Both the position numbers and the translations under genes were made by a program. A stretch of 34,779 bases of DNA from K189A clade bacterium (lineage in GTDB: Bacteria > Pseudomonadota > Gammaproteobacteria > Pseudomonadales > Azotimanducaceae). The first letter of the stretch is position 1. Each line of letters begins with the position of its first letter. Shown here one piece after another: positions 1 to 34,779 of this stretch. The stretch is taken from assembly GCA_018607685.1 (NCBI GenBank), contig JABBBA010000227.1, forward strand, positions 1 through 34,779, written 5' to 3'. The notes under the pieces are model-generated. The model was given only the letters and a program-made list of their open reading frames with translations. It ran no database searches and was not told where the DNA came from.

Positions 1-1109
1 TGATGGGTATGGCGCCGTATGGCAATCCCGATCTGTATGACCTGTCGCGGCTGGTTGATTTTGATGGAAAAGAAATTACGGTTAATACGAAGCTCGTGAA
101 TACCGTTGGGCTTCGAAGGTACAAGGAAGGCGGCAAGGGTTACTACTTTAGCCAGAAGCTGATTGACTGGCTGGGGCCCCGGCGACAAGGTGATATTGCT
201 GACGATCCTTATATTCATTATGCGGCTTCAATGCAGAAGATGTACGAGGACGTCTCGCTGCAACTGATTGACACCTATCTTGGCGATATATTGCGCGAAA
301 CCGGACGTCTCGTTTTTGCGGGAGGTGGTGCGCTCAACGTGAAGCTTAACCAGAAGATTCTTGACTTACCGTATGTTAAAGAGCTTTTTGTTCAACCCGC
401 GGCGAGTGACTCGGGTACCGCCGTTGGCGCTGCCTCTTTTGCCTCGTGGAAGCGTGGGGTTACTCCGGAAAAGATGAAGCATGTTTATCTAGGTCCGAAG
501 TATTCCACGGAGGAGTGCGTTGCCGCGTGTGAATCACATCCAGAGCATCCGGTGTTTGAAAAGCTCGATAACATTGTTGAGCGTACAGCCGAGTTGCTTA
601 ACGAGGGGAATCCGGTCGCATGGTGTCAGGGGCGTATGGAATTCGGACCAAGAGCGCTGGGCGGGCGTAGTATTCTGGGCAGTCCAAGTTACCGGGGAAT
701 CGCCAACAAGATCAATGAACAGATCAAATTTCGTGAGAGATGGCGACCGTTTTGTCCAAGCGTCCTGGATACTGTCGCTAAGGACATGATAGAGACTGAC
801 CATCCTGCTCCTTACATGACCATTACATTTGAAGTTTCTGAAGAGTGGAAGACCCGAATTCCGGAAGTTGTGCACGAAGATGGCACATCTCGCGTACAGG
901 TCGTCGAAGAATCAACCAATCCGAGATATCATGCGTTGCTAAAGGAAATGGAGCGGCTTAACGGTAACGGAGCAGTACTCAATACCTCGATGAATCGACG
1001 CGGCGAACCGATGGTCTGTTCACCGGAGGATGCTCTCAATATGTTTTATGGATCTGATCTTGAGTATTTGGTTCTTGAAGATTTGTTGGTTACCAAACGC
1101 AAACAATAA
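1..1109 (+). CDS. Carbamoyltransferase, NodU/CmcH family (5' end cut by window)
   Basis: C-terminal part of a carbamoyltransferase of the NodU/CmcH/HypF-like class, which moves a carbamoyl group from carbamoyl phosphate to a hydroxyl, usually on a sugar. The visible 368 codons start at the family motif MGMAPYG at the window edge, followed by AGGGALNVKLN (about residue 106) and the hallmark block GRMEFGPRALGGRSIL (about residue 210) that opens the C-terminal carbamoyltransferase domain. Family members have roughly 570-600 residues, so about 200 N-terminal residues lie outside the window; the ATG at base 3 is internal, not a start. The stop TAA is directly followed by the ATG of the glycosyltransferase, implying one transcript. 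With hldE and waaA nearby, the likely substrate is an LPS core sugar, as for WapO in Pseudomonas; that substrate is inference. Confidence 0.9.
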   Translation, partial: MGMAPYGNPDLYDLSRLVDFDGKEITVNTKLVNTVGLRRYKEGGKGYYFSQKLIDWLGPRRQGDIADDPYIHYAASMQKMYEDVSLQLIDTYLGDILRETGRLVFAGGGALNVKLNQKILDLPYVKELFVQPAASDSGTAVGAASFASWKRGVTPEKMKHVYLGPKYSTEECVAACESHPEHPVFEKLDNIVERTAELLNEGNPVAWCQGRMEFGPRALGGRSILGSPSYRGIANKINEQIKFRERWRPFCPSVLDTVAKDMIETDHPAPYMTITFEVSEEWKTRIPEVVHEDGTSRVQVVEESTNPRYHALLKEMERLNGNGAVLNTSMNRRGEPMVCSPEDALNMFYGSDLEYLVLEDLLVTKRKQ

Positions 1110-2231
1110 ATGGCCCAGAAACAGCCAGACCGAAAACCCAGGGTTTTACAAATCTGCCATGACTACAAAGGACCGTTTCGGACGGTCGCTCGGCAGTACG
1201 CTGGCAGTTTCTCTGACTGCGAGGTAAAGACCGTTTTCCTGCGCGGCCCTCAATCTCCGGAGCTGGCGTCTGCTATTCATGGCGATGTTGAATTTCTTAC
1301 TCTGCCGCCTGGATCATTGCGCGGGCTTAAGCTTGAGCCCTACCGACTGCTGAAGGAACTTATTGCCGATGATCCGCCGGACGTTATCCTGGCACATCGA
1401 TACAAACCCTTCTTTATTGCCCTGTTGCTGAACTATAAATTGAAGATCGGCGTCGTCATGGGCGTCATGCATGAGTTTGGCTTTCTTGGTCGATTGTCAC
1501 GGTCGCTCTTTTCGAAGTTCTGGAAAGACAATGTTCAACTGATAGGCGTATCCGAACCGGTTTGCGAAGCACTCCTTGAACAGGAGCCGCATCTGCAGGG
1601 TCGAGTTCACCTGCTACCCCATGCTATCGAAGCAGGGACGCTTCTCGATCCGGTCTCCGCGAGACATGAGGTGGGTATTCCCCTGGGTTCATATTGCTAT
1701 GGCACCGTGGGCCGACTGGTACGAAAGAAAAATCACAGATTGTTGATCGAAGCATTTGCTGGTGTGCAGGATGATTCAGTGCTGGCTTTCCTGGGGGACG
1801 GTGAGCTTTTGCCTGAGCTTAAGATGTTGGCCAAGAAGCTTGGTGTACAGGACCGGGTCGTATTTTGCGGCGCAAAGAATGAAGCGCGAAGATTTATGAA
1901 AGCATTTGATGCATTCGTGCTTCCATCAACCAGTGAGGAGGCCTTTGGGCTTGTCTTACTCGAAGCTATGGCGGCGCGTGTACCGATAGTTTGTTCAGAC
2001 GCGCCAGGACCCGCCAGCGTCATCGGTGGTACAGGGTTACTATTTGAATCTGAAAACGCCCGCGACCTGACCGGGCGGATGGAAGCTGTTCGCGCAATGA
2101 CGAAGCCCGATTCCGATGACATGACGCAAAAGGCACTTGACCGTCTTGGTGAAAGATTCACTATTTCCACGATGGTCCAAAAAATGCGTGGCCTTCCTCC
2201 TATCGAGGAACACGCGCCCGTTACTTACTAA
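1110..2231 (+). CDS. Glycosyltransferase family 4 (GT-B fold), probable LPS core enzyme
   Basis: Encodes 373 residues with a typical GT4 C-terminal half: GRLVRKKNH (donor-site lysine region, about residue 205), FLGDGELLPEL, VVFCGAKNE, and the E-x7-E pair in SEEAFGLVLLEAM (about residues 273-285) that binds the nucleotide-sugar. There is no signal peptide or membrane span, so it should act at the cytoplasmic face of the inner membrane. The start ATG abuts the stop of the carbamoyltransferase without a gap, so translation is probably coupled. The two genes together with hldE suggest LPS outer-core or O-antigen assembly. In Pseudomonas a glycosyltransferase (WapH) sits beside the carbamoyltransferase WapO, but I cannot assign orthology or the sugar donor from sequence alone. 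Confidence 0.88.
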   Translation: MAQKQPDRKPRVLQICHDYKGPFRTVARQYAGSFSDCEVKTVFLRGPQSPELASAIHGDVEFLTLPPGSLRGLKLEPYRLLKELIADDPPDVILAHRYKPFFIALLLNYKLKIGVVMGVMHEFGFLGRLSRSLFSKFWKDNVQLIGVSEPVCEALLEQEPHLQGRVHLLPHAIEAGTLLDPVSARHEVGIPLGSYCYGTVGRLVRKKNHRLLIEAFAGVQDDSVLAFLGDGELLPELKMLAKKLGVQDRVVFCGAKNEARRFMKAFDAFVLPSTSEEAFGLVLLEAMAARVPIVCSDAPGPASVIGGTGLLFESENARDLTGRMEAVRAMTKPDSDDMTQKALDRLGERFTISTMVQKMRGLPPIEEHAPVTY

Positions 2232-2282
2232 TTCTGTCACCGCATGGGTGCTGGGGACCCTTGAGCGTTTGTTCGAGCAGTC

Positions 2283-2836
2283 TCAGCGATGTGGCGGGGT
2301 CAATCGGTTGAATTTTAGTAAGGTCGGGACTCTCCCATAGTCCTGATCAGGTTCATACCAGACCACAGCACCTTGCCGGAGTCTTCTGATGACCTGTCTA
2401 ATATCAGAGCGTTCTATGGCGGCGTCAAAGTTCCTGATTCTTCCGCTGGTCATTATGGTTTCCAGAAGCTTGTTCTTGTTCTTTCGGTACATGACATCGA
2501 AAGGCTGGTGCAGGCTGAGCACTGCGCCCCATCAGGCGTTGAAAATCAGACCAGTGCCGTTTCAACAATGCTGTTGCCATTGGAGTTGAAATTTCGTCTT
2601 ACCATTGACTGAACCTCTTCTGGATCGAGCGTGGGGAAACAATGTTCGATATTAGTTTTTACAATATGTCGACTTTTTCTGGCCAGCAGGTATCCAATAG
2701 CGCCCAGGGCATGCCCGAACCCCCAACGAGCACGTAGAGGGAGAAAGCAGACGAGCCGGATTAAACCGATGGCGGGCCAGATAAGCCAGTACCGTGGTTT
2801 CAGGAACTCGAGTTGTAAAAGGGTGGGTGTGCGCAC
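2283..2836 (-). pseudogene. Decayed lipid A acyltransferase, LpxL/HtrB-like remnant
   Basis: Two minus-strand blocks in different frames match successive parts of LpxL-type lysophospholipid/lipid A acyltransferases. Block 1 (2836 to 2546, GTG start) has the N-terminal pattern LEFLKPRYWLIWPAIGLIRL, then GYLLARKSRHIVKTNIEHCFP and ends at ETALV followed by a stop. Block 2 (about 2545 to 2283) resumes with LSLHQPFDVMYRKNKN and RQGAVVWYEPDQDYGR. The stretch expected between them, about 80 residues holding the catalytic H-x4-D/E motif, is missing, and after DQDYGR the frame runs into an unrelated tail that stops at 2283. A remnant of the normal C-terminus may continue in another frame to about 2221. 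About 555 bp remain of an expected 900 or so. Without the catalytic histidine it cannot be an active acyltransferase; another lpxL copy should exist elsewhere. Confidence 0.82.
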
Positions 2837-2888
2837 TGCATTCACGATATCAGTTTTATCAACGGGGTTGAATCTACCGATTGTGTTA

Positions 2889-2904
2889 GAATTTCGCGAA
2901 ATTC
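2889..2904. promoter_or_regulatory. Perfect 16-bp palindrome upstream of hldE
   Basis: GAATTTCGCGAAATTC is a perfect inverted repeat ending 15 bp before the hldE ATG. It overlaps a TAGAAT hexamer (2887-2892) that could act as a -10 box, although I find no good -35 at 15-19 bp. Its position suggests an operator or a stem at the mRNA 5' end; no binding protein can be named. Confidence 0.4.
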
Positions 2905-2919
2905 GCTCTCGATAACAGC

Positions 2920-4329
2920 ATGAAGATTCCAAGATTTGATAACGCACATATCCTGACGATTGGTGATGCGATGTTGGATAGATACTGGCATGGCGATACC
3001 CACCGGGTGTCCGCTGAAGCGCCGATTCCGGTGATTGAGGTTAGCAGTATTGAAGATCGACCCGGTGGTGCAGCTAACGTTGCACTTAATGTTGCGACAC
3101 TGGGCGCTGCATCTTCCCTGATTGCAGCAACCGGGCAGGATGAAATGTCCAATATTCTGGAATCGAAACTCAGTTCCTCGGGCATCGACTGCCGTTTCAT
3201 AAGGGTAGAGGGGATGTCCACGATTACCAAGGTACGCCTTGTCAGTCGGAGCCAGCAAATGATTCGTGCTGATTTTGAAGCCCTGTTTGATATTGACGCC
3301 GACCAGGTAGTGACAGGAATGGATTCGATTCCTGAGTACGATAGCGTGATTCTTTCTGATTACGACAAGGGCCTTTTTAGTGATCCTTCTAGCATTATTG
3401 AAAGTGCGAGAAAGAAAAGTAAACCGGTACTGGTTGATCCGAAGTTCAAGCCATTCTCTGCGTACCAGGGGGCGACGGTCATCAAGCCCAATACGCTTGA
3501 GTTAAAGAATGCGGTTGGCGATTGGAGCAGTGAGGCCGAGATGCTGGAAAAATGCCGTGGTCTTATGGCGACCATTGGTTGTGAAGCTATGCTGGTTACT
3601 CGAGCATCCGAGGGCATGACGCTCATTGAGCGACATGGGGAAAGCCATTTTCCCGCCCAAACGAGGGAGGTCTATGACACTTCCGGTGCGGGTGACACCG
3701 TTATCGCCGTGCTCGCGGCATCGCTGGCATCGGGACAGACGCTGAAGGATTCGGTTGCCCTATCCAATGTTGCGGCGGGAATTGTTGTCGGTCATTTCGG
3801 TGTAACCAGTGTTTCCGGACCCGAGTTGCGGGCCGAGGTAGACCTTACTGAACCAGCGGGCAAGGGTAAGATGTCGGCAGAGCAATTGGTGGCAGCGGTT
3901 CAGGTTTCAAAGAGTCGTGGTGAGAAAGTTGTCTTTACCAACGGCTGCTTTGACATTCTTCATGCTGGTCATGTCAATTATCTGGGTGATGCAAAACTCG
4001 AAGGTGATCGACTGATCGTCGCGATTAATTCAGATGAATCGGTTCATCGACTTAAAGGTGAAGGTAGACCCATCAATCCTCTGGACCGGCGGATGACCAT
4101 GTTGGCAGGCCTGGCGTCGGTCGACTGGGTCGTTTCATTTGACGGTGATACGCCGGAAGAGCTGTTACAACTGTTGAAACCGGATGTGCTCGTGAAGGGT
4201 GGAGATTACGGTATAGATCAGGTGGTTGGTGCGGATATTGTCCGCTCCAATGGTGGTGAGGTGAAGGTGCTCAGCCTGGTGGAAGATTGTTCAACCAGCG
4301 CTCTGGTTGAGAAAATCAGGGACCTCTAA
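2920..4329 (+). CDS. hldE: Bifunctional heptose-7-phosphate kinase / heptose-1-phosphate adenylyltransferase
   Basis: HldE (RfaE) makes ADP-heptose for the LPS inner core: its kinase domain phosphorylates heptose-7-phosphate at C1, and its nucleotidyltransferase domain later adds AMP. The 469 residues compare with 477 in E. coli. The N-terminal PfkB/ribokinase domain shows RPGGAANVALNVATLGA (about residues 47-63) and DTSGAGDT (253-260) with the catalytic aspartate D259. The C-terminal domain begins near residue 320 and carries TNGCFDILHAGH (about 340-352), the HxGH nucleotidyltransferase signature. Both halves are intact and fused, as is usual in gammaproteobacteria. The ATG at 2920 lies just after a 16-bp palindrome. 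It is convergent with the aldo-keto reductase gene and separated from it by short imperfect repeats. Confidence 0.97.
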   Translation: MKIPRFDNAHILTIGDAMLDRYWHGDTHRVSAEAPIPVIEVSSIEDRPGGAANVALNVATLGAASSLIAATGQDEMSNILESKLSSSGIDCRFIRVEGMSTITKVRLVSRSQQMIRADFEALFDIDADQVVTGMDSIPEYDSVILSDYDKGLFSDPSSIIESARKKSKPVLVDPKFKPFSAYQGATVIKPNTLELKNAVGDWSSEAEMLEKCRGLMATIGCEAMLVTRASEGMTLIERHGESHFPAQTREVYDTSGAGDTVIAVLAASLASGQTLKDSVALSNVAAGIVVGHFGVTSVSGPELRAEVDLTEPAGKGKMSAEQLVAAVQVSKSRGEKVVFTNGCFDILHAGHVNYLGDAKLEGDRLIVAINSDESVHRLKGEGRPINPLDRRMTMLAGLASVDWVVSFDGDTPEELLQLLKPDVLVKGGDYGIDQVVGADIVRSNGGEVKVLSLVEDCSTSALVEKIRDL

Positions 4330-4380
4330 TTCCTATCGGGGATCTTTAATTCCTATCGGGAGATCCTTAAATCCTAAAGG
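4325..4380. repeat. Imperfect tandem repeat between hldE and aldo-keto reductase gene
   Basis: TAATTCCTATCGGG occurs twice, at 4327-4340 and 4347-4360, with a 20-bp period. A third, weaker relative (ttaaatcctaaagg) runs from 4367 into the end of the neighbouring minus-strand gene. GGATCT (4340-4345) and AGATCC (4361-4366) could pair across the second copy. There is no T tract, so this is not a convincing terminator; it looks like replication slippage in the short gap between convergent genes. Confidence 0.6.
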
Positions 4381-5129
4381 TTATCCGCAAAAGCAACATT
4401 TTCATTCAGGTGCCCTGAATCTATAGTGCCGACAACGGCGGAATGAACACCTTTTTGTCCCAGCGCGAATGCCAGGCTTTCCTCCGGTGTTTGATGACCG
4501 CTTGCAAACACTTTCTTCAACAGGATGCCCGTACCCTTTTTCTCAGCGGCCGCAATGACCTCGATATTGGATTGATCTTCCAGGTTTAAGGTCAGCATAA
4601 GCACATCGCTGACTTCCAGTGCAGCCATGCTTCCCTCCACCGACTTGGTAGACATGCCGATGTACCTGATATCTCCCTTCTCCTTTAGGCGTTCCAGTGT
4701 AGCGAATGCATCAGTCTGATGAATAATACCGAGGTCATCACCGTTGGAATGAATCAGCACAATGTCCAGATAATCTGTTTTGAGGTGTTTCAGGCTTTGC
4801 GCCACGCTGTCCGTTACTGCCTGGCTGGAGAAGTCATAGCTGGACTCGCCCCCGGTATACTGTTCCCCCGTTTTCGTACAAAGGATCCAGTCCTGCCTGC
4901 GTCCGGGTAATAACTGACCAATTCTTTGTTCGCTATTGCCGTAGGCGGGTGCCGTATCAAGCAAATTGACCCCCAGGGTCTGGGCTTCAGACAACAGGTC
5001 GACAATCACTTTGTCTTCGGGGAGTTCAAATTTTTTTGGGTACTTAACGTCAGTGTTACGACCAAACTTCACTGTTCCTAGCGAAATCCTGCCTGTTTCA
5101 AGATCGCATCGTCCCAGCTTCATTCCCAT
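4374..5129 (-). CDS. Aldo/keto reductase family protein
   Basis: A 251-residue aldo/keto reductase, an NADPH-dependent carbonyl reductase family with a TIM-barrel fold. The expected tetrad is visible: Asp and Tyr in LLDTAPAYG (about residues 56-64), Lys in CTKTG (about 86) and His in LIHSNG (about 126). The C-terminal GILLKKVFASG and VVGTIDSGHL fit the NADP-binding end of the barrel. It is somewhat shorter than the usual 270-330 residues. The start ATG at 5129 overlaps the stop of the upstream FAD oxidoreductase by 10 bp, so the two are very probably cotranscribed and translationally coupled. The same pair sits between hldE and waaA in Pseudomonas (the PA4991/PA4992 region, from memory). The substrate is unknown. 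Confidence 0.88.
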   Translation of the reverse strand: MGMKLGRCDLETGRISLGTVKFGRNTDVKYPKKFELPEDKVIVDLLSEAQTLGVNLLDTAPAYGNSEQRIGQLLPGRRQDWILCTKTGEQYTGGESSYDFSSQAVTDSVAQSLKHLKTDYLDIVLIHSNGDDLGIIHQTDAFATLERLKEKGDIRYIGMSTKSVEGSMAALEVSDVLMLTLNLEDQSNIEVIAAAEKKGTGILLKKVFASGHQTPEESLAFALGQKGVHSAVVGTIDSGHLNENVAFADNL

Positions 5130-6274
5130 GGAGAACTGCCTACCCCAGCCTGTGGGAGATTGAGGGGCCTGGCTGCGTTGGTTTTTGGCTCCGTCATGAG
5201 CGCCATGAACATGTCTCCCATCATGGGCGCTAAGGTAAGTTTGGTGGGCCAGCAGACAATAACGTTTCCGTGCCTGCGCACATAGGGAGTATCCGGGCGT
5301 AACAGTGTTTCGCCTCCGGCTTCCGCCCGGTCTATCCTGAAAGTAGAGAACTCGCAGTCAGAGAAGTCTATCCAGGGCATGAGGTTGGCCAGTTCTTTCT
5401 TTGCGAATTCAATCTGCTCAGTTTCATTTCGAGCGACACCGGATTCAGCGAGTTGACCCCCGAGGTACCAGGCTTTGGTGTTTCCCGTGATGTGGGTAGT
5501 GAAGGTGACGCGCGGCTTGTCCGTTGATCTTAAGGTCACAGCGTGGGCAAACAGGTCAGGCAGGCTATCTCCTCTAACAACAACCTGGTGCAGAGGCCGT
5601 AGCTGCATTGGCACCTTCAGCTCCAGATCATGGATGAGGTCTCCATTCCCCTTACCTGCGGCAAGGACATAGGTATCTGCACTGACGGTAAGCCCACCAT
5701 CCAGGTGTAGCTGTGTAACCTGACCGTTGGTGTGCTCGAATTTTACGTTTCCTTCGAATATATAGTCTTTGAGCTGATTGCGTAAATGTGTCACCAGTGA
5801 GCGGGTATCCAGGACAAGGTCCTTGAGTTTGTAGAGCAACCCACCAAATGACGGTGACTGAAAAATTTCCGGATAGTCGGCGCTAGGAACTGACGATACC
5901 CGGCCTTCGATGGCCTTGCTGCCAAAGAACGCGGTCAGTTTTGAGCTTAGGCGGGCATCGGAAAACATATAGTAGGCCTCGCTAAGGACAGCCACACCCT
6001 CAAGATTAACGCTGTCTGTACCCTTCAGGCACGAACGCCAGCGCGAGGGCATATCCGCGATAGATTCAGATGCGCCGGTCATTGCGCCCGCGAGCGAATA
6101 CTTGATCCCCCCGTGAATCATCCCCTGGGAAGCAAATGTCTGCCCGGATCCCAAGCCATGTTTCTCAAGCAGGATGGCTTCATAACCCTGATTGCGGAGC
6201 AGGCTTAGTAACCAGAGCCCGGCGATACCGCCACCGAGAATGATGGCGTCGAACTGATGCGGCGTGGTGCTCAT
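5120..6274 (-). CDS. FAD-dependent oxidoreductase, DAO (glycine oxidase-like) family
   Basis: A flavoprotein of the D-amino-acid-oxidase/GlpO superfamily, 384 residues from the ATG at 6274. I chose this start because the ADP-binding beta-alpha-beta fold begins right after it: DAIILGGGIAGLWLLSLL with GxGxxG, then an acidic end LLEK. The frame stays open upstream to 6370 but that extension has no domain match. SQGMIHGGIKY (about residues 50-60) resembles the conserved post-nucleotide block of this superfamily, and RIDRAEAGGE plus NVIVCWPTKLTLAPMMGD near the C-terminus complete the FAD site. Its end overlaps the aldo/keto reductase gene by 10 bp, so the pair may act on one metabolite. It is divergent from waaA across a 138-bp gap in which I see no clear promoter. 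The substrate cannot be inferred. Confidence 0.86.
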   Translation of the reverse strand: MSTTPHQFDAIILGGGIAGLWLLSLLRNQGYEAILLEKHGLGSGQTFASQGMIHGGIKYSLAGAMTGASESIADMPSRWRSCLKGTDSVNLEGVAVLSEAYYMFSDARLSSKLTAFFGSKAIEGRVSSVPSADYPEIFQSPSFGGLLYKLKDLVLDTRSLVTHLRNQLKDYIFEGNVKFEHTNGQVTQLHLDGGLTVSADTYVLAAGKGNGDLIHDLELKVPMQLRPLHQVVVRGDSLPDLFAHAVTLRSTDKPRVTFTTHITGNTKAWYLGGQLAESGVARNETEQIEFAKKELANLMPWIDFSDCEFSTFRIDRAEAGGETLLRPDTPYVRRHGNVIVCWPTKLTLAPMMGDMFMALMTEPKTNAARPLNLPQAGVGSSPWE

Positions 6275-6412
6275 GAAAAACGAATGTATCCAGAACTTCT
6301 GTGAACGGGAATTATACACCCATGGGTTTATTTTCGGCTTACTGACCCGGTAGCATCGGGTCCGGTACACAGTTATTCTTCTGCATCACTCCTGCAGGTT
6401 TCCAATCACACC

Positions 6413-7675
6413 TTGGCCAGATTGCTTTATAGCGCTTTGTTTTACCTTTTAATCCCGTTTGTGCTGCTGCGGCTGCTGAAGCGTTCCCTAAAGGAGCCAG
6501 GTTACCGCATGGCTATTTCAGAGCGGTTTGGGTTCTTTCGATCAAAGCATCGCGGGAAAGTTGTGTGGATACATGCGGTGTCTGCGGGTGAAACGATTGC
6601 AGCGGTGCCGCTGGTTCGCAGGCTCCTCGGCCGGGGCTACGTTTGTCTGGTAACCAACATGACTCCGACGGGCCGGGAGCGTGTAGACGTGCTGCTTGGT
6701 AGTGATGTGGAAAATTGTTTTGCGCCATACGATCTGCCTGGCTCGATAGACCGATTCCTTGGAAATAACAAACCCCGGATGTTGATTACGATCGATACAG
6801 AATTATGGCCGAACATGATTGAAGGATGCTCACGGAATGGCGTGCCCACGTTGTTGGTTAATGGCCGGTTATCCTCGCGTTCAGCGAAAGGCTACGGCCG
6901 GGTTATGCCACTGATTTTGCCGATGCTGCAATCGCTGACTTTGCTGGCGGTCCAGACGCGACAACATAAAGACAGGTTTGTGTCGCTTGGTGCCGATATG
7001 TCGAAAGTTCGTGTGACCGGTAGCATCAAGTTCGATGCGGTGATGACGCAGGGCTATGCGGCTAGACTTGACCATTCCCGGCGGCGACTTGCGGGCAGGC
7101 CAATCCTGCTGGGAGCCAGTACTCACAATGGGGAAGAGGCAGCGTTGTTGTCACTGCTTCCTGCTCTACGGGAGCGGATACCCGATATTCTTTTGGTGTT
7201 GGCGCCGCGCCACACGCACCGATGCGACCAGGTAAGGCGCGCCTGCGAATCCTCTGGGCAATCGGTGATGAGTTTTAGTGATACCAGGGAAGTGGCAGTC
7301 GACGATCAGGTATTGCTGGTTGATGTGATGGGTGAGCTTGATGCCCTTTTTGAGCTGGCCAAAGTGGCCTTCGTTGGCGGGAGCCTGGTGCCGGTGGGGG
7401 GCCACAATCTGCTTGAAGCAGTTCGTGCGGGTACGCCTGTGATCATGGGAAGTCACCTGGATAACATAGAGGATATTGCGCAACAGTTTATAGACAGCCA
7501 GGCGATCATGATTGTGGAAGACGGTCAGGAGTTGCAGCAGGTTGTTATTAACCTGATGGAAAATCCTGATGAGTCGAATCGCCTTGTGAAGGCTGCGAAC
7601 AAGGTGATGGATTTGAATCAGGGGGCGCTGGATCAGGTGGAAGCGTTGATTGTTGAACTTATGAATCATGAATAG
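6413..7675 (+). CDS. waaA: 3-deoxy-D-manno-octulosonic acid (Kdo) transferase
   Basis: WaaA (KdtA, GT30) transfers Kdo from CMP-Kdo to lipid IVA, the first step of LPS core assembly, at the cytoplasmic side of the inner membrane. The protein has 420 residues (E. coli 425). It has an N-terminal hydrophobic anchor (LLYSALFYLLIPFVLLRLL), then HAVSAGETIAAVPLV, whose E60 aligns with the catalytic base of the family. Later blocks are TNMTPTGRERV, ITIDTELWPN and VPVGGHNLLEAVRAGTPVIMG near the C-terminus. The TTG at 6413 is the likely start because it gives the usual N-terminus directly before the anchor; no ATG or GTG fits. The upstream Shine-Dalgarno is weak. It diverges from the FAD oxidoreductase/aldo-keto reductase pair. 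Confidence 0.95.
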   Translation: MARLLYSALFYLLIPFVLLRLLKRSLKEPGYRMAISERFGFFRSKHRGKVVWIHAVSAGETIAAVPLVRRLLGRGYVCLVTNMTPTGRERVDVLLGSDVENCFAPYDLPGSIDRFLGNNKPRMLITIDTELWPNMIEGCSRNGVPTLLVNGRLSSRSAKGYGRVMPLILPMLQSLTLLAVQTRQHKDRFVSLGADMSKVRVTGSIKFDAVMTQGYAARLDHSRRRLAGRPILLGASTHNGEEAALLSLLPALRERIPDILLVLAPRHTHRCDQVRRACESSGQSVMSFSDTREVAVDDQVLLVDVMGELDALFELAKVAFVGGSLVPVGGHNLLEAVRAGTPVIMGSHLDNIEDIAQQFIDSQAIMIVEDGQELQQVVINLMENPDESNRLVKAANKVMDLNQGALDQVEALIVELMNHE

Positions 7676-7882
7676 CGTGCCGGAGGATGAACCCTCCAGG
7701 CTTTCCTGCTTTCAGCGATCAAATTCGTGCGTCATTGGGCGAGTAAGCGGGTTCCTGCGATGGCAATTTTACCGAAAATTCAATGGCAGATCGCAACTTT
7801 CTTCCAACAAGATTGTGGTAACCTTTTTCTAACTTTAGAAGGGGTTGGCGCTTTTTGCCCCCCCTCACAATGAAACGGAAAA

Positions 7883-8335
7883 ATGACCAATCGATATATC
7901 TACGTCCCTGATTTGGTAGCCGACATGGCCGAGTGTGATGCTAACTACATTCGCCTGCGTCAGCTGTTTCCAGGCATGGATTCCGAGGATGATATCGAGT
8001 TCGGGATACGAACCCGAACGGAAGAAGGAGCAACGGTTGTTATCAACATTCAGGAACGCTGCCCGTTCACAACAATGGTTGCCGTCACAGTAAGCTCAGA
8101 GAATAACAAGCCATTCATAAAGTGGCCCAGCCTTGAGCTTAGGGTCTATCATGACGTTAATTCTGCTGAAGTCGTCCGATTTGAACGGCATCGCAACTTT
8201 CGATTCCGCTACGCGACGCCTAATGAGCAAATGTTCCAGCCGGATGAAAAGTCCCAGATCAACAAGTATCTTGGTGAACTCTTAACCTATTGTATCGAGC
8301 ATGGCTATTCTCTGGAGCCACTGGAATTTTCCTGA
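7883..8335 (+). CDS. DUF1249 (YqiB-like) family protein
   Basis: A 150-residue cytoplasmic protein of the DUF1249 family, whose E. coli member is YqiB (140 residues). Shared features are the early C-x-x-N-Y-x-x-L-R-x-L-F-P pattern (about residues 17-29), WPSLELRVYHDVNSAEV near the middle, and the C-terminal DEKSQINKYLGELLTYCIEHGY. The family has no established biochemical function. In E. coli and Pseudomonas it lies in a cluster with nudF, cpdA, yqiA and parE; here only parE follows, 134 bp downstream. The 207-bp gap before it contains a weak TTGTGG (7813) and TAGAAG (7836) pair at 17-bp spacing, which I do not count as a reliable promoter. Confidence 0.9.
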   Translation: MTNRYIYVPDLVADMAECDANYIRLRQLFPGMDSEDDIEFGIRTRTEEGATVVINIQERCPFTTMVAVTVSSENNKPFIKWPSLELRVYHDVNSAEVVRFERHRNFRFRYATPNEQMFQPDEKSQINKYLGELLTYCIEHGYSLEPLEFS

Positions 8336-8366
8336 TTTTTTTTCGAGAAATCCGTTTCTAAATCCT

Positions 8367-8372
8367 TATAAT
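8367..8372 (+). promoter_or_regulatory. Candidate -10 box for parE
   Basis: A consensus TATAAT hexamer (preceded by T) lies 97 bp upstream of the parE ATG in a 134-bp intergenic gap. No strong -35 is present at 15-19 bp; TCGAGA at 8343-8348 gives 18-bp spacing but matches poorly. The call rests on the -10 box and its location only. Confidence 0.35.
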
Positions 8373-8469
8373 TTGTCCTGCGACATTCCCTGATTTCCTG
8401 TCAGGTTGAATCACCGGGCGTACACCATAGATAGCCGCGACTTTTCGCCCCATAACAATTTGGTAACAA

Positions 8470-10371
8470 ATGTCATCCAGTTATAAAGCAGACTCCATCG
8501 AGGTCCTAGAAGGGCTTGAGCCGGTCAAGAAACGACCGGGAATGTACACCGATACAACCAGACCCAACCATCTTGCGCAGGAAGTTATCGATAACAGTGT
8601 CGATGAAGCCCTCGAGGGCCACGCCACCGAAATCAGAGTAACGCTTCGCAAGGATGGCTCAATGTCCGTAAGCGACGATGGCCGTGGCATGCCGGTTGAT
8701 CTGCACAGGAAAGAAAAGTTGCCTGGTGTAGAGCTTATCCTCACCCGGCTTCATTCCGGTGCCAAATTCAATAGTGACAATTACAAGTTTTCAGGTGGGC
8801 TCCATGGTGTTGGTGTGTCGGTGGTCAATGCTCTTTCGGAAACCTTTGAAGTGTTCATCAAGCGTGATGGAAAGCTGCACCACATGGCGTTCAAGGGCGG
8901 CGTAAAGCAGGGAAAGCTGACCGTCAAGGATAAGGTAGGCAAGCGGAACACGGGTACGATGATCCACTTCAAACCGGACGCATCCTATTTCGATTCACCA
9001 AAATTTTCGGTATCCAGGCTCAAGCACCTGCTTAGAGCGAAGGCAGTGCTTTGTCCGGGCCTAAAGGTAGTCTTTCAGGATGATACAGCCAGTAAGGATG
9101 AAGAGAAGCTCTATGAGTGGTTCTTTGAGTACGGGCTTGAGGATTATCTCGGCGCAGAACTTGAGGGCCTTGAGCTTATTCCCGAGGCGCCTTTTACAGG
9201 GTCAATGTCGGGCAGAGATGAAGCGGTAGACTGGGCTGTGCAATGGCAGGCAGAGAGCGGAGAGTTAATCACCGAAAGTTACGTGAACCTTATTCCGACT
9301 ACCCAGGGTGGTACTCATGTCAATGGATTGCGCGCCGGGTTGTTGGAAGCACTCCGGGAGTTCTGTGAATTCCGCAACCTGGTGCCCAGAGGCATTAAGA
9401 TTACCGCCGAAGACATATGGGACAAGTGTAACTATGTCCTTTCGGCCAAGATGATAGATCCGCAGTTCGCCGGTCAGACCAAGGAGCGCTTGAATTCGAG
9501 ACAGGCGGTGTCCTTTATCTCAGGCGTTGTAAAAGACAGTTTTTCACTGTGGCTGAATCAGCACATTACGGATGGAGAGGCGATCGCTGAACTTGCGATC
9601 AACAGTGCCCAGGCTCGGCTCCGTGCCGGCAAAAAAGTCGCAAGGAAGAAACTGACCAGCGGGCCCGCGCTTCCCGGTAAATTGGCTGATTGCTCATGTA
9701 GTGACGCCATGATGGGTGAACTTTTCCTTGTGGAAGGAGACTCGGCAGGTGGTTCAGCGAAGCAGGCGCGAAATCGGGAAACCCAGGCGATCATGCCGTT
9801 ACGGGGTAAAATCCTGAATACCTGGGAGGTGGATTCATCTGAGATTCTTGGGTCCCAGGAAGTCCATGATATTTCAGTTGCCCTGGGAATCGACCCGGGC
9901 TCAGATGACCTGGCCAAGTTGCGTTATGGCAAGGTCTGCATTCTTGCGGACGCGGACTCGGATGGACTGCATATTGCCAGTTTGTTGATTGCACTGTTTG
10001 TGCGGCATTTTCGAGCCCTGGTTGAAGAGGGTCATGTATTTGTGGCAATGCCACCACTGTATCGCGTGGATGCCGGCAAGGAAGTCTTCTACGCTCTTGA
10101 TGAAGGCGAGCGCCAGGGCATCCTGGACAGAATTGCGGCAGAGAAGATACCCGGGAAAGTGGTCGTGCAACGCTTCAAGGGTCTTGGTGAGATGAACCCG
10201 CTCCAGCTTCGCGAAACCGCGATGGCGCCGGATACAAGGCGGCTGGTCCAGTTAACACCAGGGAAAGAAAAGTCGGTTGACGAAATGCTCGATATGCTGC
10301 TGTCGAAAAAGAGGGCGCCGGATCGGAAGATCTGGCTTGAGAAGAAAGGTGATATAGCAGAACTCAGCTAG
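8470..10371 (+). CDS. parE: DNA topoisomerase IV subunit B
   Basis: ParE is the ATPase subunit of topoisomerase IV, which with ParC decatenates daughter chromosomes. The 633 residues match the usual length (E. coli 630). The GHKL ATPase domain shows VIDNSVDEALEG (about residues 40-51), DDGRGMPVD (about 74) and GGLHGVGVSVVNAL (about 110-125). The TOPRIM part carries VEGDSAGGSAKQARNRETQAIMPLRGKIL (about 415-445) and ADADSDGLHI (about 497), the Mg-binding aspartates. The absence of the long GyrB insert and the KQAR form support ParE over GyrB, as does the adjacent parC. The EGDSAGG quinolone-associated loop looks wild type. It is followed by parC after 107 bp, probably on the same transcript. 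Confidence 0.97.
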   Translation: MSSSYKADSIEVLEGLEPVKKRPGMYTDTTRPNHLAQEVIDNSVDEALEGHATEIRVTLRKDGSMSVSDDGRGMPVDLHRKEKLPGVELILTRLHSGAKFNSDNYKFSGGLHGVGVSVVNALSETFEVFIKRDGKLHHMAFKGGVKQGKLTVKDKVGKRNTGTMIHFKPDASYFDSPKFSVSRLKHLLRAKAVLCPGLKVVFQDDTASKDEEKLYEWFFEYGLEDYLGAELEGLELIPEAPFTGSMSGRDEAVDWAVQWQAESGELITESYVNLIPTTQGGTHVNGLRAGLLEALREFCEFRNLVPRGIKITAEDIWDKCNYVLSAKMIDPQFAGQTKERLNSRQAVSFISGVVKDSFSLWLNQHITDGEAIAELAINSAQARLRAGKKVARKKLTSGPALPGKLADCSCSDAMMGELFLVEGDSAGGSAKQARNRETQAIMPLRGKILNTWEVDSSEILGSQEVHDISVALGIDPGSDDLAKLRYGKVCILADADSDGLHIASLLIALFVRHFRALVEEGHVFVAMPPLYRVDAGKEVFYALDEGERQGILDRIAAEKIPGKVVVQRFKGLGEMNPLQLRETAMAPDTRRLVQLTPGKEKSVDEMLDMLLSKKRAPDRKIWLEKKGDIAELS

Positions 10372-10449
10372 CCCCCTTAAACCGTCAAAGTACCTTTACG
10401 AACATAAAGCTGAGCAAGAGAGATCAGAACTCTTGCCGAAAGAGAAAGC

Positions 10450-10495
10450 GCAATGACTGAAAACATGATTAAAAAGCAATGACTGAAAACATGAT
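10450..10495 (+). repeat. 20-bp direct repeat spanning the parC start codon
   Basis: GCAATGACTGAAAACATGAT occurs at 10450-10469 and again, identically, at 10476-10495, offset by 26 bp. The second copy contains the parC start (ATG at 10479). Because 26 is not a multiple of three, the first copy is in a different frame from parC. It looks like a recent local duplication of the translation start region. Confidence 0.95.
10453..10482 (+). CDS. Possible 9-codon leader peptide overlapping parC start
   Basis: The upstream copy of the 20-bp repeat gives a short ORF encoding MTENMIKKQ. Its first five residues equal the ParC N-terminus, and its TGA (10480-10482) overlaps the parC ATG as ATGA. Upstream is the purine-rich AGAGAAAG, whereas parC itself has only AAAAAG before its ATG, so ribosomes may reach parC by termination-reinitiation from this ORF. 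That coupling is inference; the ORF and overlap are seen directly. It may also be a neutral by-product of the duplication. Confidence 0.4.
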
Positions 10496-12731
10496 AGATG
10501 GCGATTTTGAAAAAATTTCGCTCGCTGACTACACAGAAAGTGCATACCTGAACTATGCCATGTACGTTATCAATGACAGGGCCCTGCCACACATTGGTGA
10601 TGGACTAAAACCGGTCCAGAGACGAATCGTGTATGCGATGAGTGAGCTGCGGCTTAGCGCCGATGCAAAGTACGTCAAGTCCGCACGGACGATCGGCGAT
10701 GTGCTCGGGAAATTTCATCCTCACGGTGATTCCGCCTGTTATGAGGCGATGGTGCTGATGGCGCAATCGTTCAGTTATCGGTATCCGCTGGTCGATGGAC
10801 AGGGTAACTGGGGGTCACCGGATGACCCCAAGTCCTTTGCCGCCATGCGATATACAGAATCAAAACTGACAGCCTATTCTGAAGTGTTGTTAGGAGAGCT
10901 AAAGCAGGGGACCGTTGACTGGACCCCCAACTTTGATGGAAGCCTTAGCGAACCGCTTAACCTGCCAGCGCGCGTGCCTAATATCCTGCTAAATGGTGGC
11001 AGTGGAATTGCTGTGGGTATGGCAACGGATATTCCGCCACACAACCTTAGTGAAGTTGTTAGCGCCTGTATTCGGTTGCTCGACCAGCCTAAGTCCACAT
11101 TGGGCGATATCATGGAGCATGTTCGGGGCCCTGATTTTCCGACAGGGGCTGAGATAATTTCCAGCGCGGAAGATATCAGACAGATTTATGAGACAGGCCG
11201 TGGTGCAATTCGGGCGCGAGCTGTTTATTCCCAGGAAGACGGTGATATCGTAATAACAGCGCTGCCATTTCAGGTTTCCGGAACGAAAATTCTTGAGCAA
11301 ATTGCCGGGCAAATGCAGGCCAAGAAACTGCCGATGGTGGTAGACCTGCGCGATGAATCTGACCATGAATGCCCCACTAGGATTGTGGTCGTACCAAAGT
11401 CCAACCGGGTTGATATTGACCAGTTAATGGCGCACCTTTTCGCGACGACCGATCGCGAAAGAACTCACCGGGCGAACTTCAACATGATCGGCATTGATGG
11501 CAAGCCAAGGGTGCGCCCGCTCCTTGAGATGCTGAATGAATGGTTGAAGTTTCGATCTGCGACCGTGCTCAGACGACTGCAATTTCGTTTGGATAAGATT
11601 CTTGAACGGCTGCACATTCTCGAAGGCCTGATGATTGCCTACCTGAATATTGATGAGGTGATCAAAATCGTCCGGACGGAGGATAAGCCCAAGCAGGCGC
11701 TGATTAAGAAGTTCAAATTGTCAGACCTGCAGGCTGACGCGATTCTCGATCTGCGCTTAAGGCAACTCGCCAGGCTCGAGGAAACCCGAATCGCGGGCGA
11801 ACAGGCTGAACTCAACGCAGAAAGAGCAGACCTCGAGAAAACGATTAAATCGAAGGGCCGGCTGAAAACGCTCATCAAGAACGAGCTGATAGAAGATGCG
11901 CAAACCTACGGCGATGATCGCGTTTGTGAAATCGTAGTACGTGACGAAGCGCAGGCGTTTGCAGAAAAGGATTTGATATCCACCGAACCAGTGACGGTTG
12001 TGCTCTCGCAGAAAGGCTGGGTACGGGCAGCCAAGGGCCATGACGTAAACCCGGAGGAGCTGAGCTATCGGTCCGGCGATGAATTTCTTCAGGCGCTGCC
12101 GGGCCGTTCAAACCAGGATGCCATATTTTTTGATTCGACAGGGCGTGCCTATACGGGTGCCATGCACACCCTGCCGTCAGCAAGGGGGCAGGGCGAACCC
12201 TTGACTGGAAGGTTTAACCCACCGGATGGTGCTTTCTATACCGGTGTGGTTTTAGGAGAAAAAGATACCCGGTTTGTTCTATCCAGTGACGCCGGTTATG
12301 GCTTCATTGGAAAGCTCGAAGATATGGTGACCAAGAATAAGGCAGGGAAATCGGTGCTGTCGGTACCCAAAGGCGGCATTGTTAACCAACCAGCGCTGCT
12401 AGGTGACGAAAAGCATGACTATGTCGCGGCGTTCAGCAACGAGGGGCGATTACTGATTTTCCCAGTGAGCGATCTCCCCAGTCTGGGGCGCGGTAAAGGG
12501 GTGAAGATCATGAATATCCCCAAGGCGAGGGTGGAATCACGCGAGGAATTTATGGAGTATGTTCGTGTTTTTTCAGAGGTAGACACGCTTGTGGTCCAAT
12601 CCGGCAAACGAACACTCAACCTTACGATAGATGATCTTGAGCATTACCGGGGAGAAAGAGCTAGACGTGGTATGAAATTACCCCGCGGCTTCCAAAAGGT
12701 TGATGGTGTGCTGGTAGAGAGAGGCGGTTAG
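10479..12731 (+). CDS. parC: DNA topoisomerase IV subunit A
   Basis: ParC is the DNA cleavage/religation subunit of topoisomerase IV. The 750 residues agree with E. coli (752). The N-terminal breakage-reunion domain has [26 protein letters not shown], then [16 protein letters not shown] with Ser85 and Glu89, the wild-type residues at the quinolone-resistance positions (80 and 84 in E. coli), and AAMRYTE with the DNA-linking Tyr125. The C-terminal beta-pinwheel (about 500-750) is present with degenerate blade repeats; there is no GyrA-type glutamine-rich box, consistent with ParC. The start is ATG 10479; ATG 10491 is an alternative that would shorten the protein by four residues. It overlaps the convergent gene at 12728 by 4 bp. 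A leader ORF overlaps its start. Confidence 0.97.
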
Positions 12732-13756
12732 CCCGAGGTGGCAAGGCTGTCCGCTTGAGTGTTAAGCAGTTCAGCATTGCTTAGTCCGCTGATCCTTAAC
12801 AGGCCTTCTGAGTCCACCAGCGCATGATGAAAAGACTGTAATTCAACCCGGTCCGACAAGAGAGAGTACCCATGGGCAGCTATCAGGTTGCCCTCTGCAA
12901 TTGAGGCAAGATAGCTTGCCGCTTTGCGCGTTTTTTCCGGTTCCTCATTCAACAGGTCCAGGGTACCGCCAAACGCGATCTTGCCGTTCACCAGCTCGGC
13001 TATCTTCTGGATCAACAGGCCGGAGCAGGCTGCCATGTACATGGCGTCCGGGCTATCAAAATGAATGACCAGTTCTTCGGGCGTGGTTTGCTCTGTGATA
13101 CCTCCATATAGGTTAGCAGCCTTGAAAAACTTGTCGAAATGTTGCTCCAGATGTCTCGCGGGCCGGATTCTGACGACGAGGATGCATTCTTCAGTGGGAC
13201 CATCCTCAGTGTGTGGCGGCGTATCAATCATGTGGGCGGTGATCGGTTCAGATACCGTTTCGCGGTTAATCCAGCTGGCTATTGATGTAGTAAATCGCCA
13301 GACCAGCAGGCTGTACCCCGCTGCGAGCACTAACAGAACCCAACCCAGCCACCGCATGTCTGTTTCCGCGTGTGAAACTGTCACCCGAACCCGGCCAACC
13401 AGGGAATCCTGGAAAGTCACCTCGGCGGTATAGGAAGTGTTGGTTCGTTCTTCCTTGCCGCTCTGGGCGATTAGTCGATTGCTCTCGTCGTAGATGGCGA
13501 CGAACTGAAGTGGTTCATCGCGGGTTAGCTGTGCAACGATTACGTTTAGGGAAAGAAGGTTATCTTCTACTACGTAGCTTGCCACCTGAGCCGCTAATTG
13601 TCGTGCGGATGACTGACCAAATCGGGATTGCTCCAATTCGATCACTTTCGCCTGAAATTGGGTAATAGATAAGAATACGAGCCCGCCCGCCAGAAGTGGA
13701 AGTACAACGAGCAGGGCTGTGAGCCGACGCTTCCTGAGACGTGTCCCGTCAGTCAT
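12728..13756 (-). CDS. Two-TM membrane protein, AhpA/YtjB (Smp)-like, with cyclase-like C-terminal domain
   Basis: A 342-residue inner-membrane protein divergent from serB, the same position as ytjB/smp next to serB in E. coli. Residues 12-32 and 136-156 are membrane spans and bracket a periplasmic segment of about 100 residues containing [25 protein letters not shown] and [15 protein letters not shown], like Smp-family and sensor-kinase extracellular domains. The cytoplasmic half (157-342) resembles a degenerate class III nucleotide-cyclase fold: ILVVRIRP where the metal-binding aspartates would be, then [44 protein letters not shown]. The metal aspartates appear absent, so catalysis is unlikely. 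Its function is unknown; a regulatory or sensing role is only a guess. The 3' end overlaps parC by 4 bp. Confidence 0.7.
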
Positions 13757-13816
13757 TAGTTTCGCTGTAGGTAATAAAATCGCTGCTCAGTATAGCCGAT
13801 AACGAACCCCGCAACA

Positions 13817-13846
13817 TTGCTACTGCTGGCGTTTGCCGCATAATAC
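13817..13846 (+). promoter_or_regulatory. Candidate sigma-70 promoter of serB
   Basis: TTGCTA (13817-13822) and TAATAC (13841-13846) are separated by 18 bp and lie 21 bp before the serB ATG. A good Shine-Dalgarno AAAGGAG follows at 13856. In the opposite direction a TATACT -10-like hexamer (complement of 13789-13794) could serve the divergent membrane protein gene. Confidence 0.5.
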
Positions 13847-13866
13847 GCAATCTTAAAGGAGCCCCC

Positions 13867-15072
13867 ATGAACGAGCTGGTGTTGATCAGTGTATCGGGTG
13901 AAGACAAACCCGGTATCACCGCAACAATTGCAAAACTGTTAGGTAATCTTGATGTTGATATTCTCGATGTCGGCCAGTCAGTTATTCACAATCATCTATC
14001 TCTTGGAATTCTGGTCAATGTGCCGGGGATCCTTGAAGAGGTTCTTGAAGTGTTGCGTGAGCAGTCTGAGCAGTTGGGTGTCCAGATCAGGTTTACCTCT
14101 GTGTCTGAGGAAAGTTATGAGCAATGGGTTGGGCTTCAAGGAGCATCGCGTTACATTCTGACGTTGCTCGCACGACGCATCAAAGCGTCACATATTGCGA
14201 CGGTATGTGAAATCATCGCGGCAAATGGCCTCAATATAGACAACATTATTCGGCTCTCTGGCCGTGTGCCGCTGCATGAGGCGGGAGTGAAATCAAAAGC
14301 CTGCGTAGAGTTTTCACTGCGCGGGGAGCCCGATGAGTCCTTCCGGGAACAACTTCTGGCGGTCTGCGCCGATTTGGATATCGATGTAGCGGTCCAGGAG
14401 GATGGGATCTACAGACGGAACCGAAGACTCATCGCCTTTGACATGGATTCGACACTTATCAAGACGGAAGTTATCGACGAGCTGGCGATCGAAGCTGGAG
14501 TTGGTGCTGAGGTTGCAGATATCACATCAAGGGCAATGGCCGGGGAGCTGGATTTTTCGATGAGCCTTGCCGAACGAGTGTGGCTTCTTAGAGGGCTTCC
14601 CGTTAGTGCTCTGGAGAAAGTTGCGGACCGGTTGCCTTTGATGGAAGGCGCCGAGCACCTTTTCAGAACGCTGAATCACCTCGGGTATAAAACCGCTATC
14701 TTATCGGGTGGGTTCAGCTACTTTGGGAGATTGCTTCAGGAAAAGCTCAAGGTTGATTATGTCTTTGCTAATGAGTTGGAAATAGAAGAGGGAGTGCTAA
14801 CCGGACGTGTTCTCAACCCTATCGTGGATGCAGATCGCAAGGCAGCGCTATTGAAACAGCTGGCCGAGCAAGAGGGGATATCGCTCCAACAAACGATTGC
14901 AGTGGGTGACGGCGCTAATGACCTCGCGATGCTGGACATCGCCGGACTTGGGATTGCCTTTCATGCCAAACCCCTTGTCAGGGAAAGTGCAGGTCACTCA
15001 ATTTCTACCCTGGGCCTGGATAGTCTTCTTTATCTGATGGGTATCAGGGATAAGGAATTGCACCATATCTAG
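13867..15072 (+). CDS. serB: Phosphoserine phosphatase with tandem ACT domains
   Basis: SerB hydrolyses O-phospho-L-serine to serine, the last step of serine synthesis. The 401-residue form has two N-terminal ACT domains (about residues 1-80, opening VLISVSGEDKPGITATIAKLL, and 95-175, opening YILTLLARRIKASHIATVCEII), likely to sense amino acids. A HAD phosphatase domain follows, with FDMDST containing nucleophile D192 and acid D194, then LSGGFSYF and VGDGANDLAML. This longer architecture is as in Pseudomonas and differs from the 322-residue E. coli enzyme. The start ATG has a strong Shine-Dalgarno (AAAGGAG) and a plausible promoter. It is convergent with fimX, ends 31 bp from it, and I see no strong terminator in that gap. 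Confidence 0.96.
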   Translation: MNELVLISVSGEDKPGITATIAKLLGNLDVDILDVGQSVIHNHLSLGILVNVPGILEEVLEVLREQSEQLGVQIRFTSVSEESYEQWVGLQGASRYILTLLARRIKASHIATVCEIIAANGLNIDNIIRLSGRVPLHEAGVKSKACVEFSLRGEPDESFREQLLAVCADLDIDVAVQEDGIYRRNRRLIAFDMDSTLIKTEVIDELAIEAGVGAEVADITSRAMAGELDFSMSLAERVWLLRGLPVSALEKVADRLPLMEGAEHLFRTLNHLGYKTAILSGGFSYFGRLLQEKLKVDYVFANELEIEEGVLTGRVLNPIVDADRKAALLKQLAEQEGISLQQTIAVGDGANDLAMLDIAGLGIAFHAKPLVRESAGHSISTLGLDSLLYLMGIRDKELHHI

Positions 15073-15103
15073 AGAGGACATTCCTGGCCTTATCAGGTGT
15101 TCC

Positions 15104-17185
15104 CTAGAGATCTTCCGAAGAAAAATCGTAGTCCATGTCATCAAGTGGGTCAGAGATGTAGTTACCCTGGATGTAATTAATCCCTGTCATAAACAATGTT
15201 GGCAGGATCGAAGGGTCTTCGACACCAGAGATTGCAGTCAAAACGCCAGTTGCCTGAAGGGAGTGAATCATTTCGACGAGCTCGTCCCGCTTTTCCTCGT
15301 TTTCTTCAATCTGGTTTGCGAAAGAACCATCCAGTTTCACGAAATCCGGGGTCAGGTGTTTGAGCAGATTGAACGGGTTCAGTGAACAACCAAAATGGTT
15401 GATGGAAGATTTGATGTGCAGTTCCTGTAAGCCTTTCGTAAAGCTGGCTGCCTGCTTGATATAGGACGTCGCATCATTCTCATGTAACTGGAACACTATG
15501 CTGTCGCTGGCAAGCCTGGAAGCCTTCAGGGAGACGCTCATCCATGGCAGAAATTCTTCATCGGTCAGTGTCTTGTGACTGACATTAATGAACAGCCGTG
15601 CCTTACCGCCGGCTTCCCTCTGATCTGCGAGTTGTTTCACCGCCTGAAAAACAACCCACCTGTCAATTTTTTGAAGTAACCCTGCATCCTCCGCTGCCCC
15701 CATAAACTGGCCGGGCCTAAGAATGTTGCCCTCTGCATCCGGCAGTCTGAGTAATACTTCAAACTGTTCTTCATCTTCTCCGTGCAGTGAAACGATAGGC
15801 TGGAAATTGAGTTTGAACTGGTCCTCTTCAAGGGCATGGGTGATGAGGTCCTTCAGCGCGTCTGCGGAGACAGACTTGCCTTCTTCTCCAACCGTAATGT
15901 TCCTTGGTTCATAGAACGCGATCGCGTTCCCTTCCTCGATGGAGTCAGATGCCTGGTGTGCCCGGGATATTGCCTCTTCAACGGTAGAGGTGTTCTCGGC
16001 GATCATTGAAAGTCCGATACTGAGCGTTACCTGGTAACTTTTACCGGAGGCATCGGACATATGCCCTTCAACCGTGCCCCGAATGTCTTCGGCCAACGCC
16101 TGAGCTGCAGCTTTATCGTTACCCTCAATCAGCAATGTAAAAACATCATCTCCGAAACGAGCCATTAAATGATCGTCCGAGACCTTGCCACGTATCACAG
16201 AGGCAAGGTCACCCAAGACAAGGTCGGCATTTGAAATACCGGCTTCGGAACGAATACGAGGGAAATGATCTATCGCCATGTAGAGGATAATGGACGATTG
16301 CTTTTCCTGGTTTGCTTTATCAACGGCCCGGTCGAGCATCTCAATGAAATACTGCCGATTGAACAGGCCCGTTAAAAGATCCTGGCTGGATATTTCCTTG
16401 ATTCTGTCCTCGAGCTCCGATGCGTCCACCAGGGGCTTAAAGATAGCCTGGGTACAGGGCTCGCCATCGTAGGTGGCCGGTGACATGATGAGCGTCGTCA
16501 GGATGGTTGCCCCTTCGTTATCAACGCAACCGAATTCCTCTTCCCCGGCGTGATTAAGATCCAGCGACTTTAAGAAAGTCTTAAACTTTGCCTGATCCTC
16601 ACCGGCGATGAGGTCAATGATAGGAATCCCGGCGTACTCATCCGGGTCCTCATAGCCAAACAGGTCCGCGTAAGCCTGGTTGGTGTAGATATGCATGCCT
16701 TCATGGACATAGGCGATCGCCGTGGTGGATGAGTCGAGCAGCAGGCTATTTCGCCTGTCTGTTTCTTTCAGCTCAACTTCGGCCCTTCGTTTCTGGCGTC
16801 GATTTTCAAGATTCTTTAGTTCCCGCTCGATCAGCAACATCAGTCGCTCATCGTCATCATCGAGTGCCACATCGATGGCGCCCATCTTCAGGCCCTTGGT
16901 GATTGATCCGGGGTCGCGATTGTCGGCGAGCATAATGACGGGAATATCTTTGTCCAGCATCTGAAGCTGAGAGATCACTGACTGTATTGTAAATCCATTG
17001 GCTTCGCTCGCCGCCAGGATCAGGTCCCAGGTCTGTTCAGAAATCTTTGATGAGAAATCTGCATCGGATTCGATCTGGTGGGCACGAGTTGCGCGTCCTG
17101 CTGTTCTTAGCAAGACAATAAGCTCCTCTGCGCGATTCAGGGATTGTTCCAGAATCAGCAATCGAATGGGTTCTTTGTTACTCAT
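15104..17185 (-). CDS. fimX: FimX-like protein: REC-like, PAS, degenerate GGDEF and EAL domains
   Basis: A 693-residue cytoplasmic protein with the domain order of Pseudomonas FimX (691 residues), a c-di-GMP receptor that controls type IV pilus assembly and twitching. The domains are a REC-like segment (1-130) without a clear phospho-acceptor aspartate, PAS (about 145-265, YVHEGMHIYTNQAYADLFGYEDPDEY), GGDEF (about 285-440) and EAL (about 445-690). The GGDEF signature reads RFGDDVF, so a cyclase activity is unlikely, and EAL reads EVL in FEVLLRLPD, the same substitution as in FimX, with ISGVED in a later loop. A receptor role is therefore more likely than synthesis or hydrolysis. The neighbours serB and psd/rhdA are also the fimX neighbourhood in Pseudomonas. 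A good Shine-Dalgarno (AAGGGAAG) precedes the ATG. No pilus genes are in the window. Confidence 0.85.
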   Translation of the reverse strand: MSNKEPIRLLILEQSLNRAEELIVLLRTAGRATRAHQIESDADFSSKISEQTWDLILAASEANGFTIQSVISQLQMLDKDIPVIMLADNRDPGSITKGLKMGAIDVALDDDDERLMLLIERELKNLENRRQKRRAEVELKETDRRNSLLLDSSTTAIAYVHEGMHIYTNQAYADLFGYEDPDEYAGIPIIDLIAGEDQAKFKTFLKSLDLNHAGEEEFGCVDNEGATILTTLIMSPATYDGEPCTQAIFKPLVDASELEDRIKEISSQDLLTGLFNRQYFIEMLDRAVDKANQEKQSSIILYMAIDHFPRIRSEAGISNADLVLGDLASVIRGKVSDDHLMARFGDDVFTLLIEGNDKAAAQALAEDIRGTVEGHMSDASGKSYQVTLSIGLSMIAENTSTVEEAISRAHQASDSIEEGNAIAFYEPRNITVGEEGKSVSADALKDLITHALEEDQFKLNFQPIVSLHGEDEEQFEVLLRLPDAEGNILRPGQFMGAAEDAGLLQKIDRWVVFQAVKQLADQREAGGKARLFINVSHKTLTDEEFLPWMSVSLKASRLASDSIVFQLHENDATSYIKQAASFTKGLQELHIKSSINHFGCSLNPFNLLKHLTPDFVKLDGSFANQIEENEEKRDELVEMIHSLQATGVLTAISGVEDPSILPTLFMTGINYIQGNYISDPLDDMDYDFSSEDL

Positions 17186-17253
17186 TTACTTCCCTTGGAT
17201 CAAGTGCTCACTATACCATATGGCGCGTCCGCAAACGGTGCGCCCTTCGCGAA

Positions 17254-18258
17254 TTATTGGCCGGCGAGAACCTGCTTGGCGTCAGCCCCGGGTATCTCTC
17301 TTGCAAGCCTGGGTACAAGATAGCCGGGTAGTTGGCCGGATATTTGTCGTATCAAGTTGATCCCTTCTACCTCTGGAACATCGAAATGTTGGGCGCCTGC
17401 TACTGGATCAAGAAGATGCAGATAATAAGGCAGAACGCCGGCCTCAAACAATTTTCTTGATAGCTTCACCAGCACCTCCGGGGTGTCATTAATGTCGCGG
17501 AGCAATACGCTCTGATTGAGTAGCGTGGCCCCGGCATCCCGAAGTGTGCTAACGGCATTAACGACCTGATCATCGATTTCGTTGGGATGGTTGGTGTGTA
17601 AAACAAAAACCACTTTCTTGCGACATCGGCTTACCCAATCAAGCAACTCTGGACAAATACGCTGGGGAATCACCACGGGTAGCCGGGTATGCAGTCTGAT
17701 GGTATCGATGCTCTCGATGGAATCGAGTTTTGTGATGACGTCGCTCAATTGGCGATCACCAAGGATTAACGGATCACCGCCGCTCAGGATTACTTCTGAG
17801 AGGGACGTATCACTCGAGAGGTGTTGATAGATTCCGCTCCAATCAGAGCTCGAAGGGTTGTTCTCGTCATAGGGGAAATGGCGGCGAAAGCAGTAGCGAC
17901 AGTTGATGGCGCAGGCGCCGGTGGTGATTACCAGTGCACGACTATTATACTTTTGAATCAGCCCGCGGGTACGGGTTACCAAATTTCCCTCCTGCAGAGG
18001 GTCCTTTACGTACTTTGGTTCGGATTCGTTCTCCTGAGGTCTTGGCAGTATCTGTAGCAGGAGTGGATCGAAGGCGTCACCGCTCGCGATACGATCCAGG
18101 TAGGGCAGTGGTGCAAGCAGTGGAAAATCCTGATCTATATCATCCAACCGGGTTCCCAGGTGAGAAGCCAGGGCCGGGATGTTCTTGATCGCATGCTGCA
18201 GGTGCCATTGCCAACTCTGGTCGTGGGAACCGGCATCGCTTAGGGTTATCATTGTCAT
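17254..18258 (-). CDS. epmB: EF-P beta-lysylation protein EpmB (lysine 2,3-aminomutase-like)
   Basis: EpmB is a radical-SAM, PLP-dependent enzyme that isomerises (S)-alpha-lysine to (R)-beta-lysine, which EpmA then attaches to elongation factor P. The 334 residues compare with 342 in E. coli. The iron-sulfur motif CAINCRYCFRRHFPY (CxxxCxxC, about residues 114-128) is intact, followed by SEVILSGGDPLIL. RLHTRLPVVIPQRI and FVLHTNHPNEI are typical of the KamA family, and the C-terminal LLDPVAGAQHFDVPEVEG is conserved. The ATG at 18258 lies 24 bp from the divergent efp start; a second in-frame ATG two codons later is possible. With efp and epmA adjacent, the modification pathway is encoded together. 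Confidence 0.95.
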   Translation of the reverse strand: MTMITLSDAGSHDQSWQWHLQHAIKNIPALASHLGTRLDDIDQDFPLLAPLPYLDRIASGDAFDPLLLQILPRPQENESEPKYVKDPLQEGNLVTRTRGLIQKYNSRALVITTGACAINCRYCFRRHFPYDENNPSSSDWSGIYQHLSSDTSLSEVILSGGDPLILGDRQLSDVITKLDSIESIDTIRLHTRLPVVIPQRICPELLDWVSRCRKKVVFVLHTNHPNEIDDQVVNAVSTLRDAGATLLNQSVLLRDINDTPEVLVKLSRKLFEAGVLPYYLHLLDPVAGAQHFDVPEVEGINLIRQISGQLPGYLVPRLAREIPGADAKQVLAGQ

Positions 18259-18282
18259 ATGAAAATCTAGGGAAGAGGTTTA

Positions 18283-18855
18283 ATGGCAAGTTATTCTACC
18301 AACGAATTCAAGTCGGGTCTTAAAGTGATGCTGGAAGGTGATCCGTGCAACATAGTTGAAAACGAATTCGTCAAACCGGGTAAAGGTCAGGCATTTAACC
18401 GTGTCAGGCTCAAAAATCTGAAAACAGGGCGCGTCTGGGAAAGAACGTTCAAGTCTGGAGAGTCACTCGAAGGTGCCGACGTGATGGAGGCTGATATGGA
18501 GTACCTCTATGCGGACGGTGAGTATTGGCATTTTATGAAAACCGATGGCAGCTATGAGCAGCTCGCCGCCGATAAAGCGGCGGTTGAAGACAGCCTTCCA
18601 TGGTTGAAGGAGACGGACAAGGTTACCGTTACGCTTTGGGATGAAGTTCCTATCGCGGTGGCGCCGGCTAATTTTGTAGAGCTGGAAGTCGCAGATACTG
18701 ATCCTGGTTTAAAAGGTGATACCGCCCAGGGTGGCACAAAGCCGGCGACCTTAAGTACCGGAGCAGTTGTGAAAGTTCCACTCTTTATCAATATCGGTGA
18801 AGTGATTCGAGTCGATACACGTACGGCCGAGTACCAGAACCGGGTAAAACAGTAA
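18283..18855 (+). CDS. efp: Translation elongation factor P
   Basis: EF-P binds ribosomes stalled on polyproline and speeds peptide bond formation. The protein has 190 residues (E. coli 188) with the three-domain KOW/OB/OB layout. The N-terminal loop KPGKGQAF places lysine at residue 34, the target of EpmA/EpmB beta-lysylation, in agreement with the flanking epmB and epmA genes. The central [14 protein letters not shown] and the C-terminal [31 protein letters not shown] match the family signature. The start ATG follows a strong Shine-Dalgarno (GGGAAGAGG). The gene is divergent from epmB; the 24-bp gap is too short to hold both promoters entirely. Confidence 0.97.
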
Positions 18856-18956
18856 TCAGCCAGGGCCTTGATCAGGGAGGACAATCCCACCTCGGTTTCA
18901 GAGCCAGGCTACTGCGCTCAATCAGGGATTACTTTTATTCCGAAGAAGTCCTCGAG

Positions 18957-19796
18957 GTGACAACCGCCACGCTTAGGTCGGCTGGATCAAGCGAGGTGCA
19001 CCTGGAGAATATTCAGGTGGGGCGTCAGGGGTATCTCCAAACTTCGCCTGAATATGCAATGAAATGTCTCCTCGCGAAGCATCCGCTCAGCATTTTTCAA
19101 ATTTGTCCCGCTTATCGCGGCGGTGAAATCGGTCGACGTCATCAAATGGAATTCCAGATGCTGGAATGGTATCGGTGTGGGTATTCCTTAGCGGAACTGA
19201 TGAGTGACCTTCAGGCTATGCTGAAGCATGTCAGCGCGCAGATGGCGGAATATAACATTCAACCGATTATCCGAATCAATGAGCGCTATTCATACCGAGA
19301 ATTGTTTGAAAAACACCTCAAGGTTAATCCTCACTCGGTAGACGTTACTGTGTTGGCTGGGCTTGTCTCACCGGAAATCACAGCTCACCTGGATGAGCAC
19401 GCTACGCTGGGCGACTATCTGGACGCAGTCTTTTCAGACGCAATCGAACCCCGGTTGTTAGCGCCAACGATTGTCTATGACTTCCCGGCATGCCAGGCAG
19501 CTCTGGCAGAAACTAAACAATTAAAGAATGGTGACCTGGTTAGTGATCGTTTTGAGCTGTATGTGGGTGGCATTGAAATCGCCAACGCCTACCAGGAGCT
19601 GGGCGATGGGCAAGAGCTAATCCGGCGATTTGCCTCGAACAACAGACAACGTCAACTAAGCGGCAAGCCGATAATCGAAGACGATATGGAACTGCTCGCC
19701 GTTATTGACGATCTCCCGAAGTGCGCAGGTATTGCGCTGGGTATTGACCGGTTAACCATGGCGTTAAGAGGGCTTGAAGATATTGCTGCCGTCTAA
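18957..19796 (+). CDS. epmA: EF-P (R)-beta-lysine ligase EpmA (start uncertain)
   Basis: EpmA (PoxA/GenX/YjeA) is a truncated class II lysyl-tRNA synthetase paralogue that ligates beta-lysine to EF-P Lys34. Visible class II elements include QTSPEYAMKCLL, the motif-2 region YRGGEIGRRHQMEFQMLEWYR and the motif-3 ALGIDRLTMALRGLED. The coordinates use GTG 18957, the first canonical start codon, giving 279 residues against 325 in E. coli. Homology clearly extends upstream in the same open frame: the codons before it read GFRARLLRSIRDYFYSEEVL, the usual first helix. The frame is open from 18801, but no ATG, GTG or TTG occurs there. A non-canonical start (for example the ATC at 18855, overlapping the efp stop) or a sequence error is possible. 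A Shine-Dalgarno AGGGAGGA lies at 18874-18881. Confidence 0.85.
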   Translation: MTTATLRSAGSSEVHLENIQVGRQGYLQTSPEYAMKCLLAKHPLSIFQICPAYRGGEIGRRHQMEFQMLEWYRCGYSLAELMSDLQAMLKHVSAQMAEYNIQPIIRINERYSYRELFEKHLKVNPHSVDVTVLAGLVSPEITAHLDEHATLGDYLDAVFSDAIEPRLLAPTIVYDFPACQAALAETKQLKNGDLVSDRFELYVGGIEIANAYQELGDGQELIRRFASNNRQRQLSGKPIIEDDMELLAVIDDLPKCAGIALGIDRLTMALRGLEDIAAV

Positions 19797-19831
19797 TGTA
19801 TGACTTCCCGGTGCCTGATTCTTAATGTGGG

Positions 19832-20626
19832 CTAGGAAACGATCGATTGGCCATACTTCACTTGTTCGCCTTCTTTGACAGAGAAGGTCATTCGATCCTT
19901 GAAGACTAAAATTACCGTGGATCCCATTTCAAACTGCCCAAGTTCATCGCCCTGATGAAAGACGCGTTTCATTTCGGTGGTGATTTGTAACTTTGGTTTG
20001 TAGGCTTTATCAAGCCAGGCTGGCTTGATACCGGCGACCAGCATAGCCCCAACCAGCACAGCAACCGCCGGGCCGGTGTCAGTCCGAAACCTGCAGACCA
20101 ATCGTTCATTTCTCGCAAACAGGTCAGGTAGGTGCAGGGCCGTTGACTGGTTGACGGAGAAAAGGTCGCCGGGAACATAGGTGGCTTTGTGAAGTTCTCC
20201 TGTCCATGGCATATGCACCCGGTGGTAGTTGTGGGGGGCAAGGTAGATGGTGATGAAGGAGCCTGCTGAAAAATCACCAATATCGTCGCTGGCGATGAGT
20301 TTTGCCAGTGAGTACGAATGATTCTTTGACTGAATAAGAGTATCGCCGTCGATATTACCCAGTGCAGCAACGGTGCCGTCCGCCGGGCTGCTGACCGTGC
20401 CTTCGATTGACCGCCTTCCGGGCTTGAGGGATCGGGTGAAAAAGTCATTGAAGGATCGATAATCTGATGCTTTCTCCCGCTGTGCCTCACTCAGATCAAT
20501 TTTGTAGAGTAAACAGAAAATGCTGATGAACAAACCTTTGATCAGCGGCGCTTCGCTTTTGGCAGCAAATCCGATGATCCTGCTCAGAAGATGTTTTGGG
20601 ATTAGTCGTTGAAGAAATGCAAACAT
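19832..20626 (-). CDS. psd: Phosphatidylserine decarboxylase proenzyme
   Basis: Psd converts phosphatidylserine to phosphatidylethanolamine at the inner membrane and cleaves itself to create a pyruvoyl prosthetic group. The protein has 264 residues, shorter than E. coli (322), with most of the difference spread through the middle and C-terminal parts. The cleavage motif GST lies in FEMGSTVILVF near residue 236. The proteolytic triad elements are present: SSPADGTV, YHRVHMPWTGEL (histidine) and the GST serine. The N-terminal RSFNDFFTRSLKPGRR and the block VPGDLFSVN...LFARNER are also conserved. The gene starts 4 bp after the rhdA stop, so the two form an operon, and it is convergent with epmA across a 35-bp gap. 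Confidence 0.95.
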   Translation of the reverse strand: MFAFLQRLIPKHLLSRIIGFAAKSEAPLIKGLFISIFCLLYKIDLSEAQREKASDYRSFNDFFTRSLKPGRRSIEGTVSSPADGTVAALGNIDGDTLIQSKNHSYSLAKLIASDDIGDFSAGSFITIYLAPHNYHRVHMPWTGELHKATYVPGDLFSVNQSTALHLPDLFARNERLVCRFRTDTGPAVAVLVGAMLVAGIKPAWLDKAYKPKLQITTEMKRVFHQGDELGQFEMGSTVILVFKDRMTFSVKEGEQVKYGQSIVS

Positions 20627-20630
20627 TGGA

Positions 20631-21449
20631 TCAGGCTGCCGGGTTGTCTATGGGCGTATCTGAATCGTTTCCCCATTCAGACCAGGAGCCATGATAGGCC
20701 TTGATGTTGAGGTCCAGCATTTTGCCGACCAGATAGGTGAGCCCCGATCGATGATGTGTCTGACAATGGGTAATGATCTTACTCGAGGATCCAAATCCCT
20801 TTGCGGTGACCAGATCTTCGATATCCTGTCGTAGTCGCAGGCCTCTTTGCCGGTCCATTAACTCCAGCCAGTCCATATTGATTGCGCCTGGGATATGTCC
20901 GCCGCGCGCCGCGACAACTTTGGTTCCCATGTACTCTTCCGGTGATCTCGCGTCCCAGATTTGGGTGTCGGCATCGTTAAGGGAGGCCAGCACCTCTTCT
21001 TTCTCGGCGATGAATTCCTGATGAATAGTCAGGGAGACGTGTGTTTCTGGCGTTACCGGAACGTCCGTCGTCAGTGGAAGCTGGTCTTCTGTCCAGGCGA
21101 TGAGTCCGCCGTTCAGGTAGGAGCTTTCCCGGTGCCCAATAACATCCAGGGTCCAGATAAAACGACCTGCCCAGCCGCCGCCTTCGTCGTCGTAGGCGAT
21201 AATGTGTTTTCCTGGCTCGTACCCGATACGTGAGAATAGACTTTCCAGTCTAGCTATAGGGGGGAGTTTTCCGACCGCAGGCTTTACGCCTGAGACCAGC
21301 TCGGATGGTGAGATATGGACTGCGCCAGGTATGTGGTGGCGTTGGTAGTTTTCGTCCCGACAGAGGTCTACGATCAGGTATTTACTACGTTCAGGCGAGT
21401 CGACAAGCAATTCTGCTAGTGCTTTTGGTTCTATAACAAGAGGTATCAT
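20631..21449 (-). CDS. rhdA: Thiosulfate sulfurtransferase (two-domain rhodanese)
   Basis: A tandem rhodanese of 272 residues that moves sulfane sulfur from thiosulfate (or a similar donor) to cyanide or other thiophiles. The N-terminal inactive domain has DLCRDENYQRHHIPGAVHI and YDDEGGGWAGRFIWTL. The C-terminal domain has the active-site loop CQTHHRSG (cysteine near residue 228), identical to the loop I recall for Azotobacter/Pseudomonas RhdA rather than the CGSGVTA loop of SseA, so I use rhdA. No signal peptide is seen, so it is cytoplasmic. It is directly upstream of psd on the same strand, as in Pseudomonas, and divergent from orn across 136 bp. Confidence 0.93.
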   Translation of the reverse strand: MIPLVIEPKALAELLVDSPERSKYLIVDLCRDENYQRHHIPGAVHISPSELVSGVKPAVGKLPPIARLESLFSRIGYEPGKHIIAYDDEGGGWAGRFIWTLDVIGHRESSYLNGGLIAWTEDQLPLTTDVPVTPETHVSLTIHQEFIAEKEEVLASLNDADTQIWDARSPEEYMGTKVVAARGGHIPGAINMDWLELMDRQRGLRLRQDIEDLVTAKGFGSSSKIITHCQTHHRSGLTYLVGKMLDLNIKAYHGSWSEWGNDSDTPIDNPAA

Positions 21450-21512
21450 GGGGTGTCCCGAATCTGGCCGCCGCCTATTCTACACTGACTTACAAATCTT
21501 CTTGGAGAAGAA

Positions 21513-21529
21513 AGGTACTTTTCAGGTAC
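21513..21529 (+). promoter_or_regulatory. AGGTAC direct repeat between rhdA and orn
   Basis: AGGTAC occurs at 21513-21518 and 21524-21529, offset by 11 bp, about one helical turn; the second copy is extended to the palindrome GGTACC. It lies in the 136-bp gap between divergent rhdA and orn. It could be a regulator site, but the repeats are short and chance is not excluded. Confidence 0.2.
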
Positions 21530-21585
21530 CATACGGCTCTTAGGTGTCCTGGGCTGTCCTGGACGCGACCCTTTTCGGAAAAAAC

Positions 21586-22137
21586 ATGACTGACAACACG
21601 AACCAGAATCTCGTGTGGATGGATCTGGAGATGACAGGACTGGATCCGGAAGTGGATCGCATACTGGAAGTCGCCACGCTTGTAACAGACTCAGAGCTCA
21701 ATCTTATCGCAGAGGGCCCTGTCATTTATGTGCGCCAGAGTGAAGAGCTGATTGCGGGCATGGACGAGTGGAACACCACGCATCATAACGAGTCCGGGCT
21801 GATCGATCTGGTCCGAGAGAAAGGGATCAGTGAGCAGGAGGCCGAGCGCTTAACGCTCGCGTTTTTAAAGGAACACACGACCGCCAGGGTGTCGCCCCTG
21901 TGTGGAAACAGCATCGGCCAGGATCGAAGATTCCTGGTGAAGTACATGTCCGAGTTAGAAGACTTCCTGCACTACCGCAATCTGGATGTCAGCACTATTA
22001 AGGAGCTGGCGGCACGCTGGCGACCTGATATCGCGGCCAGTCACCAGAAAAAGAATTCTCACCGGGCGCTGGATGACATCCAGGAATCGATCGAGGAGTT
22101 AAAACATTACCGGACACACTTCTTCAGGATGAGTTGA
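21586..22137 (+). CDS. orn: Oligoribonuclease
   Basis: Orn is the 3'-5' exoribonuclease that degrades very short RNAs, and in Pseudomonas pGpG from c-di-GMP breakdown. The 183 residues match the usual length (E. coli 181). The DEDDh motifs are in place: [11 protein letters not shown] (Exo I), the region around [15 protein letters not shown] (Exo II) and [15 protein letters not shown] (Exo III with catalytic His). I place the start at ATG 21586 because family members begin just before the [10 protein letters not shown] block; an in-frame GTG at 21544 would add 14 residues without support. The 3' end overlaps the convergent queG by 14 bp. Confidence 0.97.
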
Positions 22138-23284
22138 TAGCCGGTTGATGCTGACTGATTGCCCATTCAATGTGGTGATCAACCAGGCTTGAGTATCCTT
22201 TTCTTTTCTCCAGTGCTGCTATCACATCGTCGCTGGATGGCGCCTCTCCAGCGACACTTTCCTTAGAGACACTTTTCCTAACTACATTTTCGTTAAATTT
22301 AATGTTTCCCAGACCAATCGCAATGTTTCGAAGCCATCCTTCGTAACCGGTGCGTCGTATCGCAGAGCCTTCAGTATTTTTTAGAAACGCTTCCTCATTC
22401 CAGTTAAACAGATCGAGAAGATCAGCGGTGCCAAGACCGTGTCTCGGTTCGAAATCCGGTTCGGTGGTCTGCTTCGCATATCGGTTCCATGGGCACGTCA
22501 ACTGACAATCATCGCAACCAAAGATTCGGTTACCCATTGGTTTTCGAAGCTCTACGGGTATCTCGCCCCTGTGCTCAATTGTTAGGTAAGAAATACATCG
22601 TCTGGCGTCCAGCCTATAGGGCGCGACAATGGCTTTTGTCGGACATATATCAATACAGGAGGTGCATGAGCCGCAGCGATTGGTTTGCGCAGTGGGGCTT
22701 TGGGTAAGCGGGAGGTTCGTGAGGATCTCTCCCAGGAAAAACCATGACCCTTCTTTTTCGTTGATCAACAGGGTGTGTTTGCCGATCCACCCCAGTCCTG
22801 ACTTCTCGGCAAGCGCCTTTTCCAGGATGGGTGCGCTGTCGGTAAAAACACGAGAATCAAAGTCATGGAAGCCCAGACTCTCACAATGATCTTTGATCCT
22901 TTTAACTAATTGTTTCAATTTGTTGCGGATTACCTTGTGGTAATCCCTCCCGAGCGCATATCTTGAGATGTAGGCCTTGTCTGACCGTGCCAAAAGATCC
23001 TCGGGTGCTGGTTGTTTTTGCAGATAATCGATTCGCACGGTAATGACTGAATGGGTGCCCGGGTGCAGAAGCTCGGGTTGCCACCTCATGCTTCCGTGCC
23101 GTGACATGTACTCCATTTCGCCGTGATAATCATCAGCCAGCCAGTCCCTCAGCCGGTTTTGGTGCTCTTCGAGGTCAATGTCTGAAATGCCGACGCCGGA
23201 GAAGCCGAGTTCCCGTCCCCAATCCGGCAGCAGAGCCTTGAGTTCTTCCCAGTCAACGTTGTGATGGTCGTGGTTCAGTGTCAT
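22124..23284 (-). CDS. queG: Epoxyqueuosine reductase
   Basis: QueG reduces epoxyqueuosine to queuosine in the wobble position of tRNAs for Tyr, His, Asn and Asp, using cobalamin and two 4Fe-4S clusters. From the ATG at 23284 it has 386 residues (E. coli 379); the frame is open up to 23362 but that leader lacks homology. The catalytic Asp and cobalamin-binding region is [23 protein letters not shown]. The ferredoxin-like clusters are [15 protein letters not shown] and [19 protein letters not shown]-like C-terminal part with [17 protein letters not shown] follows. It is divergent from nnr (64-bp gap) and overlaps orn tail to tail by 14 bp, as in the orn-queG-nnr order of Pseudomonas. Confidence 0.95.
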
Positions 23285-23332
23285 CTTTCGAGGAATCTCA
23301 TGGCAAAGCTCAGTTAAAGACGGGCATTGTCC

Positions 23333-23338
23333 TATAAT
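23333..23338 (+). promoter_or_regulatory. Candidate -10 box for nnr
   Basis: A consensus TATAAT lies in the 64-bp gap between divergent queG and nnr. No good -35 is seen at normal spacing. A transcript from it would start near 23345, leaving only a few bases before GTG 23349, or about 20 bases before GTG 23367. Confidence 0.3.
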
Positions 23339-23348
23339 CAGGGTTTGA

Positions 23349-24881
23349 GTGTTGGTGAACAAGACGGTGACTTCAATTTATCTGGCTCAGCAGGTGCGTG
23401 AGCTTGATCGGATAACGATCGAGGAAAAGGGTGTTCCGGGCATCAGATTGATGCGTCGTGCAGCCCAGGCCTGCGTAGAGGTTCTGCTGGAACGCGCTTC
23501 CTCTCCCGGAAAGGTCAGTGTTTTGTGTGGCTCAGGGAATAACGCCGGGGATGGCTTTATTGTCGCCGGTTTGCTGGCGAACAAGGGCGTTGAGGTGACC
23601 GTTGGCCTGGTGGGTAAGATCCCTTTGCCTGCAACCGATGCCGGCAGGGCTTACGGATACTGCCGCGACGCGGGGGTCGAAATACAGACGGCTGAACTCT
23701 CGCTACAGGGTTCAGCATTCGTTGTGGATGCATTATTGGGTACCGGATTAACAGGCCCGGTGAGGCCTGAGTATCAGCAGGTCATATCGGCGGTTAACCA
23801 GCATGACTGCACTGTGGTCGCGGTAGACCTCCCCTCGGGCTTATGCGCCGATACGGGAAACATTCTGGGTGCGTGTATTAGGGCCGACATGACAGTCACT
23901 TTCATTGGGCGGAAACTCGGATTGCTCACCAATGATGGCCCGGAGGTAGCGGGGGAACTAACCTTTGCAGATCTTGCGGTGCCTTCGAGCATCTTTGATG
24001 CAATTGAACCCAGTGTGCGGATGCTGAGCTATGAGAACGCAATTCAAAAGCTGCCCAAAAGAAACAGGAACGCGCACAAAATGAATCATGGCCACTTGCT
24101 GGTTGTGGGTGGCAATCAGGGAATGGCCGGTGCTGTTGCTATGGCTGCTGAGGCCGCTATGTATTCCGGCGCGGGTCTTGTTTCGGTGGCAACACATCCG
24201 GCAAATGTCAGTTCCCTGGTCGCCAGGCGGCCGGAGGTGATGACCAAAGGAGTAACGACCACAGACGAGCTAAAAGCACTGCTTGGCAGGGCGACGGCGG
24301 TTGTTGTGGGGCCCGGTCTTGGTGATAAAAGTCTTGGTAACGAAAGTCTTGGTGTTGAGGGTGTTGATAGTTCATGGGGTTCTGAATTGTTTAGGGAAGT
24401 ACTCGAGTCAGAGCTTCCCATGATCGTTGATGCGGATGGCTTGAATCGATTGAGTCGCGTCCCGCAACCATCTATAAAAAGAGATAACTGGATACTGACA
24501 CCGCATCCGGGAGAAGCGCGTAACCTATTGGGGGCGGAGGTTCAGGTAGACCGATTAGCTTCGGTAAAACAATTGCAGGAAAAGTACGGTGGCGTTTGTC
24601 TGCTCAAAGGCGCTGGTACATTGATAGCCAGTCGTCACGACGTATCGCTGTGTCCCTATGGAAACCCAGGCATGTCGGTTGGCGGCATGGGTGATGTCCT
24701 GTCGGGTGTAATTGGCGCTCTGGTTGCCCAGGGATTGGATGTGCATGACGCGACCACCCTCGGTGCGGTGGTCCATTCGCTTGCGGCGGATAATCTTGTT
24801 GCGACGCAGGGTGAGCGTGGCTTGCTGGCGACCGAGCTTCTGCCTGAGATAAGAAAGCTGCTTAATGGCGTGTCCGGTTAA
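23349..24881 (+). CDS. nnr: Bifunctional NAD(P)HX epimerase / ADP-dependent NAD(P)HX dehydratase
   Basis: Nnr (YjeF) repairs hydrated NADH and NADPH: the N-terminal YjeF_N domain epimerises R- and S-NAD(P)HX and the C-terminal ribokinase-like domain dehydrates the S form with ADP. The 510 residues match E. coli (515). Motifs include LCGSGNNAGDGFIVAGLL (about 57-74), VDALLGTGLTGPV, VDLPSGLCADTG, then in the dehydratase VVGPGLGD, LTPHPGEARNLLG, and PGMSVGGMGDVLSGVIGALVAQG. Start choice is ambiguous: GTG 23349, 23355 and 23367 are all in frame, and the last gives the usual MTSIYLAQQVRELD-type N-terminus. A 15-bp repeat unit occurs three times just after GPGLG. Confidence 0.95.
   Translation: MLVNKTVTSIYLAQQVRELDRITIEEKGVPGIRLMRRAAQACVEVLLERASSPGKVSVLCGSGNNAGDGFIVAGLLANKGVEVTVGLVGKIPLPATDAGRAYGYCRDAGVEIQTAELSLQGSAFVVDALLGTGLTGPVRPEYQQVISAVNQHDCTVVAVDLPSGLCADTGNILGACIRADMTVTFIGRKLGLLTNDGPEVAGELTFADLAVPSSIFDAIEPSVRMLSYENAIQKLPKRNRNAHKMNHGHLLVVGGNQGMAGAVAMAAEAAMYSGAGLVSVATHPANVSSLVARRPEVMTKGVTTTDELKALLGRATAVVVGPGLGDKSLGNESLGVEGVDSSWGSELFREVLESELPMIVDADGLNRLSRVPQPSIKRDNWILTPHPGEARNLLGAEVQVDRLASVKQLQEKYGGVCLLKGAGTLIASRHDVSLCPYGNPGMSVGGMGDVLSGVIGALVAQGLDVHDATTLGAVVHSLAADNLVATQGERGLLATELLPEIRKLLNGVSG
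24316..24360 (+). repeat. Three 15-bp tandem repeats inside nnr
   Basis: GTCTTGGT recurs at 24316, 24331 and 24346, marking three imperfect 15-bp units. They encode the in-frame pentapeptide series GLGDK / SLGNE / SLGVE at residues 323-337, directly after the conserved GPGLG motif of the dehydratase domain. They probably arose by slippage, and the frame is kept. Confidence 0.85.
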
Positions 24882-24890
24882 TGCAATCTG

Positions 24891-25361
24891 ATGATCAAAT
24901 TTGAACTTAGTAGTGAACAAGAGATGCTTGCGTTGGGTGCAAAGCTGGCGCATCTGCTGCACGGTGAAGGCGTGCTGCATCTCAGCGGCGATCTTGGCTC
25001 AGGCAAGACAACCTTCTGCAGAGGCGTGTTGCGCGCTATGGGCTATTCAGGCGCGGTTAAGAGTCCGACCTTTACGCTCGTTGAGCCTTACCAGTTTTCA
25101 GAAACAGAGGTCTATCACTTTGACCTCTACCGCCTGGGCGACCCAGGTGAGCTGGAGTACATCGGTATTGATGAATACTTCGGCGCCAACAAGCTGTGCC
25201 TGATTGAATGGCCAGAAAAAGCACAGGGCTACCTGCCACAGCATGATCTGGAGATTGCCATTGATGTATTGGGTGAAAAACGGATCATAGACATTAGGGC
25301 GAACTCACAGTGCGGCGAGAAAATTTGTACCCAGCTAATCGAGGTAGACGAATCAGCCTAG
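24891..25361 (+). CDS. tsaE: tRNA threonylcarbamoyladenosine biosynthesis ATPase TsaE
   Basis: TsaE (YjeE) is the P-loop ATPase that works with TsaB and TsaD in making t6A at position 37 of ANN-decoding tRNAs. The 156 residues match E. coli (153). The Walker A motif is GDLGSGKTTF (about residues 33-42), followed by the family blocks KSPTFTLVEPY, VYHFDLYRL and LCLIEWPEKA (Walker B-like). The gene starts 9 bp after nnr ends and overlaps the start of amiB by 52 bp, so these genes are tightly coupled. Confidence 0.95.
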   Translation: MIKFELSSEQEMLALGAKLAHLLHGEGVLHLSGDLGSGKTTFCRGVLRAMGYSGAVKSPTFTLVEPYQFSETEVYHFDLYRLGDPGELEYIGIDEYFGANKLCLIEWPEKAQGYLPQHDLEIAIDVLGEKRIIDIRANSQCGEKICTQLIEVDESA

Positions 25362-26692
25362 GATGGTTGCTAAGAGCCGTGACGATCGCTGTGTTGATTG
25401 GCCCTTCTATGGTGTCGGCTTCACAGACGGACATCGATGGTCTCAGGGTTCGTCCATCACCGGAACGGACCCGAATTGTATTTGATCTTGGTCAACCCGT
25501 TGAACACAACATATTTACTCTGACAGATCCTCATCGACTGGTAGTTGATATTTCCTCCGCGCGGTTCAGTTCGGACGCGGGCAATTTTGTATTGGAGCAG
25601 ACCCCGATCCTCGCGGTGCGGACCTCCCAAAGAAACAACGGTGAAGATGTCAGGGTGGTCCTGGATCTGAGTGAGGAAGTCAGGCCACGATCCTTTGTGT
25701 TGAAACCCATCATGCAGTATGGCGATCGTCTGGTGATTGACCTTTATGGCAAGGATCAGCCAAGCCGGGCCAAAGCGCCGAAATCTGAGCGGACCTTGAC
25801 GCAAATGAGGGATGTGATCATCGCGATCGATGCCGGTCACGGTGGTGATGATCCCGGTGCCATTGGGCCAGGCCAGCTTTACGAGAAGGATGTTGTGCTT
25901 GGGATTGCCAGAAAACTCTATGATCTGTTTGAACAGGAGCCGGGATTCAAGGCGAAACTGATCCGTGAAGGCGATTATTACGTGGCGCTGCGAAAACGAA
26001 CACAGATTGCGCGTAGTAGTCAGGCGGATGTCTTTTTGTCGATCCATGCCGATGCCTTCAAGACATCAAAAGTGAGTGGCGCTTCGGTTTATGCCATCTC
26101 CCAGAAAGGTGCTACCAGTGAAACGGCCAGGTGGCTTGCGGAAAAAGAAAACAGGGCTGACCTGATAGGTGGTGTAGGGAGTGTGTCCCTGGATGACAAA
26201 GATGATCTGCTGGCTGGTGTGCTGCTGGATCTGTCGATGACAGCTAGCCTTTCGTCCAGTCTGGAAATGGGTGGTGCGGTACTAGCCAATCTGAAAAGAG
26301 TGAACAAACTCCACAAGAAAACAGTTGAACAGGCAGCCTTTGCTGTCCTTAAGTCCCCGGATATTCCATCGCTGCTCATCGAAACGGGGTATATATCAAA
26401 CCCAGGGGAAGCCAAAAAGTTGGCTACGCGAAGCCACCAGAAGAAACTGGCGAATGCGATCTTCCAGGGGGTAAAGGTTTCTATGCAATCAAGCCCGCCA
26501 AATGGATCGTATCTGGCGTGGGTAAAACAGGGCAAGAGTGTCGATGCAATCACCCATGTCATCGAAAGTGGCGACACGCTTTCTGAAATCGCGTCGCGTT
26601 ATCGCGTCAGTTCCAAGAAACTGAAGGACTTTAATGGCCTACGCAATGATACTATTCGCATTGGTCAGACACTGAAGATTCCCCCGGGGTAA
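25310..26692 (+). CDS. amiB: N-acetylmuramoyl-L-alanine amidase AmiB, with AMIN and LysM domains
   Basis: A periplasmic zinc amidase that cleaves the glycan-peptide bond of peptidoglycan during daughter-cell separation. The 460 residues comprise a signal peptide (about 1-38; [11 protein letters not shown] then a hydrophobic core ending in MVSASQ), an AMIN domain (about 42-150; [28 protein letters not shown]), Amidase_3 (about 168-390) and one LysM (about 415-459; [17 protein letters not shown]). Zinc and catalytic residues are visible: IDAGHGGDD (H177), the Glu in [14 protein letters not shown] and [10 protein letters not shown]. The twin arginines ahead of the hydrophobic stretch could indicate Tat export, but the motif is not perfect. 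The GTG start at 25310 lies within tsaE (52-bp overlap). The tsaE-amiB-mutL-miaA order is as in E. coli. Confidence 0.94.
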
Positions 26693-26711
26693 ACCCGCGC
26701 AAGAAGGATCA

Positions 26712-28487
26712 ATGAATCAAAGAATCACACAGCTTGATAAGCGTCTCTCAAACCAGATTGCTGCCGGTGAGGTCGTGGAACGACCGGCCTCCGTTGTTAA
26801 AGAGATGCTTGAAAACTCACTGGATGCCGGCGCAACCAGGATAGAGATTGATGTTGAGGCCGGGGGCGTGAAGCTCATCCGAGTTCGTGACGATGGCAGG
26901 GGAATCCACCAGGATGACCTGAACCTCGCGCTCGCCCGTCATGCCACCAGCAAGATCAAGGATCAGGGCGATCTTGAAACCATTGAGACACTTGGGTTTC
27001 GCGGTGAAGCGCTGGCAAGTGTCGCATCGATATCCCGGTTGAAACTAACGACCAACACCTCCGAAGATGCCTCCTCCGGCTGGAGCGTTCAGGCATCCGG
27101 TGCAGATATGCAGGTTGAAATCTCACCGTCACCTCATCCCCGCGGTACAACCGTTGAGATACGAGAGCTGTTTTTTAACACGCCTGCCCGAAGGAAATTC
27201 CTAAGAACAGAGCGGACTGAGTTCCTGAAAGTGGAGGAAGTGGTTCGTAAGGTAAGTCTCAGCCATCCAGGTGTCAGTTTTGTCCTGAGCCACAACGGAA
27301 AAATAACCAAACAATATATAGGTGACGATGAAGAGCGCAGGGTTGCCAGTGTGTTTGGCGCGGCTTTTCTGGACAGTTCAATATTCTTCTCGGAAGAACG
27401 TGGGGGTATGGAGCTCCGGGGCTGGATAGGGTTGCCAACCTACTCGCGCAGTCAGGCCGACCAACAGTTCTTTTTTGTTAACGGGCGCATTATCAGGGAC
27501 AAGGTGATTACCCACGCGGTGAAGCAGGGCTACTCGGATGTTCTGTATCACGGTCGAAACCCTGTTTATTGTCTGTTTCTCTCGATCAACCCGCGGCTGG
27601 TGGATGTGAACGTACATCCCACCAAACACGAGGTCCGGTTCCGTGAAAGTCGTGATGTTCATAACTTTATCTACGGTACGATTCATCATGTTCTGGCAGA
27701 CGTTCGTCCTGAAGACTCAAATGCAGGAGAAGCTAACCCTCTGCTCGCTGGAGTTCCCGCAGGAACGGGTCCCATGCAGGCGCCGATGTCCTTCGGGGGT
27801 CGGTCGGGCTCGCAGGGTGTTCGAGATCCGCAAATGTCTGTATACCGCGAGATGTTCGCGAAAGATCCCGTTGCAACGCTCCCTGAATCAGATGACGTTA
27901 CGATGCCCCCGCTCGGTTACGCCGTTGCCCAACTACACGGCATCTATATTCTCGCCGAGAATAAGGCGGGTCTTATTCTTGTTGATATGCATGCGGCGCA
28001 CGAGCGCATCACCTATGAGCACATGAAGACAGCGGTTGATTCTGAAGGAATTCGTAGTCAGCCTATGTTGGTGCCCCTTTCTATTGTTGTTAGTGAAAAA
28101 GAAGCAGATCTGGTTGAGGAGCACGGAGTCGAATTTTCAGGCTTAGGTATTGACCTGGAGCGGGCAAGTGAAGAGTCCATCATTGTGCGTAGCGTTCCGA
28201 CACTGTTGGCAAAGAGCGATGTCGAACAGTTAGTGCGTGATGTCCTTTCTGACTTTGCGGAATATGGCGAGAGTAAACGTATTGAGCAACACCGGGATGA
28301 AATTCTTTCAACGATGGCCTGCCATGGCTCCGTTCGAGCAAACAGGCGACTAGCGATTCCAGAGATGAATGCCCTGCTACGCGACATGGAAGAAACCGAA
28401 CGATCCGGCCAATGTAACCATGGACGACCTACCTGGTGCGAATTCAGCCTGGCAGAGCTTGACAGCCTATTCCTGAGAGGTCGGTAG
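26712..28487 (+). CDS. mutL: DNA mismatch repair protein MutL
   Basis: MutL links MutS mismatch recognition to strand incision. The 591 residues have the N-terminal GHKL ATPase: [42 protein letters not shown] and [16 protein letters not shown], with [11 protein letters not shown] closing the domain. The C-terminal domain (about 395-591) contains [12 protein letters not shown] (D425-E436), close to the DQHA(X)2E(X)4E endonuclease motif with Met for Gln. It also has the companion blocks [12 protein letters not shown] and CNHGRPTW. This looks like a MutL with its own nicking activity, as in Pseudomonas, rather than the MutH-dependent E. coli type, though that is inference. It starts 19 bp after amiB and ends 2 bp before miaA. 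Confidence 0.96.
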
Positions 28488-28489
28488 GT

Positions 28490-29410
28490 TTGAACGGAGC
28501 ACTCGTGATTACTGGCCCAACTGCCTGTGGTAAATCACAACTTACGCTGGAGCTGGCAAGGCATTTCGGCGCAGAGATCATCAGTGCAGATTCCGCACAG
28601 GTTTACCGGGGCATGACTATCGGCTCAGCCAAGCCTGATGCCGCGACGCTGGCGGAGGTAAAGCATCATCTGATCGATATTCGAGACCCGGATGATCCCT
28701 ATTCTGCGGCTGACTTTCGCAAAGACTGTATTGCGCTCGTCTCCCGGATACACAGCGAAGGGAAATTGCCGATCATTTCCGGCGGCACCATGTTGTATCT
28801 CAAGGGTCTAAAGGAAGGCCTGGCGGATCTTCCCGCGGCCGACCCTGACATTAGAGCCGAAATATTGCGTGAGGCGGAAGAACATGGCTGGGCGCATGTG
28901 CATGATGAACTGCAGAGGGTCGACCCTGAATCCTCGAAACGGATCAGACCGTCAGACCCCCAGCGGCTTCAACGGGCGATTGAGGTCTTTCGCCTGACGG
29001 GCGTGCCATTATCGATACTGCATCGTCAATCGGTTGAAGCATGCCCTTTTCCACTGCTCGAGATAGCCATTGTTCCCAGTGACCGTTTGGCGCTGCATCA
29101 GGCGATAGAGGTCCGTTTCAGGGAAATGTTGAAAGCCGGTTTTGTAGGGGAGGTTCAGATGCTGCGGGAGCAACCCGGGGTTCATGCTCAGCTTCCGGCG
29201 ATAAAGGCCGTGGGATATCGCCAGATCTGGTCGTTTCTTGAGGGTGAAATTGATGAGCAAACCATGATCGAGACCGCGCTGGCGGCGACCCGACAGCTGG
29301 CTAAGCGGCAACATACCTGGTTGCGGAGCTGGAAGGACCTCCATTTGCTTGAGGCGGCAAATACTCAGCAGGCCTTGAAAATCATGACTAACAGCACCAT
29401 ATTAGGATAG
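28490..29410 (+). CDS. miaA: tRNA dimethylallyltransferase
   Basis: MiaA adds the isopentenyl group from DMAPP to A37 of tRNAs reading UNN codons. The 306 residues (E. coli 316) include the P-loop GPTACGKSQL (about 9-18), SADSAQVYRGMTIGSAKP, HHLIDIRDPDDPYSAADF, SGGTMLYLKGLKEGL and PAIKAVGYRQIW. The TTG at 28490 is the only start that precedes the P-loop with a normal distance, and it lies 2 bp after the mutL stop, so coupling is likely. The downstream hfq follows after a 132-bp leader, as in the conserved miaA-hfq arrangement. Confidence 0.95.
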   Translation: MNGALVITGPTACGKSQLTLELARHFGAEIISADSAQVYRGMTIGSAKPDAATLAEVKHHLIDIRDPDDPYSAADFRKDCIALVSRIHSEGKLPIISGGTMLYLKGLKEGLADLPAADPDIRAEILREAEEHGWAHVHDELQRVDPESSKRIRPSDPQRLQRAIEVFRLTGVPLSILHRQSVEACPFPLLEIAIVPSDRLALHQAIEVRFREMLKAGFVGEVQMLREQPGVHAQLPAIKAVGYRQIWSFLEGEIDEQTMIETALAATRQLAKRQHTWLRSWKDLHLLEAANTQQALKIMTNSTILG

Positions 29411-29497
29411 TCGCCCGTGAAAACGAATGTTGATCCTGAGCCAGGTTGACCTAACAAGCTCCGGGCGTTTGCTCAGCATTATTCATTTACCGATTCC

Positions 29498-29518
29498 TCC
29501 AACTCGATTGTAGTTGGA
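29498..29518 (+). promoter_or_regulatory. Hairpin in the hfq leader
   Basis: TCCAACT (29498-29504) and AGTTGGA (29512-29518) form a perfect 7-bp stem with a 7-nt loop, ending 24 nt before the hfq ATG and just ahead of its Shine-Dalgarno (AGGAGA, 29532). No T tract follows, so it is not a terminator. It may influence translation or RNA stability; in E. coli hfq is translationally autoregulated through its leader, but I cannot show that here. Confidence 0.5.
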
Positions 29519-29542
29519 AGACAGGAATCCCAGGAGAGCAAC

Positions 29543-29773
29543 ATGTCAAAAGGGCAGTCTTTACAAGACCCTTTTCTTAATGCGCTGCGGAAAGACAAAA
29601 TCCCGGTATCGATCTATCTGGTCAGCGGGATCAAGTTGCAGGGACAGATAGAATCGTTTGACCAGTTTGTCATTCTATTGCGAAACACCGTAAATCAGAT
29701 GATCTACAAGTCAGCGATCTCAACCGTCGTGCCTTCACGTGCAGTGAAGATGCCTACCGAAGGAACTGAATAA
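29543..29773 (+). CDS. hfq: RNA chaperone Hfq (variant RNA-binding faces)
   Basis: Hfq is the hexameric Sm-like RNA chaperone for sRNA-mRNA pairing. The 76 residues contain the Sm core with only a short C-terminal tail (E. coli 102). [41 protein letters not shown] and [10 protein letters not shown] are conserved, with proximal-site Q8, Q41 and K56 present. Three positions differ from the usual gammaproteobacterial form: residue 57 is Ser in YKSA instead of His in YKHA (proximal pore), residue 28 is Ser instead of Asn (distal face), and the rim reads RKDK at 16-19 instead of RRER. A good Shine-Dalgarno (AGGAGAG) precedes the ATG. It lies between miaA and hflX as usual. Confidence 0.97.
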
Positions 29774-29775
29774 GC

Positions 29776-31074
29776 TTGTTTTTAGACCGACCTGAATCCG
29801 GTAGCAAAGCGTTGCTGGTGCATATACAGAAGTACAATTCCGAACTTGCGACCCCTGAAGAGTTAAAAGAACTCGTAACCTCAGCCGGTCTTGTTCCCGT
29901 TGGGTGTCTTTCAAGCAACCGCCGGTTTCCGCATCCGGGGACCTTTATCGGTGGTGGTAAGGTAGATGAAATCGCTGAATTTCTGACCACGACAAACTGT
30001 GACCTTGTCGTTTTTGGTGATGACCTGTCGCCGACTCAGGAACGAAATCTTGAACAGGTCCTGGACAAACGTGTCCTGGGTCGTACGGGTTTGATTCTTG
30101 AAATATTTGCCAGAAGGGCAAGAACCCACGAAGGTAAGCTTCAGGTGGAACTGGCACAACTCGATCATGCTTCTTCACGTCTGGTTCGAGGCTGGTCACA
30201 CCTTGATCGTCAGAGAGGTGGTTCCGGCCGTGGTGCGGGTGCTTCTTCTGGTCTGGGCGGTGCAGGAGAAACCCAGCTTGAGTCGGATCAGCGTATGGTT
30301 TCCGACCGAATCAAGAGAATCAACGGGCGTCTTGCGAAGGTTCAGTCTCAACGTGAACACAACCGAAAAGGACGAACCCGTTCGGACGTAAAAACAATTT
30401 CACTCGCTGGATACACCAATGCAGGCAAGTCAACGCTGTTCAATCAGTTATGTACCGCAGACGTACTGACAGAGAATCAGTTGTTCGCTACCCTGGACCC
30501 CACGCTTCGAAAACTTGAGCTGCCGGTAATTGGAAACGCTGTTTTGGCGGATACCGTTGGGTTTATTCGTCAACTTCCACACTCCTTGGTCGATGCCTTT
30601 CGAGCTACCCTTGAGGAGGTTAGCGAGGCTGATTTGATTCTTCACGTGGTTGATGCGGCATCGGCTTTGCGAAGCGAACAAATTAGCGAAGTGAATCTGG
30701 TGCTGGAAGAGATTGGCGCTGAAGCGACACCTCAGCTAATGGTCTACAACAAGGTGGATCTTTTGGATGAAAAACCAAGAATTGAACGAAATTCCCAGGG
30801 AGTTGTAGTAAAAGTCTGGGTCTCAAGTATCGATGGCTCGGGAAAGGAGTTGCTGCTCGAGGCGATTGCAGAGCGAATAGGTGAATCAGTCATAGAGACT
30901 AATGTTACAGTTCGGCCTGAGGATGGCCGAATCAGGGCCAGGTTTTTTGAGCTTGGTGCCGTTTTGGATGAAACGCCCTGTGAAGATGGGTCTGTAGAGA
31001 TGCATCTTAGAATCCAGGAGAGCAGCCTGCGAAAAATTACTCAGGATGAGCTTGTGGGACAATCCGTTCCCTAG
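29776..31074 (+). CDS. hflX: Ribosome-associated GTPase HflX
   Basis: HflX splits stalled or stressed 70S ribosomes using GTP. The 432 residues show the N-terminal HflX domain (PGTFIGGGKVDEIAEFL, FGDDLSPTQERNLE, ILEIFARRARTHEGKLQVELAQLDH) and a glycine-rich linker (GSGRGAGASSGLGGAGETQLE). The G domain follows: G1 GYTNAGKST (from G212), G2 DPTLRKLELP, G3 DTVGFI, G4 NKVDL and G5 VSSIDGSG. The TTG at 29776, 2 bp after the hfq stop, gives the family N-terminus FLDRPESGSKALLVHI and is preferred. hflK follows after 116 bp that contain a strong hairpin. Confidence 0.96.
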   Translation: MFLDRPESGSKALLVHIQKYNSELATPEELKELVTSAGLVPVGCLSSNRRFPHPGTFIGGGKVDEIAEFLTTTNCDLVVFGDDLSPTQERNLEQVLDKRVLGRTGLILEIFARRARTHEGKLQVELAQLDHASSRLVRGWSHLDRQRGGSGRGAGASSGLGGAGETQLESDQRMVSDRIKRINGRLAKVQSQREHNRKGRTRSDVKTISLAGYTNAGKSTLFNQLCTADVLTENQLFATLDPTLRKLELPVIGNAVLADTVGFIRQLPHSLVDAFRATLEEVSEADLILHVVDAASALRSEQISEVNLVLEEIGAEATPQLMVYNKVDLLDEKPRIERNSQGVVVKVWVSSIDGSGKELLLEAIAERIGESVIETNVTVRPEDGRIRARFFELGAVLDETPCEDGSVEMHLRIQESSLRKITQDELVGQSVP

Positions 31075-31145
31075 AGAACCTGTTCCGTAGACAATGCGTA
31101 CAACAATGTATGCTCGCTTATAACTGTTAGAACTTACACAAACAT

Positions 31146-31178
31146 AGTGGGAGAATGGTTTTCCCGCTCGATTTTTAT
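31146..31178 (+). terminator. Hairpin with T-rich tail between hflX and hflK (attenuator or terminator)
   Basis: A 10-bp stem with two G-T pairs can form from AGTGGGAGAA (31146-31155) and TTTTCCCGCT (31159-31168) with a 3-nt loop, followed by cgATTTTTATT. The T tract is interrupted and overlaps the spacing before the hflK Shine-Dalgarno (AGGAG, 31180). It could partly terminate hflX transcripts or hide the hflK ribosome site. No clear promoter for hflK was found in the same gap. Confidence 0.5.
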
Positions 31179-31190
31179 TAGGAGATTAGT

Positions 31191-32330
31191 ATGGCTTGGA
31201 ATGAACCAGGCGGTGGAGACCAGGGCGACAAAGACCCCTGGGGAAATCGAGACAAAGACGGACCGCCGGATCTAGACGAGGCGTTTCGCAAATTACAGGC
31301 AAACCTGTCCCAGATGTTTGGCGGGGGCAATCGCTCCAACCCGTCCGGTGGCGGGTCGAAGCCGTTCAATATGAACATGATCTGGCTGGGGCTGCTGGTC
31401 ATTGCCGTTATTTATGGCGTGATGGGTGTTTATACCGTCGACCAGCAGGAGCGCGGTGTTGTGCTTCGGTTTGGTAAGAAGCTTGATGAGATTGTGCTCC
31501 CCGGATTGCACTGGAACGCGCCACTCATTGACCGGGTGCTTATCGAAAATGTCACCAGGGTCCGGTCCAGACCGCATGATTCAGAGATGCTTACGGAAGA
31601 TGAAAACATCGTTAAGGTGAAGATGACGGTTCAATATGTCATCGATGACATCATGGCGTATAAACTGAACGTTCGGGAGCCCGACAAGAGTCTTCATCAG
31701 GCGACGGAAAGCGCGCTGCGCCATGTGGTTGGTTCGACTGAAATGCATGAAGTATTGACCGAAGGTCGTGCTGAAGTGGCCATTGCGGTTAAAGATAGAA
31801 TTCAGACTTATATGACCAACTATGGCACCGGTATTAGTGTCACCGAGGTCAATATTGATGAAACGGCGCCGCCGGATGCGGTACGCGCCGCCTTCGATGA
31901 CGTGATTAAGGCGCGTGAGGACGAAGTCCGACTCAGAAATGAGGCTGATGCCTACGCCAACCAAATAGTCCCGGAAGCTCGAGGGGAAGCGCAGAGATAT
32001 ACCGAAGAGGCAGAGGGTTACAAACAAAGAGTGATATCTCAGTCGCGTGGTGAAGCGGAACGCTTTAACAAACTTTATGCAGAATACAGGCTGGCACCGG
32101 AAGTGATGAGAACCCGAATGTATCTTGATACGGTGGAAAGCGTCCTGTCGAGTTCTACCAAGATCATGATTGATGTGGAGGGAGGTAACAATATCCTGTA
32201 CCTGCCTCTGGATAAGATCCTGGAGCAAAACCGGGCAGGCAATGTTACAACTGGCCGAGCGGCTGAGAACGATACCGGGCCGAACTATGGTAATCAGATT
32301 GACACTCGCGATAGAAGGGAGAGACGCTAA
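31191..32330 (+). CDS. hflK: FtsH protease modulator HflK
   Basis: HflK forms, with HflC, a large inner-membrane SPFH complex that encloses and regulates the FtsH protease. The 379 residues (E. coli 419) begin with a Gly/Asp-rich cytoplasmic tail (MAWNEPGGGDQGDKDPWG, the usual HflK opening), then one membrane span (about 62-84, MIWLGLLVIAVIYGVMGVYTV) and a periplasmic SPFH/band 7 domain from QQERGVVLRFGKKLDE. Later come YVIDDIMAYKLNV and SALRHVVGSTEMHEVLTEGR, and a long helical Glu/Arg/Ala-rich part near residues 240-300. The Shine-Dalgarno AGGAG lies 6 bp before the ATG. The stop overlaps the hflC start by one base (TAATG). Confidence 0.96.
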   Translation: MAWNEPGGGDQGDKDPWGNRDKDGPPDLDEAFRKLQANLSQMFGGGNRSNPSGGGSKPFNMNMIWLGLLVIAVIYGVMGVYTVDQQERGVVLRFGKKLDEIVLPGLHWNAPLIDRVLIENVTRVRSRPHDSEMLTEDENIVKVKMTVQYVIDDIMAYKLNVREPDKSLHQATESALRHVVGSTEMHEVLTEGRAEVAIAVKDRIQTYMTNYGTGISVTEVNIDETAPPDAVRAAFDDVIKAREDEVRLRNEADAYANQIVPEARGEAQRYTEEAEGYKQRVISQSRGEAERFNKLYAEYRLAPEVMRTRMYLDTVESVLSSSTKIMIDVEGGNNILYLPLDKILEQNRAGNVTTGRAAENDTGPNYGNQIDTRDRRERR

Positions 32331-33208
32331 TGGGTAATCGATCTTTTGTAGTCGGATTTATCTTGGTTCTACTGGGATTGTTGGGCATGAACTCGATATA
32401 CATCGTGACCGAGGTAGAACGAGGTATCTTGCTGGAGTTTGGTCGGGTCGTTAACGATGACATCAAGCCAGGCCTGCACGTGAAGCTTCCAATCATTAAC
32501 GAAGTACGGACGTTTGATGCTCGAGTACTGACGTCTGATGCACCGTCGGAGCGTTTTCTGACTCTTGAAAAGAAGGCGGTCATTGTTGATTCGTTCGCAA
32601 AATATAAAATTGATAATGTGCAGACTTACTACACCGCAACCTCGGGTGATGAACGGCGAGCAGAGGAACTGCTGAAGCAGCGAATCAATAACGGGCTGCG
32701 AAATGAAATCAGTAGTCGAACCCTGCACGAGGTTGTGTCCGGTGAGCGTGATGAGCTGATGCATGTGCTGACTGAGAGGCTTAATGAAGTTGCCCAGGTG
32801 GAGTTGGGTGTCACGGTGGTTGATGTTCGGGTTAAGCGAATCGATCTTCCGCCTGAGGTCAGCCAGTCGGTTTATAACCGCATGAACACCGAGCGTGATA
32901 TTGAAGCCCGGGAGCATCGTGCTAAAGGTCAGGAACTGGCCGTTGGGATACGGGCCGATGCTGACAAGCAACGCGAGGTGATACTCGCTGAAGCTTACAG
33001 TAGAGCTGAAGAGGTTCGCGGTGAAGGTGACGCGTCATCTGCGAGCATCTATGCCTCTGCTTTCACCAAGGATAAGGAATTCTATGAGTTTACGCGTAGC
33101 ATGTCGGCGTATCAGCGAACGTTTTCCAATAAAGGAGATGTCCTGTTGATTCAACCCGATAGCGAATTCTTCAAGTACCTGAACAACCGTGCAGGCGGGG
33201 ATCGTTGA
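32330..33208 (+). CDS. hflC: FtsH protease modulator HflC
   Basis: HflC is the partner of HflK in the FtsH-associated SPFH assembly. The 292 residues (E. coli 334) have an N-terminal membrane anchor (about 5-25, FVVGFILVLLGLLGMNSIYIV) and the SPFH domain starting at EVERGILLEFGRVVNDDIKPGLHVKLP. The family block LTLEKKAVIVDSFAKYKI and the coiled AEAYSRAEEVRGEGDASSASIYASAF near residues 220-245 follow. The C-terminus FYEFTRSMSAYQRTF...DSEFFKYL is typical. Translation is probably coupled to hflK through the TAATG overlap. A clear terminator follows 40 bp downstream. Confidence 0.96.
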   Translation: MGNRSFVVGFILVLLGLLGMNSIYIVTEVERGILLEFGRVVNDDIKPGLHVKLPIINEVRTFDARVLTSDAPSERFLTLEKKAVIVDSFAKYKIDNVQTYYTATSGDERRAEELLKQRINNGLRNEISSRTLHEVVSGERDELMHVLTERLNEVAQVELGVTVVDVRVKRIDLPPEVSQSVYNRMNTERDIEAREHRAKGQELAVGIRADADKQREVILAEAYSRAEEVRGEGDASSASIYASAFTKDKEFYEFTRSMSAYQRTFSNKGDVLLIQPDSEFFKYLNNRAGGDR

Positions 33209-33248
33209 CCCCAGACCCTGAACGGGTTAGTTTGCGCGTTTTAAGATC

Positions 33249-33279
33249 GGGTAGCCGTCACAAGCTACCCTTTTTTTTT
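33249..33279 (+). terminator. Rho-independent terminator after hflC
   Basis: GGGTAGC (33249-33255) pairs perfectly with GCTACCC (33264-33270) across an 8-nt loop and is followed directly by nine T residues (33271-33279). It closes the long plus-strand gene series ending with hflC and separates it from DUF2065-hisZ-purA. Confidence 0.93.
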
Positions 33280-33332
33280 AGCCCTCAGCGCCACTTGTTG
33301 CGACATGTTGGGACCTGACGATCGATGCGGGG

Positions 33333-33347
33333 TACTAATGTTTAGTA
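33333..33347. promoter_or_regulatory. Palindrome upstream of DUF2065 gene
   Basis: TACTAATGTTTAGTA is an inverted repeat with 6-bp arms and a 3-nt centre, 11 bp before the ATG at 33359. TTGGGA at 33308 and TACTAA at 33333 could form a poor promoter with 19-bp spacing, in which case the palindrome would overlap the -10 box. A role as operator is inference. Confidence 0.3.
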
Positions 33348-33358
33348 GGCCAACATAA

Positions 33359-33544
33359 ATGTGGCATGAGTTCGGAATTGCACTCTGCCTGGTACTGGTC
33401 ATAGAAGGGATTGTTCCCTTTCTCTACCCAAGACGATGGCGAGAAATGGTAATGATGTTGTCTGAGGTAGACGACAGGTCGATGCGGATCGCGGGTTTGA
33501 CGAGTATGCTGCTGGGTACAGGGCTGCTGTATTTGATTAACTAG
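33359..33544 (+). CDS. DUF2065 small membrane protein (YjeT-like)
   Basis: A 61-residue protein of the DUF2065 family, whose E. coli member YjeT sits between hflC and purA. It has two predicted membrane spans (about 5-22, FGIALCLVLVIEGIVPFLY, and 43-59, IAGLTSMLLGTGLLYLI) separated by a short charged loop (PRRWREMVMMLSEVDDRSMR). The conserved E-G-P-F-P-R-W pattern is visible as EGIVPFLYPRRWREM. The function is unknown. It lies 80 bp after the hflC terminator and 16 bp before hisZ, so it probably begins the transcript that includes hisZ and purA. Confidence 0.9.
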   Translation: MWHEFGIALCLVLVIEGIVPFLYPRRWREMVMMLSEVDDRSMRIAGLTSMLLGTGLLYLIN

Positions 33545-33560
33545 ATTTTGGAAAACTGAG

Positions 33561-34736
33561 ATGGGCATTGTGGACCGATGGCTTTTGCCTGACGGTGTAG
33601 AAGACATGCTTCCTGCACAGGCGAAAAGGCTGGAGGAAGTCCGGCGCAGGTTGCTGGACCTCTTTTCGATCTGGGGATACGACTACGTCATTCCTCCGAT
33701 GATCGAGTACCTGGAATCTTTGCTAACGGGTACTGGACGCGACCTCGATTTGAAAACCTTCAAGGTAGTCGATTTTTTGACAGGCCGAACCATGGGCGTT
33801 CGGGCAGACATTACACCGCAGGTGGCCCGAATAGATGCCCACAGCCTGAATGGTGAGGGTGTGGCCAGGCTTTGCTACGCAGGAACCGTTGTCCAGGCGC
33901 AGGCCGATAGCATGTTGGCCAACCGAACTCCGCTTAGTGTTGGCGCTGAGCTGTTTGGTGATTCAACCAGTAAGGCCGATACCGAGATCGTAAGTTTGAT
34001 GGTCGAGTCGTTAAAGTCTCTTGGCTTTGATGCGGTTCATGTAGATCTTGGCAACGTTGATATTTTCCGTCAGTTGATGTCGAGCTTCGCGCTCGATACA
34101 GACCAGCAGGATTTACTTTTCGAGGCAGTGCAGAGGAAATCGATTGCAGAAATCAGCTCTCACTGTAAAACTTTTGGTCTGTCCGTGGCGGACTCGTTGT
34201 TGCTGACGCAGCTTCCTGGACTGACCGGGAACGATTCGGTGCTTGAACGAGCACGTTCTCTTTTTAAAGCACACGAAGGTATTCTTGCTTCGATCGATAA
34301 CCTGCAACAGGTTTCCGATGCCATTGCGGGTCGATTCACCGACCTCGATGTCTATTTTGATTTAAGTGAGCTCCGTGGCTACGCATACCACACCGGGATA
34401 GTGTTCGCGGCCTACGTGGATGGTAGTCGTTCTGTCGTCGCCAAGGGTGGCCGCTATGACCACATCGGGCAAGTCTTTGGTCGGGAAGCACGTGGAGCCA
34501 CGGGTTTTTCTATTGATGTCAGGAGCCTTGCTGAAAAGGTCATGCTCCCGGAAGAGTCAAGAAAGTGCGTTTGGATCCCTGATGTGCCAACCGGCGAAGA
34601 GGGTTCACTTTGGCAGCAGATACAACAGTTGCGTGCTGAAGGTTATATCGTCGTAGAGTCGGGGCAGCCTGATGGCTTTGATCATCATCTCGACTTTCTA
34701 AATGGGCAATGGCAGCTGGTAACAGGAGATAAATAG
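33561..34736 (+). CDS. hisZ: ATP phosphoribosyltransferase regulatory subunit HisZ
   Basis: HisZ is a catalytically inactive histidyl-tRNA synthetase paralogue that forms a complex with the short form of HisG and gives it histidine feedback control. The 391 residues match the usual length. Class II-like elements include the N-terminal WLLPDGVEDMLPAQAKRLEEVRRRLLDLF, then FKVVDFLTGRTMGVRADITPQVARID (motif 2 region) and LSELRGYAYHTGIVFAAYVDG. VAKGGRYDHIGQVFGREARGATGFSIDV near residues 294-320 completes the fold. The C-terminal anticodon-binding domain of HisRS is absent. Its presence implies a short-form HisG elsewhere in the genome. It precedes purA by 2 bp, as in Pseudomonas. Confidence 0.95.
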   Translation: MGIVDRWLLPDGVEDMLPAQAKRLEEVRRRLLDLFSIWGYDYVIPPMIEYLESLLTGTGRDLDLKTFKVVDFLTGRTMGVRADITPQVARIDAHSLNGEGVARLCYAGTVVQAQADSMLANRTPLSVGAELFGDSTSKADTEIVSLMVESLKSLGFDAVHVDLGNVDIFRQLMSSFALDTDQQDLLFEAVQRKSIAEISSHCKTFGLSVADSLLLTQLPGLTGNDSVLERARSLFKAHEGILASIDNLQQVSDAIAGRFTDLDVYFDLSELRGYAYHTGIVFAAYVDGSRSVVAKGGRYDHIGQVFGREARGATGFSIDVRSLAEKVMLPEESRKCVWIPDVPTGEEGSLWQQIQQLRAEGYIVVESGQPDGFDHHLDFLNGQWQLVTGDK

Positions 34737-34738
34737 CC

Positions 34739-34779
34739 ATGGGTAAGAATGTAGTCATCATCGGTACACATTGGGGTGA
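34739..34779 (+). CDS. purA: Adenylosuccinate synthetase, N-terminus only (3' end cut by window)
   Basis: The last 41 bases encode MGKNVVIIGTHWG, the start of PurA, which condenses IMP and aspartate with GTP hydrolysis on the way to AMP. The family usually reads GTQWGDEGKG here; this copy has His in place of Gln. The ATG is 2 bp after the hisZ stop, and hisZ-purA is the expected order. Everything after the first 13 codons lies outside the window. Confidence 0.85.
   Translation, partial: MGKNVVIIGTHWG

Follow-up and report, generated by a model that had tools for sequence, protein, structure and literature searches.

The histidine at position 57 of Hfq is counted among the conserved residues of the proximal site, where the 3' ends of sRNAs are read, and it is reportedly important for the organisation of the hexamer, as the title of a 2010 report by Moskaleva has it. 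Its position is described as favorable for contacts with both the terminal 3'-OH (PMC5379935) and the ribose 2'-OH (PMC4337610, PMC10628458); in P. aeruginosa, Y55 stacks on His57 (PMC9228748). The H57A variant of E. coli retained 66.5 +/- 17.0% of wild-type binding to DsrA and 72.7 +/- 5.0% of that to RNA I, and the K56A variant 24.4% and 36.1%, respectively (PMC11012335). H57A was also among 25 E. coli alanine variants whose viable counts dropped by at least 25% during nitrogen starvation, and the same study places V54 at the monomer interface (PMC11770335). At the second A site of the distal face, the contact made by N28 is water-mediated (PMC10628458). On the rim, R16, R17 and R19 are highly conserved in Gram-negative bacteria, and more rim arginines lead to more annealing, according to a review (PMC10628458); in a preprint, R16A nearly abolished the sRNA-mRNA pairs recovered by RIL-seq and left some regulation (PMC12262471).

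The window analyzed here, a stretch of 34,779 nucleotides from an assembly of a K189A clade bacterium, contains the gene cluster mutL-miaA-hfq-hflX-hflK-hflC, with hisZ also among the neighbors (Table 1). The order miaA-hfq-hflX-hflKC is usual in gammaproteobacteria, and the window fits it. The strand opposite the hfq ORF carries stops throughout. The ORF matched the Pfam model PF17209 (E value 4.7e-28, 97 bits against a cut-off of 27) and the NCBIfam Hfq equivalogs NF001602 (132.9 against 95) and TIGR02383 (92.3 against 61.7), and its product aligned without gaps to the solved Hfq chains 1hk9 and 1u1s, which we take to be those of E. coli and P. aeruginosa, respectively. The proximal pocket residues Q8, Q41, F42, Y55 and K56 and the rim residue R16 were all present. 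By profiles and gene context, this is a genuine and complete hfq and an ordinary orthologue, in agreement with the first-pass annotation, which had called its core plainly Hfq. The residues named there (R16, K17, D18 and K19 on the rim, S28 and S57) were likewise confirmed by translation. The histidine of the Sm2 stretch YKHA, a highly characteristic residue, was absent, and the curated Hfq profiles are passed without it; the label of canonical Hfq therefore falls, though family membership stands. No second hfq was found in the window's genome (450 contigs, 82.6% completeness), and a search of the window for Rfam families gave no match at gathering thresholds.

Table 1. Features of the hfq locus in the window, and loci of related genomes in which hfq is broken or missing
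Feature	Position	Strand	Basis or remark
hfq, Ser57 variant, 76 aa	29543..29773	+	translation, profiles
Shine-Dalgarno-like AGGAG	29532..29536	+	6 bases 5' of ATG, read directly
rim codons 16-19 = R K D K	29588..29599	+	translation, structure-chain alignment
codon 28, AGC = Ser	29624..29626	+	translation, structure-chain alignment
codon 54, ATC = Ile	29702..29704	+	translation
codon 57, TCA = Ser replacing His	29711..29713	+	translation
mutL (context)	26712..28487	+	profile searches
miaA (context)	28490..29410	+	profile searches
hflX (context)	29776..31074	+	TTG start as listed; 2 bases past hfq stop
hflK (context)	31191..32330	+	profile searches
hflC (context)	32330..33208	+	profile searches
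broken or deleted hfq inside the Ser57 clade, four separate	L210:4319-4546, L211:4064-4174, L220:4078-4245, L224:1432-1501		
mutL-miaA-hflX-hflK cluster without hfq	g16: L225, L227, L228, L230, L232; g128: L229, L231		

Both solved chains carry N28 and H57, and their rims read RRER (1hk9) and RKER (1u1s). The 1u1s chain resembles the window protein in that the two are gap-free over residues 1-72 and share K17 and Q8/Q41/F42/Y55/K56; it is also short (82 aa versus 76 aa), whereas the tail of E. coli Hfq is longer than that of the window protein. It differs in having N28, E18, R19, K47, V54 and H57. The chains 3m4g and 3inz, presumably P. aeruginosa Hfq as well, carry Ala57 and Thr57, so that proteins with a small residue in place of His57 still crystallized. 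In these chains the remainder of the sequence is unchanged, whereas the Ser57 of the window protein occurs naturally, as the fixed state of a clade. E. coli H57A has lost the same imidazole as the window protein; however, its alanine has no hydroxyl, and its background is K47 and V54.

In a draw of 369 genomes from the class, 277 matched the Sm2 pattern QMxYKxxI[ST]T, run as degenerate DNA with any residue at position 57, and 274 of the 277 carried His57; these counts were taken from tallies and per-genome tables, and the 92 genomes without a pattern match were left unjudged. Ser57 thus departs from an almost invariant residue of the proximal pore, as the first-pass annotation had proposed. 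There were three exceptions: the window with Ser57, and G487 and G715 with Asn57, which share a genus (g226, family f124). The latter two encode a divergent Hfq (L253 and L254) in which the rim arginines are gone (ALQQHN versus ALRRER in E. coli) and FDSEV replaces FDQFV, so that the proximal pocket and the rim are both altered. Judged by its sequence, this Hfq is a stronger variant than that of the window.

A scan of one genome per species (84,980 species), which allowed Ser, Thr, Cys, Trp or Arg codons at residue 57, matched 54 stretches, and every one of them read Ser57; agreement among 54 records means that the residue is not the error of a single assembly. Fifty-one of these stretches belong to one clade and are titled OM182 clade, K189A clade, SAR86 cluster, or unnamed Pseudomonadales, Proteobacteria or Gammaproteobacteria, the titles of metagenome-assembled genomes (MAGs) being labels only; its members are uncultured and for the most part marine. 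Fifty of the 51 were placed in the tree described below directly or through an identical contig, and L088, a contig of G004, by genus only. The three stretches outside the clade came from MAGs assigned to Oscillospiraceae (L065), Methanococcoides (L068) and HTCC2207 (L080), with the codons AGC, AGC and TCC, respectively. In L065 and L068, Ser57 lies in Hfq-like proteins. The codon AGC in these two points to separate origins of Ser57, provided that the bins are right.

In a tree of MiaA and HflX (136 rows), the window fell within a branch of 57 rows (SH-aLRT 99) comprising 54 with Ser57, one with His57 (G018), one whose broken gene reads Phe57 (G394) and one lacking hfq (G363). The remaining family rows having hfq carried His57 in 61 of 61, with L080 as a separate Ser57. 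This tree left out 7 of 133 genome rows with fewer than 230 HflX residues (six His57, and G004 with Ser57) and 44 of the 54 loci, namely 42 duplicate contigs of included genomes, all identical to these over the stretch around the Sm2 codons, and L065 and L068, which are without hflX. A five-protein tree of 67 rows, from which eight near-copies were left out, supported the same Ser57 branch at 100. Both trees were quick reconstructions under a simple model, and the base of the Ser57 branch was unresolved in them. All 45 Ser57 codons counted in genome rows of the clade were TCN. When G018, which already carries Ser28, Ile54 and Asp18, was forced outside the rest of the branch, the fit was no worse than that of the unconstrained tree (log-likelihood higher by 0.89; p-AU 0.507). 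A reversal to His in G018 is thus not needed, and because the constrained tree is as good, a single origin of Ser57 after Ser28, Ile54 and Asp18 is the simplest history. Most simply, then, the change from His57 to Ser would have arisen once, near the base of the clade and after Ser28 and Ile54, and become fixed in the lineage.

The first-pass annotation had suggested that three RNA-binding surfaces were altered together. On the tree, the changes required by parsimony numbered three for residue 57, six each for residues 28 and 54, seven for residue 18 and ten for residue 19. Rows with a full hfq combined Ser57 with Ser28 in 43 cases and with Asn28 in 10 (10 of 53), and His57 with Asn28 in 67 and with Ser28 in 4 (4 of 71), which does not support a joint alteration. 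In the window's genus, Asn28 is back in most lineages and Ser57 is kept, while the window's own group again has Ser28. Ser28, Asp18 and Lys19 vary independently of Ser57. A co-variation of Ser57 with Ser28, Ile54, Arg47, Phe25, Asp18 or Lys19 was considered and set aside, as the three independent contrasts put significance out of reach. Of the 52 intact proteins in the Ser57 clade, 51 carry Ile54; G002 has Ser57 without it, so Ile54 is not required. Rims of the RK type were the rule in the window's family, and those of the Ser57 proteins read RKDR (30), RKER (18), RKDK (2), RREK (2) and RKEK (1). Since the window protein keeps one of the three rim arginines (R16), slower annealing is possible. 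The chain length was 75-87 aa in 44 Ser57 loci and 73-103 aa in 57 His57 loci, counts in which a few genomes appear twice and the shortest His57 locus lies near a contig end; 76 aa is therefore ordinary for the group, and so is the short tail. The first-pass annotation had named as refuting an alignment in which its residues are common in functional Hfq of the clade; this is what was seen for residue 28, the rim and the tail, and for Ser57 too inside its own clade, if normal constraint is equated with function, but not for Ser57 outside it. The three named differences are real but unequal in weight, and Ser57 is the unusual one. On the sequences compared, this is one truly unusual, clade-fixed residue in an otherwise normal Hfq.

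None of the 52 intact clade proteins differed at Q8, R16, Q41, F42, Y55 or K56. The mean difference in the Hfq core, a descriptive figure drawn from pairs that are not independent, was 0.077 for Ser57 and 0.078 for His57 at an HflX distance of 0.3-0.4, and 0.100 and 0.140, respectively, at 0.4-0.5. At distances below 0.3, the Hfq-core/HflX ratios were slightly higher for Ser57 than for His57 (0.26/0.18, 0.25/0.23 and 0.19/0.16), and over the distance classes they ranged from 0.19 to 0.26 and from 0.16 to 0.31, respectively; G394, G007, G005, G363 and L080 were left out on the Ser57 side. Three substitutions were commoner in the clade than among the family's His57 proteins: D9E (6 of 52 versus 0 of 62), N48S/D (9 of 52 versus 0 of 62) and Y25F (23 of 52 versus 3 of 62). 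The conserved sites and a pace of change like that of the His57 relatives suggest that the intact Ser57 proteins are functional, and we saw no apparent sign of a general release of constraint on this hfq.

A Pfam search of 120 genomes of the family gave an Hfq match in 107, three of which (G007, G394 and G390) were not whole Hfq genes. In eight genomes, miaA and hflX lay intact on a single contig with no hfq between them: G363 in the Ser57 clade and, outside it, G123, G175, G276, G375 and G405 (genus g16) and G317 and G345 (g128). The miaA-hflX gap was read base by base in G363, G123, G276, G345 and G405. In a ninth hfq-less genome (G390, g16), the 252 bases from hflX in the 5' direction to the contig end contained no Hfq reading. 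The gene was broken in G394 by an in-frame TAG and scattered changes and in G007, where about codons 35-71 are left, and it had lost about the first 20 codons in G005, which is closely related to the species of the window. Overall, 12 of the 126 family rows in the tree had no intact hfq, corresponding to six tree events; four of these fell in the Ser57 clade, each seen in a single assembly (G005, G007, G363 and G394), and this excess was not significant (four of six events in a clade with 34% of the branch length; p = 0.19). The hfq-less g16 and g128 assemblies were 94-97% complete. Genomes without a detected hflX (G006, G020, G337, G343, G348, G355 and G376) were not scored as losses. ProQ (PF04352) was found in 1 of the 120 genomes (G347, family f1); of the 14 genomes used as controls, only that of E. 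coli gave a match.

The Pfam match in G390 was rejected as a surviving Hfq, since the 880-aa frame that carries it scans at 24.9 bits against the cut-off of 27. This frame (L212:2861-5500) is of the GmrSD type (PF03235 and PF07510) with a C-terminal cold-shock domain (PF00313), and its Hfq-like stretch, just below the Pfam cut-off, spans residues 756-806 in a genus without hfq. It also matches PADLOC defence models, such as Orf5 and HEC-06.

We favor, with a probability of roughly 0.7, the view that the window encodes an ordinary Hfq orthologue with a clade-fixed Ser57, whose ring would still work, whose proximal site may be weaker or retuned, and whose other changes would be near-neutral. The protein most likely still forms a hexameric ring, with a proximal face predicted to bind U-rich 3' ends, a distal face predicted to bind A-rich RNA, and sRNA-mRNA annealing at the R16 rim. 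The serine hydroxyl could retain part of the hydrogen bonding of the imidazole to the ribose 2'-OH or the terminal 3'-OH, which would leave proximal binding somewhat weaker or retuned; the contact with the 3'-terminal nucleotide is probably weaker or altered. Ile54 at the subunit interface may offset packing lost with His57, and Ser28 and the rim changes may be neutral or nearly so. That the E. coli H57A variant largely keeps its RNA binding (PMC11012335) supports a working Ser57 Hfq, as do the solved chains with Ala57 and Thr57 and the constancy of the other pocket and rim residues in the clade; its viability cost in nitrogen starvation (PMC11770335) argues against one, as do the reported importance of His57 for the hexamer, the slightly higher close-distance Hfq ratios and the broken or missing hfq in four members of the clade.

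A functional retuning, in which sRNA recognition in the Ser57 clade has moved off the 3'-terminal nucleotide and sRNAs are held more by the distal face and rim, with Ser57, Ile54, Phe25, Ser/Asp48 and Glu9 as its parts, appears unlikely. It would account for Ser57 being held in all intact clade rows save G018 and for the enrichment of Glu9, Ser/Asp48 and Phe25 noted above; however, these residue counts are inflated by related rows, three independent contrasts are too few for a test of co-variation, and no sRNA matched within the window at Rfam gathering thresholds. Relaxed constraint, with Hfq turning dispensable in the family and Ser57 as a mildly damaging step towards loss, is in our view quite improbable. 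The 12 rows without an intact hfq, the scarcity of ProQ and the slightly higher close-distance Hfq/HflX ratios of the Ser57 group are consistent with it, but at larger distances the Ser57 proteins were no more divergent than the His57 proteins, two of the losses occurred in His57 lineages, and the share of events in the clade was within expectation for its branch length (p = 0.19). Nearly all records are titled MAG and the window's own genome is fragmented and incomplete, so that errors of assembly or binning could be suspected behind Ser57 or the losses; this is highly improbable, being hardly tenable for a residue read in 54 of 54 records, and eight of the losses have intact miaA and hflX neighbors on one contig. 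The Ser57 clade, with the rest of the proximal site intact, offers a natural comparison for the contribution of His57, and G018 (His57 with Ser28 and Ile54) a near-ancestral control.

A literature search of partial coverage, which is weak evidence, found no title on Ser57 as a natural state of Hfq or on the loss of hfq among these bacteria, and no paper joining OM182 and Hfq. A more interesting lead than Ser57 is that hfq has been lost repeatedly in the family. The removal of this gene from an otherwise intact cluster constitutes a natural experiment, namely gammaproteobacteria without Hfq and, as far as seen, without ProQ. It is conceivable, though doubtful, that the family, many members of which are marine, is withdrawing stepwise from Hfq/sRNA regulation, with Ser57 followed by hfq loss. 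If so, one branch would have replaced the residue reading sRNA 3' ends while the rest of the protein was kept, and hfq would have gone on to be lost from several Ser57 members and from two further genera, where ProQ is scarce; such bacteria may use another matchmaker or have little trans-acting sRNA control.
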